Source: Acinetobacter sp. ANC 4910
Lineage (GTDB): Bacteria; Pseudomonadota; Gammaproteobacteria; Pseudomonadales; Moraxellaceae
Length of the DNA: 64,000 nucleotides
Assembly (NCBI RefSeq): GCF_004331035.1
Contig: NZ_SJNT01000017.1
Coordinates: 1 to 64,000 of the forward strand
Reading direction: 5' to 3'
Shown: positions 1 to 64,000 of the stretch, piece after piece
Layout: each line of letters starts with the position of its first letter
How positions within the stretch are numbered: the first letter of the stretch is position 1
Made by a program: the position numbers and the translations under genes
Notes under the pieces: generated by a model
What the model was told of the DNA's origin: nothing
Databases searched by the model: none
What the model saw: the letters and a program-made list of their open reading frames with translations, nothing else

Positions 1-169
1 TATGTTACTCTAATCTAAGTTAAAGTCAACAGGTTTTGTTAATTATTTTTAAACTTATTCAAGACTTCTAGATTCTACCGCTTGGGCTAAATCCTTGTTT
101 CTCAACAAGTTTTAATCAACATCACCGCCGATGGATGTGCATTCTACAGCATTCCCAACACGTTGCAAT
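1..169 (-). promoter_or_regulatory. Promoter-like sites facing left out of the window
   Basis: On the minus strand, TTGCAA (163-168) lies 16 bases from TAGAAT (141-146), followed by a GC-containing discriminator. A second pair, TTGACT (24-29) and TAACAT (2-7), also has a 16-base spacer. Both would transcribe leftwards out of the window. Stacked strong promoters ahead of a gene are typical of stable-RNA or ribosomal operons, but the transcribed gene is not in view. The rest of the stretch up to the start of mlaA at 362 holds no ORF I can support. Confidence 0.4.
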
Positions 170-361
170 ACCCCTCTCTAAATTATTTGCAAAAAATGGT
201 TTGATTGATCATTTAATCAGCAAAAAACCTATTTTATTACATATTTTGATCAAATTTGTTTTAATACTATGAAGAAAACAACTGTTACAATACGTTCTAT
301 ACTCTAATTATTTTAGACTTCTTAAGTTTTTTATGACATTAAGAGCCGTCTTGGATCTATT

Positions 362-1285
362 ATGCAACATACTCACTATTATTTATGTGCGACACTTTTA
401 GCTGCTAGTTTTGCTTCTACCATTCAAGCAAATGATGATCTATCTGCTACAGCTTCAAGCGATACTCCTGTAAATGAAGTTGCACCTGAAGCACCATCTA
501 CTACTCAGGTTTCTAGACTTGAGTCATTAAAAGAACTCAAAAATGTAAAAGCAAATGATTTAAAAGTGAATGCAAATGCTGCACAGCCTGATAACATCAA
601 AGACCCTTTAGAAGCATTGAACCGGGAAACTTTTGCCTTCAATGATTTCTTAGACCGAAATTTTGCCAGACCAGTAGCAGTACAATATAAAACTAAAGTT
701 CCTGACAGTGTCCGCGGTGCTTATCGTGCATTTCGTAAGAACTTAAATGAACCTTGGAATGCCGTAAATCAATTGGTGCAAGGGCGCCCATCTCGTGCTG
801 CGAAGTCTTTAGGTCGCTTTACGATTAATACTGTGACGACTTTAGGTTTTGCTGATCCTGCACGACGTTTAGGTCTAGACATGGAAGAAGAAGGCTTGGG
901 TACGACACTTGGCTATTATGGTGTCCCTTCTGGTCCATATTTGGTTTTGCCTATTATAGGTCCAAGTACTTTCCGTGATGGTTTTGGTTTTGCTGTTGAT
1001 GGTCAAGCACGCCCACAAAAATACATATTTGCAGATAACGATGGCTTATATTGGTCAGATCAATTGCTACGTGGTATTGATGCACGCGCCCAAATCCTTG
1101 ATGTAGAAGATGTATTACAAGGTGACCGTTATGCAGCGATTCGAGATATCTATTTACAACGCAAGAATTTTGAAATCGCGCAAAAGCAAGGGCTTGATAC
1201 TGACAACATTTCCTTTGTTGATGAAGAACCTGATGATGGTATTGATGATACGCAAGATTCAGATAACTCACCACCGTCTGAATAA
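362..1285 (+). CDS. mlaA: MlaA/VacJ family outer-membrane lipid-asymmetry protein
   Basis: MlaA sits in the outer membrane. With the MlaFEDBC machinery it removes phospholipids from the outer leaflet. The family domain runs from about residue 80 (DPLEALNRETFAFND) to about 260, with the conserved FNxxLDRN and the glycine/proline-rich stretch around GYYGVPSGPYLVLPI. Residues 1-23 look like a signal peptide ending IQA. Unlike most MlaA proteins no lipobox cysteine follows it; the only early Cys is residue 9, so membrane anchoring may differ. A 45-residue low-complexity linker precedes the domain and the C terminus is very acidic (about 25 residues). Length (307) is somewhat above the E. coli protein because of these extensions. 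It appears monocistronic; mla transport genes are not nearby. Confidence 0.9.
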   Translation: MQHTHYYLCATLLAASFASTIQANDDLSATASSDTPVNEVAPEAPSTTQVSRLESLKELKNVKANDLKVNANAAQPDNIKDPLEALNRETFAFNDFLDRNFARPVAVQYKTKVPDSVRGAYRAFRKNLNEPWNAVNQLVQGRPSRAAKSLGRFTINTVTTLGFADPARRLGLDMEEEGLGTTLGYYGVPSGPYLVLPIIGPSTFRDGFGFAVDGQARPQKYIFADNDGLYWSDQLLRGIDARAQILDVEDVLQGDRYAAIRDIYLQRKNFEIAQKQGLDTDNISFVDEEPDDGIDDTQDSDNSPPSE

Positions 1286-1389
1286 TTTGTAAAACTTATT
1301 TGCACTAAAAAGCATTATTTTTTCTAGCAATTACTTGATTGATATAGTACATCTAACGATGTAAATCTAAAGGATCATACAATATATAT

Positions 1390-2358
1390 ATGTATTTCAT
1401 TCAACCAACTCGTAATATTCCTTATTTAGATCAGGTGCTTAACACACTTCCTAGTGTGCAGATGATTCAAATTAATGATATTGACTTGTATGATCCTACT
1501 ATTATCGCGATTGCCGATGTACAAGATTACCTGACCCACCAGTGGAGTTTACCCACAATTGTTATGGCCTTTGAAAACGAAGGGACTGCTTTAGCTCAGG
1601 CTTGGGAACTCGGCGCTCTTGCAGGTTGGATTTGGAATCGTTTACCTGCCAATCCTGAACATTCATTATTAAAAATTGATGCTCAATATAAGCGTAATCA
1701 GGACAGTCGTGATTTACCTTCTGCTGCTGAACTTCAAAAACGATTACTTCCAAATCCGATTGAACTGACCAATTATCGTATAGAAACACTGTTCCAACCT
1801 TCAGCCTATCTTTCTGGCGATTGGTACGACTATTGGAAGCTCAGTGACAAAGAAATTATTTTCTATTTGGCCGATGTGTCTGGTCATGGTGTCACCAGCA
1901 GTTTACTTACTTCATGGATGGCTGCGTTTCATGGCCGCTCAAAAACACCAAGAGAATTGATTAAGAAACTGAATGGAATGTTGGTGCAAGAAAATATTGA
2001 AAAGCACATCACCATGATTGCCGGTACATTGAATTTAGAAACCCATGTTTTAAAATGGTCGAGCGCAGGACACTATCCTCCTGCAATTATGCTAGAACCC
2101 AATCATCCACCTAAAATTTTAAATACCAGTAGTTTTCCACTCGGTTTAACGGAAGATTTAGAAGTAGAAGAATTCGAATGTGTGCTAAACAAGCATTCAC
2201 GTTTCATTATTTGCTCGGATGGTGCACTTGAACCTTTTGATGGCGGATTGAACGAACAATTCGAACAATTGGTCTTCCACTTGCAAAATCAATCATTTCA
2301 AGCCCCAGAACATGTGGCAGATGATATTGCCATCTTAAGTTTATGCAGAATGAATTAA
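1390..2358 (+). CDS. gigA: SpoIIE/PPM-type serine phosphatase, GigA-like
   Basis: A cytoplasmic PP2C-type (SpoIIE/RsbU) protein phosphatase. The C-terminal catalytic domain (about 125-320) shows the metal-binding motifs GDWYD (143-147), ADVSGHG (161-167), SDGALEP (276-282) and DDIAIL (311-316). The N-terminal 110 residues resemble a degenerate receiver-like fold without an obvious phosphoacceptor. The next gene encodes a STAS anti-anti-sigma protein 113 bases downstream. This matches the Acinetobacter GigA/GigB pair, in which GigA dephosphorylates GigB and GigB interacts with the nitrogen PTS protein NPr to control stress tolerance and virulence. That role is from family knowledge; the sequence shows only the domain and the pairing. 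Confidence 0.85.
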   Translation: MYFIQPTRNIPYLDQVLNTLPSVQMIQINDIDLYDPTIIAIADVQDYLTHQWSLPTIVMAFENEGTALAQAWELGALAGWIWNRLPANPEHSLLKIDAQYKRNQDSRDLPSAAELQKRLLPNPIELTNYRIETLFQPSAYLSGDWYDYWKLSDKEIIFYLADVSGHGVTSSLLTSWMAAFHGRSKTPRELIKKLNGMLVQENIEKHITMIAGTLNLETHVLKWSSAGHYPPAIMLEPNHPPKILNTSSFPLGLTEDLEVEEFECVLNKHSRFIICSDGALEPFDGGLNEQFEQLVFHLQNQSFQAPEHVADDIAILSLCRMN

Positions 2359-2471
2359 ATTAATTTTCAATAACTTAAATAATTCAATAGGTATCTACGA
2401 CTCAAGAATACTTGAGTCTACAGTTGCCCTATGTGATAATTTTAAAATCCTTCTCTGCAAATGGCATTTAT

Positions 2472-2993
2472 ATGTCAACAGGTCATGTTGAATATGCAAG
2501 TTTGGATGGAACGCATATTTTTAAGCTTATTGGCGAAGTGCGAGCCCAATCTTGTATCAGTCTAGACAAACTTTTAAACCGTATTGAACAACAGTCGAAT
2601 GTCGTTGGGGCAATCGTAGATTTAACCCAAACTACATTCATCGATAGCACAGTGTTAGGCATTTTAGCGAAACTTGGTTTGAAGCTAAAACAAGCCCACA
2701 ACATTCAGGCCGTCATGTTATCAACCAATCCAGATATTACGACTTTAGCCAATAGCATGGGCTTAGGTCAGGTTTTTGTCATCTTGAATTACTGCGGTGA
2801 TCCAAGCGTATGTACACGTGAGTTAATGGAAGAACACGTAACCAACTCAAGTATGCTGACAACCGTACTTGAGGCGCACAAAACCTTGATGAAATTGAAC
2901 GAAAATAATCAAAATATGTTTGAACCGCTGGTCAAACAACTCCAAAAAGAACAAGATAATTTGGAACAAGCGTCTCATCAACAAAACGCTTAA
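2472..2993 (+). CDS. gigB: STAS-domain anti-anti-sigma factor, GigB-like
   Basis: A STAS-domain protein of 173 residues from the ATG at 2472. A TTG at 2412 would add 20 residues but gives an atypical N terminus before MSTGHVEY, so I prefer the ATG. The phosphorylatable loop is IDSTVLG (57-63), where D58-S59-T60 matches the DSS/DST site used by partner-switching regulators. The last 60 residues are helical and charged, beyond the minimal STAS fold. It follows the GigA-like phosphatase, its expected partner, and is probably cotranscribed with it. No anti-sigma kinase gene is adjacent, which fits the reported use of NPr as an alternative partner; ptsO lies 36 kb away in this window. Confidence 0.82.
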   Translation: MSTGHVEYASLDGTHIFKLIGEVRAQSCISLDKLLNRIEQQSNVVGAIVDLTQTTFIDSTVLGILAKLGLKLKQAHNIQAVMLSTNPDITTLANSMGLGQVFVILNYCGDPSVCTRELMEEHVTNSSMLTTVLEAHKTLMKLNENNQNMFEPLVKQLQKEQDNLEQASHQQNA

Positions 2994-3017
2994 TGTACTT
3001 GATACAAGGATAAACTA

Positions 3018-3845
3018 ATGTCTTTACTTTCTGTTGCTCAAATGAATTCTCAAAATGATATTGAAGAAAACTTCAAGGTCATCGAATCATTGATTCAACA
3101 GAGTAAAGCACAGGGTTCTTCCTTGGTGGTGTTCCCTGAAAATTTCGTATGCTTTGCCGCAGGCAAACAACGTGAAACAGCAGCACAGTTCGAAACGATC
3201 CAAAAACGACTTGAAGCTTTAGCACACCAGTATCAAATCTGGCTGATTGCTGGGACTTTACCTTGCCCGTTCCGTCCTGATGGTTCTGTGATTGAAGATG
3301 GCCGTGTACGCACAGTAAGTTTGTGTATTAGCCCTGAGCGTACCGAAGCTCGTTACGACAAAATTCACTTGTTTGATGTACAAGTGGGCGATGCTGTCGG
3401 TGGCTACCAAGAATCCAAGTTTTTTGAACCCGGAACAGACATTGTTGTTGCACAAACACCTTTTGGCAACATTGGGATGATGGTCTGCTATGACCTTCGT
3501 TTCCCTGAACTGGCTTTACATTTACGTGCGCGTGGTGCCAATATTTTAACTGCCCCATCTGCCTTTACTTACACTACTGGTCAAATGCATTGGCAATTAC
3601 TTTTACAAGCACGTGCCATGGACAGTCAATGCCAAGTGCTAGGGGCTGCTCAACAAGGCTGGCATGGTGAAAAACGTCAAACTTGGGGACATACTGCTGC
3701 GACCAATAGTCGTGGGCAAGTGTTGGATCTGATTACAACCGAAGGTACACAGCTCATTACTGTACCTTTTGACTTACAAGAACAACAACAAATCCGTGAG
3801 TCCATGCCTTTAATGCAACATCGCCAATTGGTTCAGTTCGGTTAA
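3018..3845 (+). CDS. Nitrilase-family amidohydrolase (Nit1-like, deaminated glutathione amidase type)
   Basis: A 275-residue carbon-nitrogen hydrolase. The catalytic triad is visible: Glu41 in VVFPENF, Lys115 in YDKIHLFDV and Cys157 in MMVCYDLRFPEL. The RFPEL signature after the cysteine and the single-domain length place it near the Nit1/NitFhit branch, whose known members hydrolyse deaminated glutathione; the substrate here is inferred. It begins 24 bases after gigB, so it may be the third gene of the same operon, as in related genomes, although no functional link with partner switching is evident. No signal peptide, so cytosolic. Confidence 0.85.
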   Translation: MSLLSVAQMNSQNDIEENFKVIESLIQQSKAQGSSLVVFPENFVCFAAGKQRETAAQFETIQKRLEALAHQYQIWLIAGTLPCPFRPDGSVIEDGRVRTVSLCISPERTEARYDKIHLFDVQVGDAVGGYQESKFFEPGTDIVVAQTPFGNIGMMVCYDLRFPELALHLRARGANILTAPSAFTYTTGQMHWQLLLQARAMDSQCQVLGAAQQGWHGEKRQTWGHTAATNSRGQVLDLITTEGTQLITVPFDLQEQQQIRESMPLMQHRQLVQFG

Positions 3846-4060
3846 AAGTCTGACTCACCTTATTTCTTTTGGATAAAACTACTTTTTTCAATAAAGTTAA
3901 ATATTTAGCTTAGAGCAATTTCATCTGAAATAAGTGATTGGTTTCAGCTTCAAAATGTTTACTCAATTTGCATGCCGACCTTGTTGTGAACGAATTGTCA
4001 CAAATCTCAATTGATCTAAAAAATAGATCATGCCTATATATAAATCTAATTGTTTAATAC

Positions 4061-4116
4061 TTGCACTACAAATTAAATCGTGTACGATATATTTGTATTC
4101 GATATAAATATAGGTG
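4061..4116 (+). promoter_or_regulatory. ohr upstream region with inverted repeat and ribosome site
   Basis: An inverted repeat ATCGT-GT-ACGAT (4077-4088) sits in an AT-rich segment 34 bases before the ohr start, next to a possible -35 TTGCAC (4061-4066). Such palindromes near ohr promoters are commonly bound by the peroxide-sensing MarR protein OhrR, but no ohrR gene is in this window. AGGTG (4112-4116) is the ribosome site for the ATG at 4123. The assignment as an operator is inference. Confidence 0.35.
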
Positions 4117-4122
4117 AATAAA

Positions 4123-4548
4123 ATGTCTCTAGAACAAGTAGTTTATACCGCACATGCCAAAGCAACAGGTGGTCGTGATGGTCGTGCAATCTCATCTGAT
4201 GGTATTTTAGATGTAAAACTCACCGTCCCAAAAGAAATGGGCGGCATGGGTGGTGGTACTAATCCTGAACAATTATTCGCTGCGGGTTATTCTGCCTGTT
4301 TTCTAGGTGCTATGAAATTCGTTGCCAACCGCGATCATTTAAAAATTACACCAGATGTATATATCGAAGGTGATGTCGGTATTGGTCCTATTCCAACAGG
4401 CTTTGGTATTCAAGTGACTTTGAATATTCATTTGGAAGGCCTAGAGCAAGCTGAAGCACAAAAATTAGTAGATGCGGCACATATTGTTTGCCCTTATTCA
4501 AATGCCACTCGCGGCAATATTGATGTGACATTGAATGTGATTGTTTAA
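4123..4548 (+). CDS. ohr: Organic hydroperoxide resistance protein Ohr
   Basis: A 141-residue Ohr/OsmC-fold peroxidase that reduces organic and fatty-acid hydroperoxides with lipoyl-protein thiols. The two catalytic cysteines are Cys59 (GYSACFLGAM) and Cys123 (VCPYSNATRGN), the latter in the Ohr-specific VCPYS motif, which separates it from OsmC. The MGGMGGGTNPEQLFAAGYSACF block is nearly canonical. I start at ATG 4123 because AGGTG lies 6 bases upstream; a GTG at 4114 would overlap that ribosome site. It is monocistronic, with a 270-base upstream gap and a strong terminator just downstream. Confidence 0.95.
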   Translation: MSLEQVVYTAHAKATGGRDGRAISSDGILDVKLTVPKEMGGMGGGTNPEQLFAAGYSACFLGAMKFVANRDHLKITPDVYIEGDVGIGPIPTGFGIQVTLNIHLEGLEQAEAQKLVDAAHIVCPYSNATRGNIDVTLNVIV

Positions 4549-4557
4549 GTCACACGT

Positions 4558-4587
4558 TCTATCCCGAAGTCATCACTTCGGGATAGA
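4558..4587. terminator. Hairpin between convergent ohr and unknown secreted gene
   Basis: A perfect 13-bp stem, TCTATCCCGAAGT paired with ACTTCGGGATAGA around a CATC loop, lies between the two convergent stop codons. It can serve ohr and perhaps the opposing gene, although the following T-run is short. Confidence 0.7.
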
Positions 4588-4591
4588 AATT

Positions 4592-5164
4592 TCATAACCT
4601 ACAAGGATTCGGAAATACTTTTTTAAATTTCTTTTGATCATCTATTTCATCTGCCACCAAAACTAAATTACCATTTTGATCAAAATAAGAAGAACCTTGA
4701 AACACGGTATATTGAGCTATATCAAAAATAGGAACATTTTGAAAACTATGGTGCTGAGTACTGATCAACGTATAGCTTTTTTTCGAATTTAATTGGCGTG
4801 CGGTGATTTTATTCTGTTCAGAATCAGTTTCAATGAGGCAATTATGCTGAGCATCAATCGCGATAAATTCTTGAGTCGCATCATCTGCTTGTTTATTTTT
4901 TGCTAGAAAACGATGGATCTGACATGGACTACCACATGACATTTGAACATGGTAATAATTTTGATTTAGACGTTCAATCTGTGGTGATTTCATACCACCA
5001 TAAACTTTTTCTTTCTTGCCATCGGTGTTTCTAATGACATCACAAGACCACTCCATCTCATCATGACATTGCTCATACACCTTAAATAATTCAGTATCAG
5101 CAAAACTATACTGGGCAATAAATGTCCCACTTATTAAAAAAAAGGAAATTAAAAGTTTATTCAT
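4592..5164 (-). CDS. Secreted protein of unknown function
   Basis: I do not recognise the family. The 190-residue product begins with a clear type I signal peptide (MNKLLISFFLISGTFIAQYSFA, cleavage near residue 22), so it is probably periplasmic. The mature part has five cysteines, four of them in the first half (near ECHD-type EQCHDEMEWSC and SCGSPC), which suggests disulfide bonds, plus a C-terminal PNPCRL. No membrane segment follows the leader. It stands alone, convergent with ohr and separated by 220 bases from gspE, so context gives no functional hint. The start is the only ATG ahead of the signal peptide. Confidence 0.7.
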   Translation of the reverse strand: MNKLLISFFLISGTFIAQYSFADTELFKVYEQCHDEMEWSCDVIRNTDGKKEKVYGGMKSPQIERLNQNYYHVQMSCGSPCQIHRFLAKNKQADDATQEFIAIDAQHNCLIETDSEQNKITARQLNSKKSYTLISTQHHSFQNVPIFDIAQYTVFQGSSYFDQNGNLVLVADEIDDQKKFKKVFPNPCRL

Positions 5165-5313
5165 GATTAAAATCTATTTGTTCTTACGTTAAGTTTCATA
5201 GTGACCTTCATGATTTTTTAGCAACACAAAAGCCTTACAATCAATTGCTAAAGGCTAATATTTAAACTAGACCAATCCCCCCTTAAAGCCATGCTTTGTA
5301 AAACATTTTAAAA

Positions 5314-5363
5314 TTAATTTTCTCTTTCGCAGTCCTTTCTTCTAAAGCGAAAGAGAAAATTAA
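5314..5363 (-). terminator. Long inverted repeat downstream of gspE
   Basis: A perfect 17-bp inverted repeat, TTAATTTTCTCTTTCGC (5314-5330) and its complement (5347-5363), encloses a 16-base loop starting 24 bases after the gspE stop. The A/T-rich outer stem gives a U-run on the minus-strand transcript, so it is a plausible intrinsic terminator for gspE. The loop is longer than usual. Confidence 0.6.
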
Positions 5364-5386
5364 CGGAATAGACTAATCAGTTTCAG

Positions 5387-6877
5387 TTATTCAGCCGCTT
5401 CATTGGTCACACGTAAAACTTCCTCCAAAGTCGTTTTACCTGCCAAAACTTTTCTCAAACCATCATCCCGAATAGAGCCTGAATGCTGCCGTGCATAACT
5501 TTCTAATTCAAATTCGGCCGCATTGCCATGTATTAAACGGCGCATAGACTCATCTACAGGCACGATTTCATAAATTGCAGTTCGCCCACTAAAACCCATA
5601 TGTGAACATTGCTCACACCCCTGTGGCTCTGGCAATTTCAACCCTTCAACCGAAGAAATAATCGGCTTAAAAATCTGCTGTTCAAATGGGTCTGCCTCGT
5701 GCCACGTGGTGCAATGGGGGCAAAGTGTACGAACCAAACGTTGTGCAATCACACCAATAAGAGAACTCGACAACAAGAAAGGTTCAATGCCCATATCTTT
5801 TAATCGGGTGACCGCACCAATTGCTGTGTTGGTATGCAGAGTCGACAAGACTAAATGTCCCGTTAATGATGCCTGCACCGCAATTTCGGCTGTTTCTAAA
5901 TCACGGATTTCCCCCACCATCACCACATCTGGGTCTTGACGCAACATCGCTTTTAATGCCCGTGCAAAGGTCATATCTACCTTGGTGTTCACCTGTGTCT
6001 GACCAATCCCTTCCAACTGATACTCAATTGGATCTTCAGCGGTCAAAATATTGCGGGTATTGTCATTTAGGTCGGATAAGGCAGCATATAAGGTCGTGGT
6101 CTTACCTGAACCCGTCGGCCCAGTCACCAAAATAATGCCATGTGGACGATGCACCAATTGGGTTAAACGCTCGTAGTCGGGTTTCAATAAGCCCAAATGG
6201 GTCATATTCAAACGACCTGCTTGCTTATCTAACAAACGCATCACGACACGCTCGCCATGTGATGAGGGTAAAGTCGAGACACGTACATCAACCTCACGCC
6301 CTGCTAGGCGCAATGAAATACGTCCATCCTGAGGAATCCGCTTTTCAGCAATATCCAATTTCGCCATGACTTTAATCCGCGACACCAAAAGCGGTGCCAA
6401 CTCACGGCGAGGCTGTACAATTTCACGCAGTTGACCATCCACTCGTAAACGTACCGAGAGTTTCTTTTCAAAAGCTTCAATATGAATATCCGATGCACCA
6501 ACGCGAATCGCTTCTGAAAGCAAGGCGTTAATTAAACGTACAATCGGCGCATCATCTTCTTGATCCATCAGATCTTCAGCTTCTGGCACTTGATCTGCCA
6601 AACTGAGTAAATCTGGATGATCTTCCAGTCCCGCAGCCACTTGCTGTGACTCACCTGTATCCCCAGCATAACTAGAACTAAGTAAAGCGTTAAAACGTTG
6701 ATCGTCTAATAGTTCATAGTGTGCAGGCACATTGAGTAAACGGCGCGCTTCTTGTAATGCAATCCATGCAGTATTTTCACGGCGTACAATAAAAACCTGA
6801 TCCCCATCATATCGAAGTAAAACGCCATGTCGCTTGGCAAAACTATAAGGAATTTGTATTTGTTTAAGTATTTGCAT
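5387..6877 (-). CDS. gspE: Type II secretion ATPase GspE
   Basis: A cytoplasmic hexameric ATPase that drives pseudopilus assembly in the type II secretion system. It contains a Walker A GPTGSGKTTT (about 253-262), the Asp box with DIHIE (about 130), Walker B DPDVVMVGEIRD, a His box (TGHLVLSTLHTN) and the C4 zinc motif CPHC...CEQC (about 390-430). That set, plus the short N-terminal domain, favours GspE over PilB, whose N terminus is longer. Start: ATG at 6877; a GTG immediately before it (6880) is the alternative, giving 497 residues. It is alone; other gsp genes are not in the window, as is usual where T2SS genes are scattered. It diverges from the DUF432-like gene. Confidence 0.92.
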   Translation of the reverse strand: MQILKQIQIPYSFAKRHGVLLRYDGDQVFIVRRENTAWIALQEARRLLNVPAHYELLDDQRFNALLSSSYAGDTGESQQVAAGLEDHPDLLSLADQVPEAEDLMDQEDDAPIVRLINALLSEAIRVGASDIHIEAFEKKLSVRLRVDGQLREIVQPRRELAPLLVSRIKVMAKLDIAEKRIPQDGRISLRLAGREVDVRVSTLPSSHGERVVMRLLDKQAGRLNMTHLGLLKPDYERLTQLVHRPHGIILVTGPTGSGKTTTLYAALSDLNDNTRNILTAEDPIEYQLEGIGQTQVNTKVDMTFARALKAMLRQDPDVVMVGEIRDLETAEIAVQASLTGHLVLSTLHTNTAIGAVTRLKDMGIEPFLLSSSLIGVIAQRLVRTLCPHCTTWHEADPFEQQIFKPIISSVEGLKLPEPQGCEQCSHMGFSGRTAIYEIVPVDESMRRLIHGNAAEFELESYARQHSGSIRDDGLRKVLAGKTTLEEVLRVTNEAAE

Positions 6878-6978
6878 CACAAAATTATAATGATGAAAAA
6901 GAGGCTTTTGAGTGTACTCTAAGCTTATGACAGCGTGAAGTCTGTTTTTGACTGAACTGACTAGAGGACTTTTTTATT

Positions 6979-7803
6979 TTGGCATCATCTGATTTCGAGC
7001 ATCATCAAGCTGAACAACCCTCACTCAAATGGTGGGGCGAACAAAAATTCGAATTAAATCAAGCTAGAACATGGCAGTTTGGCTCTTTATTGTTTCGTCT
7101 GGCGCGAAGCATCAATGAATGGCGTCTAGAATATCATCGCCCACAATATCAAAAAGATTCTGAGCGCCAATGGAATATCATCAAAGATCCTGAATTTGCC
7201 TTTCCACAACCCATCAAAATTGAGCGTTATATGTTTCGTCAAACGCACGAAACATTTCATTTGATGCCGCGCTTGGCAGATCGATCTGTCGTGATTAAAC
7301 CTGTCGATCCCATTTATATTCCTGCTGGGCAACGTGGAACCCTTTACATTAGTACGCCGCTCTGGATTGCAGGTTTTGTTGAAAGCCAACGTGAACCGTT
7401 ATTTGACCTTCCGATGATGCAACCCAAAGATACGTGGTTCGGTCCCGACCACCGTACAGGTGAGATCTGCTATGCCACCGCAGTGGATGGGCGTACGGAG
7501 TTAAGTTTACTGAAACCAAGTCCTTTTCGGGCAGTCACACCGATTGAATTCCACAACACCAGTGGTCAACAACTGCGCTTTGATCGAATGAATATTCCTG
7601 TTTCGGCGCTGCCTCTTTTTTACAGTGAAAGTACCAATCGTTTATGGACGTCACAAATTAAAGTCATTCACGAAGATTTAACCCGACCACCGCGCATTAA
7701 AATTGAAAACCGAACTCCACCTTTGGCGGGTGAAGTCACTTATGTACATGCACCTCGCTCACCTGGCGGTGCCTTGTTCAATATGTTTGACTCATTTTTT
7801 TAG
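6979..7803 (+). CDS. DUF432-like protein paired with MscS channel
   Basis: A 274-residue soluble protein with no signal peptide or membrane span. Its sequence and placement directly before an MscS channel suggest the DUF432 family, which is often encoded beside such channels; I rate that as probable, not certain. It is rich in aromatic residues, Pro and Arg (for example RYMFRQTHETFHLMPRLADRS and the ending GGALFNMFDSFF), with mostly beta-type predicted segments in the second half. The start is TTG at 6979 with GAGGA about 10 bases upstream; no ATG fits the N terminus. It ends 9 bases before mscS, so the two are probably cotranscribed and may form a gating or sensing partnership. Confidence 0.6.
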   Translation: MASSDFEHHQAEQPSLKWWGEQKFELNQARTWQFGSLLFRLARSINEWRLEYHRPQYQKDSERQWNIIKDPEFAFPQPIKIERYMFRQTHETFHLMPRLADRSVVIKPVDPIYIPAGQRGTLYISTPLWIAGFVESQREPLFDLPMMQPKDTWFGPDHRTGEICYATAVDGRTELSLLKPSPFRAVTPIEFHNTSGQQLRFDRMNIPVSALPLFYSESTNRLWTSQIKVIHEDLTRPPRIKIENRTPPLAGEVTYVHAPRSPGGALFNMFDSFF

Positions 7804-7812
7804 GATACTGAT

Positions 7813-8730
7813 ATGCCAGAGACCAATATTCCTAAAGATGTTGCAGTCAGCTTGAAGGAAATTTTTACCAACATTAACTTCGAAAGAATCAGTGAGATTT
7901 TTGTCGCACTGGTACTGTGTCTGATTGGTTTCATCCTCGCGCGCCTGATTTCCAATACTTTTATACGAACGGTTGGACAGAACTTTAACGCTCATCAAAG
8001 TATGGTTTGGCGTCGCGGGATTTTTTATTTTATTTTCGTCCTGTTTATAATGGCAAGCTTAAAAGAAGCAGGCTTTAAGCTCAGTGTTTTTATTGGTGCT
8101 GCGGGTATTTTTACCGTCGCGCTTGGTTTCGCTTCACAAACATCTGCCAGTAACTTAATTAGCGGTCTATTCCTGATTGGTGAAGGTTCCTTTGAAGTTG
8201 GAGATACCATTCAAATCACTCTGATCCGTGGTCATACCATTGAAGGAGAAGTTATTTCTATTGATTTACTCTCTGTAAAGTTACTGACTTTAGATAATAT
8301 TTATGTGCGTCTGCCCAACGAGCAATTGATTCGCGCTCCTGTCCTAAATTTATCCAAATTCCCAATTCGGCGGATTCCAATTACCCTCGCTATTAACTTT
8401 CAGGAAGATATTATTAAAGTCCGTGAAGTCCTGTTAGATGTTGCTGCCCACTATCCCTTAGCCTTGGATGACCCTAAACCCGAGGTCACAGTAACCGCCT
8501 TTCGTGAATCAACCATCGAAATTCTGTTTGCTGTTTGGTGCCGACAAGAAATTTTTCTAAAAGCACGGGATGAACTTCAAGAGCATGTACGTAATGGTTT
8601 CTTAAAAAACCATATTGAAATTCCAGTCCCTAAAATGGGTATTATTGATCGCCCTCGTCCCAAAGCGCGTGATGAGATTGACCAGTATGCCAATGAGAAA
8701 GAACTCAAAAGAGGACCCAAAGAGCGATAA
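7813..8730 (+). CDS. MscS-family mechanosensitive ion channel
   Basis: A 305-residue small-conductance mechanosensitive channel of the inner membrane, releasing solutes on hypo-osmotic shock. It has about three membrane segments (roughly 35-55, 75-95 and 100-120), the pore-lining glycine/alanine helix (FIGAAGIFTVALGFASQTSASNL in the sequence, with the conserved LGFASQ), then the beta domain GDTIQI and the alpha/beta vestibule. The length is close to E. coli MscS (286). It follows the DUF432-like gene by 9 bases. Its stop codon lies within the left arm of the terminator shared with the convergent DUF2339 gene. Confidence 0.88.
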   Translation: MPETNIPKDVAVSLKEIFTNINFERISEIFVALVLCLIGFILARLISNTFIRTVGQNFNAHQSMVWRRGIFYFIFVLFIMASLKEAGFKLSVFIGAAGIFTVALGFASQTSASNLISGLFLIGEGSFEVGDTIQITLIRGHTIEGEVISIDLLSVKLLTLDNIYVRLPNEQLIRAPVLNLSKFPIRRIPITLAINFQEDIIKVREVLLDVAAHYPLALDDPKPEVTVTAFRESTIEILFAVWCRQEIFLKARDELQEHVRNGFLKNHIEIPVPKMGIIDRPRPKARDEIDQYANEKELKRGPKER

Positions 8731-8743
8731 ATTATCGCTCTTT
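8719..8743. terminator. Bidirectional terminator spanning both stop codons
   Basis: AAAGAGCGATAA and TTATCGCTCTTT form a 25-base palindrome with one central base. The mscS TAA (8728-8730) and the complement of the DUF2339 TAA (8732-8734) both lie inside it, so the two convergent genes share one hairpin with T-runs on both sides. Confidence 0.85.
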
Positions 8744-11581
8744 TTTTTGTTCACCCAGGCTCGGAGGTAATGGGGCAATATAAGCAATCACCAACATCAC
8801 CACACCTGAGCCAATAAAGGAAATCACCCGTGTTAGGGTACCGCTTTGTGATAGATCCAATAACAATAATTTAAGTACCACAATCGCAAGCAATGCTGCT
8901 CCAACAAACCAAATTTGACGGATATGACGCTGGCTTGAAAAAGTCATTAATACAAAAGCTAAAATCACCCACAACAAAGTCAAACTCAGTTGTACCGAAC
9001 CATCATGCCAAATGGTACTGCCCCATAATGGGGTCGCCAAATAATGATGCATCGCTCGAACCACAACACTACTAAACACCAACAACCCAATCAAAATGGT
9101 GGTAATTTTAACGCCCCATTCTAGCGAGGACTGCTCCTCAAAATCATGTCGATAAATGATCCACAGCAAGCCTATAAACATAAGCAAAGACAGTAAGTCA
9201 GTCAGACTCAACAAGGGCGCAGCATAGTAATGGAGAGCAGAATATGAATCTAAATTTAAGACCAGCAACCACAGTAGTCCAAGCCCCCATACAAATGTCT
9301 GATCGATAAAGTCACGCTTCGCTGTGAAAAATCCATAGAACGCATAGAACAGAGGCAGAACACCTAAAGCTGCAATTGGCATTTGTGGGAAAAGTGCTAA
9401 ACCAACACTGGCTAGCGCAAGGCAAAGCATTGCAGCCCACAGTTGATTCACTATTTGTGCTGATGAGCGCTGTATGCATATCAACATTAAACTTATCAAT
9501 AACGCACTGATTGCAAAACTGAACTGCACGGTTTGACTGGTCCAGCGCTGCGTTGTAAACACGTCTTCAAATACACTTAGACCATAAAGCAACAGCAATA
9601 AACTACCCAACAAAGTGAGTTGTAAACTTTGCCACTCCAATTTGGATTTAAACTGTACGACTACGCTAAAACATGCCAGTAAAACCGTAGCGATAGCTAT
9701 TGAGCAACTAAATGCCCACGGCTGCCAGTGCATCAATTCTACACCTGCGATAGCGCCTGCATACATGCCTGAAACAAGGAAAATACCACTCAAGATACGG
9801 GCGCTGAAATATTTTTCGACGTCCTGATAATGCAATAAATAAAATGCCGAAATAAATTGTGCGATAGCATAAATGCAGGTCGTTAAAATAGGGAAATCAT
9901 TATTCGACCAGATTTGATACATCAGTGCGATAGTACTGAGCAGAACCAATCCTACACCCACATACCGACTTAAACGATAGCGTTCGGTAATGCCCCAAAC
10001 AATTAAAGCGGTGCCTTGAATCACCCAACCTGTAGACGTCCAGTGCGCCCCTTTTGCCAACGGAAAGATCAAAGCAGTAAATACAACAGCCAAAATAAAA
10101 AAGCTTTTGGCCAAAATAGACAATTGCGGATGCTGATACTTAATCCAAAAATTCAATAGCCCATAAGTTACTGCCAAAACAGCAGCTCCCCAAGTCAACG
10201 CCACAGTAGAGTCATGCATTAAAAAAGCATGTAATGAAAACCCCAATACTGGCACACTAAAAATAAGTCCCACATCTAAAATCGGTTGAAGCTTTTTCTT
10301 ATTTGACAGGGTTTCCGATTCTCGCGGTTGCTGTTTCTCTGCCAACATCAACTGGCTATAGCGGATACTGAGCCAAATAAATAATGCGATATGCAACCAT
10401 AAAATGACATCGAGGGTATTCAGCTGCGAATTTTCCGCATAAATACCAATGACCGCCCCACCAATAAACATCGTGGCAAAAAAAGCGATCTGGTGCAGTA
10501 TTTTCCATGGCTGCAAATAATTGACCACGACCACAGCCAAATTAATCACAAAATAATACCCAAATAAGAACACCACATCGGGATGATTGTGCGGAATGAG
10601 TAAAGGTGCCAAATACGCCATGCTCAAAGCAAGAATAGCCAAATACAGTGCTTGCTGCTTTAGACTCAGCACCACAGTAATTCCCAACAACATCACAAAT
10701 AAAATACTGGCCGTCATTAAACTTTGCAGCACGTCAAAATGATGGGCAAAAATCAGCGTTAAGAACACTATTGCGAGACCTAAGCCCTGAAGGGCGATGG
10801 CAAACAAAGTATTTTTACGTTGTAGCAGATAACCCGCTAATGTGGTCACTCCACCTGCAACTGCAATAAATCCAAGTTTCACCGCTAAACTTAATTGCCA
10901 ATGTTCACTGGCAAAACGTAGCAACAACACGACACCTACCATAAGCACAGCAACAGCAACTCTTAAAATTGGATTGCCATGCTGCATCCAATCCAGAGCA
11001 GGTTGCCACCATGCGGGAGCCGCCTCTGATGATACTGTATCTGAGTCAACTGAGATTTGCTGTGGTTGTTGAACAGTTACATCCTGTTGTTGCGTCCGCG
11101 TCAACTGTCCCGACATTGGCATTGCAGGAGGAAGCGACTGCTCTGACAGCGGTAATGTGGAAGTTCTAGAGATAAACCCCGAAGGTTGTTGCTGTGGTTG
11201 CTCTAATAGAGCTAATCGCCGCTGAAATACACTGATCAATTGAATCAAACACAGCAGTAAAACCAGCAATGCCCCACCGACTACCCACATCCATGTATTG
11301 GCATAGGCCCATAATGCCAGTAAGGTAGCCCCATACATCAGAATCTTTTGTGTCCCGATTCCTGTGGATTGAATCAATGGTTGTGATGATATGTGTTCTA
11401 ATTGCTCTAAACGCTGATGGATATTCGAGATTGACTGCACCATCACGGCGGTTAACCCAAGGGCAGCAGCGACTACTGTCGATTGCCATTGCATCACTAT
11501 CGCAATTACTAACAATACGGTTAATGCGATCAAGAGTAGAACCATTCCCTGTTTGTCTTTTTTATACATGGGTTTATGCAT
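8732..11581 (-). CDS. DUF2339 large polytopic membrane protein
   Basis: A 949-residue inner-membrane protein with more than 20 hydrophobic segments distributed over nearly its full length, the architecture of the DUF2339 family. After two N-terminal helices there is a cytosolic or periplasmic linker (about 115-185) rich in Gln, Ser and Pro, then the long membrane region starting near WWQPALDWMQHGNP. Function is unknown in the family; no enzymatic motif is visible. It is encoded alone and convergent with mscS. The start is ATG 11581; ATG 11569 is a second possibility with little effect on the product. Confidence 0.85.
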   Translation of the reverse strand: MHKPMYKKDKQGMVLLLIALTVLLVIAIVMQWQSTVVAAALGLTAVMVQSISNIHQRLEQLEHISSQPLIQSTGIGTQKILMYGATLLALWAYANTWMWVVGGALLVLLLCLIQLISVFQRRLALLEQPQQQPSGFISRTSTLPLSEQSLPPAMPMSGQLTRTQQQDVTVQQPQQISVDSDTVSSEAAPAWWQPALDWMQHGNPILRVAVAVLMVGVVLLLRFASEHWQLSLAVKLGFIAVAGGVTTLAGYLLQRKNTLFAIALQGLGLAIVFLTLIFAHHFDVLQSLMTASILFVMLLGITVVLSLKQQALYLAILALSMAYLAPLLIPHNHPDVVFLFGYYFVINLAVVVVNYLQPWKILHQIAFFATMFIGGAVIGIYAENSQLNTLDVILWLHIALFIWLSIRYSQLMLAEKQQPRESETLSNKKKLQPILDVGLIFSVPVLGFSLHAFLMHDSTVALTWGAAVLAVTYGLLNFWIKYQHPQLSILAKSFFILAVVFTALIFPLAKGAHWTSTGWVIQGTALIVWGITERYRLSRYVGVGLVLLSTIALMYQIWSNNDFPILTTCIYAIAQFISAFYLLHYQDVEKYFSARILSGIFLVSGMYAGAIAGVELMHWQPWAFSCSIAIATVLLACFSVVVQFKSKLEWQSLQLTLLGSLLLLLYGLSVFEDVFTTQRWTSQTVQFSFAISALLISLMLICIQRSSAQIVNQLWAAMLCLALASVGLALFPQMPIAALGVLPLFYAFYGFFTAKRDFIDQTFVWGLGLLWLLVLNLDSYSALHYYAAPLLSLTDLLSLLMFIGLLWIIYRHDFEEQSSLEWGVKITTILIGLLVFSSVVVRAMHHYLATPLWGSTIWHDGSVQLSLTLLWVILAFVLMTFSSQRHIRQIWFVGAALLAIVVLKLLLLDLSQSGTLTRVISFIGSGVVMLVIAYIAPLPPSLGEQKKER

Positions 11582-11771
11582 TACACAGCTTCAATCTTTT
11601 TATCTTACTTGATCACCATTCATGCAAGCAATTTCGCATACAAAATACTGCAAATTTATATACTTGAAGCGAATCACCATAATGTTACTTAGCGCATAGT
11701 GACATTACACATAAGACAGCTTTGCCTTTTTCACGTAATATAAGCCCCAGTTCATAATCAGGATTTGTAGA

Positions 11772-14534
11772 ATGTCACCATTTGTATTGGTCGATGGGTC
11801 ATATTTTTTATTTCGCGCTTTCCATGCGGTCCCACCTCTGACAACTTCTACGGGGTTGCACACCAATGCTGTACGTGGCGCAATTTCTGCAATTCAGAAA
11901 CTGATGCGTCGTACTCAACCGACGCACATGGCGGTCATTTTTGATACCCCAGAACCGACTTTCCGTCATGAACTTTCACCCATTTATAAGGGTGATCGAC
12001 CAAGCATGCCAGAGGAATTGGCACAACAAATTCCATATTTACATGCCTTAATCCGTGCTTTAGGTATTCCAGTACATATGCTGCCTGGTGCAGAGGCTGA
12101 CGATATTATCGGGACATTAGCCAAACGCGCTGAAGCCAAAGGACAACAAGTCCTGATTTCGACTGGCGATAAAGACATGGCGCAACTGGTCACCGAAAAA
12201 GTCACGCTTGAAGACAGCTTTAAAGAAAAGCCTATGGATATCAATGGCGTTTTTGAGAAATTTGGCGTCTGGCCAAACCAAATAATCGACTATCTGACTT
12301 TAATGGGCGATGCGTCTGACGGCATTATGGGCGTACCCGGCGTCGGTGCTAAAACCGCCGCTAAACTACTGACCGAATATGGTTCAATTGGCGGTATTTT
12401 AGAAAATGTCGATCAGATTAAAGGCAAAGTAGGTCAAAACATTAAAGATAATGCTGAAGGCATCGCGATTGACCATCAATTGGCCAGTATTGTCTGTAAT
12501 TTGGAGATTGGTATTTGCTATGAAGATTTAGCCATCCAAGACCCAAATGTGAATGAATTACGCCGTCTATACACCGAATTAGAATTCCGTAATCAATTAC
12601 AATCTTTGGATCACCCCAACAATCCAAACCATACGAACAATAAACAAAGTAATGCCAGCCTTCAACAGGCTCCTGTAGCAGCGCCAATTGAAACTGAAGA
12701 CCAGGCGACTTTAACCAGTGTCGATGATCAACTTGGTCAAGCCAACTATCATACGGTGTTGTCCGCAGAGGTTTGGGCAAAATTATTACAACGTATGCAA
12801 AGTGCGAGCAAATTCGCGATTGATACGGAAACCACTAGTCTGGATTATCGTATTGCTGAAATGGTGGGCTTTTCTATTGCTTTTGATGCACAAGATGCTT
12901 ACTACATCCCCCTCGCACATGATTATGAAGGAGCACCCGAACAATTAGACCGTGAAAGCGTTCTGGCACAAATCAAACCGATTCTAGAAAATCCTGAGAT
13001 TAAAAAAATTGGACATCATCTAAAATATGATGCACATATTTTTGCCAATCATGGGATTGAACTGCAAGGTTGGTATTTTGACACCATGCTGGCATCGTAT
13101 GTGCTCAACTCAGTGGCAACACGTCATGGCATGGATGATGTGGCTCGCCTATATTTAAGCCACCTTACCACCACCTATGAAGAAGTCGCAGGTAAAGGGG
13201 CAAAACAAAAAACCTTCAATCAAATCGAGATTGAAACAGCAGCACATTATGCAGCCGAAGATGCTCATGTCACCTTCCGTCTATATGAGGTGCTAGATAA
13301 AAAACTCAAAGTACATCCAGAACTGATCAATATTTTGCATAATATTGAAGTACCTGTAGCACGTGTATTAACCCTGATGGAAGAAAACGGCATTCAGCTT
13401 GATCTTCAATTTTTAGATCAGTTGGGTGAAGATTTTTCCAAAACCATGCAAGATTTGGAAAATCAGATTACCGAATTGGCAGGTCAGCCATTTAATGTCA
13501 GTTCTCCAAAACAAGTCGGTGAAATTCTGTTTGATAAACTGGGGTTAAAAGGCGGCAAAAAAACTACCACAGGACAATACAGCACCAGCGAAAGTATTTT
13601 AGAAAAATTAGATCATCCGATTAGCGCGCTGATTTTGGATTATCGCGGCTTATCTAAACTTAAAAGCACCTATACCGATGGTTTATTGAAACAAGCCAAC
13701 AATGATACCCACCGCGTACATACCAGTTATCATCAAGCGTTGACTGCGACCGGACGTTTATCTTCGACCGATCCAAATTTACAGAATATTCCTGTCCGTG
13801 AAGAAATTGGGCGTCAGATTCGCAAAGCATTTATTGCGCCAGAAGGTCGTGTATTACTGGCAGCCGACTATTCACAAATTGAACTGCGTTTAATGGCACA
13901 TTTCTCTCAGGATGATGCCCTGCTGGATGCCTTCCGTCACGGTCAAGACGTGCATCGCCGCACCGCGTCAGAAGTGTTGAATATTCCATTGGATCAGGTG
14001 ACTAACGATCAGCGTCGTCAAGCTAAAGCCGTCAACTTTGGTCTGTTATATGGCATGTCGGAATTTGGCTTGACTCGTCAACTGGGCTTTAGCCGTGAAG
14101 AATCACAGAACTATATCAAACAATATTTCCATCGCTATCCAGGCATTTACGAGTATATGCAACGCACGCGTCAGGTCGCTTTGGAACAAGGCTTTGTCGA
14201 AACCATTTTAGGTCGTCGTCTATACACGCCAGAGATTGATGCCCGCAATATGATGATTCGTAAAGCAGCTGAACGTGCGGCAATTAATGCCCCACTGCAA
14301 GGCAGTGCTGCGGACATTATTAAAATCGCGATGATTGAAGTCGATAAAATTCTACCGAAAGATCAAGCCAAAATGCTCTTACAAGTCCACGATGAATTGG
14401 TCTTTGAAGTGGATGCCGAAATTGCAGATGAATTGGCACCAAAACTGGCTAAAGTAATGCAATCAGTATTAGAAATTTCGGTTCCACTACTGGTTGAAGT
14501 CGGTAAAGGGCAAAACTGGGATGAAGCACACTAA
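11772..14534 (+). CDS. polA: DNA polymerase I
   Basis: A 920-residue polymerase for Okazaki fragment maturation and repair. The N-terminal 5'-3' exonuclease (about 1-285) includes VDGSYFLFRAFHA and the helix-hairpin-helix MGVPGVGAKTAAKL. The 3'-5' proofreading domain (about 335-515) retains the catalytic DTET (near 353), so proofreading should be active. The polymerase domain (about 530-920) carries motif A DYSQIELR (near 700), the O-helix RRQAKAVNFGLLYG and motif C VHDELVFEV (near 875). The length matches E. coli PolA (928). A low-complexity linker around 285-325 (NHTNNKQSN) joins the first two domains. Confidence 0.97.
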   Translation: MSPFVLVDGSYFLFRAFHAVPPLTTSTGLHTNAVRGAISAIQKLMRRTQPTHMAVIFDTPEPTFRHELSPIYKGDRPSMPEELAQQIPYLHALIRALGIPVHMLPGAEADDIIGTLAKRAEAKGQQVLISTGDKDMAQLVTEKVTLEDSFKEKPMDINGVFEKFGVWPNQIIDYLTLMGDASDGIMGVPGVGAKTAAKLLTEYGSIGGILENVDQIKGKVGQNIKDNAEGIAIDHQLASIVCNLEIGICYEDLAIQDPNVNELRRLYTELEFRNQLQSLDHPNNPNHTNNKQSNASLQQAPVAAPIETEDQATLTSVDDQLGQANYHTVLSAEVWAKLLQRMQSASKFAIDTETTSLDYRIAEMVGFSIAFDAQDAYYIPLAHDYEGAPEQLDRESVLAQIKPILENPEIKKIGHHLKYDAHIFANHGIELQGWYFDTMLASYVLNSVATRHGMDDVARLYLSHLTTTYEEVAGKGAKQKTFNQIEIETAAHYAAEDAHVTFRLYEVLDKKLKVHPELINILHNIEVPVARVLTLMEENGIQLDLQFLDQLGEDFSKTMQDLENQITELAGQPFNVSSPKQVGEILFDKLGLKGGKKTTTGQYSTSESILEKLDHPISALILDYRGLSKLKSTYTDGLLKQANNDTHRVHTSYHQALTATGRLSSTDPNLQNIPVREEIGRQIRKAFIAPEGRVLLAADYSQIELRLMAHFSQDDALLDAFRHGQDVHRRTASEVLNIPLDQVTNDQRRQAKAVNFGLLYGMSEFGLTRQLGFSREESQNYIKQYFHRYPGIYEYMQRTRQVALEQGFVETILGRRLYTPEIDARNMMIRKAAERAAINAPLQGSAADIIKIAMIEVDKILPKDQAKMLLQVHDELVFEVDAEIADELAPKLAKVMQSVLEISVPLLVEVGKGQNWDEAH

Positions 14535-14556
14535 AGTGCAACCAGTCGAGAAACAA

Positions 14557-14590
14557 TAAAAAAAGGACTCAAATTTGAGTCCTTTTTTTT
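14557..14590. terminator. Terminator between convergent polA and yggT
   Basis: AAAAAAGGACTCAAATTTGAGTCCTTTTTT is a symmetric hairpin with A- and T-runs on either side, suitable for both convergent transcripts. Confidence 0.9.
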
Positions 14591-14607
14591 GCTTTATACA
14601 GTGAATC

Positions 14608-15177
14608 TTATAAGCCCGTCAACAATGCAATTGCGACTTCATTCATAATAATCTCAGCAATATATAAAGCCAAGAAAGCCACAATAGGTGATAAATCAAT
14701 CATGCCCATGTTGGGTAACAAACGACGAAATGGTGCCAATAAAGGTTCTGCCAATTCCTGAATCACTTCAATATAAGGTGAACGTGACTGGGTAAACATC
14801 ACCACCCAACTTAAAATAATCGTTGCAAAAATCAAGTAACGACAGAAACGAATCAAGTCCTGAATCATGGTCACAAAAGTCAGAATCACCAAATGAATTG
14901 GACTATTCGGCATTGCCCCCGATAAGTACATGATGCCAAATATTTTGAGCAAATAAAGTACCACGACCAATGCCAAAGCGGCAGAGTTAACTCGCCCTTT
15001 ACCCAGTGTCGGGAAAATACGACTGAAAATATCCACAATCTTAGTGGCTTTGACTGTCGACATCACCACGGGATTGTACGGATTAACCGCAGCCAATTGC
15101 ATTAAAAAGCGGAAGAATACGAGCAAAATCGCTACGTTAATAATAATGCCAAAAATTAGCGCAGAGTTTGCACCCAT
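14608..15177 (-). CDS. yggT: YggT family membrane protein
   Basis: A 189-residue inner-membrane protein with two YggT repeats, each with a hydrophobic helix pair; the repeats are seen in LMQLAAVNPYNPVV and EPLLAPFRRLLPNMGMIDLSP. YggT proteins are linked to cell division, osmotic tolerance or SecY-like assembly in various bacteria, without an assigned reaction. It lies 26 bases after proC, the usual partner order, and is probably cotranscribed with it. The length matches the family. Confidence 0.85.
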   Translation of the reverse strand: MGANSALIFGIIINVAILLVFFRFLMQLAAVNPYNPVVMSTVKATKIVDIFSRIFPTLGKGRVNSAALALVVVLYLLKIFGIMYLSGAMPNSPIHLVILTFVTMIQDLIRFCRYLIFATIILSWVVMFTQSRSPYIEVIQELAEPLLAPFRRLLPNMGMIDLSPIVAFLALYIAEIIMNEVAIALLTGL

Positions 15178-15203
15178 ATTAAAATTTTCCTAATTAAAAT
15201 CGA

Positions 15204-16034
15204 TTATTTACTACTTTCACTTAATTCTTGAGCCAATTCTTGGCTACGTTTTTTTGCAGCAGCCAAGGCTGATTGAATATTTTGTGAAATTTGAGCACGA
15301 TCAAAAACTTCTAAAGCAGCCTGAGTCGTACCATTCGGAGAAGTCACATTTTTACGTAACTCTGCTGGTGAGTTTGCACTGGTAATTGCCATTTGTGCAG
15401 CGCCTAAAGCAGTTTGCAAAGTTAACGCAGTGGCAACTTTTTCATCTAGCCCCATGTTTTTACCAGCACGAATCATGCTTTCCATCATATAGAAGAAATA
15501 CGCAGGTCCCGAACCTGAAACTGCGGTCACCGCATCAATTTGTGCTTCTGAATTGACCCAGATGGTTAATCCCGTTGCAGCCAAAACTTGACTGGCCAAC
15601 TCTCGGTCTTTGGCATCGACAACATCCGTCGCATATAAACCATGTGCGCCAGTTTGTACCAGTGCAGGCGTATTTGGCATAACTCGAACAATACGGTGTG
15701 TCCCTGATAAAGTTGCCATCGTTTCAATTTCCGCGCCTGCAACAATTGAAATAATCAACTTACCATCAAGTAAACCATGTAATTGTTTAAGTACATTGGT
15801 AAGCACCTGAGGCTTGACAGCCAATACAACAATATCTGCATGCTGAATAGCAGCAATATTATCATCCGTCACATGCACATCTTTTTCTTGCAAAAGTTGA
15901 CGTACATTTTCAAAGGGATCAGCAACTGTAATACGAGTAGTGGGCATGCCTCGCGCAATTAAGCCGCCAATGAGGGCTTGCGCCATATTGCCGCCACCGA
16001 TAAAACTAATATTACAATTTAAAACTGCACTCAT
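15204..16034 (-). CDS. proC: Pyrroline-5-carboxylate reductase
   Basis: Catalyses the last step of proline synthesis, reducing pyrroline-5-carboxylate with NAD(P)H in the cytosol. The 276-residue protein begins with the Rossmann motif FIGGGNMAQALIGGL and carries the family signature near the C terminus (AVSGSGPAYFFYMMESM, then SPAELRKNVTSPNGTT). The length is typical. It is first in a proC-yggT pair and begins 24 bases after the end of tilS, so all of accA, tilS, proC and yggT may be read together. Confidence 0.95.
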   Translation of the reverse strand: MSAVLNCNISFIGGGNMAQALIGGLIARGMPTTRITVADPFENVRQLLQEKDVHVTDDNIAAIQHADIVVLAVKPQVLTNVLKQLHGLLDGKLIISIVAGAEIETMATLSGTHRIVRVMPNTPALVQTGAHGLYATDVVDAKDRELASQVLAATGLTIWVNSEAQIDAVTAVSGSGPAYFFYMMESMIRAGKNMGLDEKVATALTLQTALGAAQMAITSANSPAELRKNVTSPNGTTQAALEVFDRAQISQNIQSALAAAKKRSQELAQELSESSK

Positions 16035-16058
16035 GATTTACGCTCGATATTGAGTATT

Positions 16059-17414
16059 CTATTGCTCTGAAACTAATTTCGGCTGCCATCCATCCACAAC
16101 TAGATATTCAGACTGTGCCAACCAAAAACCTTTGGGTGTAAAAACCCCTAGCATAACATTATCTATGCTTAATATTTGAATTGTATGACGCAACCACGGA
16201 AAAATTTGTGCTTGTTGTAGCGCTTTTTTCAGCGGCCAAGTGCCAACACGTCCATAAAGATGGATCTTTTCACCACCAGCTCTGGGAGACAAAATCAGTT
16301 GTCTACCCAATAGTTCTTTTGACAACCCAAGTGCTTGTGCTTGAATCAAATACTGTCCAGAAAGCACAGACACAACCTGTTCAAGTTCGAAAATTTGCAT
16401 TTGTGTGGGCAAAATAGGAATCCGTTGTTCGGCTAAATACGTATCCGCAGTTAAACGAAAGATTCGCTGTTGATAACGGACATAATAATAACCTTGCCAA
16501 TGTAATGCCGCTCGTGCATCCTGCTTGGCCTCAATCACTTCAGTGATTAAGCGTTGCACCATGGCAAAATTGGGACGATACGTGGCTTCTCCTTGCATCC
16601 AATGTGAAAGGAGTTGGCGTTGTCTTGCTACAGATAAAACAAATAAAGGCTCTAAATTAAGATAGTGTGAATCACCACATTTCTCTAAATCAGAAGCGAA
16701 CACCTCAAGTAATATTTCATCAGCATCTTGCATAAGTAGACTAGTACGAGTTAACGCTTGCTGCATTTTCGGGAAGCGTCGCTCTAAAATAGGCCATAAA
16801 ACTTGACGGCACCAAGCACGATCATAATCTGGATCAGCATTGGTCGGATCTTCAATATTTTGCACATCCAACTGAGCTGCCCATTGGCAAATCTGCTCAC
16901 GCGACAGTTCTAGCATGGGTCGCCAAAGCGTCATTTCCTCTCGCACATCGACCACAGACATGGCAGATAAACCTTGCACACCTGCCCCTGAAAGCAGTCG
17001 TAACATCAAAGTTTCAGCCTGATCTTGCTGATGATGGGCTAAAACTAGAACTTCATTGTTCTGTAAATGCTCTGCAAAGGCTTGATAGCGGGCATTGCGT
17101 GCTTGATTTTCTAGATTACCTTCAGCCACACGAACAGGAACAATGCTACAGGGCACCTGCAATTGCTGACAGGTATTCAAGACAAATTCGCCCCAAGCCG
17201 AACTCATAGATTGCAGCTGATGATCGACATAAATTGCACGAACTTTTTGCGGGAATAAAAACGACATAAGATGCAGCAACAGCATGGAATCCACACCGCC
17301 ACTACATCCTATGAGATAAGAACTTTGTTCTGTAAAGGTCTGCGCCTGTATTAAGACGTTAGACCTAAATTGTCGCTGCCAAACTTCATTAAACGTTGGT
17401 AACGTGCTTCGCAT
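16059..17414 (-). CDS. tilS: tRNA(Ile)-lysidine synthase
   Basis: TilS modifies cytidine 34 of tRNA(Ile2) to lysidine with ATP, so that AUA is read as isoleucine; the gene is essential. The N-type ATP-pyrophosphatase P-loop is [13 protein letters not shown] (near residue 38), followed by the catalytic domain to about 220, a middle domain, and the C-terminal TilS domain ([15 protein letters not shown]...). The start ATG at 17414 lies 64 bases inside the end of accA. I find no usable start codon between it and the accA stop, so the overlap is probably real and implies translational coupling. Confidence 0.92.
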
Positions 17415-18175
17415 CGTTCTTGGGCATCCATTGGCTGCAACTCATCCAATGCTTGTTTGAGTACGGCCTTTAAACTTTCCATCACTTGTTCAGGATTTAA
17501 ATGCGCACCTTGACCTTCATCAACCACGTATTCAACAATACCTATCTGTTTTAAACGGTCCGCCGTTAACGCCAATGCTTCACTGGCCTGCTCTGCTTTT
17601 TCAGCAGTTTTCCACAGAATAGATGCACAGCCTTCAGGTGAAATCACTGAATAAATACTGTGCGACAACATAATCACACGGTCAGCAACACCAATACCTA
17701 AAGCACCACCTGAACCCCCTTCACCCAATACTGTTGCAATAACAGGAACTTTCAAATTTGAAAGTTGTGCAAGGCTAGTCGCAATCGCTTCTGCTTGACC
17801 ACGTTCTTCAGCACCTACACCTGGGTAAGCGCCCATAGTATCAATAAAAGTGAATACAGGTAAATTGAAACGCTCTGCCATATCAAGCAAACGTTGTGCT
17901 TTACGATAACCTTCAGGGTTAGACATCCCAAAGTTATGCTTTAATTTTTCACGAGTGCTACGACCACGGTGCTGACCGACGATCATTACGGGTTTGCCAT
18001 CAAAACGTGCTAAGCCACCGACCATCGCACCATCATCACCAAACAAACGATCTCCGTGTAAAGCATCGAATTCAGTGAAGATTTCACCAACATAGTCCAA
18101 AAATTGCGGACGGTCTGGATGACGTGCAATTTGGACTGTTGCCCATGCTTTAGATTGAGCAGCTTTATTTTTCAT
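17351..18175 (-). CDS. accA: Acetyl-CoA carboxylase carboxyltransferase subunit alpha
   Basis: The alpha subunit of the carboxyltransferase pairs with AccD and transfers the carboxyl group from biotin to acetyl-CoA, the first committed step of fatty-acid synthesis. The crotonase-like fold shows [15 protein letters not shown], the oxyanion region [15 protein letters not shown] and the final [11 protein letters not shown]. At 274 residues it is shorter than E. coli AccA (319) because the N-terminal extension is reduced. The accA-tilS order is common in gammaproteobacteria. Confidence 0.95.
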
Positions 18176-18210
18176 AGGTCAACCATTATCCCTAAATTAA
18201 CCAAACAGTG

Positions 18211-19731
18211 TTAATCGATAAATTGTTCCGACTGAATATTCAATTCAATATCCCAATGCTTGAATTGCATTTGTTCATCATGCAAATCTGCAACAAGCAA
18301 AGGCCATTGTTTGGCATCGCCAGAAACGCAGAGTTGCCATTGTTGCGCATTGCCAATGGTTAATTCAATGGCAGGAAGCATCGCATCGCTACGACTATGA
18401 TTCAGTAAAACTGCTAATCGAAGCAATAGACATAGATGCACAAGTTTGCTACCACCAACCCTCATCACGTCAATTTTTGCATCGTTACGTAACTTGCGAC
18501 GATGATGTGCAACCAAATGTGAAATCTGGTTTTGGTCAATCTGCGAGAAGCCTGCAATGTCCGAATGTTGTAATAAATAAGCCCCATGACGATGATAACC
18601 ACCATGACTAATCGCTAATCCAATTTCATGTAAATATGCTGCACGACGCAGTAAGTCACTGTCATCACTGGTTAAATTCAGTGGTTTTGCCACCCCGTCA
18701 AATAAATGCTGCACAGTTTTAACGACGCGCTCAGCCTGCTTCGGGTCTGCACCATAACGCCCCATTAACGCTTGCACACTACGGTCACGAATATCCTCGT
18801 GTTGGAAACGACCAAGCAAGTCATACATGACGCCCTCGCGTAATGCGCCGTCCGAATAAACCAAAACTTCAACTTCTAACAACTCAAATACTGCACACAA
18901 AATTGCAATTCCAGCGGGCAAAACTGCTCGACGGTCTTCCTTAAGACCATCAAAATCCATTTCCGAAATATGTTTGTATTTAAGAAGTTTTTCTTTCAGT
19001 TTTTCTAGCCCTTCGCGAGTCAGATTTTCCTGCTCGTTACTCCAACCCATATTGACCGCAATTTGGCGACAAGCTTTAATGGTGCCACTCGATCCAACAA
19101 CAGTATCCCAACCTGCTTCTTTATAGGTATTGGCAATTGCAGATAATTCTTTACGCGCTGCAACCACAGCTTTATCAAAACTTTTTTGATTAATCTCACC
19201 ATCAGCAAAATATAACTTGGTGAACGCGACACATCCCATTTGTAAAGATTCGGTGTGGATTGGTTCAAACTCTTCACCAATAATCAGTTCGGTTGACCCC
19301 CCACCAATATCAATTACCAAACGACGACCACTATTGGCCATGGTATGAGATACACCCAAATAAATCAGACGTGCTTCTTCACGTCCTGCAATAATTTCAA
19401 TCGGTTTTGGCAATATTTCTGCGGCTTTCTGAATAAATTCATGTCCGTTCTTGGCTTGGCGTAAAGCATTGGTTGCCACAATTCTTAAACGATTTGGCTG
19501 CACTGAACTTAAACGTCCAACAAAACGTGCTAAACATGCCAAACCACGTTGTTGTGCTGCTTCAGTTAAGTTTTTATTTTCATCAAGTCCAGCGGCTAAC
19601 TGAACTTTTTCTGACATTGATGCAACTTTTTTGACTTCACCATGGTCTACACGCGCAATCGCAAGGTGAAAGCTGTTCGATCCCATATCGATGGCAGCAA
19701 GTAATTCTTCATCAATCAAAAAATCAGACAT
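18211..19731 (-). CDS. ppx: Exopolyphosphatase (Ppx/GppA family)
   Basis: A 506-residue phosphatase releasing phosphate from polyphosphate chains, or from pppGpp in the related GppA. It has the actin-like ASKHA fold with phosphate-1 motif AAIDMGSNSFHLAIARV (near 11-27) and VIDIGGGSTELIIG (near 140). The C-terminal half carries the HD-like helical domain (YLHEIGLAISHGGYHRHGAYLL), typical of long Ppx. It diverges from trxA across a 265-base gap, the same neighbourhood seen in pseudomonads. Ppx versus GppA cannot be settled from sequence alone, but length and context favour Ppx. Confidence 0.88.
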   Translation of the reverse strand: MSDFLIDEELLAAIDMGSNSFHLAIARVDHGEVKKVASMSEKVQLAAGLDENKNLTEAAQQRGLACLARFVGRLSSVQPNRLRIVATNALRQAKNGHEFIQKAAEILPKPIEIIAGREEARLIYLGVSHTMANSGRRLVIDIGGGSTELIIGEEFEPIHTESLQMGCVAFTKLYFADGEINQKSFDKAVVAARKELSAIANTYKEAGWDTVVGSSGTIKACRQIAVNMGWSNEQENLTREGLEKLKEKLLKYKHISEMDFDGLKEDRRAVLPAGIAILCAVFELLEVEVLVYSDGALREGVMYDLLGRFQHEDIRDRSVQALMGRYGADPKQAERVVKTVQHLFDGVAKPLNLTSDDSDLLRRAAYLHEIGLAISHGGYHRHGAYLLQHSDIAGFSQIDQNQISHLVAHHRRKLRNDAKIDVMRVGGSKLVHLCLLLRLAVLLNHSRSDAMLPAIELTIGNAQQWQLCVSGDAKQWPLLVADLHDEQMQFKHWDIELNIQSEQFID

Positions 19732-19996
19732 TCTTCAAATAAACCTGTACAGAATTGAGCCTAGAGTAATGCACATACATGCAATTTAAAAGCCATTTAT
19801 CTCTTTTAAAGACTGAGCTTTTTATTTTTAAGCATATATGACAATTGTGTTACACGATTAACATCATCGTGAGCTTCAATTAGACAAATCTACTCTAAAG
19901 GTCGAAAATTTGCATCTAACACTACATTGTTAAAGATGGCTATGTAATACTTAGAGTCATTAGCTATCTTTTAATAAAATTTTTGGAGCATATTCC

Positions 19997-20323
19997 ATGT
20001 CAGGCAATATCATCAACACTACAGATGCAAACTTTGAAGCAGATGTTTTAAATTCAGATACTCCCGTTCTTGTTGATTTCTGGGCAGGTTGGTGTGCACC
20101 ATGTAAAGCGATTGCACCTGTATTGGAAGTTCTTGCTAACGAATACGAAGGCAAAGTAAAAATTGTAAAAGTTGACGTGACTTCTTGCGAAGCTACAGCA
20201 GTGAATTACAACATTCGCAACATTCCAGCATTATTAATGTTTAAAAATGGCGAAGTCGTTGCTCAACAAGTTGGCGCAGCACCAAAATCTAAATTAACAG
20301 CCTTCATTGAAGACCATATCTAA
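19997..20323 (+). CDS. trxA: Thioredoxin with variant WCAPC active site
   Basis: A 108-residue cytosolic thioredoxin. The active site reads GWCAPC (Cys33, Cys36) instead of the canonical WCGPC, and the cis-proline loop reads RNIPALL (Pro77) in place of the usual RGIPTLL. Both changes flank the substrate-binding groove and may shift redox potential or partner choice. The rest of the fold is canonical, including DFWA, KVDV and KSKLTAFI. An additional cysteine occurs at 64. It lies between ppx and rho, the usual place of trxA in gammaproteobacteria, and ends in its own terminator. Confidence 0.93.
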   Translation: MSGNIINTTDANFEADVLNSDTPVLVDFWAGWCAPCKAIAPVLEVLANEYEGKVKIVKVDVTSCEATAVNYNIRNIPALLMFKNGEVVAQQVGAAPKSKLTAFIEDHI

Positions 20324-20345
20324 TTCAAACTTTGCAATTAGACCA

Positions 20346-20375
20346 AATGCGTTATGTCCAATAGCGCATTTTTTT
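20346..20375 (+). terminator. trxA terminator
   Basis: AATGCGTTAT pairs with ATAGCGCATT (one G-U pair) around GTCCA, followed by five further T residues; it starts 22 bases after the trxA stop. Confidence 0.85.
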
Positions 20376-20385
20376 CGTCTATAAA

Positions 20386-20414
20386 TTGACAAAGTTAAGA
20401 ATCTCTCTTATATT
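20386..20414 (+). promoter_or_regulatory. Strong sigma-70 promoter for rho with long leader
   Basis: Consensus TTGACA (20386-20391), a 17-base spacer and TATATT (20409-20414). Transcription would begin near 20421, leaving about 225 untranslated bases before rho. Long leaders of this kind host autogenous Rho-dependent attenuation in other gammaproteobacteria. I saw no competing ORF in the leader that I would accept. Confidence 0.7.
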
Positions 20415-20646
20415 TCATGTTCAAGAAAGAAAGGATTTCAACTCCATCTTTTTCTTACAAGACACAACACATAAGATCGCCGTTCGGCAACAGAAATTGT
20501 TTCATACATTTTCTCTTCGCAACAATTTATCAGACCACCGCGTTGTTATTGTATTAATACAATGCCGTCATTTTATTGCTGTATGCGACCGAATGTTGCT
20601 CCCTTTCCAACCTGTTTCTAGAATTTTTGATTCTATCTGACCACAT

Positions 20647-21915
20647 ATGAATTTAACCGAACTCAAGAAAAAACCAATTGGCGAACTCATCAAAATTGCA
20701 GAGTTTATGGGCCTAGAAGGAATGGCACGTAACCGTAAGCAAGATATTATCTTTGCCATCTTAAAGCGTCATGCGATGAATGGCGAAGAGATCTTTGGTG
20801 ATGGCGTTCTCGAAATTCTGTCAGATGGTTTTGGTTTTTTACGCTCTGCAGCAGGCTCTTATCTTGCTGGACCAGATGACATTTATGTTAGCCCTTCGCA
20901 AATTCGTCGTTTTAACTTGCGTACGGGTGACACCATCACGGGAACGATTCGCCCACCGAAAGAAGGTGAACGTTATTTTGCCCTCTTAAAAGTGAATCAA
21001 ATTAACTACGACACACCTGAAAACTCACGCAATAAAATCTTATTCGAAAACTTAACGCCATTATTCCCAACTGAACAGCTGGTCATGGAGTTAGGCAACG
21101 GCACTACAGAAGATTTAACTGCACGTGTTGTCGATTTAGTTGCTCCAATTGGTAAAGGTCAACGTTCAATTATTGTTGCCCCACCTAAAGCGGGTAAAAC
21201 CATGTTGTTGCAAAACATCGCGCAATCGATTGTACGCAATAACCCAGAATGCTTCCTTATCGTTCTTCTGATTGATGAACGCCCTGAAGAAGTGACTGAA
21301 ATGGAACGAACAGTACGTGGTGAAGTCATTGCGTCTACGTTTGATGAATCACCAGCGCGCCACGTACAGGTTGCTGAAATGGTGATTGAAAAAGCAAAAC
21401 GTCTGGTTGAACACAAGAAAGATGTCGTAATTCTGCTTGACTCGATTACCCGTTTGGCTCGTGCTTACAACACTGTCGTACCGTCATCTGGCAAGGTATT
21501 AACAGGTGGTGTCGATGCCCATGCACTTGAGCGTCCGAAGCGTTTCTTTGGTGCCGCACGTAATATTGAAGAAGGTGGCTCACTGACCATTATCTCGACT
21601 GCCCTGATTGAAACTGGCAGTAAGATGGATGAAGTGATCTATGAAGAATTCAAAGGTACAGGTAACCAAGAGATTACACTAGATCGTCGTATTGCTGAAA
21701 AACGTGTATTCCCTGCCATGAACATTAAAAAGTCAGGCACACGTCGTGAAGAGCGCTTAATGTCTGAAGATAACCTACGTAAAGTATGGATTCTACGCAA
21801 GTTACTTCACACTCAAGATGAATTGGCTGCAATGGAATTTTTATTGGATCGTATGAAAGAAACCAAAACCAATGATGATTTCTTTGATCAAATGAAGCGT
21901 AAAGCAACCAATTAA
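20647..21915 (+). CDS. rho: Transcription termination factor Rho
   Basis: The 422-residue hexameric RNA helicase that ends transcription at Rho-dependent sites. Domains in order: N-terminal helical domain (1-47), cold-shock-like primary RNA-binding site (about 48-120, DGFGFLRS and [15 protein letters not shown]), and the RecA-like ATPase with Walker [13 protein letters not shown] (near 180) and Walker [17 protein letters not shown] (near 262), then the Q- and R-loop region. There is no N-terminal insertion as seen in actinobacteria. The length is near E. coli Rho (419). It is transcribed from its own promoter. Confidence 0.98.
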
Positions 21916-21936
21916 TTTGATTAATGAAAAATAAAC

Positions 21937-21961
21937 AGGTCACTTTTATAGTGGCCTTTTT
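21937..21961 (+). terminator. rho terminator
   Basis: AGGTCACT and AGTGGCCT form an 8-bp stem (one G-U pair) around TTTAT, followed by T-rich sequence, 21 bases after the rho stop. Confidence 0.85.
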
Positions 21962-22325
21962 ATTTGGTTGACTTTGTTAACATAAATACACATTTTGCCT
22001 TGAGCTATGTAACAACAGTTGCAAATATTTGATTGTTAAATGAATGATTTTAAAAACCTCTTTAATTTTATAAACTTAATTAGTATTTCTCCAATATAAA
22101 GCACATCTTTAATTGTTATTTTCTGTTAAAAAAAAGCATTTATTTGCTCATTTTTTGGTTTTTTTTCACACAAACTAGTAGTAATTCAAAATGGGCAGTG
22201 ATAGCATATTCGCAGACCAGTTAAGCTGCTCCTGCATTGTTACTACCTAACAAATTTAGGAAGAATAAAAGCACATAACAGCTGACCTAGGTTTTTTTTA
22301 ATCTCATATTTTAGAGAGTGATGCC
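21962..22325 (+). other. AT-rich leader region of lipoprotein gene
   Basis: A 364-base gap with no supportable ORF. It contains homopolymer A/T runs, a short CCTAA-CAAAT-TTAGG hairpin near 22250, and ACCTAGG followed by eight T residues about 30 bases before the start codon. The gene start is preceded by AGAGAG. The length suggests a regulated or long untranslated leader, but no known RNA family is apparent to me. Confidence 0.3.
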
Positions 22326-22580
22326 ATGTTATTCAAAAAAATCGCTATTGCTGCTGCAGTTGCTACTACTTTAGCTTTCGTTGGCTGTGCTAAAAAAGAA
22401 GAAGCTCCTGCTGCTGAAGCTGCTGCTTCTGCTGCGTCTGAAGCTACTGCTGCTGCTTCTGAAGCTTCTGCTGCTGTAGACGCTGCTGCTGTTGAAGCTG
22501 CTTCTGCTGCTAACGTTGCTGCTTCTGCTGCTGACGTTGCTGCTTCTGCTGCTGACGCTGCTGCTTCTGCTGCTCACTAA
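22326..22580 (+). CDS. Alanine-rich repeat lipoprotein, Lpp/OprI-like
   Basis: An 84-residue protein with a lipoprotein signal peptide (hydrophobic AIAAAVATTLAF, then FVGC with the acylated Cys21). The mature part is almost only Ala, Ser, Glu, Asp and Val, with repeats of the type ASAADVAASAADAAASA. The spacing of Val/Ala suggests a long amphipathic helix that could trimerise like Lpp or OprI, but the C-terminal Lys/Arg used by Lpp for peptidoglycan attachment is absent (it ends SAAH), so covalent anchoring is unlikely. Codons are strikingly monotonous (GCT, TCT, GAC), forming a near-perfect DNA tandem repeat. Function is inferred from composition only. Confidence 0.75.
   Translation: MLFKKIAIAAAVATTLAFVGCAKKEEAPAAEAAASAASEATAAASEASAAVDAAAVEAASAANVAASAADVAASAADAAASAAH
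22480..22576 (+). repeat. GCT-rich tandem repeat inside the lipoprotein gene
   Basis: Imperfect units built on GCTGCTTCTGCTGCTGACGT-type blocks (about 24 bases) repeat through the 3' half of the gene, encoding the Ala/Ser/Asp heptad-like segments. Uniform codon choice in each unit suggests recent duplication or slippage, so copy number may vary between strains. Confidence 0.65.
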
Positions 22581-22597
22581 TCTTTACGATTACGTAG

Positions 22598-22636
22598 CAA
22601 AAAAAAGAGAGAACTTACGTTCTCTCTTTTTTTTGC
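22598..22636. terminator. Terminator between lipoprotein gene and ihfA
   Basis: AAAAAAGAGAGAAC-TTAC-GTTCTCTCTTTTTT, a 14-bp stem with A- and T-tracts. It lies 18 bases after the lipoprotein stop and about 75 bases past the ihfA stop on the other strand, so it mainly serves the lipoprotein gene. Confidence 0.9.
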
Positions 22637-22712
22637 CTGAAATTTACTATTTATCTCGAAATATCAATAATTTTAAGAAATTACATCAATCCCAAAATAA
22701 TAAAAAAGCAGA

Positions 22713-23009
22713 TCAATCGATCTGCTCTTTCCCAACACGCTGTCTAAATTTCTGACCTGCGCGGAATGTAACTACACGGCGGGCAGAAATCGGAATCTCT
22801 TCACCCGTTTTAGGATTTCTACCTGGTCGTTGACGCTTATCACGCAACTCGAAGTTTCCGAAACCCGAAAGTTTAACCTGTTCTCCAGAAATAAGCGCTT
22901 GGCTTATTTCATCAAAGAACAATTCGACCATTTGTTTTGCTTCACGACGGTTTAAACTCGTGAGCTCACTTAAATGATCAGCCATTTCTGCTTTAGTTAA
23001 TGCTGTCAT
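22713..23009 (-). CDS. ihfA: Integration host factor subunit alpha
   Basis: A 98-residue DNA-bending protein of the HU/IHF family; with IhfB it sharply bends specific sites and shapes the nucleoid and sigma-54 promoters. The alpha-subunit features are [12 protein letters not shown] at the N terminus and the beta-arm [21 protein letters not shown] with the intercalating proline. It starts inside the pheT stop (ATGA overlap, 23006-23009), so it is translationally coupled to pheT, as in other gammaproteobacteria. Confidence 0.96.
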
Positions 23010-25387
23010 GAAGCCCTCAATGTCGCCTGATAAGTGTTTTGCAACACTTCAATAATTGTATCCATACCCGATTTGATTTCAGCATCTTCTAATGTACGTG
23101 AAGGATGTTGCCATAACAGTGCAAATGCCAATGAGCGTTTACCTGCTTCAACCCCTTGTCCTGTGTACACATCGAAGAGCCAATTCGAGTTTAACAGCTC
23201 CCCACCAGTTTTAGTGATAAGTTGCTGAATTTCACCAATATTAATCTTATCACTAATTAAAAGCGCAATATCACGTCTTACTGATGGAAAACGTGATAAT
23301 TCTGTAAAATTAGATACATAAGTTTGCAAAACTGCCTTTTGATCAAGTTCAGCCACCCAAGTCGTACCTAAATCCAACTCTGCCTCCAGCGTTGGGTGCA
23401 AACGACCTAAATAACCGATTGATTGACCACCTACCATAATCTCTGCTGACTGACCAGGATGCAACCATACTCGCTCTGAACGAGCATATTCCACTTTGAT
23501 ACGCCCTGCCGCCAACAACTCTTCCACTTCACCTTTAAAATCAAAGAAGTCCATTGCTTGTGGTTTGGCATGCCAAGATTCTGCTTGCTTCGCACCTACA
23601 GCAATCATGGCTAATGTAGGAATCTGTTTTAAATCATGGATGTTATTTGCATCTTGATAATCAAAACGTAAGCCCAACTCAAAGAAGCGCACACGACTTT
23701 GTTGGCGGTTAATATTATATTGCACGCAAGGAATTAAGCTTGAAAGCAAAGTCGAACGCATGACCGCTAAATCACTTGAAATTGGATTGGCCAATGCCAA
23801 CGGATTAACTGCTGGATTGAGCTGTTTTTCTAGTTTCAAATCCGCAAAGCTGAAACTAATCGCTTCTTGATAACCCAAAGTCACGAGGGTTTGACGAAGC
23901 TGAGCCATTTCAAATTGGTCTTGATATTGAGCCAATTGTGCTTCAATTTTTGGCAAGCTGATTTGAATGTTGTCATAACCATGGATACGTGCGACTTCTT
24001 CAATCAGATCTTGGTAGATCGCCATATCATAACGGTGTGATGGTGGAACAACAGACCACTGACCTTCCGCTTTAACCGTCACAGCACAACCTAAACGTGT
24101 TAGGGCATCAACAATAAATTCGCCTTCTACACGATAACCCAGTAATTGATCGACTTGTGTCTGTTTAAGCTCAATCGCTTCGCGTTTAGGCAAAACTTCA
24201 GCTTGTTCTGCAACCGTAATCGGACCAAATTCACCACCAGCAAGCTCAGCAATCAATTGTGATGCACGATGCATTGCAATCATTGGTAATTCAAAGTCTA
24301 CACCACGTTCATAACGCTGCGACGCATCGGTATGTAAACCAAAACTACGCGCACGCCCCGCAATATGTAAAGGTGCGAAGAATGCAGATTCTAAGAAAAT
24401 TTCAGTCGTTTCATCGGTGACTGAAGATGATAAACCACCCATGATACCCGCAATCGCCAATGCTTTTTCATCATCCGCAATCACCATCACTTTTTCATTC
24501 AGTTCCACAGCTTGTTCATTTAACAACACCAGTTTTTCAGCTGCCGTTGCTTGACGCACATGTACTGCACCCTGAACCTTTCCACCATCAAAAGCATGTA
24601 ATGGTTGACCCAACTCCATTAATACATAGTTGGTAATATCAACCAAAATACTGTGTTGACGCATACCTGAACGCGCAAGTGCACGCTCCATCCATTCTGG
24701 TGTTGGTGCTTTAGTATTTACGTTTTTGATTACGCGACCTAAATAACGCGGGCAACCTTCAGTCGTGACAACAACTTTTTTCTCATCTGCAATTGTCGCA
24801 GCTACTTCTTTAATCTCTGGCGCAACCGCAGTCATTTGGTTAATCACCGCAATTTCACGTGCAATACCACGAATACTGAAGCAGTCACCGCGGTTTGGCG
24901 TAATGCTGATGTCAATCACATGATCATCTAAATCTAGATATTCACGGATATTCACGCCCACAGGCGCATCTGCTGGGAGTTCTAAAAGACCATCAATTTT
25001 GTCTTCTAAATCAATTTCCGAAGCACCACACAACATGCCTTGTGATTCAATACCACGCAACTTGCCTTTTTTAATTTTAAAATCACCTGGTAGCACTGCA
25101 CCAATCGTCGCTACAGGAGCTTTCATGCCCACACGAACATTCGGTGCACCACATACAATTTGCAAAGGTTCACCTGAACCAATATTTACGGTAGTGACAC
25201 GTAAACGGTCTGCATCAGGATGTTGTTCTACGGTAAGCACTTCACCAACTACAACACCTGTAAATGGTTTTGCCGCAGGAGATAAATCATCGACTTCCAA
25301 ACCGAGCATGGTCAGTTGGTCAGATAAAGTTTCGCTATCAATGGCTGGATTCACCCATGTGCGTAACCAATTTTCGCTAATTTTCAT
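23006..25387 (-). CDS. pheT: Phenylalanine--tRNA ligase subunit beta
   Basis: The 793-residue beta subunit of PheRS, which pairs with PheS to charge tRNA(Phe) and edit mis-charged tyrosine. It starts at the family N terminus [12 protein letters not shown] (ATG 25387). A longer frame to 25441 only reads into the repeat element upstream. Domains: EMAP-like tRNA-binding domain (about 39-150), B3/B4 editing region, B5 domain with DITPNRGDC... and the FDX-ACB anticodon-binding domain at the C terminus ([15 protein letters not shown]). An AAGGA ribosome site lies 10 bases before the start. It is separated from pheS by an unusual 136-base gap holding the palindromic element. Confidence 0.96.
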
Positions 25388-25402
25388 AAATTCAATGTCC
25401 TT

Positions 25403-25494
25403 AATCTCCCCTAACCCTCTTTTAAAAGAGGGAAAACACACTACCGTTTTAGGTAGACTAGTCCCCCTTTATAAAGGGGGACTTAGGGGGATTT
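25403..25494. repeat. Cloverleaf-like palindromic repeat between pheS and pheT
   Basis: About 92 bases with near-matching inverted ends (AATCTCCCCTAA at 25403-25414; TTAGGGGGATT at 25483-25493). Inside are three further hairpins: CCCTCTTTTAAAAGAGGG (25415-25432), CTACC-GTTTTA-GGTAG (25441-25456) and GTCCCCCTTTATAAAGGGGGAC (25461-25482). Paired ends plus three internal stems would fold as a cloverleaf in RNA or extruded DNA. This resembles a small non-autonomous mobile repeat. A diverged copy of one arm occurs at 58575-58610. Confidence 0.7.
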
Positions 25495-25523
25495 CAATAA
25501 ATCTCAAATAACTGTTTAAACTA

Positions 25524-26525
<1,002 letters not shown>

Positions 26526-26548
26526 TTAATAATAAGATAAAACCCGAT

Positions 26549-26557
26549 ATTCTATCA
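26549..26557 (-). promoter_or_regulatory. Extended -10 candidate for pheS
   Basis: On the minus strand TGATAGAAT reads as an extended -10 (TGn-TAGAAT) about 45 bases before the pheS start; no convincing -35 is present. This is the only decent promoter-like site in the 155-base divergent gap. Confidence 0.4.
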
Positions 26558-26659
26558 GTTTTTAACAAGATTGATGAGTTTCCAATTAAGGAAAATTTGA
26601 TTAACATCCGAAATTAGAAAAAGTATAAGATAAACCCACTTGCAAAGAGATCAATATCT

Positions 26660-27682
26660 ATGGCCCTCGATCAAATTTGGAAACAACAGCTCACGCTCGT
26701 CACCTATGGCAATGAATTCCTCAACAAAGAGCTGAGTTTTAATCGTTGGCAACAACATCCTATTTTTGATCAACATCTCTTTGTATTTCGAGATCTTATC
26801 TCGCAGCATTTATTGGCACAACACTTTCAAATTTGGCTGGAAGGACTCAAAAAACAGGGCACAAAACGCCTAAGTTTACACAGTTCAAGTCTGTTAAATG
26901 ACGAACAGAATCCAAATGCCAACGTCGAACTTCTGCCTTTCGCACATTTTATTGTCAGCCACGAAGCCAATAAAAAAATCGCTTGGATTTTTGGTAAAGA
27001 ATTGGCGGAATGGTATAACGCAGATAATGATTTTGAAGTCCCAGCTGCACAGCAAAATCCCTTACGTCACGAAACCTTCTGGCGTTTTGAACTCAACTCC
27101 AAACTTGCCAAACGCATTGATGCAGATTTACAACCACCAAATTGGGATGATATTCAAAGCTACACACAAACCGAATTATTCAATAACCTCTTAATACAAG
27201 GTTTTGTCGAGCCTACACAGGCAAACTTACCTTACTTTGGCTATGTTGCAAAAACAAATAGTGGAAACGAATTAGATCCACAAAAGCTTGCTTTAATACC
27301 GACGGATTATCCTGCTGATTTTGCACATAAATCCCTCTACAGACTCGAAGCCTTAAATCATTATATCCAGAATAAATTACAACATCCTCAACATGAAGAT
27401 GGCTCCCTACTCAGCGCTGATGAACAACTCAACCTACGCCATTTTTCGCAAAAACTCGAAGATCTTCAAGCCAAATTTATTGTGAAAGTTGCCAACCACT
27501 ATCAAACAGCGCAACTAACTTCGATTGCCATCAATAATCCCTTAGAAGGGGCCCCTGTTACAACCGCAGCTTCTACTCCATCCACTACACATCACCCTCA
27601 TAAAATTGGTTCTTCTGCCGTATTCAAGCTCATCCTGATTACCGTCATTATTTGTGTTGTGGCTTATTATTTTGGTTTATAA
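26660..27682 (+). CDS. Putative tail-anchored membrane protein of unknown function
   Basis: I do not recognise the family. The 340-residue product is soluble for its first 300 residues (rich in Gln, Asn, Trp and Leu, predicted mainly helical), then has a Thr/Ser/Pro-rich linker (about 285-308) and one hydrophobic segment at the very end (about 319-339, FKLILITVIICVVAYYFGL). There is no signal peptide, so it would be C-tail anchored in the inner membrane with the body in the cytosol. It diverges from pheS and is closed by a strong terminator. It sits inside the interrupted rplT-pheS region, where no gene would be expected by comparison with E. coli. Confidence 0.72.
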   Translation: MALDQIWKQQLTLVTYGNEFLNKELSFNRWQQHPIFDQHLFVFRDLISQHLLAQHFQIWLEGLKKQGTKRLSLHSSSLLNDEQNPNANVELLPFAHFIVSHEANKKIAWIFGKELAEWYNADNDFEVPAAQQNPLRHETFWRFELNSKLAKRIDADLQPPNWDDIQSYTQTELFNNLLIQGFVEPTQANLPYFGYVAKTNSGNELDPQKLALIPTDYPADFAHKSLYRLEALNHYIQNKLQHPQHEDGSLLSADEQLNLRHFSQKLEDLQAKFIVKVANHYQTAQLTSIAINNPLEGAPVTTAASTPSTTHHPHKIGSSAVFKLILITVIICVVAYYFGL

Positions 27683-27689
27683 AAACATC

Positions 27690-27715
27690 AAAGGCCACAT
27701 CATGTGGCCTTTTTT
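27690..27715 (+). terminator. Terminator after tail-anchored protein gene
   Basis: AAAGGCCACATCATGTGGCCTTTTTT, a 9-bp GC-rich stem with a T-run, 8 bases after the stop. Confidence 0.9.
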
Positions 27716-27802
27716 AAATTCATAATAAATAATTAAATCAATCAATTGAATCAAAAATCTGCTTTTCTAAAAATTTATTAAAGTACAGTAAAACAAATTA
27801 GA

Positions 27803-28018
27803 TCAGGAGGTTATCAACAAATTAAAGGGCCGTATTTCAATGTGCACTTGATGCTCATCGGCATGCTGATTGATATAATGCTGCACAGCAACAACTTCCC
27901 CTTCTAATTGTGCGTCTGGCCCATACATAATTTTAACCGATTCGCCAATTCTTGGAATCATTTCTAGCTTTACAGTGATCCGCGCCTGATTCACACCCAC
28001 AATTTCTGCAAGCATCAT
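27803..28018 (-). CDS. Small conserved-looking protein of unknown function
   Basis: A 71-residue hydrophilic protein with alternating hydrophobic residues (ARITVKLEMIP, EVVAVQHYI, HQVHIEIRPF), suggesting a small beta-barrel. No membrane span or signal. It has AGGA-type ribosome sites before two adjacent ATGs (28018 and 28015). It lies between the rplT terminator and the convergent tail-anchored gene, so it is transcribed separately from rplT unless that terminator is leaky. I cannot name a family. Confidence 0.55.
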   Translation of the reverse strand: MMLAEIVGVNQARITVKLEMIPRIGESVKIMYGPDAQLEGEVVAVQHYINQHADEHQVHIEIRPFNLLITS

Positions 28019-28121
28019 CCTATTCCTTTTTTATAATGACTTGTTTTTATTAGGCAACTAAGTCCTGTTCATTTAAAGATAAATTATGTAACACCAGCCC
28101 TTTCCATAAAAATTATGCAAT

Positions 28122-28150
28122 AAAAAAGACCGCATAAAGCGGTCTTTTTT
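28122..28150 (-). terminator. rpmI-rplT operon terminator
   Basis: AAAAAAGACCGC-ATAAA-GCGGTCTTTTTT hairpin, starting 17 bases after the rplT stop; the T-run lies on the minus-strand transcript. Confidence 0.9.
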
Positions 28151-28167
28151 AAATCATCGAGAGATGA

Positions 28168-28527
28168 TTAAGCAGCTAATGCGCCTTTAGCTTTTTCAGC
28201 TAAAGCAGCAAATGCAACTGCGTCATGCATAGCGATGTCAGCAAGTACGCGACGGTCGATGATCACTTGAGCTTTTTTCAAGCCATCGATCATACGGCTG
28301 TATGACAAACCATTTAGACGAGCACCAGCATTGATACGCGCAATCCATAGAGCACGGAATTGACGTTTCTTCTGACGACGGTCACGGTAAGCGTATTGAC
28401 CCGCTTTGATTACTGCTTGGAACGCTACGCGATATACGCGTGAACGAGCGCCGTAGTAACCTTTAGCACGAGCAAGAATTTTTTTATGACGGCGATGAGC
28501 CTGTACACCACGTTTTACACGAGCCAT
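28168..28527 (-). CDS. rplT: 50S ribosomal protein L20
   Basis: A 119-residue early-assembly protein binding 23S rRNA domain II. The sequence is canonical: [18 protein letters not shown] at the N terminus, the basic [17 protein letters not shown] helix and the C-terminal LADIAMHD region. In many bacteria L20 represses its own operon by binding the mRNA leader. It follows rpmI by 11 bases and ends in a strong terminator. Confidence 0.98.
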
Positions 28528-28538
28528 TTATAATCTCC

Positions 28539-28733
28539 TTAGATGTATGGGCACATACGACGAACTGAAGCAACGTCACTCACGTGAACCATTACACAGC
28601 CGCGCAATTGACGAATACGCTTAGCAGATTTTTTGGTCAAAATGTGGCGTTTGAACGCTTGTTTACGCTTGAAACCGTTAGCAGTCGCTTTAAAGCGTTT
28701 AGCTGCACCACGGCGAGTTTTCATCTTAGGCAT
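28539..28733 (-). CDS. rpmI: 50S ribosomal protein L35
   Basis: A 64-residue, highly basic ribosomal protein ([17 protein letters not shown]...), typical length. It leads the rpmI-rplT pair. Unlike in E. coli it is not preceded by infC; that gene lies 4.6 kb away behind its own terminator, so rpmI must use its own promoter. Confidence 0.97.
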
Positions 28734-28739
28734 AACAAC

Positions 28740-28811
28740 CTCTTTTGAACACCTGTTCGGAACGTTTGCACCATTGCAAGACGACCTGCAGGTAAGGGAG
28801 CCAGTATTCTA
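28740..28811 (-). promoter_or_regulatory. rpmI promoter and structured leader
   Basis: A -10 TAGAAT (28806-28811 on the minus strand) with a weak -35 gives a leader of about 65 bases. The leader contains CCTGCAGG and TTGCA-ATGG-TGCAA as small inverted repeats. Since the infC-rpmI junction is lost, L20 autoregulation, if kept, would have to act here; that is inference. Confidence 0.4.
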
Positions 28812-28954
28812 ATCGAACTTTGTCTAAAACAAAAGCAAATAATGAGTAAAAAAAGGAAGCTTAGTCTATTTCCTGATAAGCTTTAAGCGATGATTTTATA
28901 ACCTAGACTTAACCCAAGCCGTATAATGCCTCATCCTTTCAATACTGTATCACC

Positions 28955-30208
28955 ATGAACGCTACGCAGGATGCTTTTGCCGCACTCCGATACCGAGACT
29001 TTTCTATAGTTACACTCAATCAATTTTGTCTTACTCTTGCGATTCTTATTCAAGAAATTATTGTGGCATATTCGCTGTATAAGATTACTAAAGATCCGCT
29101 CACACTCGGTTTAATTGGGCTTGCCGAAGCGATTCCATTTATTGCCCTTTCACTTTGGGGCGGTTATTTTGCCGATCGCTTTAATAAACAAAGCATTATG
29201 AAAATTTGCCTATGCTTTGCAGTACCACTTCCACTGCTGTTATGGGGTTTATTTCATGCATTTGGATTAGGGCATCTTGGCGTAACAGGCTTATCCTGGG
29301 GCATTTATGCCGTGATTTTTGCTTTAGGTACGATTCGTGGATTTTACAATCCTTCAGCCACCTCGTTAAAACCATTTTTAATTCCACGTGAGCTATATGC
29401 CAATGGGGCCACATGGACCACGATTGGCTGGCAAAGTGGCGTTATCTTAGGTCCAATGTTGGGTGGGTTTATGCTGGCATTTCTGGGACGAGAAACCAGT
29501 TTACTCAGTGTTGCCGTATTGCTAAGCATCTGCTTTATTCTGATTAACTTATTACAGAAACGCAGCTTCCCAAGTATTGAAACTGAAAACTTATGGGCAA
29601 GCTTAGGCGATGGATTTCGTTTTATTTGCGACACCAAAATTGTTTTATGGGCGATTTCACTCGATTTGGTTTCTGTTTTATTTGGTGGTGTCATTGCCCT
29701 CCTTCCCATTTTTGCCGAAGACATCTTAAAAACAGGTCCTGAAGGTTTAGGCTACTTACGTGCTGCACCCTCTATCGGTGCACTCATCACCATGATTGCC
29801 CTCACCAGATTTCCACCTACACGCAATGCTTGGCGCAACATGTTACTCGCTGTGGCTGGATTTGGGTTTTTCACCTTGGTCTTTGCTTTTTCCAGTCATG
29901 TCTGGCTGTCATTATTAGCATTGGCTATGACAGGTGCATGTGACAGTATTTCGGTGGTGGTGCGCCAAACCATCTTACAAATTTATCCCCCTGAAAATAT
30001 GCGTGGGCGTGTTGCCGCAGTAAACGGTATGTTTGTATCTAGTAGTAATGAATTAGGTGCTTTTGAATCTGGGCTTGCAGCCAAATATATGGGCACCATT
30101 ATGGCAACGGTCTTTGGTGGCTGTATGACCATGCTTGTAGTCGGACTGAGTTGGTTAAAAACTTCCGATTTATTTGGGGTCGATATTACTCAAGGAAAAG
30201 ACCAATAA
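28955..30208 (+). CDS. MFS transporter (EntS/MFS_3-like exporter)
   Basis: A 417-residue inner-membrane transporter with about 12 hydrophobic segments. The loop 2-3 motif GGYFADRFNKQSIM matches the MFS signature (GxxxDRxxR/K type), repeated more weakly after helix 8. The pattern LRYRDFSIVTLNQF and the long N-terminal helix pair resemble the MFS_3 branch that includes enterobactin and multidrug exporters; the substrate is not predictable. It diverges from rpmI and precedes a TonB-domain gene by 105 bases. Confidence 0.82.
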   Translation: MNATQDAFAALRYRDFSIVTLNQFCLTLAILIQEIIVAYSLYKITKDPLTLGLIGLAEAIPFIALSLWGGYFADRFNKQSIMKICLCFAVPLPLLLWGLFHAFGLGHLGVTGLSWGIYAVIFALGTIRGFYNPSATSLKPFLIPRELYANGATWTTIGWQSGVILGPMLGGFMLAFLGRETSLLSVAVLLSICFILINLLQKRSFPSIETENLWASLGDGFRFICDTKIVLWAISLDLVSVLFGGVIALLPIFAEDILKTGPEGLGYLRAAPSIGALITMIALTRFPPTRNAWRNMLLAVAGFGFFTLVFAFSSHVWLSLLALAMTGACDSISVVVRQTILQIYPPENMRGRVAAVNGMFVSSSNELGAFESGLAAKYMGTIMATVFGGCMTMLVVGLSWLKTSDLFGVDITQGKDQ

Positions 30209-30226
30209 AACATGAATTTAGACTTG

Positions 30227-30254
30227 CCAGTATTTTCAATTCAGGAAATACTGG
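30227..30254. repeat. Inverted repeat after the MFS gene
   Basis: CCAGTATTT (30227-30235) pairs exactly with AAATACTGG (30246-30254) across 10 bases. No T-run follows, so it may be an operator or weak terminator for the gene pair around it. Confidence 0.4.
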
Positions 30255-30313
30255 GCGACAATTTAGCCACCATTATGCATGAGCATTCTTGAACGAATGT
30301 CATCTCTGATCTT

Positions 30314-31051
30314 ATGAAACAACTGATTTGTTTTTCCTTAATTCTTAGTTTTCCTTTTGTACATAGCCACAGTGCGGAAAAAGCCAGCACCTCACAATTG
30401 GCGGTACAAAAAAGCACTGCACTGCCCGCCCATTTAACCACACGTATTCAATGGACGACCTTCCCTCAGCCGCAATATAACCATGACGATTTAAAAGGAC
30501 AGAATCGTGCGGCAATCTTGCGTATTTATGCTGATGAAACAGGAAAAATCACTCAAGCCAGTGTTCAAGAAAGTACAGGCTTAAAAAACTTAGATGAAGT
30601 TTTACTTCAAGCTGTACGTCAAGCTCATGTTCAGCCTTATAAAGTCGAAGATACTACGCTTCCTATTATTGGCTATCAAACCTTTAGTTTAAATCTGGAA
30701 CAAGACCCATCTGAGTGTAATTATAGCTTTAATTCTAAGAACTGGATGGCACAGCAACAGCAACAAAAAGTTAAATTTTCTTATAAGACCCAACCCCAAC
30801 TTGAACTCAATCGTGATGATTTAAATCAACATGATCGTAAGATCAAGTTTAACTTTAAAGTGGACAAACACGGCGCGGTCAAAAAAGTAAAAATAAATCA
30901 AGGCTCTGGCATTTATGCACTCGACCAAAATATTGTACAAGCCATTTCCAAGAGCCAAATTACAGTAAAGCGTACCGCAAGCACCTTATGGCTTTATAAA
31001 AAATCTAGCTTTAAAGATGAAATTCAATTCAAACTCAACCAATGCTCATAA
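30314..31051 (+). CDS. Secreted protein with two TonB C-terminal-like domains
   Basis: A 245-residue protein with a signal peptide (MKQLICFSLILSFPFVHSHSA). Two segments resemble the TonB C-terminal fold: about 70-130 (AAILRIYADETGKITQASVQ then LDEVLLQAVRQAHVQPY) and about 170-240 (KIKFNFKVDKHGAVKKVKIN then LDQNIVQAISKS). Each has the beta-strand, GxV/ITxA and helix layout of that domain. It lacks a Pro-rich spacer and a non-cleaved N-terminal anchor, so it is unlikely to transduce energy as classical TonB does. A periplasmic binding role is more likely. It ends in its own terminator. Confidence 0.65.
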   Translation: MKQLICFSLILSFPFVHSHSAEKASTSQLAVQKSTALPAHLTTRIQWTTFPQPQYNHDDLKGQNRAAILRIYADETGKITQASVQESTGLKNLDEVLLQAVRQAHVQPYKVEDTTLPIIGYQTFSLNLEQDPSECNYSFNSKNWMAQQQQQKVKFSYKTQPQLELNRDDLNQHDRKIKFNFKVDKHGAVKKVKINQGSGIYALDQNIVQAISKSQITVKRTASTLWLYKKSSFKDEIQFKLNQCS

Positions 31052-31058
31052 GAATATT

Positions 31059-31083
31059 ATAGGGAGGAATTTTTCCTCCCTAT
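31059..31083. terminator. Terminator between TonB-domain gene and yqaA
   Basis: ATAGGGAGGAATTTTTCCTCCCTAT, a 10-bp stem in a 25-base palindrome, 7 bases after the first gene and 24 bases before the convergent yqaA stop. Confidence 0.8.
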
Positions 31084-31106
31084 CCTTCACTACATAACCT
31101 TTCGAA

Positions 31107-31535
31107 TTAGAACCATCCCAGAAAAACAAGATAAAGCACGAGATAACGTCCAGTTTTCGCTAGGCACACCATCAACAAAAAACGCAGAAAATTTTCTTTG
31201 AGCAAACCTGCAATCAAGGTAATGGGATCTCCAATAATAGGTACCCAACTCCACAATAATGACCAAAAACCATATTTTTGATAAATTCGTTGTGCTTGCC
31301 GCATTTTCTGTTCCGAAACAGGAAACCATTTTTTATGCTTATAGTGCTCAATCTTAAAGCCTAAATACCAATTGACGCATGAGCCTAAAATATTGCCAAT
31401 ACTGGCTACAGCAATGAGTAATCCTGCTGAATAATTGCCATTTACCAGAAACCCCAACAACACCGCTTCAGATTGCAAAGGCAGTAAAGTTGCTGCACCA
31501 AAAGCTGAAAGGAATAAAAGCCCTAAACTCCACAT
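31107..31535 (-). CDS. yqaA: YqaA/DedA-type small membrane protein
   Basis: A 142-residue inner-membrane protein of the VTT (SNARE-associated) family, YqaA subgroup, which is shorter than DedA. The motif SIGNILGSCVNWYLG and the re-entrant WVPIIGDPITLIAGLLK region are diagnostic. Related DedA proteins help recycle undecaprenyl phosphate or phospholipids; YqaA has no defined function. It lies 4 bases downstream of a small membrane-protein gene and is probably cotranscribed with it. Confidence 0.85.
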   Translation of the reverse strand: MWSLGLLFLSAFGAATLLPLQSEAVLLGFLVNGNYSAGLLIAVASIGNILGSCVNWYLGFKIEHYKHKKWFPVSEQKMRQAQRIYQKYGFWSLLWSWVPIIGDPITLIAGLLKENFLRFLLMVCLAKTGRYLVLYLVFLGWF

Positions 31536-31539
31536 GAGG

Positions 31540-31830
31540 TTATGAAGACAAACCTAGCTTCTTCTTTGTCCAAAAATATTCATAACCCGACCAAATAAAC
31601 GAGAACACCAATAATAAACTACGCGCCACAGTGTATTTATCTGCAATCGGCTCAATAGCAGCTCGCAATACTGCTTGGTCCTTAGTATTGAGCAACTCAA
31701 CAATTTTTTGAACATGTACTGCTTCTGCGACGAATAACATACAACATCCTACAATTCCCACAATGATACTGATATAAATTCTAGGATTTGCTTCAATAAT
31801 TCGAGTTAAATTTAAAAAAAATGCTTTCAT
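31540..31830 (-). CDS. Small two-helix membrane protein of unknown function
   Basis: A 96-residue product from ATG 31830; GTG 31833 is the alternative. Two hydrophobic segments are visible: about 18-36 (ISIIVGIVGCCMLFVAEAV) and about 70-86 (LLLVFSFIWSGYEYF). The ends are basic (FWTKKKLGL). No family recognised. It precedes yqaA by 4 bases, implying a common transcript and possibly a membrane complex. Confidence 0.6.
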   Translation of the reverse strand: MKAFFLNLTRIIEANPRIYISIIVGIVGCCMLFVAEAVHVQKIVELLNTKDQAVLRAAIEPIADKYTVARSLLLVFSFIWSGYEYFWTKKKLGLSS

Positions 31831-31992
31831 CACAACCTACTGATTTCCAAGTTTGAAAATCACAAAAAATGCTGGGTAAGTCGTAGATATTAACATACTG
31901 ATGCTCTCTGCCTAAGAAAGGATATCTCCCATCAACAGCACAATTACAAAGTCGATAAATAGCGCGCAGATGAATAAGGCAGTCAGCAAAAA

Positions 31993-32470
31993 ATGAAATT
32001 AAAATACCCAGAAGCATCTGGAAACGTTTTCAAAATTCAATCTTTTTATCCTAAAAAACAGATCATAGGGGCAACCTTAATTGCTGCAACTGTACTTAAA
32101 AATCGGTAGCCGCCTGTTCTTTATTCCCTCTCAAGAGCTTCAAAAGCTGTAAAAATACTTTTGGATAGATTTCAGCCTGATAGGATCATTTTCATCAAAA
32201 ATTCATTTATGTCACGTATTAAACCCCATTTAAGACAATAAATATCAACAACTTGAAGAATTACGAAAGATTCAGAATACGTTTACATATAGTTTCGGGA
32301 ATATAAATTTCAATACGCAACAAATGAAGAACTTAATGAATGGCTATCTCGTCGAAACCACACATCCTCGTGAACTATTTCATAACTGGCTCATCAATCT
32401 ACATAAGGGTTTACCCTATCGCTCAAAAGAGGTCCTAGAAGAGCAATGTAAATCGAAAAAATATAAGTAA
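31993..32470 (+). pseudogene. Possible decayed coding region
   Basis: The 700-base gap between the small membrane gene and the GST has broken plus-strand coding. A frame opening with ATG at 31993 is cut by TAG (32107) and TAA (32231). A second frame runs from 32234 to TAA 32470 and reads like protein (YQQLEELRKIQNTFTYSFG then ETTHPRELFHNWLINLHKG), with an internal ATG at 32324. Joining them needs a readthrough and a frameshift near 32231. I do not recognise the product; random AT-rich open frames remain possible. Confidence 0.35.
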
Positions 32471-32529
32471 GCCAGTCAGAAATATCGTTTTTATGGCGGT
32501 AGATCGCCTTTATCTCACGACCAGAGACT

Positions 32530-33147
32530 TTAAACTTTAATTGCCAAAGCCTTTTGCACAGCTGGACGTGCTGTCAAACGCTCAACATATTCTTCCACAT
32601 AAGGATAATCTTCTAACTGAATCTGCTGCCACTCATAACGTAGAATCCACGGTAAAATCGCCATATCGGCAATTGAATATTCCCCAGCAACATATTTCTG
32701 ACCAATTAGTTGTTTATTGAGCACACCATATAAACGCTTGGTTTCATTCACATAACGCTCGGTCGCATACGGAATTCGTTCGGGTGCAAAACGACTAAAA
32801 TGATGATTTTGCCCTAACATTGGCCCTAAACCACCCATTTGCCACATTAACCACTGCTCTACTTCAACGCGTTCTTGTTCATCCGTTGGATAATACAATC
32901 CAGTTTTACGACCCAAGTATTGCAAAATTGCCCCAGATTCAAATACCGATATAGATTCACCCTTCGGTCCATTTTGATCGACGATGGCAGGAATTTTATT
33001 GTTTGGAGAGATACGTAAAAAATCAGGTTGAAATTGATCATTTTCTAAAATATTGACTGGAAAAATTTGATATTCCAAACCCATTTCTTCTAAAGCAATC
33101 GTAATTTTATGACCGTTGGGTGTACCCCAATAATACAAATCGATCAT
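32530..33147 (-). CDS. Glutathione S-transferase family protein, YfcG-like
   Basis: A 205-residue cytosolic GST. The N-terminal thioredoxin-like domain has YYWGTPNGHKITIALEEMGL, the cis-proline KIPAIVD and the glutathione-binding ESGAILQYL. The C-terminal all-helical domain follows from about 90 with the N-capping box IADMAILPW. PNG followed by HK in place of a catalytic Tyr/Ser is the YfcG/YghU nu-class pattern, whose members act as disulfide-bond reductases using glutathione. The role here is inferred from that similarity. Confidence 0.87.
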   Translation of the reverse strand: MIDLYYWGTPNGHKITIALEEMGLEYQIFPVNILENDQFQPDFLRISPNNKIPAIVDQNGPKGESISVFESGAILQYLGRKTGLYYPTDEQERVEVEQWLMWQMGGLGPMLGQNHHFSRFAPERIPYATERYVNETKRLYGVLNKQLIGQKYVAGEYSIADMAILPWILRYEWQQIQLEDYPYVEEYVERLTARPAVQKALAIKV

Positions 33148-33335
33148 TCTTATGTCCTTTGTTTATTCACTTCTTTGGGATACACGATAGCATAATTAAA
33201 CATGATTATTTTGATGTAATTTTATAAACGCTTTAGCACTTATTCGAATATAAATTCTCTAAACATATACATTTCAAATCACCTTATACACTCCCCCTAA
33301 AATATCGACTACAAACAAATTTATCTTCAAGCAAT

Positions 33336-33365
33336 AAAAAAGCACTGCATAGGCAGTGCTTTTTT
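33336..33365 (-). terminator. infC terminator
   Basis: AAAAAAGCACTGC-ATAG-GCAGTGCTTTTTT hairpin, starting 15 bases after the infC stop. It closes the thrS-infC transcript and confirms that rpmI-rplT is not cotranscribed. Confidence 0.9.
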
Positions 33366-33380
33366 AAGATCAATGGATCA

Positions 33381-33932
33381 TTACTTTTTCTTTTTAGGAC
33401 CAAGTAACATACCCATTTGACGACCTTCCATCTTTGGTGCTTGCTCTACAATACCAAATTCAGCCACATCTGCTTCAATTTTCTGTAATTGAGCCAAACC
33501 TAACTGTTGGTGAGCCATTTCACGACCACGGAAGCGTAATGTGATTTTTACCTTATTGCCTTCTTCAAGGAACTTGATAATTGCACGTAATTTTACGTTG
33601 TAATCACCAACATCAGTACCAGGGCGGAGTTTGATTTCTTTCACCTGTACTTGATGCTGTTTTTTCTTCGCTTCTTTCTGCTTTTGCTTCAGATCAAACA
33701 AATGCTTGTTGAAGTCCATGATTTTACAAACAGGTGGCTCTGCGTTTGCTACGATCTCAACTAGATCAAGCTCAACACTTTCAGCAGCGCGTAATGCATC
33801 TGCCAAGCTTACAATACCTTTTTGCTCACCATTTTCGTCTACAAGACGAACTTCTTTCGCACGAATTTCATCATTCAAAGCAGGACGGTTTGATTTGTTA
33901 CCGCCCTGTTGATTACGGTCAGGCTGTTTAAT
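33381..33932 (-). CDS. infC: Translation initiation factor IF-3 with AUU start
   Basis: IF3 binds the 30S subunit and rejects non-canonical start codons. The true start is ATT at 33932 (plus-strand 33930-33932), giving 183 residues that begin [11 protein letters not shown] and continue into [24 protein letters not shown] lies 8 bases upstream inside the last thrS codons, and no ATG, GTG or TTG exists near that position. Starting at the TTG at 33878 would remove 18 N-terminal residues. An AUU start is the basis of IF3 autoregulation in E. coli, so the same control is expected. Domains: N-terminal 1-80, linker of Lys/Gln-rich helix, C-terminal RNA-binding domain ending LLGPKKKK. It starts 5 bases after the thrS stop. 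Confidence 0.93.
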
Positions 33933-33937
33933 CGCTG

Positions 33938-35860
33938 TTACTCCACAATGTACCGGCCGCGTTCGGCAACGGCTGCTTTTACTAAGTCAACGAAAGCATC
34001 GATTGACATAGTACCCAAATTTTTTCCAGAGCGGGTACGGACGTTTACAGTACCTTCCTCTACTTCACGGTCTCCAAGAACCAATAAGTAAGGAATACGC
34101 TCTAATGTACGTTCACGAATCTTAAAGCCGATTTTCTCATTTCTCAAGTCTGAAATCGCACGGAGACCGTTTTCTTTAAGTTTCGCAACGACAGACTCAC
34201 AAGCTTCTGCTTGCGAATCGGTAATGTTCATCACACATGCTTGGATTGGTGTTAACCAAGGTGGCATAAAGCCCGCATAGTGTTCAATAAGTATACCAAT
34301 AAAACGTTCAAAACTACCAAGAATTGCACGATGCAACATTACAGGTTGATCACGATCATTATCTTCAGTGACATATGACGCATCTAAACGTTCTGGCAAA
34401 TTGAAGTCACATTGGATTGTACCACATTGCCATACTCGACCTAAGCAGTCTTTCAACGAGAATTCAATTTTCGGACCGTAGAATGCCCCTTCACCCGGTT
34501 GAAGTTCCCACTCCAAACCAGCAGCATCTAAAGCATCTGCTAAAGATTTTTCTGCCATATCCCAAAGTGCATCATCACCCACACGTTTTTCTGGACGTGT
34601 AGACAACTTCATTTGTACTTCTTCGAAACCGAAGTCTTTATATACATCTAAAGTCAGTTTAATGAAGTCAGCTACTTCTTGACCAATTTGCTCTTTGGTA
34701 CAGAAAATGTGTGCATCATCTTGAGTAAAGCCACGAACACGCATAATGCCGTGCAATGAACCTGATGGTTCGTTACGGTGACACGAACCGAACTCAGCCA
34801 AACGAATTGGCAAATCACGGTATGATTTTAAACCTTGGTTGAACACTTGTACGTGACAAGGACAGTTCATCGGTTTAATTGCATAGTTACGGCTTTCTGA
34901 ATGCGTCGTGAACATACCATCTGCATAGTTTGCAGCATGGCCTGATTTTTCCCAAAGCGTGAAATCAACCACTTGTGGGGTACGAATTTCGAGGTAACCA
35001 TTGTCTTGCTGAACTTTACGCATGTATTGTTCAAGTACTTGATAAATGGTCCAACCGTTTGGATGCCAGAACACCATACCCGGTGCTTCTTCTTGCATAT
35101 GGAACAGGTCTAAAGCTTTACCAATTTTACGATGGTCACGCTTTTCAGCTTCTTCAATACGCTTGATATAAGCCGCAAGCTGCTTCTTATCTGCCCATGC
35201 TGTACCATAAATACGTTGTAACTGTTCATTCTTCGCATCCCCACGCCAGTAAGCGCCTGACATTTTAGTCAGCTTGAATGCTTTTAAAAATTTAGTATTT
35301 GGTACGTGTGGACCGCGACACATGTCCAAATAGTCTTGATGGTAGTACAAGCCCATTTGAGTTTCATTTGGCATGTCTGCAATCAAGCGTAATTTATAAT
35401 CTTCACCACGCGCTGTGAATTCTGCAATCACTTCTTCACGTGGGGTCATTTTTTTAATGACATCATAATCTTGATCAATGAGCTTTTTCATTCGCTCTTC
35501 GATGGCTGCCATGTCTTCTGGCGTAAATGGCTTTGCACTGAAAATATCGTAATAGAAGCCATCTTCAATGACTGGACCAATCACCATTTTCGCTTCAGGG
35601 AACAATTGCTTAACCGCATGTCCCACCAAGTGAGCGCAAGAGTGACGAATAATTTCGACACCTTCTTCGTCTTTAGGCGTAATAATTTGAAGGCTTGCAT
35701 CCGTGGTAATTAGGTCAGATGCATCGACTAAGCGACCATCGACTTTTCCTGCAACTGTATTTTTAGCAAGACCCGGACCGATGCTCAGTGCAACGTCCAT
35801 CACAGATACGGCTTGATCAAATTGTTTTTGATCGCCATTTGGCAAAGTGATAATTGGCAT
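33938..35860 (-). CDS. thrS: Threonine--tRNA ligase
   Basis: The 640-residue class II synthetase that charges tRNA(Thr) and edits serine. Domains: TGS (1-62), editing/SAD domain with [16 protein letters not shown] (near 73) and the CRGPHV motif, then the catalytic core with zinc ligands in [10 protein letters not shown], motif 2 ([11 protein letters not shown]) and motif 3 ([11 protein letters not shown]), and the anticodon-binding domain (about 540-640). The length is equal to E. coli ThrRS (642). The first gene of the thrS-infC transcript. Confidence 0.97.
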
Positions 35861-36347
35861 AAAAAAATCCTTAAGGAGTGATGCCCCGTACCATGGAGCA
35901 TGTCACCGCGAGATTATGATCGAGGTAAAACCTCAAAAGATAAAAACGGTGGATAAAAACTGCTAAGAATTTTACACGGGTTCAGGGTTGGATAAAACCT
36001 TTTAACTCGATAAATCTTATCCCAATCAAAAAATTATCCTTTTTTATGCATTTGAACCTTTTAGAATGATTTTTAATCTTGATGTCATGCATATATTTTT
36101 ATCCGCTAGAGTTTTCTGCATTGACAAATGAGATTAAAAAATAAACATACATTCTACTTTTTCATATATATTTGAATTTAATCACATTTATGAATTTGTA
36201 TTCATTCAATAGCAATTTTTAATTATTTTTACATAAAATTCATTGCCTTATAAAAAGCAACCCCTCGACTAAAGCATAAATGCAAGTCCAACTTGAAATG
36301 CTTATCTTTAAAGCATCAATGATAATAAATATACATGGAGTTGTTAC
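35861..36347. promoter_or_regulatory. thrS leader and divergent intergenic region
   Basis: The 487-base gap between thrS and the acyl-CoA synthetase holds no ORF I can support. On the minus strand the last 80 bases before thrS include GAGG-TTTT-ACCTC and ATGCTCC...GGGGCAT as inverted repeats near the AAGGA ribosome site. This recalls the structured leader by which ThrRS represses its own mRNA in E. coli, but tRNA mimicry is not demonstrated here. The remainder is AT-rich with no clear signal. Confidence 0.4.
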
Positions 36348-37991
36348 ATGGTTGCTGCCTACGATGAACTACCACGCACCCCTGCAAATTTTGTTGCACT
36401 ATCCCCACTGCGTTATTTGGAACGCGCCGCTTATATTTACCCGCATCAAGATGCAATTATTCATGGCAAGCGACATATCAGTTGGCGAGAAACCTATAAT
36501 CGTTGTCGTCAGTTTGCACATCAATTGCAAAAATTAGGCATTGGTAAAAACGATACAGTTTCAGTGCTGTTACCCAATATTCCAGCCATGCTTGAAGCCC
36601 ACTTCGCAGTGCCAATGACTGGTGCGGTATTAAATACCCTGAATACACGCTTAGATGCCAAAACCATTGCATTTATGCTAGAGCATGCTGAAACAAAAGT
36701 ACTTTTAGTTGACCCTGAATTCGCACCACTTGCTAAAGAAGCTTTAAGCTTGGTTTCCCATTCAATTTATGTGATTGATGTCGATGATGAAGAATACGAA
36801 CAATGCTTTTCTACCCCCATTGGGCAAATTGAATATGAAGACTGGCTAGTAGAAGGCGATGCCGAGTTTGAATGGCATTTACCCAGTGATGAATGGGATG
36901 CCATTAGCCTAAATTATACTTCGGGTACGACGGGCAATCCTAAAGGCGTGGTTTATCACCATCGTGGGGCATACATTAATGCAGCCAGTAATATCATTGC
37001 TTGTGGTATGACACCACGCGCAACCTACCTATGGACCCTACCGCTGTTCCATTGCAATGGTTGGTGTTTTGCCTGGACCATGGCTGCCAATGGCGGCACT
37101 AACATTTGCTTACGTAAAGTTGACCCTGAATTGATCTTTAGCTTAATTGCAGTGCATAAAGTGGATTATTTCTGTGGCGCACCCATTGTGCTATCGATGT
37201 TAATTAACACTCCAGAACAGAAACAAATTAAATTTGAACATCGCGTCGAAGTCATGGTTGCAGGTGCAGCTCCACCTGCTGCCATTATTGAAGGTATGTG
37301 CAATATTGGCATTAATGTCACACACGTCTATGGTCTCACGGAAACTTATGGGCCTTCTGCCCTTTGTGCATCTCAAGCAGGTTGGTCGGACTTGTCTATT
37401 CAAGAACAAGCTCAACTGCATTCGCGTCAAGGCGTTCCCTACCCACTGCAAGATGGCATGAAAGTTCTTGACCCAGAAACCTTGGAACCCGTTCCCAAAG
37501 ATGGAACAACCATGGGCGAAATTATGTTCCGTGGCAACATTGTCATGAAAGGTTATCTGAAAAATCCTGAAGCAACCACAGAAGCCTTTAAGGGGGGGTG
37601 GTTCCATACGGGTGATTTGGCCGTTTGCCAACCTGATGGTTATGCCAAAATTACTGATCGCTCCAAAGATGTGATTATTTCAGGTGGAGAAAATATTTCC
37701 TCAATAGAAGTAGAAGAAGTCTTATATCGACATCCCGCTATTTTAACGGCTGCGGTGGTGGCTAAACCAGATTCGCGCTGGCAAGAAGTGCCATGTGCCT
37801 TTATCGAGCTCAAAGCCGGTAAGGAAACCACACCAGAGGAAATCATTGAGTTCTGCAAACAACATCTAGCACGTTTTAAAGTACCGAAAGATGTGGTGAT
37901 TACAGAAATTCCAAAAACTTCGACAGGCAAGTTACAAAAATTTGTCCTACGCGACTGGGCCAAAGAGCGTGCAACGGGCGAGTTTAGTTAA
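36348..37991 (+). CDS. Acyl-CoA synthetase (AMP-forming, AlkK/medium-chain type)
   Basis: A 547-residue ANL-superfamily ligase that activates fatty acids to acyl-CoA through an acyl-AMP. The P-loop YTSGTTGNPKG (about 189-199), the A5 motif YGLTETYGPSALC, the A7 motif GWFHTGDLAV and the C-terminal A8/A10 motifs (SGGENISSIEVEE; PKTSTGKLQK with the catalytic Lys) are all present. The layout is closest to the AlkK and methylmalonyl/medium-chain branch used in alkane and fatty-acid degradation; chain length cannot be told from sequence. No signal peptide. It ends in a bidirectional terminator shared with darP. Confidence 0.9.
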   Translation: MVAAYDELPRTPANFVALSPLRYLERAAYIYPHQDAIIHGKRHISWRETYNRCRQFAHQLQKLGIGKNDTVSVLLPNIPAMLEAHFAVPMTGAVLNTLNTRLDAKTIAFMLEHAETKVLLVDPEFAPLAKEALSLVSHSIYVIDVDDEEYEQCFSTPIGQIEYEDWLVEGDAEFEWHLPSDEWDAISLNYTSGTTGNPKGVVYHHRGAYINAASNIIACGMTPRATYLWTLPLFHCNGWCFAWTMAANGGTNICLRKVDPELIFSLIAVHKVDYFCGAPIVLSMLINTPEQKQIKFEHRVEVMVAGAAPPAAIIEGMCNIGINVTHVYGLTETYGPSALCASQAGWSDLSIQEQAQLHSRQGVPYPLQDGMKVLDPETLEPVPKDGTTMGEIMFRGNIVMKGYLKNPEATTEAFKGGWFHTGDLAVCQPDGYAKITDRSKDVIISGGENISSIEVEEVLYRHPAILTAAVVAKPDSRWQEVPCAFIELKAGKETTPEEIIEFCKQHLARFKVPKDVVITEIPKTSTGKLQKFVLRDWAKERATGEFS

Positions 37992-38027
37992 GCACCCAGC
38001 AAACCACAGAGACAAATGTCTTCACAT

Positions 38028-38056
38028 AAAAAAGCGACCTTAACGGTCGCTTTTTT
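38028..38056. terminator. Terminator between acyl-CoA synthetase and darP
   Basis: AAAAAAGCGACC-TTAAC-GGTCGCTTTTTT with A- and T-runs on both sides of a 6-bp GC stem; it serves both convergent genes. Confidence 0.9.
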
Positions 38057-38069
38057 ATATCTAAATAAC

Positions 38070-38603
38070 TTAATTATCTGAAATTAAAGCCACTTGCTGA
38101 ACGTAGTTAAACAACTTCAAACGCGAAGCTTTAAGTTGCTCTTCATCAAGCTGCTGTTTCATATCACGGTGGATACGTAATACGTGCTGACGAATGGTAT
38201 GACGTTCTGCGGCATTATACGTTTTTGAAAACTCATTAATGACCACATCACCATCTTTGATCATACGATCGACCCAACGCTGCAATTGAGCGGTTTTTTT
38301 CGCGCCTTGTTGTGGCGTCAAATAAGACAAAATCACTGTTTCATCTTCATTACGCAACAACTTACCAATGCGTAAAAATTGGCGACGACGAGCTTCATTT
38401 GATGTAATCAGTTTCACATCCAAAAGTGCTTCAATCAAACGCTCTTCAACAGGTAAATTTTGAATTTGTTTAGTGTTCAACTCTGCAAGTTGAGAACCCA
38501 AAGACGCCATACGTTGTACGGCTTTTTTCTGTTCAGTTTTACTTGCACGTCCCTCTAAAGATTCAAAGTCTTCGTCAGTAAAACGGTTCGGTCGACGTGC
38601 CAC
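38070..38603 (-). CDS. darP: Ribosome-associated assembly factor DarP/YjgA
   Basis: A 177-residue DUF615 protein that binds the 50S precursor around the peptidyl transferase centre and aids late ribosome assembly. The family pattern includes FTDEDFESLEGRASKTEQKK at the N terminus, the central RRRQFLRIGKLLR helix and a long helical C terminus. It starts 2 bases after the end of ptsO, so it is the last gene of the rapZ-ptsO-darP group. Confidence 0.87.
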   Translation of the reverse strand: MARRPNRFTDEDFESLEGRASKTEQKKAVQRMASLGSQLAELNTKQIQNLPVEERLIEALLDVKLITSNEARRRQFLRIGKLLRNEDETVILSYLTPQQGAKKTAQLQRWVDRMIKDGDVVINEFSKTYNAAERHTIRQHVLRIHRDMKQQLDEEQLKASRLKLFNYVQQVALISDN

Positions 38604-38605
38604 GA

Positions 38606-38875
38606 TTAATCTGCCTCGTAAAATTTTGCTGCAAATAGTGCTTGAACTTCAGATAGGGCTTTGTCCTCATCTGCGCCTTCAATCACTAAACGTAAAGTGG
38701 TGCCTTTACCTGCGCCAAGCATCAGTAAAGACATAATGTTTTTCGCATCGACTAATTTATCACCTTTTCCAATCTGAATAGATGATTTGAATTTGGTGGT
38801 TACTTCAATGAGTTTGCCAGATGCACGCGCATGTAACCCTAGTTTATTAATTACGTCAACAGTTGTGTCAATCAT
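38606..38875 (-). CDS. ptsO: Nitrogen PTS phosphocarrier NPr
   Basis: An 89-residue HPr-family protein carrying phosphate from PtsP (EI-Ntr) to PtsN. The phosphorylated histidine is His15 in [12 protein letters not shown]; the second conserved region is [15 protein letters not shown]. In Acinetobacter NPr also binds GigB and links the PTS-Ntr to stress responses. Start is ATG 38875, overlapping the rapZ stop by 4 bases (ATGA); the longer frame upstream reads through rapZ. HPr for sugars is normally linked to ptsI, absent here, and the rapZ context favours NPr. Confidence 0.9.
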
Positions 38876-39723
38876 GACCAATGCTTCATTTCTCGATGTA
38901 GGACCTGAATAGACCAATTCGCTTCAAGCGCTTTTTTGAGTCTATCCACAATATAAACAGAACGATGCTGTCCACCTGTACAGCCAATAGAGACCGTCAT
39001 ATAGTGACGATGTCCCTCGGCAAATGCAGGTAACCACTTGTCCAAAAAATGATAAATGTCTTTAAACATTTCATTGGACTGCGGGCTTTGTTCCAAAAAT
39101 TTTTGTACTGGCACATCTAAACCAGAATATTTCCGCAACTCCAAATCCCAATGCGGATTCGGTAAATGACGCACATCAAAGACATAGTCAGCATCTAAAG
39201 GAATGCCATGTTTATAGCCAAATGACTGCAAAATTACAATTAAGTTATCGGACTGTCCAAGTTTAGACAATAAAGTATGCTTCAAATCATGCACACTTTT
39301 ATCAGTTGTATCAATATGTACTGTAGAGCGTAATTGTATCGGAAGTAATAATGTTTTTTCTTCCTGAATACACTCATTCAAACTTTTAAAACGATTCGAC
39401 AAGGGATGCGGGCGACGTGAAGCACTAAATCGTGCGATCAACTCCTGATCCCGCGTGGTCAAATAAATAATATCGACCGCCCCATGTCTTAATAATTGTT
39501 CAAAAACATGATCAAACTCCTGCAAATCTGCACGAGTACTCCGAACATCCACCCCTAAGGCCAATTGTTCAAGATTATTTTCACGATCCAGTTTCGATAC
39601 AATCTCTGGCAGCAATGCCAAAGGCAAATTATCAATGCAGTAATAACCTAAATCTTCCAGTACCTGCAATGCAGATGACTTACCTGAACCAGATTGTCCT
39701 GTCACAATCAAAATGCGCTTCAT
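38872..39723 (-). CDS. rapZ: RNase adapter protein RapZ
   Basis: A 283-residue P-loop protein. In E. coli it delivers GlmZ-type sRNAs to RNase E and so controls GlmS and amino-sugar synthesis. The N-terminal Walker A is [13 protein letters not shown] (residues 7-19); the C-terminal RNA-binding domain has [19 protein letters not shown]. In gammaproteobacteria rapZ and ptsO usually sit next to rpoN and ptsN; here they follow panC by 21 bases instead and end with darP. Whether GlmZ-type targets exist in this organism is unknown. Confidence 0.93.
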
Positions 39724-39744
39724 GGCAAAGCTATTCCTTGGCTT

Positions 39745-40593
39745 TTATGATGCAGTATGCTTAACCTGCAAATTATCGATGAGTCGGGTTGTGCCCAATT
39801 TTGCCGCAACAAACAAAACAAGATCCTGATTAAATTGATCAATACCTTGTAATTGTGGTGTACGCGCTTCTACATAGTCCACAACTAGACCTGCTTCTGT
39901 CAACGAAGTTTTAATATTCGCTAACACTTCTGTTAAATCAGTACCTTGCTGCAATTCTGCTGCTGCATGTTTCAAATTTTGAAAAATGCTTGGCGCAATT
40001 TTACGCTGCTCTTCAGTTAAATAACCATTACGCGAACTTAAAGCCAAACCATCTTCTGCACGTGCAATTGGTACACCAATTACTTCCAATGGAATATTTA
40101 AATCACGCACCAATTGACGAATCACCGCCAACTGTTGAAAGTCTTTCTGACCAAAAAAAGCATAATTCGGCTGTACGATATTAAACAGCTTAGTCACAAC
40201 GACTGCCACGCCATCAAAATGCCCTGGGCGCTGTTGACCGCATAAATCATTGGTAATTTCAGAAACACTGATATTGGTTAAACGCGGCTGTTTGCCATAC
40301 ATTTGCTCGACTGATGGTGCAAAAATAATATCGCAACCAACATCTGCCAATAGCTGACTATCTTGATCTAAAGTACGCGGGTAATTATCAAAATCTTCAT
40401 TCGGTCCAAATTGAATCGGATTCACAAAGATACTGACTACAACAACATCACAAAGTTTGCGTGCTTCACGTACAAGGTTCAAATGTCCTTGATGTAAATT
40501 CCCCATGGTCGGAACAAAGCCGATAATTTTTCGCGCAGTACGAGCAGGTTGCAGTGATGCTGCCAAGCCTTGTATCGTCGTTTCAGTTTTCAT
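39745..40593 (-). CDS. panC: Pantoate--beta-alanine ligase
   Basis: A 282-residue enzyme joining pantoate and beta-alanine with ATP, the last step of pantothenate synthesis. The HIGH-like motif is [13 protein letters not shown], the FGQKDFQQL motif follows the substrate pocket and the KMSKS-like loop is LSSRNGYL. Start ATG 40593 lies one base after the panB stop; a longer frame to 40674 overlaps panB and is rejected. Part of pcnB-folK-panB-panC. Confidence 0.94.
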
Positions 40594-40594
40594 A

Positions 40595-41404
40595 TTACAG
40601 CTCGACTTGAAAAGTATGTTCTTTTGCTGGGAATGATTGATCGAGCACAGCGGCATGATATGCCTTAAATGCATCTAAAATTGCAGTTTCCCCGGCTTGC
40701 TCTTTCATAAAATTACGCACGAATTTGGCTACGCGTCCAAACGTCAAACCGAGCATATCTTGTACAACTAAAACTTGTCCATCTGTTTCAACGCCTGCAC
40801 CAATACCAATCACAGGAATATGCGGAAAACGAGCTGTCACTTCTTGACCCAACTGTGCAGGCACACATTCGAGTAACAATACCGCAGCACCTGCATCAAC
40901 CACAGCTTGGCAATCTGCAAGCAATTTATCTGCAGCTTCGCGTGAACGTGCTTGAAGTTTATAGCCACCTAAAACATGGACAGATTGTGGGGTTAAACCC
41001 AAATGTACGCAGACTGGAATACCATTTCGGGTTAATACTTCCACCGTTTCACTTAACCAAGCACCGCCTTCAATTTTGACCATCTGCGCGCCCGCTTGCA
41101 TCACGGTTTTCGCATTCACCAATGCATCATTTAATGTTGCATAAGACATAAACGGTAAGTCGGTCATAATCAACGCATGTTGATTACCGCGGCGCACAGC
41201 CGCAGTATGATAAGCCATGTCTTCAACCGTTACAGGTAAAGTTGAATCACGACCTTGAATCGCCATTCCTAAAGAGTCACCAATTAAAATCGTATCGACT
41301 TCTGCAAGCTCCATCGCTTTTGCCATGCTCGCATCGTAGCAAGTTAAGCATGAAAACTTACGTCCATCTTGTTTAAATTGTCTTAAGTCACTCAGACTAA
41401 TCAT
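40595..41404 (-). CDS. panB: 3-methyl-2-oxobutanoate hydroxymethyltransferase
   Basis: A 269-residue TIM-barrel enzyme adding a hydroxymethyl group to ketoisovalerate, the first step to pantoate. The metal-binding and substrate motifs are visible: [17 protein letters not shown], the VKIEGG segment and LLECVPAQL with the catalytic Glu. The length is typical (E. coli 264). It precedes panC by one base and is the third gene of the pcnB-folK-panB-panC operon. Confidence 0.95.
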
Positions 41405-41447
41405 GAGATGTTCCTCTCTAGAAGTTCCTAGAACATACCTTTGGTAA

Positions 41448-41936
41448 TTAAATATTGACCCAATTTTGATCAGCTACTTCAGTTAATGTCGTGTGCTGTA
41501 ATAAATCAAGGCTATCTAATCGGTGTCCCTGAATGTGTAAATTTGGGTCTAAGTCCAATAATGGAATAACCACAAAATCACGTTCTAAAATTCCAACATG
41601 TGGGACGGTCAAACGTTCATGCTGAATCTGTTCATCGCCATACAGCAACAAATCTAGATCTAAAGTACGTTCTCCCCAACGACGCAGACGAACCCGCCCT
41701 GCATCCTGCTCAAATTGCTGTAATTGATCCAACAATGTCAAAGCAGCCAAGTCAGTTTCCACACGAGCCACCGCATTAAAATAATGTGGTTGATCTTGAG
41801 GCCCCATGGGTGGACTTTGATACAACTTAGATACGCTTACAGCACCCAATGTTGCTAACTTCTGAATGGCTTCGGTCAAAATTTGGCGCGAATCACCCAA
41901 ATTACTGCCCAAGCCGATATAGCTCACAATCTTCAT
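41448..41936 (-). CDS. folK: 2-amino-4-hydroxy-6-hydroxymethyldihydropteridine pyrophosphokinase
   Basis: A 162-residue HPPK of folate synthesis that transfers pyrophosphate from ATP to hydroxymethyl-dihydropterin. The N terminus SYIGLGSNLGDSRQIL and the signature RWGERTLDLDLLLYG are diagnostic. It overlaps the pcnB stop by 4 bases (ATGA at 41933-41936), as in the standard pcnB-folK pair. Confidence 0.95.
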   Translation of the reverse strand: MKIVSYIGLGSNLGDSRQILTEAIQKLATLGAVSVSKLYQSPPMGPQDQPHYFNAVARVETDLAALTLLDQLQQFEQDAGRVRLRRWGERTLDLDLLLYGDEQIQHERLTVPHVGILERDFVVIPLLDLDPNLHIQGHRLDSLDLLQHTTLTEVADQNWVNI

Positions 41937-43381
41937 TGGGTTGGCCCAAAAACGACTTGGTTTAAATCACGTTTTACCCGTTTTCTCTTTAAAATAGGAT
42001 GATCGTGATTCAATTCAGATGTGTTATGAGTTGCCGCTCGAGAAGCGGTTTCTGTGGTTTTGGCTTTTCGGCTACGACGACTACGTGATTCAGATTCTTG
42101 CACCAAAGGTTCAATATCAACTGAAATCTTGGTTTCCGCTGGTTCTTCTTGTGCAGCCTTACGACGTGTTTTGGCACGTTGACGGTTATATTGACCGATC
42201 GCACGCTCTTTTTCATCCGTAGACATCAGCTGATAAGCATCCCACCAACTGCCCATAGATTGCGTGGTATTGTCGCCTGCCTTTTCACGTAACAGTAAAA
42301 AGTCAAAGCCTGCACGGAAGCGCGCATGGTTAGACAATGCTTCAATTTGTTGAGGTTTCGGGTTCAACAATCGGGTTTGCATTTCCCATACTTCACGAAT
42401 AAAGGTTTCGGCAAAACGCGGAATCACAGTGCGTGTTGCTTGACGCTTTAATACATCCAGTCCTGCTTGAGCACGTGCTTCTGCAGCCACTACACCTTTT
42501 TTCAAATAAAAATCACAACGCTCTAAAAAAGGTTTCCATAACAACACTGCATAGAAAAATGCAGGATTAATGGTTTTACCAATTTGAATTCGCTGATCGG
42601 TATTTTTCGCAGCACGCTCAATAAATGGTGTGATTTCAGGGCGAATCTCTGCAAAAAGTTGATGCCAAATGCCAAAATCAATCAACATTGGGAGCACTTG
42701 GTACAAATGCCCCATGGTAAATAATTTTTGTGATTCATCATAAAGACGATGCGGTGAAACATCACGCAAAAGCTGTGTACGCTCAGGTGTAAAAATTTCT
42801 AAAATTTTTGGATCAATACTAAATTTTAATTTGGCAGAAAAACGCAACGCACGCAGCATTCGCACTGGGTCTTCCTCAAAACGTAATTGAGGATCGCCAA
42901 GTAAGCGTAAAGTACGACTTTGAACATCTTCTACGGCATTACAAAAGTCGAGCACAATCGCTTTACGGGGTTGATAATAAAGTGCATTGATAGAAAAATC
43001 ACGACGAGAAAAGTCTTGCTCTATCGAGCCCCAATTATTATCACGCAGAATCATGCCCGCAGCTGAAGTCACTGCTTTTTTTGGTGGTGCTCGGAACGTC
43101 GCCACTTCAATCAGTTCACGCCCAGAATAGACATGAGCCAACTCAAAACGGCGTCCGATAATACGGCAACGACGGCCGAACACTTCTTTAATTTGTGAGG
43201 GTGTGGCATTGGTCACGGCATCATAATCCTTCGGATTAAGGCCCAACATTAAATCGCGAACACCGCCCCCTACGATATAAGCCTCGTAGCCCGCTTTGGT
43301 TAGGGCATCAATTACATCAAGAATTGAAGCAGGGAGTTGAGCGGTGGATAAACCACATTTTGACGCGCGCAAAGTTTGCAA
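41933..43381 (-). CDS. pcnB: Poly(A) polymerase I with rare TTG start
   Basis: A 482-residue nucleotidyltransferase that adds 3' A-tails, marking RNAs for decay. The class II nucleotidyltransferase core carries YIVGGGVRDLMLG, the catalytic DYD and the PAP-type IIGRRFELAHV, which separates it from CCA-adding enzymes. The final 90 residues are very basic and of low complexity, as in E. coli PAP I. No ATG or GTG lies in frame near the start; TTG 43381 has GGAG about 10 bases upstream. E. coli pcnB is also limited by a poor (AUU) start codon, so weak initiation may be conserved. It is the first gene of pcnB-folk-panBC. Confidence 0.88.
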   Translation of the reverse strand: MQTLRASKCGLSTAQLPASILDVIDALTKAGYEAYIVGGGVRDLMLGLNPKDYDAVTNATPSQIKEVFGRRCRIIGRRFELAHVYSGRELIEVATFRAPPKKAVTSAAGMILRDNNWGSIEQDFSRRDFSINALYYQPRKAIVLDFCNAVEDVQSRTLRLLGDPQLRFEEDPVRMLRALRFSAKLKFSIDPKILEIFTPERTQLLRDVSPHRLYDESQKLFTMGHLYQVLPMLIDFGIWHQLFAEIRPEITPFIERAAKNTDQRIQIGKTINPAFFYAVLLWKPFLERCDFYLKKGVVAAEARAQAGLDVLKRQATRTVIPRFAETFIREVWEMQTRLLNPKPQQIEALSNHARFRAGFDFLLLREKAGDNTTQSMGSWWDAYQLMSTDEKERAIGQYNRQRAKTRRKAAQEEPAETKISVDIEPLVQESESRSRRSRKAKTTETASRAATHNTSELNHDHPILKRKRVKRDLNQVVFGPTQ

Positions 43382-43514
43382 AAGACGCTGTCTCCTACGC
43401 CTGAACGTAAAATATCTAAGATGGTGCTAATCATATCTCTAACACAATCAAAGGGCAATTTGATTATCTCAACGCATGACCGAATATTGCATATCAATCC
43501 TGCAAAACCCAAGT

Positions 43515-43919
43515 CTAGAGTGCTAAGCGGTCTTTATTTTTTTGCAAGAGCTTAGGTCCAATACCTTTAATCTGCTGTAACTCATCCACAGTTTTGAACT
43601 TTCCATGCTGTTGCCGATACTGCAAAATCGCTGCTGCTTTTTTCTCACCAATACCAGAAAGCTGCTGCAATTGTTCTGATGTCGCACTATTCAAGCGTAT
43701 TTTATTGCCCGATGCCGTATTTAAACTGGGTTTTGATAAATAATAGTTTGCATCGGTACGTGATGAACCCAACCGAGCATCTTGGGCTTGTTGTTGTGCT
43801 TTCCAATTCAAGTACTGTTGATCAAAGTTTTGTGCATTTACACGATCTAGTCCAAAAATCAGGAACGTGAAAAGTGTCAATATTCGTAATAATCGAATAG
43901 CGTTAAAATTCAGCTGCAT
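43515..43919 (-). CDS. comEA: ComEA-like helix-hairpin-helix protein
   Basis: A 134-residue protein with an N-terminal signal peptide or anchor (ILTLFTFLIFGLDRVNA), a Gln-rich linker, and a C-terminal helix-hairpin-helix DNA-binding domain (about 75-134). That domain reads LNSATSEQLQQLSGIGEKKA and later IKGIGPKLLQKNK. ComEA homologues in the periplasm bind and pull in transforming DNA through the outer membrane. Acinetobacter is naturally competent, so this role is likely. It stands alone between pcnB and mazG. Confidence 0.82.
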   Translation of the reverse strand: MQLNFNAIRLLRILTLFTFLIFGLDRVNAQNFDQQYLNWKAQQQAQDARLGSSRTDANYYLSKPSLNTASGNKIRLNSATSEQLQQLSGIGEKKAAAILQYRQQHGKFKTVDELQQIKGIGPKLLQKNKDRLAL

Positions 43920-43943
43920 AAGATGCCTGTATTTATTATAAAG

Positions 43944-44699
43944 TCATATGTTTTTCGCCTGCTCCCACAATTGGTCCATTTCTATCAAAGATAATTGCTC
44001 TACAGTTTTGTTTTGCAATTGGGCTTGATTTTCAATGTAAGCAAAGCGTGTTCTAAATTTATCAATCGTTCCTAACAGGGCGATTTCATTATTGACGCCT
44101 AGTTTACGTCCAACATTGACCAAAGAGAATAAACAATCTCCCAATTCAGCTTGTATTTCGTCTGAGTTTTGTTGCTTGATTGCCTGCTGTAATTCATTTA
44201 ATTCTTCTTCTAATTTGGCATAAGCATCTGCTACATTGGCAAAATCAAAGCCGATTTGTGCCGCATTTTTTTGGATCTGCTCTGCTTGTTGTAAAGTTGG
44301 ACCATGCTTAATTTGATCTAAACGAGATTGTGGTTTGCCTTGTTTTTCTTGCTGTTTAATTTGCTTCCATAGCAAAGACACCTGTTCTGCATCAAGCTGA
44401 TTAAATTGTTCCGCCTGAAACACATGTGGATGACGGCGAATCAATTTTTCAGTAATTGCATGCACCACATCCTGAAAATCAAAAGCACCTTGTTCACTGT
44501 ACATTTGGGATTGAAACACCACTTGCAGCAACAAATCACCCAGTTCTTCTTTAATATGTTGAATATCACCAGAACGAATTGCAGCCTCAACTTCATAAGC
44601 TTCTTCAATCGCATAAGGCGTTAAACTATTGGGCGTTTGCTTTTGATCCCACGGACATTTTTCACGTAATTCTTGCATGACCGCCAATAGTTGTTCCAT
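43944..44699 (-). CDS. mazG: Nucleoside triphosphate pyrophosphohydrolase MazG
   Basis: A 251-residue enzyme hydrolysing NTPs to NMP and pyrophosphate, limiting damaged nucleotides and, in E. coli, affecting ppGpp levels. Two MazG domains are visible: the first with EELGDLLLQVVFQSQM (near 60-75) and CPWDQKQTPNSL at the start, the second with EAELGDCLFSLVNVGRKLG. The length (251) is close to E. coli MazG (263). It follows relA, separated by a terminator, keeping the relA-mazG order but without a mazEF pair between them. Confidence 0.92.
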   Translation of the reverse strand: MEQLLAVMQELREKCPWDQKQTPNSLTPYAIEEAYEVEAAIRSGDIQHIKEELGDLLLQVVFQSQMYSEQGAFDFQDVVHAITEKLIRRHPHVFQAEQFNQLDAEQVSLLWKQIKQQEKQGKPQSRLDQIKHGPTLQQAEQIQKNAAQIGFDFANVADAYAKLEEELNELQQAIKQQNSDEIQAELGDCLFSLVNVGRKLGVNNEIALLGTIDKFRTRFAYIENQAQLQNKTVEQLSLIEMDQLWEQAKNI

Positions 44700-44740
44700 T
44701 GCTTACTCTCTCTTCAATCTTTCTTATGAACCACGTATAT

Positions 44741-44767
44741 AAAAAAGCCTGCTCTAGGCAGGCTTTT
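44741..44767 (-). terminator. relA terminator
   Basis: GCCTGC-TCTAG-GCAGGC with flanking A-tracts lies 9 bases after the relA stop. On the minus-strand transcript the stem is followed by six U residues, so mazG probably has its own promoter. Confidence 0.85.
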
Positions 44768-44775
44768 CAATTCGT

Positions 44776-47082
44776 TTAATTTCCTTGAATTAAACGACGT
44801 GCACTAATAATACCTGGTTGCTGCTCCAATCGGGCCAACAAACGCGATAATTGTGCCAAACCTTTCACTTCAATCAACAATTTCATATTGGCAATACCAT
44901 CTGCTTCAGAAATGGTGTTTACCTGACGAATATTGATTTGGTCCGAGAAGATCACTTGAGTTAAATCTTTCAACAAACCACGGCGGTCATAGGCTTCCAC
45001 CACAATCTGTACACTTTGACCACGTGTCGGTTGCATTTCCCAGTCAGCTTCGACAGCACGTTCAGGTTCTTGACCAATCATACGTACGTAGTCAGGACAC
45101 GCTACCTTGTGAATACTAACCCCACGATTCAGTGTGATATACCCGCCAATCGACTCACCATGGACAGGTTGACAGCATTGTGCAACATGCAATTCCACAT
45201 TATCTAAGCCATCGATCAAAATCCCATGCGCTGACAGCGTATGGCTGGCACGTGGATTCAGAGCCGGTTTAAGCACCAATTCAGGTTCATCCTGATCCAG
45301 ATGCATATGACGATTCACCTGATTCATCAAGGCATGTAGGCTAATATCACCACTCACCAAGTTAATCAGGATGTCATCCCCTGTTTTCACATTAAAGTGA
45401 TTACAGTAGTCACTTAAATCAATACTTTTAGGATGAATCGCCAAACGTGATAATTCTTTATTGAGAATATCTCGACCAATTTCCAGATTCTTACTGCGAT
45501 CTTGCTGACGGAACCAATGACGTAATTTATCGCGGGCACGTGCTGTTCGGATATAACCTAAAGAATTCACCAACCAGTCACGATTCGGTTCCCGATCTTT
45601 TTTGGTTAAAATCTCAACTTGCTCACCTGTTTTCAAGGTGTAGGTCAGTGGCACATAACGTTGGTTCACACGTGCAGCATAGCACTTGTTGCCCACTTCG
45701 GTATGGACATGGTACGCAAAATCCAGCACCGTCGAACCGCGAGGCAACTCCTTAATATCCCCATCACGACTGAACACATAGATTTTTTCAAAGTCTTCAA
45801 ACTCTTGAATCTGTTCAAAGTTTTCAGAATCTTCATCTTCTTTATGTGCACTGGCATCATTACGCTCTTGGAAGTGTTCTAACACGGCGCGCAATGAATG
45901 CAAACGATGATTGAAGGAACGATCGGTAGTTTTCGCGCCTTCTTTATAGTTAAAGTGCGAACACACGCCCAACTCAGCTTCTTCATGCATGTCGCGGGTA
46001 CGGATTTGTACTTCTAGCGATTTGTTTTCAGCAATCACTGCCGTGTGTAAAGAACGATAGCCATTGGCTTTTGGATTGGTAATATAGTCATCAAATTGAT
46101 GTGGAATATGACGCCAAATTTGATGCACGATCCCCAATGAGTGATAGCATTCAGGAACCGACTTCACCAATACCCGCACAGCGCGAATATCATAAAGTTG
46201 ATCAAAGCTTAGGTTTTTACTTTTCATCTTCCGATAAATCGAATAGATGTGTTTCACCCGCCCATTAATTTCAGCTTCAATACCATGATCGGCTAACTCA
46301 TTCTTGAGCTTATCAATCACAAACTGAATATAGTGTTCTCGTTCTAGACGCTTTTCATTCAGTAATGAGGCAATTTCTTTATAACGTTCTGGCGCCAAAT
46401 AACGGAAAGCTAAATCTTCCAGTTCCCACTTTAACTGTGCAATTCCCAAGCGGTGTGCCAATGGAGAATAGATGGTCAGAATTTCTCGTGCGACACGTTC
46501 CTGACGCTCACGTGAGGATTTTGCCAATTCACGTAAGGCATAGGTACGTTCTGCCAGTTTAATCAGTACAACACGAACATCTTCAGTGACGGAAATCAGC
46601 ATCTTATAGATGCCCGTCAAATGTTCACGCTGATCATTATTAAAATGGTCTTCTAAGCGTTTATTTTGTTCAATTAACTCAGAAAGTTTACCCATAGACA
46701 AGGTACCTTTCACTAAGCTAAATACCTGCTCACCAAAATGCTGACGTACAAAATCAATGCTCATGAGTCCTTCACGAACACTGCGGTACAACATTGCAGC
46801 AGATAAGGTATCTTCATCGACGTGTAAATGTGCCAAAATATCGGCCATTTCGATCCCTGTATAAAAGGTATTCGATCGATGATTAACAGTGGATTCCAAC
46901 TCTTTTTGCAGAGTCTCTTTTGCAACTTCTTCGAGTTGTTTGAGCGCTGCCCCGTCTAAAATGCTGCGTACTCGATCTAACCATTCAGCTAAATCGTGTT
47001 GAGCTTGTTCGGCATGCTCTACAGTCGCTTCCTCAGACAACTCATTGAGTCGTCCAGGCAATTGCTCACGTACTGTGACCAT
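44776..47082 (-). CDS. relA: GTP pyrophosphokinase RelA
   Basis: The 768-residue ribosome-associated (p)ppGpp synthetase of the stringent response. Order: degenerate hydrolase domain (about 40-200), in which the HD motif of SpoT is absent; synthetase domain (about 240-390) with YDIRAVRVLV, FDDYITNPKANGYRSLHT and RDMHEEAELGVCSHF; TGS (about 430-490) with GSTVLDFAYHVH; then the zinc-finger-like region and C-terminal ACT domain. The missing HD motif makes it a synthetase-only RelA and not the bifunctional SpoT. It follows rlmD by 29 bases, as in E. coli and Pseudomonas. Confidence 0.94.
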   Translation of the reverse strand: MVTVREQLPGRLNELSEEATVEHAEQAQHDLAEWLDRVRSILDGAALKQLEEVAKETLQKELESTVNHRSNTFYTGIEMADILAHLHVDEDTLSAAMLYRSVREGLMSIDFVRQHFGEQVFSLVKGTLSMGKLSELIEQNKRLEDHFNNDQREHLTGIYKMLISVTEDVRVVLIKLAERTYALRELAKSSRERQERVAREILTIYSPLAHRLGIAQLKWELEDLAFRYLAPERYKEIASLLNEKRLEREHYIQFVIDKLKNELADHGIEAEINGRVKHIYSIYRKMKSKNLSFDQLYDIRAVRVLVKSVPECYHSLGIVHQIWRHIPHQFDDYITNPKANGYRSLHTAVIAENKSLEVQIRTRDMHEEAELGVCSHFNYKEGAKTTDRSFNHRLHSLRAVLEHFQERNDASAHKEDEDSENFEQIQEFEDFEKIYVFSRDGDIKELPRGSTVLDFAYHVHTEVGNKCYAARVNQRYVPLTYTLKTGEQVEILTKKDREPNRDWLVNSLGYIRTARARDKLRHWFRQQDRSKNLEIGRDILNKELSRLAIHPKSIDLSDYCNHFNVKTGDDILINLVSGDISLHALMNQVNRHMHLDQDEPELVLKPALNPRASHTLSAHGILIDGLDNVELHVAQCCQPVHGESIGGYITLNRGVSIHKVACPDYVRMIGQEPERAVEADWEMQPTRGQSVQIVVEAYDRRGLLKDLTQVIFSDQINIRQVNTISEADGIANMKLLIEVKGLAQLSRLLARLEQQPGIISARRLIQGN

Positions 47083-47111
47083 ACCCTTCTCCTACGAAAT
47101 GATCATTCATA

Positions 47112-48503
47112 TTATAAATCGTTTATCTCTTTTTCTTGCTCAAATAAGGCAATTGATTCGACATGTTCAGTATGCGTAAACATATCCATCACACCCGCCT
47201 TTTTTAATCGATAGCCATGTTGTGCCAAAACACCTGCATCCCTTGCCAATGTTGCTGGATTGCATGATACATAAACGATTTTTTTTGCATTAAATTTAGG
47301 AACATAATGCATTACCTCTTCCGCGCCTGAACGTGGAGGGTCTATCAATAATGCATCAAATCCTTGTTTTGCCCAAGAATGATGCGAAAAATCTTTTGTT
47401 AAATCTTGTGAAAAGAATTCAATATTGGTCATGGCATTGCGACGCGCATTGTCCTGACCTCGTTGTACCATTTCATCACTCCCTTCAACCGCAATCACCT
47501 GTCCTGTTGGTCCTACACAACGTGCGAGCGGTAAAGAAAAGTTGCCAAGTCCACAAAATAGATCTAAAACTCGATCACCTTGTTGCAGTTGAAGCAATTC
47601 ACATGCCAGCTTGACCATTTGTGGATTTACAGTTGAGTTCACCTGAGTAAAATCCAGTGGACTAAAGCTAAAATTCACATCAAAGTCAGTTAAAGCATAA
47701 TTTAAACGCATTTCAGCCTGTGCCTGATCCACACGCTGTAGGCTATCTGAACCTGCGGGCTGTAAATACAATTGCCATTGTTTCTGTAACGTAAACTGTT
47801 TTAATTGGTTGACATCATGGTCCGATAATTTTTCTGTATGGCGAATCAGTAAGGCAATATCCTGATCTCCCATGGCTAATTCTATATGCCCAATCGCGGC
47901 TTTGGCTGTTAGACTTTGGAGTAACTGTTTTAAACGCGTGATCGAACCAAAAGCCCGATCAAGCACTAGACAACGATCAATTGAAGTCAATTTATTACTT
48001 TGCTTTTCACGAAATCCCACAACAAGTTGATCACGCTGCGGGAAATAACGTACACCAATACGGGCTTTTCGACGGTAATCTTCTCGTAAAGAGCGAATGG
48101 GCGCCAACCACTGTTCTGGCTGTAAGCCTGCAAAATGCTGTAAATGTGATTTCAGTACATCCTGTTTAAAACGAATCTGCTCATCTTTCTCAATATGCTG
48201 CAAGCTACACCCACCGCAGACATGAAAATGCGGACAGGCTGGCTTCACTCTTAACGTTGATGGCGTGCCCAACACCTCCACGCAATCGGCTTCTTCTAAG
48301 CGTTTATTACTATGGGTAATTCTGGCATGTACCGTTTCACCGGGTAATGCCTGAGCAATAAAAACTTTCTTGCCGTGTTTTTCTACAGGGTGTGCGGCAT
48401 CTGTACCATAATGGGCAATCCCTCGTCCCTCATGCGAAAGTGTCTCAACCTGAAAAGTATAAATCGGTTGCTGACTTGGACGGGTATGCTTACGATGCTT
48501 CAT
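47112..48503 (-). CDS. rlmD: 23S rRNA (uracil(1939)-C5)-methyltransferase RlmD
   Basis: A 463-residue SAM-dependent methyltransferase of 23S rRNA U1939. The N-terminal TRAM domain (15-80) is followed by the [4Fe-4S] motif [10 protein letters not shown] (near 90-100, with a fourth Cys further on), the Rossmann SAM site [25 protein letters not shown], and the catalytic-cysteine motif [12 protein letters not shown] near the C terminus. It lies upstream of relA, an arrangement conserved widely in gammaproteobacteria. Confidence 0.93.
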
Positions 48504-48509
48504 GAAAAC

Positions 48510-49328
48510 CTAGTTTAAATGGTGAAAATCGGATGCTGTAAATTCTGTCTGTTGTGACGTTTCACGCCAAATTTTCAGAAAATCAGTATGTTGTGGGTGA
48601 ATCTGTAGCAACTGAATGCTGGCCTGTATCCAAGCGCGATGCTCTTCCAGTTGCAACTGACCTTTTAATAACAACCAGCGTAAATAGATCAGCCATGTAT
48701 TTAATACATCACCTTCACAATAGCCAGTTAAATCCTGCCATTGTTGTAACCGAACATATTCGGGTACATGATAACTTCCGTCACCACGCTTACCCGGAAA
48801 ACCTAATAAATGAGCAGCATCATCCAATTTCTGGAAATGACGCAAATTAAACATGGCCATTACATCCATTAAATCAACATGACGATGATGGTAACGGTTC
48901 TGGTAGTTATTATACTTCTTCTGATGATCAATCTCACCCTGATCAAACAAACTAGATGCAGACAAACCATGATACATGGCACGGAACAAAATCACAGGAA
49001 GATCAAACTGCGAACCATTCCAACTGACCAAGGTTGGATTCTTCTTATCAAAAATAGATAAAAACTTCTTTAAAATTTCAGCTTCTGAATACTGTTCCCG
49101 ACTAAATGAAAACAGCTTCATCGCACCTAATTCATCGACCCATAACCCCGAAATGCAGACAATTTCATGCAAGGGCAAGCGCTGAAAATCCATGCCAGAC
49201 TCTTGACGACGCAACTTGATCAATGCTTGCTCTAAATCTGGCTCAGGTAAATCTAGACCGTAAAGATGCGCCCCAGACTTTAAGTCCGTCATGGTTTCAA
49301 TATCAAAAACGAGAACAGGTAAACGCAT
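48510..49328 (-). CDS. Predicted PolB-like 3'-5' exonuclease
   Basis: A 272-residue DEDD-fold nuclease related to the proofreading domain of DNA polymerase II (PF10108-type). The motif I FDIETM holds the first catalytic acids, SWNGSQFDLPV is motif II and YCEGDVLNTWL is motif III. No polymerase domain is attached. The substrate is unknown. Start is ATG 49328; the TTG two codons upstream is the alternative. It begins 26 bases after cysM and runs directly into rlmD with a 6-base gap, so cysM, this gene and rlmD may be one transcript. Confidence 0.83.
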   Translation of the reverse strand: MRLPVLVFDIETMTDLKSGAHLYGLDLPEPDLEQALIKLRRQESGMDFQRLPLHEIVCISGLWVDELGAMKLFSFSREQYSEAEILKKFLSIFDKKNPTLVSWNGSQFDLPVILFRAMYHGLSASSLFDQGEIDHQKKYNNYQNRYHHRHVDLMDVMAMFNLRHFQKLDDAAHLLGFPGKRGDGSYHVPEYVRLQQWQDLTGYCEGDVLNTWLIYLRWLLLKGQLQLEEHRAWIQASIQLLQIHPQHTDFLKIWRETSQQTEFTASDFHHLN

Positions 49329-49354
49329 CTTCAATCTCTATAATGGAGCTTAAA

Positions 49355-50284
49355 TTATTCAGGATCTTGTACCGAAAACAGACCTGTAGATAAATAACGG
49401 TCGCCACGATCACAGATAATGCAGACAATGACTGCATCTGGGTTTTCTTCTGCAATACGTAAGGATGCCCAGACCGCACCACCTGATGATGTACCCGCAC
49501 TGATGCCTTCTTTTTGTGCCAGTTTACGCATGGTTTTTTCCGCTTCAATTTGCGGAATATCCATAATACGATCAACCCGGCTACGATCAAAAATAGTCGG
49601 TAAATATTCTTGTGGCCAACGACGAATTCCCGCAATGCTCGAACCATCTTCTGGCTGTAAACCCACAATTTGAATCTCAGGATTTTGTTCTTTCAGGTAT
49701 TTCGATACGCCCATAATGGTGCCTGTGGTGCCCATTGAGCTAACAAAATGGGTAATTTTCCCACCCGTTTGTTGCCAGATTTCTGGCCCCGTGCTCAGGT
49801 AATGTGCTTCCACATTGTCTGGATTACCAAATTGATTCAGTACAAAACCTTTACCTTCTGCCTGCATTTGCAACGCCAAATCACGCGCACCTTCCATTCC
49901 TTGCTGCTGAGTCACTTCAATTAACTCTGCACCATAGGCACGCATGGCATCTTTACGTTCTTGGCTCATGTTGTTAGGCATAATCAATTTCATATGATAG
50001 CCACGCATCGCCGCAACCATCGCAAGTGCAATACCTGTATTGCCACTGGTCGCTTCAATCAAGGTATCCCCCGGTCGAATTTGCCCACGCTTCTCTGCCT
50101 GCATAATCATGTTATAAGCTGGACGGTCTTTGACTGAACCCGCTGGGTTATTGCCTTCTAATTTTGCTAAAACCGTGGCTTGCGTGTGACTTGCTAGACG
50201 CTGTAAACGCACCAGCGGTGTTTTTCCTACATAGTGGTCTAACAAAAATTCATCGGCTTGAAAATCGGGGATTGTGTTACTCAT
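49355..50284 (-). CDS. cysM: Cysteine synthase B
   Basis: A 309-residue PLP enzyme making cysteine from O-acetylserine and sulfide or thiosulfate. The PLP lysine is in NPAGSVKDRPAY, the phosphate-binding loop EATSGNTGIALAM and the family block NMSQERKDAMRAYGAEL are near-identical to E. coli CysM. The start at ATG 50284 (MSNTIPDFQADEF) fits the family; the longer frame reads into the upstream promoter. It diverges from the GacS-like kinase, as in pseudomonads. Confidence 0.94.
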   Translation of the reverse strand: MSNTIPDFQADEFLLDHYVGKTPLVRLQRLASHTQATVLAKLEGNNPAGSVKDRPAYNMIMQAEKRGQIRPGDTLIEATSGNTGIALAMVAAMRGYHMKLIMPNNMSQERKDAMRAYGAELIEVTQQQGMEGARDLALQMQAEGKGFVLNQFGNPDNVEAHYLSTGPEIWQQTGGKITHFVSSMGTTGTIMGVSKYLKEQNPEIQIVGLQPEDGSSIAGIRRWPQEYLPTIFDRSRVDRIMDIPQIEAEKTMRKLAQKEGISAGTSSGGAVWASLRIAEENPDAVIVCIICDRGDRYLSTGLFSVQDPE

Positions 50285-50437
50285 TATGTGTACCTTGATC
50301 GAGGTGCGGGTATTGTATGAAAAAATAGGGGGTCCTGCACCCATTTCGCAGGGTTTTTCATGAAAGTGATTAAAGCGCGGTCAGTTTCAAATAAAGCATG
50401 CTAATATGCTGAGCATAGGGAATTTACTACATTTGCC

Positions 50438-53248
50438 ATGCCGAATATCAATAAAAAGTTATTTAAACGCTTACACTTAAATCATGCGTATGGGCAACTG
50501 ATTGCCATGATTTTTGTGCCCATTATGATTTTGGCTTGTGTAGGCACGGCATTGGTTTTATCTGAAACATCGAATGCAGCAAAAGCGCAACAGCGCCAAA
50601 TGGCCATTGCGATTTTAACCCGTTACCAAAGCACCGCAGAATCAGCACTCGACTTACTCAATCGCTACCCTTGGCACTATGACCAAGCGCAAAATGCGAT
50701 GCAATATATGTTCAATGAAAAACTGCTGAATCAAGCCACTATTATTGACCATACTGGTGCTGCGCGACTCAATATTGGTGGTGATGCACATTCAACTTGG
50801 CCCAAATACCCGAAAGACAAGAATTTTTTTGGACCAATTAAACTGAACGGCAATCATGTCTATGGTATGCAAATTAACGAATCTTCTAATCAAAAAGGTT
50901 GGCTCTTGATTGAACTGGACAATCAACCCTTACAAATTGCACGCTATCGTGTCCTGATTGTGTTGGTGGCAACAGGGCTTTTAACCTTATTACTCTTGCT
51001 GTTGTGTTTGAACTTCTATTCACGTCGTTGGATTGCACCCATGTATGAAATTCGGATGCAGTTACAACGTCTGAATGCCGACACACTCGATCAACACATG
51101 ATCATTAACAGTACGGGCGAGCTTCGACTGTTACAACGCGATATTGCCAATGTAGTAAAACGCCTTCATTTCAGCTTTCTAGAGTTAAAAGAACATACCG
51201 AACAAACTGAAGATGACTTAAGACGTACGCTGGATACCCTAGAAGTACAAAACATTACTTACCGCCAAGCGCGTGACCAAGCGATTTCTTCCAATCAGGC
51301 AAAATCGGTATTTCTTGCCAATATCAGCCATGAATTAAGAACGCCTTTAAACAGTATTGATGGCTTTATTCATTTACTCCTTCGTCAGGGCAATTTAAGC
51401 AACGAGCAAAATTTATATTTACAGACCATTCGTAAATCTTCCGCCCATTTATTGGCATTGATTAATGATGTTTTAGATTTCTCTAAAATTGATGCGGGCA
51501 AACTAGAACTAGAAACCGCCCCGTTTGATCTGGAAGAAGCCATTTTTGATGTGATGGACATGTTATCGCCACTGGCGGCACAAAAACATATTGATATGGC
51601 GTTCTACTATGGCGATGACGTCCCTAAACAAGTCATTGGTGACACACTCCGCTTTAAGCAAATTCTGACCAATCTGATTTCCAATGCCATTAAATTTACC
51701 CCTGATGGTGAAATCATTGTTCGAGTACGCATGAAGCATGATGATATTGGACAATGCTTACTGCACTTTAGTGTCCAAGACAGCGGCATTGGCTTAAGTG
51801 GCACAGACCGTAAACGCTTATTTGAATCCTTCTCGCAAGGTGATGCTTCGGTCACGCGTCAATTTGGTGGCACTGGATTAGGGCTTGCCATTTCCAAACA
51901 GCTGGTGCATTTAATGCAGGGGCAAATTGGCTTCGAAGACAACCAAGAACGTGCACCCACCGAAAAAGGCTCGACCTTCTGGTTTACCGCCATGTTTGCT
52001 GTCGATGAAGAATATGAAATTGTTCATCCACAGTTCGAACACATGAAAGTGGTGTCTTATTTGGCGCATCCTGCGGCTGCACATGTACTGCGTCACTATC
52101 TCGAAAACTATCAAGTCGAGCATATTGAATCCGCATCCATTCTGGATTTATTTAGTCGCCTAAACCAAATTCAATCGCAGCAAGAAAATACGTGGTTGAT
52201 TGTCGATCACAGCGGCGATACTCAAGCCATGCTGAAAGAAATTCGTAGTCGCTATACGGGTAGTCTTGCCGTTTATGGCTACCAAATGGCACTCGATCCG
52301 AATATGCTGAATGAATATCGTGCACGGCCACTGTATCAACCTCTGAGCCGTAATGCACTCATTCAACTGCTCAGCAATCAATCCATGTTCCAATCTGAGC
52401 AACATGAAAACTTTGATGGTCAAGGCTTACATATTTTAGCCGTCGATGACCATTTACCCAACTTGATTGTTCTGGAAGCCCTACTGGCTGAACTGAATGT
52501 AACCACCACCAAAGCGCAAAGCGGTCAGGAAGCCATTGATATTATTCAGTCTCGCCTAGAACAAAAACTGAAACCTTTTGACTTGGTGTTTATGGATATT
52601 CAAATGCCTGTTATGTCTGGTATTGATACCACACGAGCCATTCGCGCACTGGAATCTACCTTAGAAGAAGAAACGCACCTGCCCATCATTGCACTGACTG
52701 CACATGCTTTGGCCGATGAGAAACAAAAACTTTTAAAAGTCGGCATGGATGACTATGTGACCAAGCCAATTCAAATGGAACAAATCATTCAAATCTTGAC
52801 GCACTGGACCAGTAAAAGCTTTGATAAAGCCGCTATTGTAGAAAAAAACATCGTCATTGAGTCACTTGATCCACAAATTCTGAACTGGCAACAAAGCTTG
52901 CAACTTGCAGCCAATAAAGAAGACTTGGCGATCGATCTTTTAAAAATGTTAGTCGATAGCTTCCATACAGAGCTAGATGAAATGCAGCAACTGATTGAGT
53001 TAGAAGACTTTCCTCAGCTTGAACATGTCTTACATCGCTTGTACGGCGCTACACGCTATGTGGGTACACCCAACTTACAAGAAGCATCTGGATTATTTGA
53101 GCAGTTCATATCGACCTTGCGTAAAGAAAAACGTCGTGCCGATGAACAGTTTATTCAAGAGGCGATACAACGCTTTGATGATCTCAAGCTCATCATGCAG
53201 CAAGTGAAACAAGCAGCACAGTCGATTTTAAATAAATATATGCAATAA
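50438..53248 (+). CDS. gacS: Hybrid sensor histidine kinase GacS/BarA-like
   Basis: A 936-residue three-part phosphorelay kinase of the inner membrane. Order: TM1 (about 21-43), periplasmic sensor region (44-166), TM2 (167-192), HAMP (about 192-250), HisKA with phospho-His298 (ANISHELRTPLNS), HATPase (about 400-520) with the GGTGLGLAIS box, receiver domain (about 664-785) with phospho-Asp720 (MDIQMPVMSG) and TKPIQ, then an Hpt domain (about 830-930) with His866 (VLHRLYGATRYVG). This is the BarA/GacS architecture that phosphorylates UvrY/GacA and controls Csr-type sRNAs, metabolism and virulence. Placement beside cysM, rlmD, relA and mazG matches gacS of Pseudomonas. The response regulator gene is not in the window. 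Confidence 0.88.
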   Translation: MPNINKKLFKRLHLNHAYGQLIAMIFVPIMILACVGTALVLSETSNAAKAQQRQMAIAILTRYQSTAESALDLLNRYPWHYDQAQNAMQYMFNEKLLNQATIIDHTGAARLNIGGDAHSTWPKYPKDKNFFGPIKLNGNHVYGMQINESSNQKGWLLIELDNQPLQIARYRVLIVLVATGLLTLLLLLLCLNFYSRRWIAPMYEIRMQLQRLNADTLDQHMIINSTGELRLLQRDIANVVKRLHFSFLELKEHTEQTEDDLRRTLDTLEVQNITYRQARDQAISSNQAKSVFLANISHELRTPLNSIDGFIHLLLRQGNLSNEQNLYLQTIRKSSAHLLALINDVLDFSKIDAGKLELETAPFDLEEAIFDVMDMLSPLAAQKHIDMAFYYGDDVPKQVIGDTLRFKQILTNLISNAIKFTPDGEIIVRVRMKHDDIGQCLLHFSVQDSGIGLSGTDRKRLFESFSQGDASVTRQFGGTGLGLAISKQLVHLMQGQIGFEDNQERAPTEKGSTFWFTAMFAVDEEYEIVHPQFEHMKVVSYLAHPAAAHVLRHYLENYQVEHIESASILDLFSRLNQIQSQQENTWLIVDHSGDTQAMLKEIRSRYTGSLAVYGYQMALDPNMLNEYRARPLYQPLSRNALIQLLSNQSMFQSEQHENFDGQGLHILAVDDHLPNLIVLEALLAELNVTTTKAQSGQEAIDIIQSRLEQKLKPFDLVFMDIQMPVMSGIDTTRAIRALESTLEEETHLPIIALTAHALADEKQKLLKVGMDDYVTKPIQMEQIIQILTHWTSKSFDKAAIVEKNIVIESLDPQILNWQQSLQLAANKEDLAIDLLKMLVDSFHTELDEMQQLIELEDFPQLEHVLHRLYGATRYVGTPNLQEASGLFEQFISTLRKEKRRADEQFIQEAIQRFDDLKLIMQQVKQAAQSILNKYMQ

Positions 53249-53340
53249 TTTTAGGAAAAAAAGATGTGACTGGGCTGTCATGCAAGTGCGTTAGGTGCAT
53301 GTTATGCTCCGATGCAAAGCAAAATTAGAGTATCCCAAAC

Positions 53341-54126
53341 ATGGCTTTATTACGTGTAGAAAAACAGAACGGAATCGCAACAGTTAGTTTAAACCGCCCA
53401 GACAAGCGCAATGCCATGAGCTTTGCCTTACTCAACGAACTGGTCAAAGTCGCCAATCAACTAAAAAAAGATCGCAGCGTTCGTTGTGTCATTTTAACGG
53501 GTGAAGCTCATGTATTCAGTGCAGGCATTGATCTTGCTGATTTAAACAACCCAAAGAACCGCGTTTATGCCGCTTGGGAACTGGTCAAACCTGGACAAAG
53601 CCTATTCCAAAAAGCCTTCCTTATTTGGCAAGAGCTACCTGTACCCGTCATTGCAGCCTTAGAAGGTTTTTGTTTTGGCGCAGGCATGCAGTTAGCTTTG
53701 GCAGCAGATATTCGTATTGCCCATCCTGACACCCAAATGTCAATTATGGAAAGTCGTTGGGGACTTGTGCCAGATATGGGTTTAAGCCGCTCACTTAAAG
53801 GGGTAATTGGCTTAGATTTAGCCAAAGAGCTAACCCTGACCGCCCGTATTTTCGATGCCAACTATGCCAAAACCATTGGTTTAGTCACGCATTTATCTGA
53901 AACTCCCTTACAACAAGCACAAGCCCTTGCAGAAGAAATGCTGCAACGCTCCCCTGATGCCTTGGCAGCAGCCAAGCAAGTGCTGGATGCCATGGAACAT
54001 CAACCACGTAAATCTTTACGTTTAGAAAAAATCTGGCAACTGAAACTTTTATTAGGCAAAAACAGTCAACTGGCACGTAAAAAAGACAAACAACCCGAAG
54101 TTCAATTTGTTCCGCGTCAGTTTTAA
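53341..54126 (+). CDS. Enoyl-CoA hydratase/isomerase family protein
   Basis: A 261-residue crotonase-fold enzyme. The oxyanion-hole segments HVFSAGIDLADL and EGFCFGAGMQLALAADIRIA are clear, followed by the ESRWGLVPDMG region, in which the second catalytic glutamate of typical hydratases is replaced by Asp (VPDMG). It may hydrate or isomerise acyl-CoA in a catabolic route; the substrate cannot be inferred. It stands in a plus-strand run with two further metabolic genes, spaced 40 bases from the next. Confidence 0.8.
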   Translation: MALLRVEKQNGIATVSLNRPDKRNAMSFALLNELVKVANQLKKDRSVRCVILTGEAHVFSAGIDLADLNNPKNRVYAAWELVKPGQSLFQKAFLIWQELPVPVIAALEGFCFGAGMQLALAADIRIAHPDTQMSIMESRWGLVPDMGLSRSLKGVIGLDLAKELTLTARIFDANYAKTIGLVTHLSETPLQQAQALAEEMLQRSPDALAAAKQVLDAMEHQPRKSLRLEKIWQLKLLLGKNSQLARKKDKQPEVQFVPRQF

Positions 54127-54166
54127 TAAGGTTTAGACAACAAGATTAAGCTATAGAGAGATTCCA

Positions 54167-55036
54167 ATGAGTTTTGATCGTAATACAAAAATTGCATTTC
54201 TAGGTATGGGACTCATGGGCAGCCGCATGGCCACTCGATTGCTTCAGGCTGGATTTGAGGTGGCTGTATGGAACAGAACTACCTCGGCCTGTGATGTGCT
54301 CATTGATTTAGGTGCAACTGCACTAAAACTAGAACATATTGCAGACTATTCCGTCATATTAACCTGTCTTTCTGACGATGATGCAGCGCAACAAGTCATT
54401 GAAAAAATTCGTCCCTTCTGGACTAAGAATCAAGTGATTGTGGATTTCTCAAGCTTATCTGTAGATACAACCAAATCGTTGGCGGCACTTGCACAACAAG
54501 ATAACCTGCATTGGATTGACTCTCCTGTCTCAGGCGGGACAATTGGTGCAGAACAAGGCACATTGGTCATTTTTGCAGGGGGCAATGCCGAAATCATTCA
54601 AAGCTTAAGTCTCATTTATAATGTACTTTCGCAACGCGTTACACGCATGGGCGAAACAGGGACAGGGCAAGCCACTAAAATTTGCAACCAATTGATTGTC
54701 GTAGCGAATAGCACTTTAATTGCAGAAGCAGTTGCCTTAGCGCGCCAAGCAGGCGTCGATACTACCCTGCTTGCTCCAGCACTGGCAGGTGGATTTGCCG
54801 ACTCAAAGCCGTTTCAAATTTTAACACCAAGGATGGCCAATCATCAGTTTGAACCTGTACAATGGAAAGTGCAGACTTTATCAAAAGATTTAAATAATGC
54901 TGTGCAGTTGGCTGAAAAATTCCAATTAGATATTCCAGTTGCAAAAAAAGCATTATCCCAATTGCAGGCACATCAGAATAAAGGCTATGCTGAATCAGAT
55001 TTAGCCACTGTAATTCAACACGTTGAAACAGAATAA
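54167..55036 (+). CDS. NAD(P)-dependent beta-hydroxyacid dehydrogenase (GarR/GlxR-like)
   Basis: A 289-residue enzyme of the 3-hydroxyisobutyrate / tartronate-semialdehyde reductase family. The Rossmann motif GLGLMGSRMA-type FLGMGLMGSRMATRL (near 12-26), the substrate motif DSPVSGGTIGAEQG and the catalytic lysine in GQATKICNQL are present. The next gene encodes a hydroxypyruvate-isomerase-like protein 18 bases downstream. This pairing is typical of glyoxylate, glycerate or tetronate catabolism, so tartronate semialdehyde is a likely substrate, but this is inferred. Confidence 0.82.
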   Translation: MSFDRNTKIAFLGMGLMGSRMATRLLQAGFEVAVWNRTTSACDVLIDLGATALKLEHIADYSVILTCLSDDDAAQQVIEKIRPFWTKNQVIVDFSSLSVDTTKSLAALAQQDNLHWIDSPVSGGTIGAEQGTLVIFAGGNAEIIQSLSLIYNVLSQRVTRMGETGTGQATKICNQLIVVANSTLIAEAVALARQAGVDTTLLAPALAGGFADSKPFQILTPRMANHQFEPVQWKVQTLSKDLNNAVQLAEKFQLDIPVAKKALSQLQAHQNKGYAESDLATVIQHVETE

Positions 55037-55054
55037 TAATGCAGGAGCAAACTC

Positions 55055-55849
55055 ATGACTAAACTCGCAGTGAATCTTTCCATGATCTTTACTGAAGTGC
55101 CACTCATAGAACGTTTTGCACTGGCTTATGCTCATGGCTTTAAATACATTGAAATTCAGTTCCCATATGAACTCAGTATTGCTGAAATTCAAAATCAACT
55201 GACCCAGCATGATTTACATTTATGCCTGATTAATGTGCCTGCTGGAGACCTCATGCAAGGCGGCAATGGTTTGGCAGGTATTCCTGGACGAGAGCAAGAA
55301 TTTCACCAAGCACTCGAACTGGCAATTCAATATGCGGTTGCTTTAAAAGTGCCGAACGTTAATATTCTTGCGGGTAAACAACCCCTCGATTGCGACCTAT
55401 TACCCTGCCTAAATACTTTAGCCAAGAACTTAAAGCTCGCTTGCTTTATGCTGGCAGAACATCATATTCAGCCGGTGTTTGAAATGATTAACGGTACAGA
55501 TATGCCACGCTTCCTTATCCAGAATATTGCACAAGCTCAAGAGATTCTGGAAGCAGTTCAACATCCCGCACTAAAAATGCAATACGACTGCTACCACATG
55601 GCCATGATGGGCGAAAATGTACTAGAAGAATTGAAAGAAAATATTTTAGAAATTGGACATATTCAATTTGCAGATTGTCCTGGGCGACATGAACCCGACA
55701 CCGCACAAATTCACTTTAAAGAAATTTTTGATTGGTTAAGCCACAGTGATTACGCGGGTTTTATTGCCGCCGAATATCGCCCACAGGCCCACTCGAACCA
55801 TTCATTTGCATGGAAAAACAAGTACTTTGCAGAGCATCCACAAAGTTAA
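55055..55849 (+). CDS. Hydroxypyruvate isomerase-like TIM-barrel protein (Hyi/OtnI)
   Basis: A 264-residue xylose-isomerase-like TIM barrel. It contains the metal-binding residues in PVFEMINGTDMPRF, MQYDCYHMAMMGE, IQFADCPGRHEPDTAQI and AAEYRPQ near the C terminus. The family interconverts hydroxypyruvate with tartronate semialdehyde (Hyi) or 2-oxo-tetronates (OtnI). Partnership with the upstream reductase supports either role. No glyoxylate carboligase gene (gcl) is in the window. Confidence 0.85.
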   Translation: MTKLAVNLSMIFTEVPLIERFALAYAHGFKYIEIQFPYELSIAEIQNQLTQHDLHLCLINVPAGDLMQGGNGLAGIPGREQEFHQALELAIQYAVALKVPNVNILAGKQPLDCDLLPCLNTLAKNLKLACFMLAEHHIQPVFEMINGTDMPRFLIQNIAQAQEILEAVQHPALKMQYDCYHMAMMGENVLEELKENILEIGHIQFADCPGRHEPDTAQIHFKEIFDWLSHSDYAGFIAAEYRPQAHSNHSFAWKNKYFAEHPQS

Positions 55850-55924
55850 AAAACAGACAATTGAAATTTGGTGATAAAACCGCTATATTAGAGCATGAGT
55901 TATTGTCAGGAATTATGACCCTTT

Positions 55925-56326
55925 ATGAATTTAGAACCATCGCCCAGCGCTTCTAATTCTCTCGATCTCGCAATGAATTCTCAAGCTCAAGATGTACAAG
56001 CTTGCTTAAAAGTTGTACATGAAGCTCTATTAGATGTAAAAGCAAAAGATATTATCGAACTTGATGTTAGTAGCATTAGCAATGTCGCAGATGCGATTGT
56101 GATTGCAAGTGGTACATCAACTCGTCATGTGAAAGCACTTGCCGACAATGTGGCTGAAGAAGCGCGTAAAGCTGGCTTCCGCCCAATCGGCGTTGAAGGT
56201 GAACGTGATGCAGAATGGATCCTTGTTGACCTTGGACTCATCGTGGTTCATGTCATGTTGCCGACTGCGCGTAAATTTTACGACCTAGAAAGTTTATGGC
56301 GTACAGCTCCAGAATCTGTAGCTTAA
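55925..56326 (+). CDS. rsfS: Ribosome silencing factor RsfS
   Basis: A 133-residue protein that binds L14 and blocks 30S-50S joining in slow growth. The DUF143 core starts near residue 30 (VHEALLDVKAKDIIELDVS) with conserved IASGTSTRHVKALADN, EGERDAEWILVDLG and HVMLPTARKFYDLE. The first 25 residues are a variable leader; ATG at 55973 would give a shorter product starting at MNSQAQD. The usual partner nadD is not beside it. It is followed by a strong terminator. Confidence 0.92.
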   Translation: MNLEPSPSASNSLDLAMNSQAQDVQACLKVVHEALLDVKAKDIIELDVSSISNVADAIVIASGTSTRHVKALADNVAEEARKAGFRPIGVEGERDAEWILVDLGLIVVHVMLPTARKFYDLESLWRTAPESVA

Positions 56327-56347
56327 AAAAAATGACCAATTCGGTCT

Positions 56348-56386
56348 AAAAAAGCCAGTGAATCTAAAGATTAACTGGCTTTTTTG
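56348..56386 (+). terminator. rsfS terminator
   Basis: AAAAAAGCCAGT and ACTGGCTTTTTT form the arms, with AATC/GATT extending the stem inside the loop; it lies 22 bases after the rsfS stop and 24 before the opposing stop. Confidence 0.9.
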
Positions 56387-56409
56387 TTACCCCAATTTAA
56401 GTCAACTGC

Positions 56410-57018
56410 TTAAATCAGTTGATGCAAGTCAACATCCATAAATTGTTGTTTAATTTGCTCTTTTGCACGTGCAAAAACAAAGTCGGCTTTGGTCGGTCCA
56501 TAAAACTCACAATATACTTCGTACATTGTAGTAATCACCTGTGAATAGCTAACGATTGGCAAATCACTAATAAAATCAGATTCATGTATTGCCACATGTT
56601 CTACCACAGCATAGCCCAGATCAGTCAATCTTACCTTCACATCCTGATCAAAGTCCGTAAAATCGGTCTGAGCTACAGCTTTCACGACACATCCGACAAA
56701 TTGCATAAAAGCATCACTCAGTTGTGCCGAAACCAGTGCCTCTTGTTTTACCTGAGGTTTGACTTGAAGTAAAACCTGTTTTTCCACTTCAGCAATTTCA
56801 AACAAAACTTGGCGTAGCATATCTTTACGGTAAAAGCGCAGTTCGTCCGTATTACATACTTCACTTAAAAAACGGTTGAGCACAAAAGAAGGTTTATCTC
56901 CATATTCTTGCTCCCAATAGCTCAGAACTCGTTCCAAAGCGATTCCCTTCAAATATTGGCTTAAACCACGTTCAATCGCTGTTCTTTTTTGTCCCATGGT
57001 GAGTAATTCATTGGGCAT
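56410..57018 (-). CDS. Unknown cytosolic protein cotranscribed with amtB
   Basis: A 202-residue hydrophilic, helical protein without signal peptide or membrane span; I do not recognise a family. Conserved-looking segments are LERVLSYWEQEYGDKPSFVL and YCEFYGPTKADFVFARA. Cysteines are few. Start is ATG 57018 with AAGGAGTG 6 bases upstream; the track-style GTG 57027 lies inside that ribosome site and is rejected. It begins 12 bases after the amtB stop on the same strand. A sigma-54 promoter precedes amtB, so this gene is likely nitrogen-regulated. In most bacteria the amtB partner is the PII protein glnK; this sequence does not look like PII. Confidence 0.7.
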   Translation of the reverse strand: MPNELLTMGQKRTAIERGLSQYLKGIALERVLSYWEQEYGDKPSFVLNRFLSEVCNTDELRFYRKDMLRQVLFEIAEVEKQVLLQVKPQVKQEALVSAQLSDAFMQFVGCVVKAVAQTDFTDFDQDVKVRLTDLGYAVVEHVAIHESDFISDLPIVSYSQVITTMYEVYCEFYGPTKADFVFARAKEQIKQQFMDVDLHQLI

Positions 57019-57030
57019 GCTGAACACTCC

Positions 57031-58371
57031 TTAATGACGTTTAGTCATTCCATCGGTTTCAAAAGTTACATCACGCTGAAACTCTGGATAAGACAATTCC
57101 GCATGTTCAGTATAGTCAAGTCCGCGCTGCTCATGCTGCTTACTGACGCGTAAGCTACCCAATACTTTTTCAAGCACTTTAAATACCACAAAGGCCATCC
57201 CAAAGCCCCAAACAAAACCCGTAATCACGCCTAAAAATTGAATTGAAATAATTTGCGAATTAAACGGGCTCGCTTCATAAAACAATCCGGCTGCTATGGT
57301 TCCCCATGCTCCACAAAAACCATGTACTGTCACGGCATCCACAACATCATCTAACTTCAACTTTTCAATCAAAACTGGCATAACACTCACCACCAAGCCT
57401 GCTGTTAACCCCGTCACGATTGCGAACAGTGGTGTCATGGTTGCACAGCCTGCAGTAATCGCAACCAAGCCTCCCAAAGATGCATTAATGGTGGTACGAA
57501 TCAGAATCGCTTTTCCACGCAGCAATGCATAGAACATATAAGCAACGGCGGCGGCACAAGCGGCCAAGTGCGTATTCAAGGCAATCCGCCCAATGCTCAC
57601 AGTCGCATTTACAGTCGAAGCTGCATTAAAACCAAACCATGCTAGCCATAAAATAAAACCACCCAATGCCACCAACGGTACATTATGTCCCGCCAAATAA
57701 TGCGACTGTCCATTACGACCGAAGCGTCCTAATCGTGGACCTAATACCACAATACCGGCCAACGCCACCCAGCCCCCAATGGAATGCACAACGGTTGAAC
57801 CCGCAAAATCGATAAAACCCAATGACTTTAACCAGCCCTCACCTTCAAATAAACTCCCCCATGCCCAACTTCCAAACACAGGATAAATCAGTCCACTTAC
57901 AAATGCTGCACTCACTATATAGGCGACAAAATGAATGCGTTCCGCCATAGCACCGCTGGCAATCGTAGTCGCAGTTGCTGCGAACATCATTTGAAAGAAC
58001 AATAAGTTCCAATGCCAATCATCCAAATGGTTGGGGGCAAAATGACTTGCACCAAACCATCCCGTTGTATTCACACCAAACATCAAGCCAAAACCAATTA
58101 ACCAAAAGATCAAGCCCCCCAAACACGCGTCCATGTAGTTTTTCATCAGAACATTAACTGTGTTTTTTCCACGTACAGAGCCACTTTCAACCAAAGCAAA
58201 ACCAGCTTGCATAAAAAATACCAAAATTCCCCCCATGACCACCCAAACACTGTCGAGTGAGAGTCGAATTTCTTGGATATTTTGTGCTTGTGTAGTTACA
58301 GCATCAGCAGCAAAGCCTGTTGTTGTAAAACCCCATAAACTAAGTAAAAGTAAATAAATTATTTTTTTCAT
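57031..58371 (-). CDS. amtB: Ammonium transporter AmtB
   Basis: A 446-residue inner-membrane ammonium channel. After a signal peptide (MKKIIYLLLLSLWGFTTTGFA) come 11 membrane segments. Family motifs are FFMQAGFALVESGSVRGKN, DFAGSTVVHSIGGW and the pore-lining histidine in HGFCGAWGTIAAGLF. The signal peptide and the FAGSTVVH motif fit AmtB. Start: ATG 58371 with GGGGG about 7 bases upstream; the ATG at 58377 sits against that site and is less likely. It is the first gene of a two-gene unit with an unknown partner and is preceded by a sigma-54 promoter. Confidence 0.95.
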   Translation of the reverse strand: MKKIIYLLLLSLWGFTTTGFAADAVTTQAQNIQEIRLSLDSVWVVMGGILVFFMQAGFALVESGSVRGKNTVNVLMKNYMDACLGGLIFWLIGFGLMFGVNTTGWFGASHFAPNHLDDWHWNLLFFQMMFAATATTIASGAMAERIHFVAYIVSAAFVSGLIYPVFGSWAWGSLFEGEGWLKSLGFIDFAGSTVVHSIGGWVALAGIVVLGPRLGRFGRNGQSHYLAGHNVPLVALGGFILWLAWFGFNAASTVNATVSIGRIALNTHLAACAAAVAYMFYALLRGKAILIRTTINASLGGLVAITAGCATMTPLFAIVTGLTAGLVVSVMPVLIEKLKLDDVVDAVTVHGFCGAWGTIAAGLFYEASPFNSQIISIQFLGVITGFVWGFGMAFVVFKVLEKVLGSLRVSKQHEQRGLDYTEHAELSYPEFQRDVTFETDGMTKRH

Positions 58372-58400
58372 GAACATTCCCCCGAAGTCTGTTCACAAAA

Positions 58401-58417
58401 TGCAAAATCAGTGCCAA
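58401..58417 (-). promoter_or_regulatory. Sigma-54 (RpoN) promoter of amtB
   Basis: On the minus strand TTGGCACTGATTTTGCA matches the sigma-54 -24/-12 consensus TTGGCACNNNNNTTGCA, with GG and GC separated by exactly 10 bases. Transcription would start about 12 bases downstream, near 58390, 20 bases before the amtB start. NtrC enhancer sites were not identified with confidence. This predicts induction on nitrogen limitation. Confidence 0.85.
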
Positions 58418-58545
58418 GCAAAACACATATTCTTTATGAAGTGCTGAATAAAACTATCCGTGCAAACCACACTTTTACCTCATTCAACGCTGTATCTGCT
58501 TTGTTCTATATTTTGACTGCTGTTGATTCCCTTTAAACCAGACAT

Positions 58546-58572
58546 AAAAAACCACTCCGAAGAGTGGTTTTA
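58546..58572. terminator. Terminator downstream of pntB
   Basis: AAAAACCACTC-CGAA-GAGTGGTTTT hairpin with A- and T-tracts; a second, longer palindrome directly to its right belongs to the repeat family described at 58575. It lies between the pntB stop and the amtB promoter and may terminate pntB transcripts on the minus strand. Confidence 0.75.
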
Positions 58573-58574
58573 AA

Positions 58575-58610
58575 TCTCCTCCAGTCTCTCTTTATAAAAG
58601 AGACTGGAGA
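58575..58610. repeat. Palindrome related to the pheST repeat
   Basis: CTCCAGTCTCT (58579-58589) pairs with AGAGACTGGAG (58599-58609) across CTTTATAAA. With its left flank AAATCTCC it matches about 21 of 27 positions of the corresponding arm of the element at 25461-25494 read in reverse, including the shared TTTATAAA centre. It looks like a diverged partial copy, here next to the pntB stop, and may add to termination. Confidence 0.5.
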
Positions 58611-58617
58611 CTTTCAT

Positions 58618-60072
58618 TTAGTGTCCGCCACCATTAATGGCTTTGGTCATATCTTCCACAACTTTTTTCGCATCACCGAAGACCATCATGGTTTTTTCAT
58701 TGTAGAACAAATCGTTGTCTAAGCCTGCATAACCCGTTGCCATAGAGCGTTTGATCACCATAATAGTGCGTGCTTTATGTGCTTCCAAAATTGGCATACC
58801 ATAGATTGGAGAAGTTGGATCATCTTTCGCAGCAGGGTTCACGACGTCGTTCGCACCAATGACCAATACCACGTCCGTTGCTGGGAAGTCAGAGTTAATC
58901 TCATCCATCTCCAAGATGTCTTCATACGCAACATCCGCTTCAGCAAGTAATACGTTCATGTGACCTGGCATACGACCTGCAACTGGGTGAATCGCAAAAC
59001 GAACTTTTACACCCTGCTCTTTCAAGATTTCACATAACTCTTTCACCGCATTCTGTGCACGACCTTGCGCCATGCCATAACCCGGTACAATCACAACGCT
59101 GTCTGCATTTGACATCAGGAAGCCTGCATCATCTGCTGAACCAGAACGATGATTACGTTGAACTTGTTCACCTTTATCTGCCGATGCAACCACTGCACCG
59201 CCCATGGCACCACCAAACAATACGTTGATGATTGAACGGTTCATAGCTTTACACATGATGTAAGACAGAATCGCACCAGAAGAACCCACCAATGAACCCG
59301 CAACGATCAACATATTGTTTTCAAGTGTGAAACCAATACCTGCTGCTGCCCAACCAGAGAAAGAGTTCAAAAGTGAGACCACAACTGGCATATCACCGCC
59401 ACCAACTGGTGCAATCCACACCCAGCCAAATGCAAGTGCAAGTGCCGTCATTGCCCAGAATGCAGTCATGTTGCCAGTCGTGAAGAAGTACACTCCACAC
59501 GCCAACATTGCAAGGAAAATCAACGCTTGTACAGGTTTAACCCATGCACCTGAAATGGTTTTTGCCCATTTCTTTGCAGCCAATTTACCATAAGCAAATA
59601 CAGATGCAGTAAAGGTGATTGCACCCACAAAACAACCCACGAACAATTCAAATAAATGAACCTTGCTCATGTGGGCATGTTGCACACCCGCAGCAGTTAA
59701 AGCAGCTTCATTTTGTGCAAATAAAGCGGTGAGTTGGTTGTTATGCAGGATTGCAGCAATTGCAATCAATACCGCAGCCAAGCCCACCAATGAGTGCATC
59801 AATGCCACTGTTTCAGGCATTTGAGTCATTGGAACAGTACGTGCACGAGCAATACCTACGACTGCACCGAGCACCATCGCACCGCCAATCATCCAAATCA
59901 CAGGATGATCTGCCACAAAGAAAGTGGTCACGACAGCAATCGCCATTGCGATCATGCCATAACGGTTACCTTGAATCGCGGTCTTTGGACCAGACAAACC
60001 ACGTAAAGTTAAGATAAAGAGGACAGCACCAATTAGGTAGAACCAATCCGCATAGTCTCGAATGAATTCCAT
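58618..60072 (-). CDS. pntB: NAD(P) transhydrogenase subunit beta
   Basis: A 484-residue subunit with about nine membrane segments (domain II) and a C-terminal NADP(H)-binding domain III (about 305-484). The dIII signature includes VIVPGYGMAQGRAQ, HPVAGRMPGHMNVLLAEA and FGDAKKVVEDM. The complex pumps protons across the inner membrane while transferring hydride between NADH and NADP, supplying NADPH. The third gene of pntA1-pntA2-pntB, 3 bases after pntA2. Confidence 0.96.
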   Translation of the reverse strand: MEFIRDYADWFYLIGAVLFILTLRGLSGPKTAIQGNRYGMIAMAIAVVTTFFVADHPVIWMIGGAMVLGAVVGIARARTVPMTQMPETVALMHSLVGLAAVLIAIAAILHNNQLTALFAQNEAALTAAGVQHAHMSKVHLFELFVGCFVGAITFTASVFAYGKLAAKKWAKTISGAWVKPVQALIFLAMLACGVYFFTTGNMTAFWAMTALALAFGWVWIAPVGGGDMPVVVSLLNSFSGWAAAGIGFTLENNMLIVAGSLVGSSGAILSYIMCKAMNRSIINVLFGGAMGGAVVASADKGEQVQRNHRSGSADDAGFLMSNADSVVIVPGYGMAQGRAQNAVKELCEILKEQGVKVRFAIHPVAGRMPGHMNVLLAEADVAYEDILEMDEINSDFPATDVVLVIGANDVVNPAAKDDPTSPIYGMPILEAHKARTIMVIKRSMATGYAGLDNDLFYNEKTMMVFGDAKKVVEDMTKAINGGGH

Positions 60073-60075
60073 ATA

Positions 60076-60399
60076 TTAGCCCTCTTTTTTCTTTTGCTTT
60101 GGCTTAAACATTTCAAGCATACGTGCGGTTACTGCGAAGCCACCGAAAATATTGATACTTGCTAAGAACACGGCAACTGCACCCAAGATGCTCACCACAT
60201 TCACACTTTGGAATGCAACATTCGCATCCACACCAATTGCAGGAATCCCTACAGTTTGAATCATTGCACCCACCACAATAATGGACGACAACGCATTGGT
60301 TACTGCCATAAGTGGTGTATGTAATGCTGGCGTAACGCCCCACACCACGTAATAACCGACGAAGATGGCAAGGACAAAAATAGTAATTGTTTCAACCAT
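60076..60399 (-). CDS. NAD(P) transhydrogenase subunit alpha, part 2
   Basis: A 107-residue membrane subunit with three helices ([20 protein letters not shown]..., [12 protein letters not shown] and [20 protein letters not shown]). It corresponds to the C-terminal membrane part of the single-chain PntA in E. coli. The split into two genes follows the Rhodospirillum-type three-subunit arrangement. It starts 11 bases after pntA1 and ends 3 bases before pntB. Confidence 0.93.
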
Positions 60400-60410
60400 G
60401 AGAAATCTCC

Positions 60411-61538
60411 TTACGCACGCTTCAACAGCACTTGGCTGCCATGAGTGACCAATAGGGCTTTTTGAATTTCATCTTCTTGATTTAAGACAAAGTTTTTATC
60501 TTTATCAAACAATGTTTCGACAAAATTGAAAACGTTACGTGCATAAAGTGCTGAAGCTTCAGTCGAAACTGTAGATGGAATATTGGGAACACCCAAAATT
60601 TTCACACCATTTTCAGTCATCACTGTTTCGCCTTCTTTGGAACCTTCAACGTTACCGCCAGTTTCAACTGCCATATCTAAAATGACCGAACCAGGTTTCA
60701 TTTTAGCTACAGTTTCAGCACGGATAAGACGAGGTGCATCACGACCTGGCAATAATGCAGTGGTAATCACGATATCTGCATTCGATACCGCCTTATCCAC
60801 AATCGCAGCTTGATCTTTAATGTACTGTTCACCTGGCATCCAGCCATAACCATTCTTGGCAGCGTCGGCAGCTTTTTGCTTTTCTTCATCAGACATCGGG
60901 ACGTCTAACCACTTGCCACCCAAAGATTCTACTTGGTCTTTTGCAGTTGGACGTAAATCTGTTGCTTCCACAATAGCACCTAAGCGTTTTGCAGTCGCAA
61001 TGGCCTGTAAACCAGCAACACCCACACCCATAATCACGATACGAGCTGGTTTAACGGTACCTGCAGCAGTCATTAACATTGGGAACATACGTTGATATTC
61101 TGCCGCTGCCAAAAGCACAGATTTATAACCTGCAAGGTTGGCTTGAGAAGACAATACGTCCATGTTTTGTGCACGAGATAAAGTACGAGGCAATAATTCC
61201 AATGCAAATGCAGACACGTTTTGTGATGCAAATTGATCTAATTCGGTATTGCGGTAAGGGTCAAACATTGCCACAACAGTGGTGTTTGGCTCTAACTTTT
61301 GAATTTCCGCACCCTTAGGAGCACGAACTTTCAAAATCATCTGACTGCCCACGTAGGCATCATCTGTAATTTTAGCACCGACTTGTTCATAAGCACTGTC
61401 AATATAAGCAGCCTTTACACCAGCGCCACGTTGTATGACCACACTATGACCAGCGTTGATCAATTTCTTTACTGTCTCTGGCGTAGCAGCTACACGATTT
61501 TCACCGACGACAGTTTCGGTAGGGATTCCGATCTGCAT
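60411..61538 (-). CDS. pntA: NAD(P) transhydrogenase subunit alpha, part 1
   Basis: The 375-residue soluble NAD(H)-binding domain I. The N-terminal alanine-dehydrogenase-like half begins [20 protein letters not shown]; the Rossmann half contains [19 protein letters not shown] and [13 protein letters not shown]. It lacks the membrane helices of full PntA, which are supplied by the next gene. The first gene of the pnt operon; its promoter must lie in the long gap to the right. Confidence 0.95.
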
Positions 61539-62468
61539 GAGCGTTCCTCAAGCTAATTTTCTCTATCTAGTAAACACCGTTAGAAACGATGTTCCCTCTG
61601 GATGTGTTCTTGTTGAATTTTGGATTCTAATTGAACTTTTTTAAATTACCACCCAATATTTATTTAATAAATACCCTCATTTTGAACTGATGATTCATAA
61701 AAATAATTGTTCGATATATCATTCACCGGTTTTGCCTAGAACATTGCGGTGTTGAATCGCCATTCAATTGGCGAGTGTTTTACTTTATGAGTCAAAATCT
61801 CGTTGCTTTTTTTAAAACCACATTGATTTAATTAAACGGCGTGGCTTTTCTGACAAAATTCCCCTTGAATCCCGCGTGAAGAAAATAGTCCTGAGGCTAT
61901 ACAAAGTTCAGGCATTTTTTAGTTTTTAGCTGCGAAGTTGACCAAGATGACCATTTCTTTAGTCTTCCATTCTTCCAAATGCGATGAATTCGATTCGAAA
62001 ATTCTTCCAGAAATATCTCAACTCAAAATTCAACTCAATCTCGCTTTATCTAAATCAACAACTATTTTCAGCATAGTCATGAAATATGACCAAAGTCTGA
62101 TAATGCAGAAAATCTAATTAAAAAAAACTTTTCAAATCATTTAATCTGATGATGCAATATGTTTCATTCGACATATTTTGCACTATTTTAGGTCATTTAT
62201 TATTCACATCGCGTGACAGTCATCTTTCAGTCTAGTCATCATTGCAATGAATCTGTAGAAAATCCTCGCCAAATAAACAAATACTTAAATATTTTTTAAA
62301 GACTTAAATAAAATCTTCCTGCATTCATATAACTTTATCGTATGTATTTTTATTTATTTCATTCCAAGAAGTATAATAATTGATCATTTTTTTGCATTTT
62401 TCTCTTTCTGACCAAAAGCCTATACTGCATATCGGTCGCAATCCTATCTTTTAAAAAGTTATATTTTT
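61539..62468. other. 930-base gap without a convincing gene
   Basis: Contains the presumed pnt promoter (minus strand) and the promoter of the EamA gene (plus strand). Two plus-strand hairpins followed by T-rich sequence stand out: TCGCCA-TTCAAT-TGGCGA (61757-61774) and CCTGA...TCAGG (61890-61912) followed by six T residues. A 56-codon ORF (61947-62117) starts just after the second hairpin without a clear ribosome site. The hairpins would suit an unlisted small RNA; I give this low weight. The rest is AT-rich with nothing recognisable. Confidence 0.35.
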
Positions 62469-63395
62469 ATGAATCTCTCTTTATCTCGCAGCCAACTCGG
62501 CAGTTTGTTTGCAATTGGCGCGGCTTTTTTGTTTAGCAGCAAAGCGATTTTTATCAAACAAGCTTATGCCCTATCACCTTTGGTGGATGCCACGCTCTTG
62601 ATGGCGATTCGTATGGCCTGTGCCTTACCGTTCTTTTTACTGATCTGTTGGTTCAATCGGGAAAAGAGCAAAGGTTTACAAGCAAAAGATTGGGGACTAC
62701 TCATGATTGCAGGCCTGATGGGTTACTACTTTGCCAGTTGGTTGGACTTTTTAGGCTTAATGTATATTAGTGCGTCTTTAGAACGCATCATCTTATTCCT
62801 CTACCCCACTTTAACCGTATTGGCATCTTGTGCGCTGTATCGGCAAAAACTTGCAGTCAAAAGTATGCTCGCCATTGTGCTTAGTTACGGTGGTACCGTT
62901 TTGGTGATGCTTCAGGAACAACAACATGCGCCTGTTCAAGAACATTTCTGGCTCGGAGCCAGTCTGGTTTTTGCCAGTGCGATCGCCTTCGCGGCTTATC
63001 TATTGCTAACGCCCACGTTGATTCAAAAATTTGGATCATGGAATTTTACTGGGCTGGCTTTAACAACCGCTTGCCTTGGCACACTGGTGCAATTTTTCTG
63101 GGTCACTCCCCATCCTATTGTATTGGTGCAACAACTGCCTGTTGGCGTACTGTGGTATGGTTTAGCACTGGGCTTCTTTGTCACAGTTGTTCCGACTGTA
63201 CTCCTGATGCAAAGTATTGCACGGCTTGGGGCGGCTCAATCTGCCATGATTGCATCGGTTGGTCCCATCCTGACCATTTTATTGGCAGTCGCCTTTTTAA
63301 ATGAACATTTGAATTTTTGGCAATGGATCGGGTGTTTACTCAATATTGTCGGAATTATGATGATTACCTTATCCAAGAAAAAGCTTGCTAACTAA
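62469..63395 (+). CDS. EamA/DMT-family transporter
   Basis: A 308-residue inner-membrane carrier with ten hydrophobic segments in two EamA repeats; the first begins GSLFAIGAAFLFSSKAIFIKQ, the second near FWLGASLVFASAIAFAAYLLL. The last helix is followed by a short KKKLAN tail. Families of this type export amino acids, metabolites or drugs; the substrate is not predictable. It is monocistronic, 64 bases before the convergent soxR stop. Confidence 0.82.
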   Translation: MNLSLSRSQLGSLFAIGAAFLFSSKAIFIKQAYALSPLVDATLLMAIRMACALPFFLLICWFNREKSKGLQAKDWGLLMIAGLMGYYFASWLDFLGLMYISASLERIILFLYPTLTVLASCALYRQKLAVKSMLAIVLSYGGTVLVMLQEQQHAPVQEHFWLGASLVFASAIAFAAYLLLTPTLIQKFGSWNFTGLALTTACLGTLVQFFWVTPHPIVLVQQLPVGVLWYGLALGFFVTVVPTVLLMQSIARLGAAQSAMIASVGPILTILLAVAFLNEHLNFWQWIGCLLNIVGIMMITLSKKKLAN

Positions 63396-63459
63396 TTCTA
63401 GCTAGCACCAACAATTTTTAAAGGTTTTCACTGAAAATCTTTATTCTTTGCAGAATGAG

Positions 63460-63954
63460 TCATTCAGTGTTTTCATGATTCATCTTCAATAATAGCTCAT
63501 GAAAATGTGCCCCCGCGGAAGTTTCAGCCAATACATCATTGGGATTACGCAGTGGGCATTGCTCTAAGGATAAGCAACCACACCCAATACACCAATCCAG
63601 TTGTTGTCGCAGTTGTAATAAATGCACAATCTGCTGATCTAACTGGGTTTGCCATTGCTGCGACATCCGTTGCCAATCTTGCTTGGTGGCATTTCCCTGT
63701 TTCGGTAATACAGAAAAGGCAACCTTGACTTGTTGTAATGAAATTCCAACTTGCTGTGCGGCTTTAATAATGGCAATGCGCCTTAACATGGAACGCTGAT
63801 AACGGCGCTGATTGCCCGAAGTTCGTGCACTCCAAATCAGTTCTTTTTCTTCATAAAAGCGCACAGCAGCAACACTGACATCACTGCGCTTTGCCAAATC
63901 ACCAATACTCAACCACTGCTGTTCTGATGACATTATTTGCTGATTTTCTTCCAT
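63460..63954 (-). CDS. soxR: Redox-sensitive transcriptional activator SoxR
   Basis: A 164-residue MerR-family regulator that senses redox-cycling compounds through a [2Fe-2S] cluster. The winged-helix N terminus (LSIGDLAKRSDVSVAAVRFYEEKEL) is followed by the dimerisation helix and the cluster motif CIGCGCLSLEQC (CX2CXCX5C) near residue 122. Start is ATG 63954; an internal ATG at 63933 would shorten the N terminus by seven residues. The SoxR box is only 10 bases upstream, so soxR is autoregulated or the box serves the divergent gene beyond the window. Confidence 0.93.
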   Translation of the reverse strand: MEENQQIMSSEQQWLSIGDLAKRSDVSVAAVRFYEEKELIWSARTSGNQRRYQRSMLRRIAIIKAAQQVGISLQQVKVAFSVLPKQGNATKQDWQRMSQQWQTQLDQQIVHLLQLRQQLDWCIGCGCLSLEQCPLRNPNDVLAETSAGAHFHELLLKMNHENTE

Positions 63955-63960
63955 AAAAGC

Positions 63961-63991
63961 TTGACCTCAAGTTAACTTGAGCTTTGATACT
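63961..63991 (+). promoter_or_regulatory. SoxR-type promoter facing out of the window
   Basis: TTGACC (63961-63966) and GATACT (63986-63991) are separated by 19 bases, the overlong spacer characteristic of MerR/SoxR-activated promoters. Across the spacer lies CCTCAAGTTAACTTGAG (63965-63981), nearly identical to the E. coli soxS SoxR box. It points right, toward a gene not in view. Confidence 0.85.
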
Positions 63992-64000
63992 AACAAAAAA

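Follow-up and report, generated by a model that had tools for sequence, protein, structure and literature searches.

The window analysed here, that is the whole 64-kb stretch of DNA, carries both PheRS genes on the minus strand, with pheS (PheRS alpha; 25524-26516, listed from a TTG start with an ATG 4 codons on) ending in the stop codon 25524-25526 and pheT (PheRS beta; 23006-25387, named from its translation) beginning with the ATG at 25385-25387. The gap of 136 bases between them holds a strongly folding palindromic element of 91 nt (25403-25493, minus strand). An insertion into this operon had been described in the first-pass annotation, and the element indeed sits between the pheS stop and the pheT ATG; the strong self-folding also stood, but not the length of 92 bases, as 25494 is a flanking T. 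Folding of 25403-25494 as RNA led to an energy of -45.8 kcal/mol compared with -26.45 ± 3.56 kcal/mol for 200 dinucleotide shuffles (z = -5.44), none of which was equally good (0/200). The near-complementary ends form a terminal stem of 10 pairs with one bulge (25403-25413 with 25484-25493), and the three hairpins expected from the earlier reading are present at 25415-25432, 25441-25456 and 25460-25483; the sequence of the middle one, however, is not conserved and varies among the own-genome copies compared, with the exception of the duplicates L002 and L003. The architecture is that of two inverted half-units, each consisting of a foot and a hairpin, around a variable middle (25441-25456) able to form its own stem, and the conserved part comprises the feet and the two outer hairpins. 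The foot of about 11 bases reads AATC, then pyrimidines, then AA, and the hairpin of about 9 bp has the form Yn-TTT-n-AAA-Rn. With R1, a covariance model of the half-unit, 36.8 bits were obtained for the class 2 half-unit (25403-25434, plus strand; foot AATCTCCCCTAA, hairpin CCCTCTTTTAAAAGAGGG) and 39.0 bits for the class 1 half-unit (25460-25493, minus strand; foot AATCCCCCTAAG, hairpin TCCCCCTTTATAAAGGGGGA). On the minus strand the junction reads ..GGGGAGATT-AAGGACATTGAATTT-ATG, with the AAGGA at 25398-25402 directly abutting the element, so that the proposed contact with the pheT ribosome site was confirmed. The element may play a role in pheST expression, given that it stands between two coupled genes and directly beside this site. 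Elsewhere in the window, low-complexity repeats of the GCTGCTTCTGAAGCT type at 22379-22594 resemble an alanine-rich coding stretch.

BLAST and R1 located 18 sites of the element family in the own genome (3.48 Mb), namely 13 inverted pairs (68 to 113 bases, feet outward), 3 solitary half-units and 2 forms collapsed to foot-hairpin-foot. Among the pairs, L012 is without its left foot and L016 has a third half-unit. One of the collapsed forms is a weak second match in the window (58573-58609, plus strand, 37 nt, 25.4 bits); it lies 11 bases beside a reading frame and may be a relic or just a hairpin of the terminator kind. R1 gave 39 matches in the 3.48 Mb, a count that exceeds the number of half-units since hairpins also match on the opposite strand. 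All but one of the 18 sites lie outside long reading frames, which were found mechanically. For 14 sites the stop of an adjacent frame is no more than 45 bases away, and for 14 the frames on both sides run in the same direction. Some copies stand inside operons, as in pheS-pheT and also in purH-purD and catJ/pcaJ-catF/pcaF (the last two named by eye). The same element is found in both duplicated cat/pca-type clusters (L002 at G000:C22:197975 and L003 at C8:73748; named by eye), as might result from gene conversion. One copy (L141 1026-1100; G000:C19) lies within a 699-codon reading frame.

The search of Acinetobacter genomes with a structure-aware model, as suggested in the first-pass annotation, indeed revealed many dispersed copies, with half-unit matches (R1, E <= 1e-3) in 53 of 60 genomes and 0 to 84 matches per genome, opposite-strand echoes included; seven genomes had no match and six more a single weak one. 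The suggested comparison of pheS-pheT spacing was possible in 59 of the 60 species (G025 was left out owing to a contig end) and showed a short gap in 22 (23 to 35 bases in 19 species, 54 to 77 in 3). Another 19 species carry this element type, and in the other 18 the gap is filled by an insert of a different kind (107 to 146 bases), mostly palindromic and partly decayed. Allele labels (t1, t2 or empty) were assigned from length and regex; several t2 inserts are decayed, and G005, which carries both insert types in tandem, was set to t1 by hand. On a tree derived from the flanking codons by a quick method, with 29 of the 59 rows under half filled, the states required 19 changes together, and strongly supported branches force at least 3 changes per filled state. 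This element type showed no clustering on the tree beyond shuffled labels (16 changes vs a mean of 16.1), which could reflect either repeated gain or allele exchange.

In 17 aligned pheS-pheT orthologs the terminal stem and a middle stem of at least 4 bp were predicted throughout (17/17); the left hairpin forms in 10 of the best folds and the right one in 11, the rest folding as a rod. Such conservation, together with the very stable fold, would suit a conserved RNA switch or processing site controlling pheT. We consider this explanation very unlikely, as 22 of the 59 species lack the element and 18 have another insert in its place, the same repeat family occurs at unrelated genes, and an Rfam scan of the 64-kb window returned no family at gathering scores. 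A scan of the window for tRNA and tmRNA found none.

The orthologous sites of 13 own-genome copies were likewise both filled and empty among relatives, with an internal deletion at site L140 (47 vs about 126 bases) and an element reversed in place at site L136 in G034 and G039. At the L140 site, L181 and L182 (G042, G039) have a palindrome of another family (CTCCCTC type) in the intergenic position that the family of the pheS-pheT element takes in other species. A clean target-site duplication was found neither in the 13 site alignments nor at pheS-pheT, the flanks of filled and empty sites being too diverged in both, and no exact ends of the element emerged from these alignments. From the fold, the own-genome copies, the orthologous copies and the folds of the 17 orthologs, 25403-25493 was assigned as the long (cloverleaf) form of a whole paired palindromic element. 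It appears, from sequence comparison, to be a non-autonomous, mobile-like repeat of two inverted half-units, which was inserted between pheS and pheT and is dispersed and variable in its presence.

Pairing in the arms was analysed with 97 distinct half-units, in whose alignment, fitted to the structure, 99.0% of 872 cells were paired. Double-change cells amounted to 106 compared with 33.0 in shuffles, and the number of standard pair types showed no excess (10 vs 10.0 shuffled). The mobility suggested in the first-pass annotation is supported by dispersed copies, covarying arms and absence at orthologous sites, although no transposition event was seen; neither a single copy conserved in all relatives nor uncompensated arm mutations, either of which would have spoken against it, were found.

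The foot also is the mirror image of the pyrimidine arm of its hairpin, with 95.0% identity at the variable positions 5-8 in 136 Acinetobacter half-units compared with 67.7% (maximum 73.7%) when the feet were dealt out anew. As the foot mirrors the arm and the arms pair, foot, arm and counter-arm vary together, as required for an intrastrand triplex motif, and this symmetry therefore identifies the element as a bacterial intrastrand-triplex motif (PIT/TM). Judged by its letters, the pheS-pheT element is a member of this known kind of palindrome, with a triplex predicted. According to the available passages of Holder 2015 (PMC4666352), TM motifs, earlier named PIT (Hoyne et al. 2000 as cited there), occur in more than 260 genomes and are always intergenic in E. 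coli K-12, and triplex formation was demonstrated in vitro for the E. coli motif. The same passages describe no regulatory pattern for E. coli TM sites and cite work in which neither promoter nor terminator activity was detected. The common features are a pyrimidine/purine mirror tract with a hairpin, about 35 nt in length, and an intergenic, widespread and multi-copy occurrence, for which we count 18 sites, 17 of them outside long frames, and 53/60 genomes. A further likeness is the arrangement in inverted pairs of two different types, which applies to 5/5 pairs in E. coli, always A with B (PMC4666352, available passages), and to 64/64 in Acinetobacter. In these 64 distinct full elements feet and hairpins are inverted, as the search required, and feet of the same class were never combined (0/64 vs 11.9 expected; 0/5000 shuffles as low; orthologs included). 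Since all 64 pairs are heterotypic, every terminal stem has a T.G on one strand and a C.A on the other. Heterotypic feet as a universal rule had to be rejected, as 7 of 18 pairs outside Acinetobacter have identical feet. The inner feet flanking DUF559 genes there (see below) are the same in 13/23 cases. What sets the Acinetobacter elements apart from the published motifs are empty sites and linked DUF559 genes, whereas in the available passages of Holder 2015 (PMC4666352) no mobility genes are reported around TM sites, their origin is called unclear and insertion or deletion is left open.

These linked genes became apparent in the regions between neighbouring half-units, five of eight of which hold a gene of about 120 codons belonging to PF04480 (DUF559; E = 1.5e-34 and 4.9e-34 for the two of the five genes scanned). 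All five lie in one variable region beside metH (named by eye). A search of the genus led to 30 DUF559 loci with two clades of protein. Clade A is bounded by the palindrome type of the pheS-pheT element: for 9 of its 11 intact genes R1 matched a half-unit no more than 150 nt away (E <= 1e-3), compared with 39 matches in the 3.48 Mb of the own genome, and loci such as L223, L228 and L230 carry paired elements on both sides of the gene. The stop codon of several clade A genes lies inside the foot, with GAATCCCCCTAA encoding E-S-P-stop. At the 18 loci of clade B the gene stands between palindromes of another type with a ACCTCTCCCTAA foot (by eye), whose ends read T-S-P-stop, and R1 gave only weak matches, at two of these loci. 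The DUF559 gene of the own genome (G000:C18:39565-39888) has decayed ends, and an element pair lies 790 bases away. Hairpin tips upstream of DUF559 in L213, L222, L223 and L227 can hold a nested palindrome like TTGCGC..GC..CTCATC.

In Acinetobacter the median number of half-unit matches was 36 for the 33 genomes with a strong DUF559 hit and 4 for the 27 without, when the cut was set near E = 1e-14 and gene fragments and clade B genes were included; the association had p = 1e-5 with kinship ignored, compared with p = 0.77 for PF01797 (IS200-type). Some palindrome-rich genomes are without a strong hit, such as G012 (84 matches, one contig), G059 (50) and G043 (54), and gene loss or another mobiliser is needed for them. 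Most copies have no DUF559 gene nearby, as it was found near copies in 2 of the 30 top loci, where it was the sole non-host family among the gene clusters recurring beside half-units.

A short palindromic intergenic repeat in inverted pairs is BIME-like, so that a common REP/BIME or MITE mobilised by the transposase of an IS or by a RAYT has to be considered. It is the least probable of the explanations in our view, since PF01797 was unmatched in the own genome and found in only 10/60 genomes of the genus, none of 21 PF01797 loci had a half-unit hairpin within about 1.5 kb (regex), the half-unit consensus (AATC plus pyrimidines) is without a GTAG or CGTC tag, and no transposase was bounded by spaced half-units in the eight regions (by eye). 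The one locus with foot-like words on both sides (L026) was rejected, as its 309-aa coding region is a false weak PF01797 hit. An IS3-like frame starts about 970 bases past a half-unit in L130. Similar genetic arrangements are known from REPtrons and TIRtrons, in which the gene for a small DNA-processing enzyme is flanked by genome-dispersed palindromes and several enzyme-palindrome pairs exist (RAYT/TIRYT with REP or TIR; Di Nocera 2013, PMC3733652, as far as the available passages describe them); they use a HUH tyrosine transposase, whereas here a predicted nuclease of the PD-(D/E)XK/EDxHD type is encoded and a GTAG tag is lacking. Correia and ERIC elements (PMC10969869) and MITEAba12 (PMC6382973) are also short inverted-repeat insertions between genes, and terminal inverted repeats as in MITEs are present in our element. 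The ends of MITEAba12 match ISAba12 according to the available text of PMC6382973, while no such IS was found for the pheS-pheT element; the DUF559 genes with these ends are instead a candidate autonomous partner.

Palindromes and DUF559 genes might also both be passengers of recombination hot spots, if fragile triplex or cruciform sites attract accessory genes and allele exchange by transformation gives presence and absence. TM sites are tied to local genome variation in E. coli (available passages of Holder 2015, PMC4666352), the variable region beside metH holds several accessory genes, and sister species have different pheS-pheT alleles with the element type unclustered on the tree, all of which would agree with this explanation. 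It leaves open why accessory PF01797 genes have no such hairpin within about 1.5 kb (21 loci, regex) and no count association, why frame and stop of DUF559 fit the palindrome, and why DUF559 is the only non-host family recurring beside half-units (2 of 30 loci), and we therefore regard it as improbable.

To cover other phyla, flanks were analysed for the best 80 of 573 confirmed DUF559 relatives, a set that therefore favours near relatives of the query and includes Chloroflexota, Desulfobacterales, Nitrospirae, Bacteroidetes, Patescibacteria and others. Of its 68 non-Acinetobacter loci, 64 could be used, as the others lay too close to the end of a contig. In 38 of the 64 loci the stop coincided with the motif Y5+ T2-3 n A2-3 R5+, which was chosen after the flanks had been seen; 44 loci had this motif before the start and 32 at both places, compared with 1.5% of random windows from the same loci. 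Any perfect hairpin of at least 8 bp gave 34, 41 and 27 of 64 (stop, start and both; 3.5% at random), one of 9 bp 22, 29 and 16 (1.7%) and one of 10 bp 2, 7 and 1 (0.7%). As the linkage fades with longer perfect stems, the palindromes flanking DUF559 are short or imperfect. An AATCY foot lies over the stop codon in 15 of these 80 loci (8 from Acinetobacter, 7 from several other phyla), and the mirror identity of foot and arm in other DUF559 loci was 96.6% vs 87.6% shuffled. Sixteen of the 80 loci, one of them from Acinetobacter, were picked by hand for genome counts, and R1 matched in 14 of the 15 non-Acinetobacter genomes behind them, with up to 144 matches.

In a phylum sample of 150 genomes, a DUF559 hit (E <= 1e-14) was detected in 30 and at least 10 R1 matches in 5, of which 3 had a strong DUF559 hit. 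Most DUF559 genomes were without an R1 half-unit, and most DUF559 genes therefore belong to other palindromes or to none. For 26 of 29 genes the flanks were parsed, resulting in a hairpin of at least 8 bp before the start in 19 and at the stop in 12 (control 2.2%), mostly of CCCTCTCCC..GGGAGAGGG-like types (by eye). In one genome of this sample there are eight DUF559 paralogs, all of which adjoin a palindrome on one or both sides (by eye), and some of these palindromes are shared (L366 = L368, L371 = L372). In a plasmid collection, 8 of 10 DUF559 loci had clear palindromes at the gene (by eye), including Neisseria gonorrhoeae, Pseudanabaena, Picosynechococcus, Deinococcus, Photobacterium and Azospirillum; the exceptions were Synechocystis (L354), where they are weak, and Pseudanabaena galeata (L359), where the gene lies inside a larger frame. 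Over 146 loci, the protein score was more closely correlated with the k-mer similarity of DNA abutting the gene than with that of DNA further out (rho 0.40 vs 0.11 below 60% identity; 0/300 permutations as high), the respective values for pairs under 45% identity being 0.27 and 0.14; in this comparison far windows were longer than near ones and some genes were included a second time with another locus id. When the eight paralogs of the one genome were compared with each other, protein and palindrome were not significantly correlated (rho 0.30, p = 0.12). Genes for DUF559 nucleases are flanked by triplex palindromes across many phyla, a linkage that appears to be new. No link of DUF559 to palindromic repeats was found in the open-licence literature searched (titles, abstract openings and some passages), and the sequence words of the repeat family led only to papers unrelated by title.

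An AlphaFold model of the A. variabilis DUF559 protein (mean pLDDT 93.2) was used for a Foldseek search, which led to 3HRL (NGO0050; E = 1.8e-7), 3R3P (I-Bth0305I; 4.5e-4) and, as a weaker match, Vsr (9.8e-3); mitoribosomal proteins stood in between. A profile search agreed on 3HRL and 3R3P (E = 8.3e-5 for the latter). The DUF559 protein therefore resembles I-Bth0305I and NGO0050 in both fold and sequence profile, and the model predicts a nuclease with a homing-endonuclease fold (EDxHD/Vsr-like). I-Bth0305I is at home in a group I intron and is named 'mobile intron protein' in its PDB entry, whereas the DUF559 genes described here stand between palindromes. A DUF559 gene has been assigned to the EDxHD homing family (PMC9403480, available passages). 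VsrA of Caulobacter has a DUF559 domain, is Vsr-like and is proposed to act in mismatch repair, and Vsr itself acts at T.G mismatches (PMC12907096, available text); the domain and the weaker structural match to Vsr are shared with our protein, and the difference is the mismatch-repair proposal, the word stem 'palindrom' being absent from the available text of that paper.

Such a fold would also be expected if DUF559 genes were homing parasites that use the palindrome as target site or landing pad, with the palindromes spreading otherwise. The palindrome-rich genomes without a strong DUF559 hit and the eight paralogs that adjoin a palindrome on one or both sides (by eye) point in this direction as well. 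At L223, L228 and L230, however, the gene is flanked by paired elements and not by one split element, and the stop codon lies inside the foot also in the 7 non-Acinetobacter loci from several phyla (best 80 of 573), so that homing appears rather unlikely. In our opinion the pheS-pheT element and its relatives are probably non-autonomous palindromic elements spread by DUF559 nucleases, and we infer that the nuclease acts on the palindrome and thereby spreads the gene as well as gene-less copies. The autonomous counterpart would be a small DUF559 nuclease gene between such palindromes, the 3' end of which may read into the palindrome. The nuclease would recognise its own palindrome when extruded or single-stranded, as at a fork, on the lagging strand or during natural transformation, and would nick or cut there; repair or strand transfer might then copy or move the palindromic unit with or without the gene, and gene-less copies would be moved in trans.

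Extended to triplex palindromes in general, these would be a mobile class spread by a dedicated non-transposase nuclease (DUF559), each clade with its own palindrome and with the T.G/C.A mismatch as nicking signal, a proposal we make tentatively and with somewhat less than even confidence. Its boldest part is that a Vsr-like enzyme could use the T.G mismatch of the terminal stem as nicking signal; with identical feet in 7/18 pairs outside Acinetobacter, this signal would therefore not be universal. If true, DUF559 proteins would gain a biological role, and it would be explained how long structured inserts come to stand in operons like pheST while these remain functional. Hundreds of bacterial genomes contain triplex/PIT palindromes (PMC4666352, available passages), and the linked DUF559 gene is widespread.

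As E. coli K-12 ycjD is one of these genes and lies beside a listed TM site, the question of origin is testable in a laboratory strain. ycjD (1351407-1351760) ends with ..CGGTCACCCTCTCCCTGA, followed by a degenerate counter-arm, and TM no. 9 of Holder's list (PMC4666352, in its available part) is located 168 bp beyond the gene. It is variably present (fabI-sapF region; L351, L362, L363), with at least 80% of a 741-base query found in 3364 of 5426 E. coli genomes. A clean empty site was rejected here, as two strains without ycjD carry TetR and efflux genes beside fabI. At L322 (1841-2930, G086; the same matches as in L296 from Rodentibacter heidelbergensis), about 12 half-units are arranged in tandem with a spacing of close to 94 bases, and the array starts within the stop codon of the DUF559 gene.
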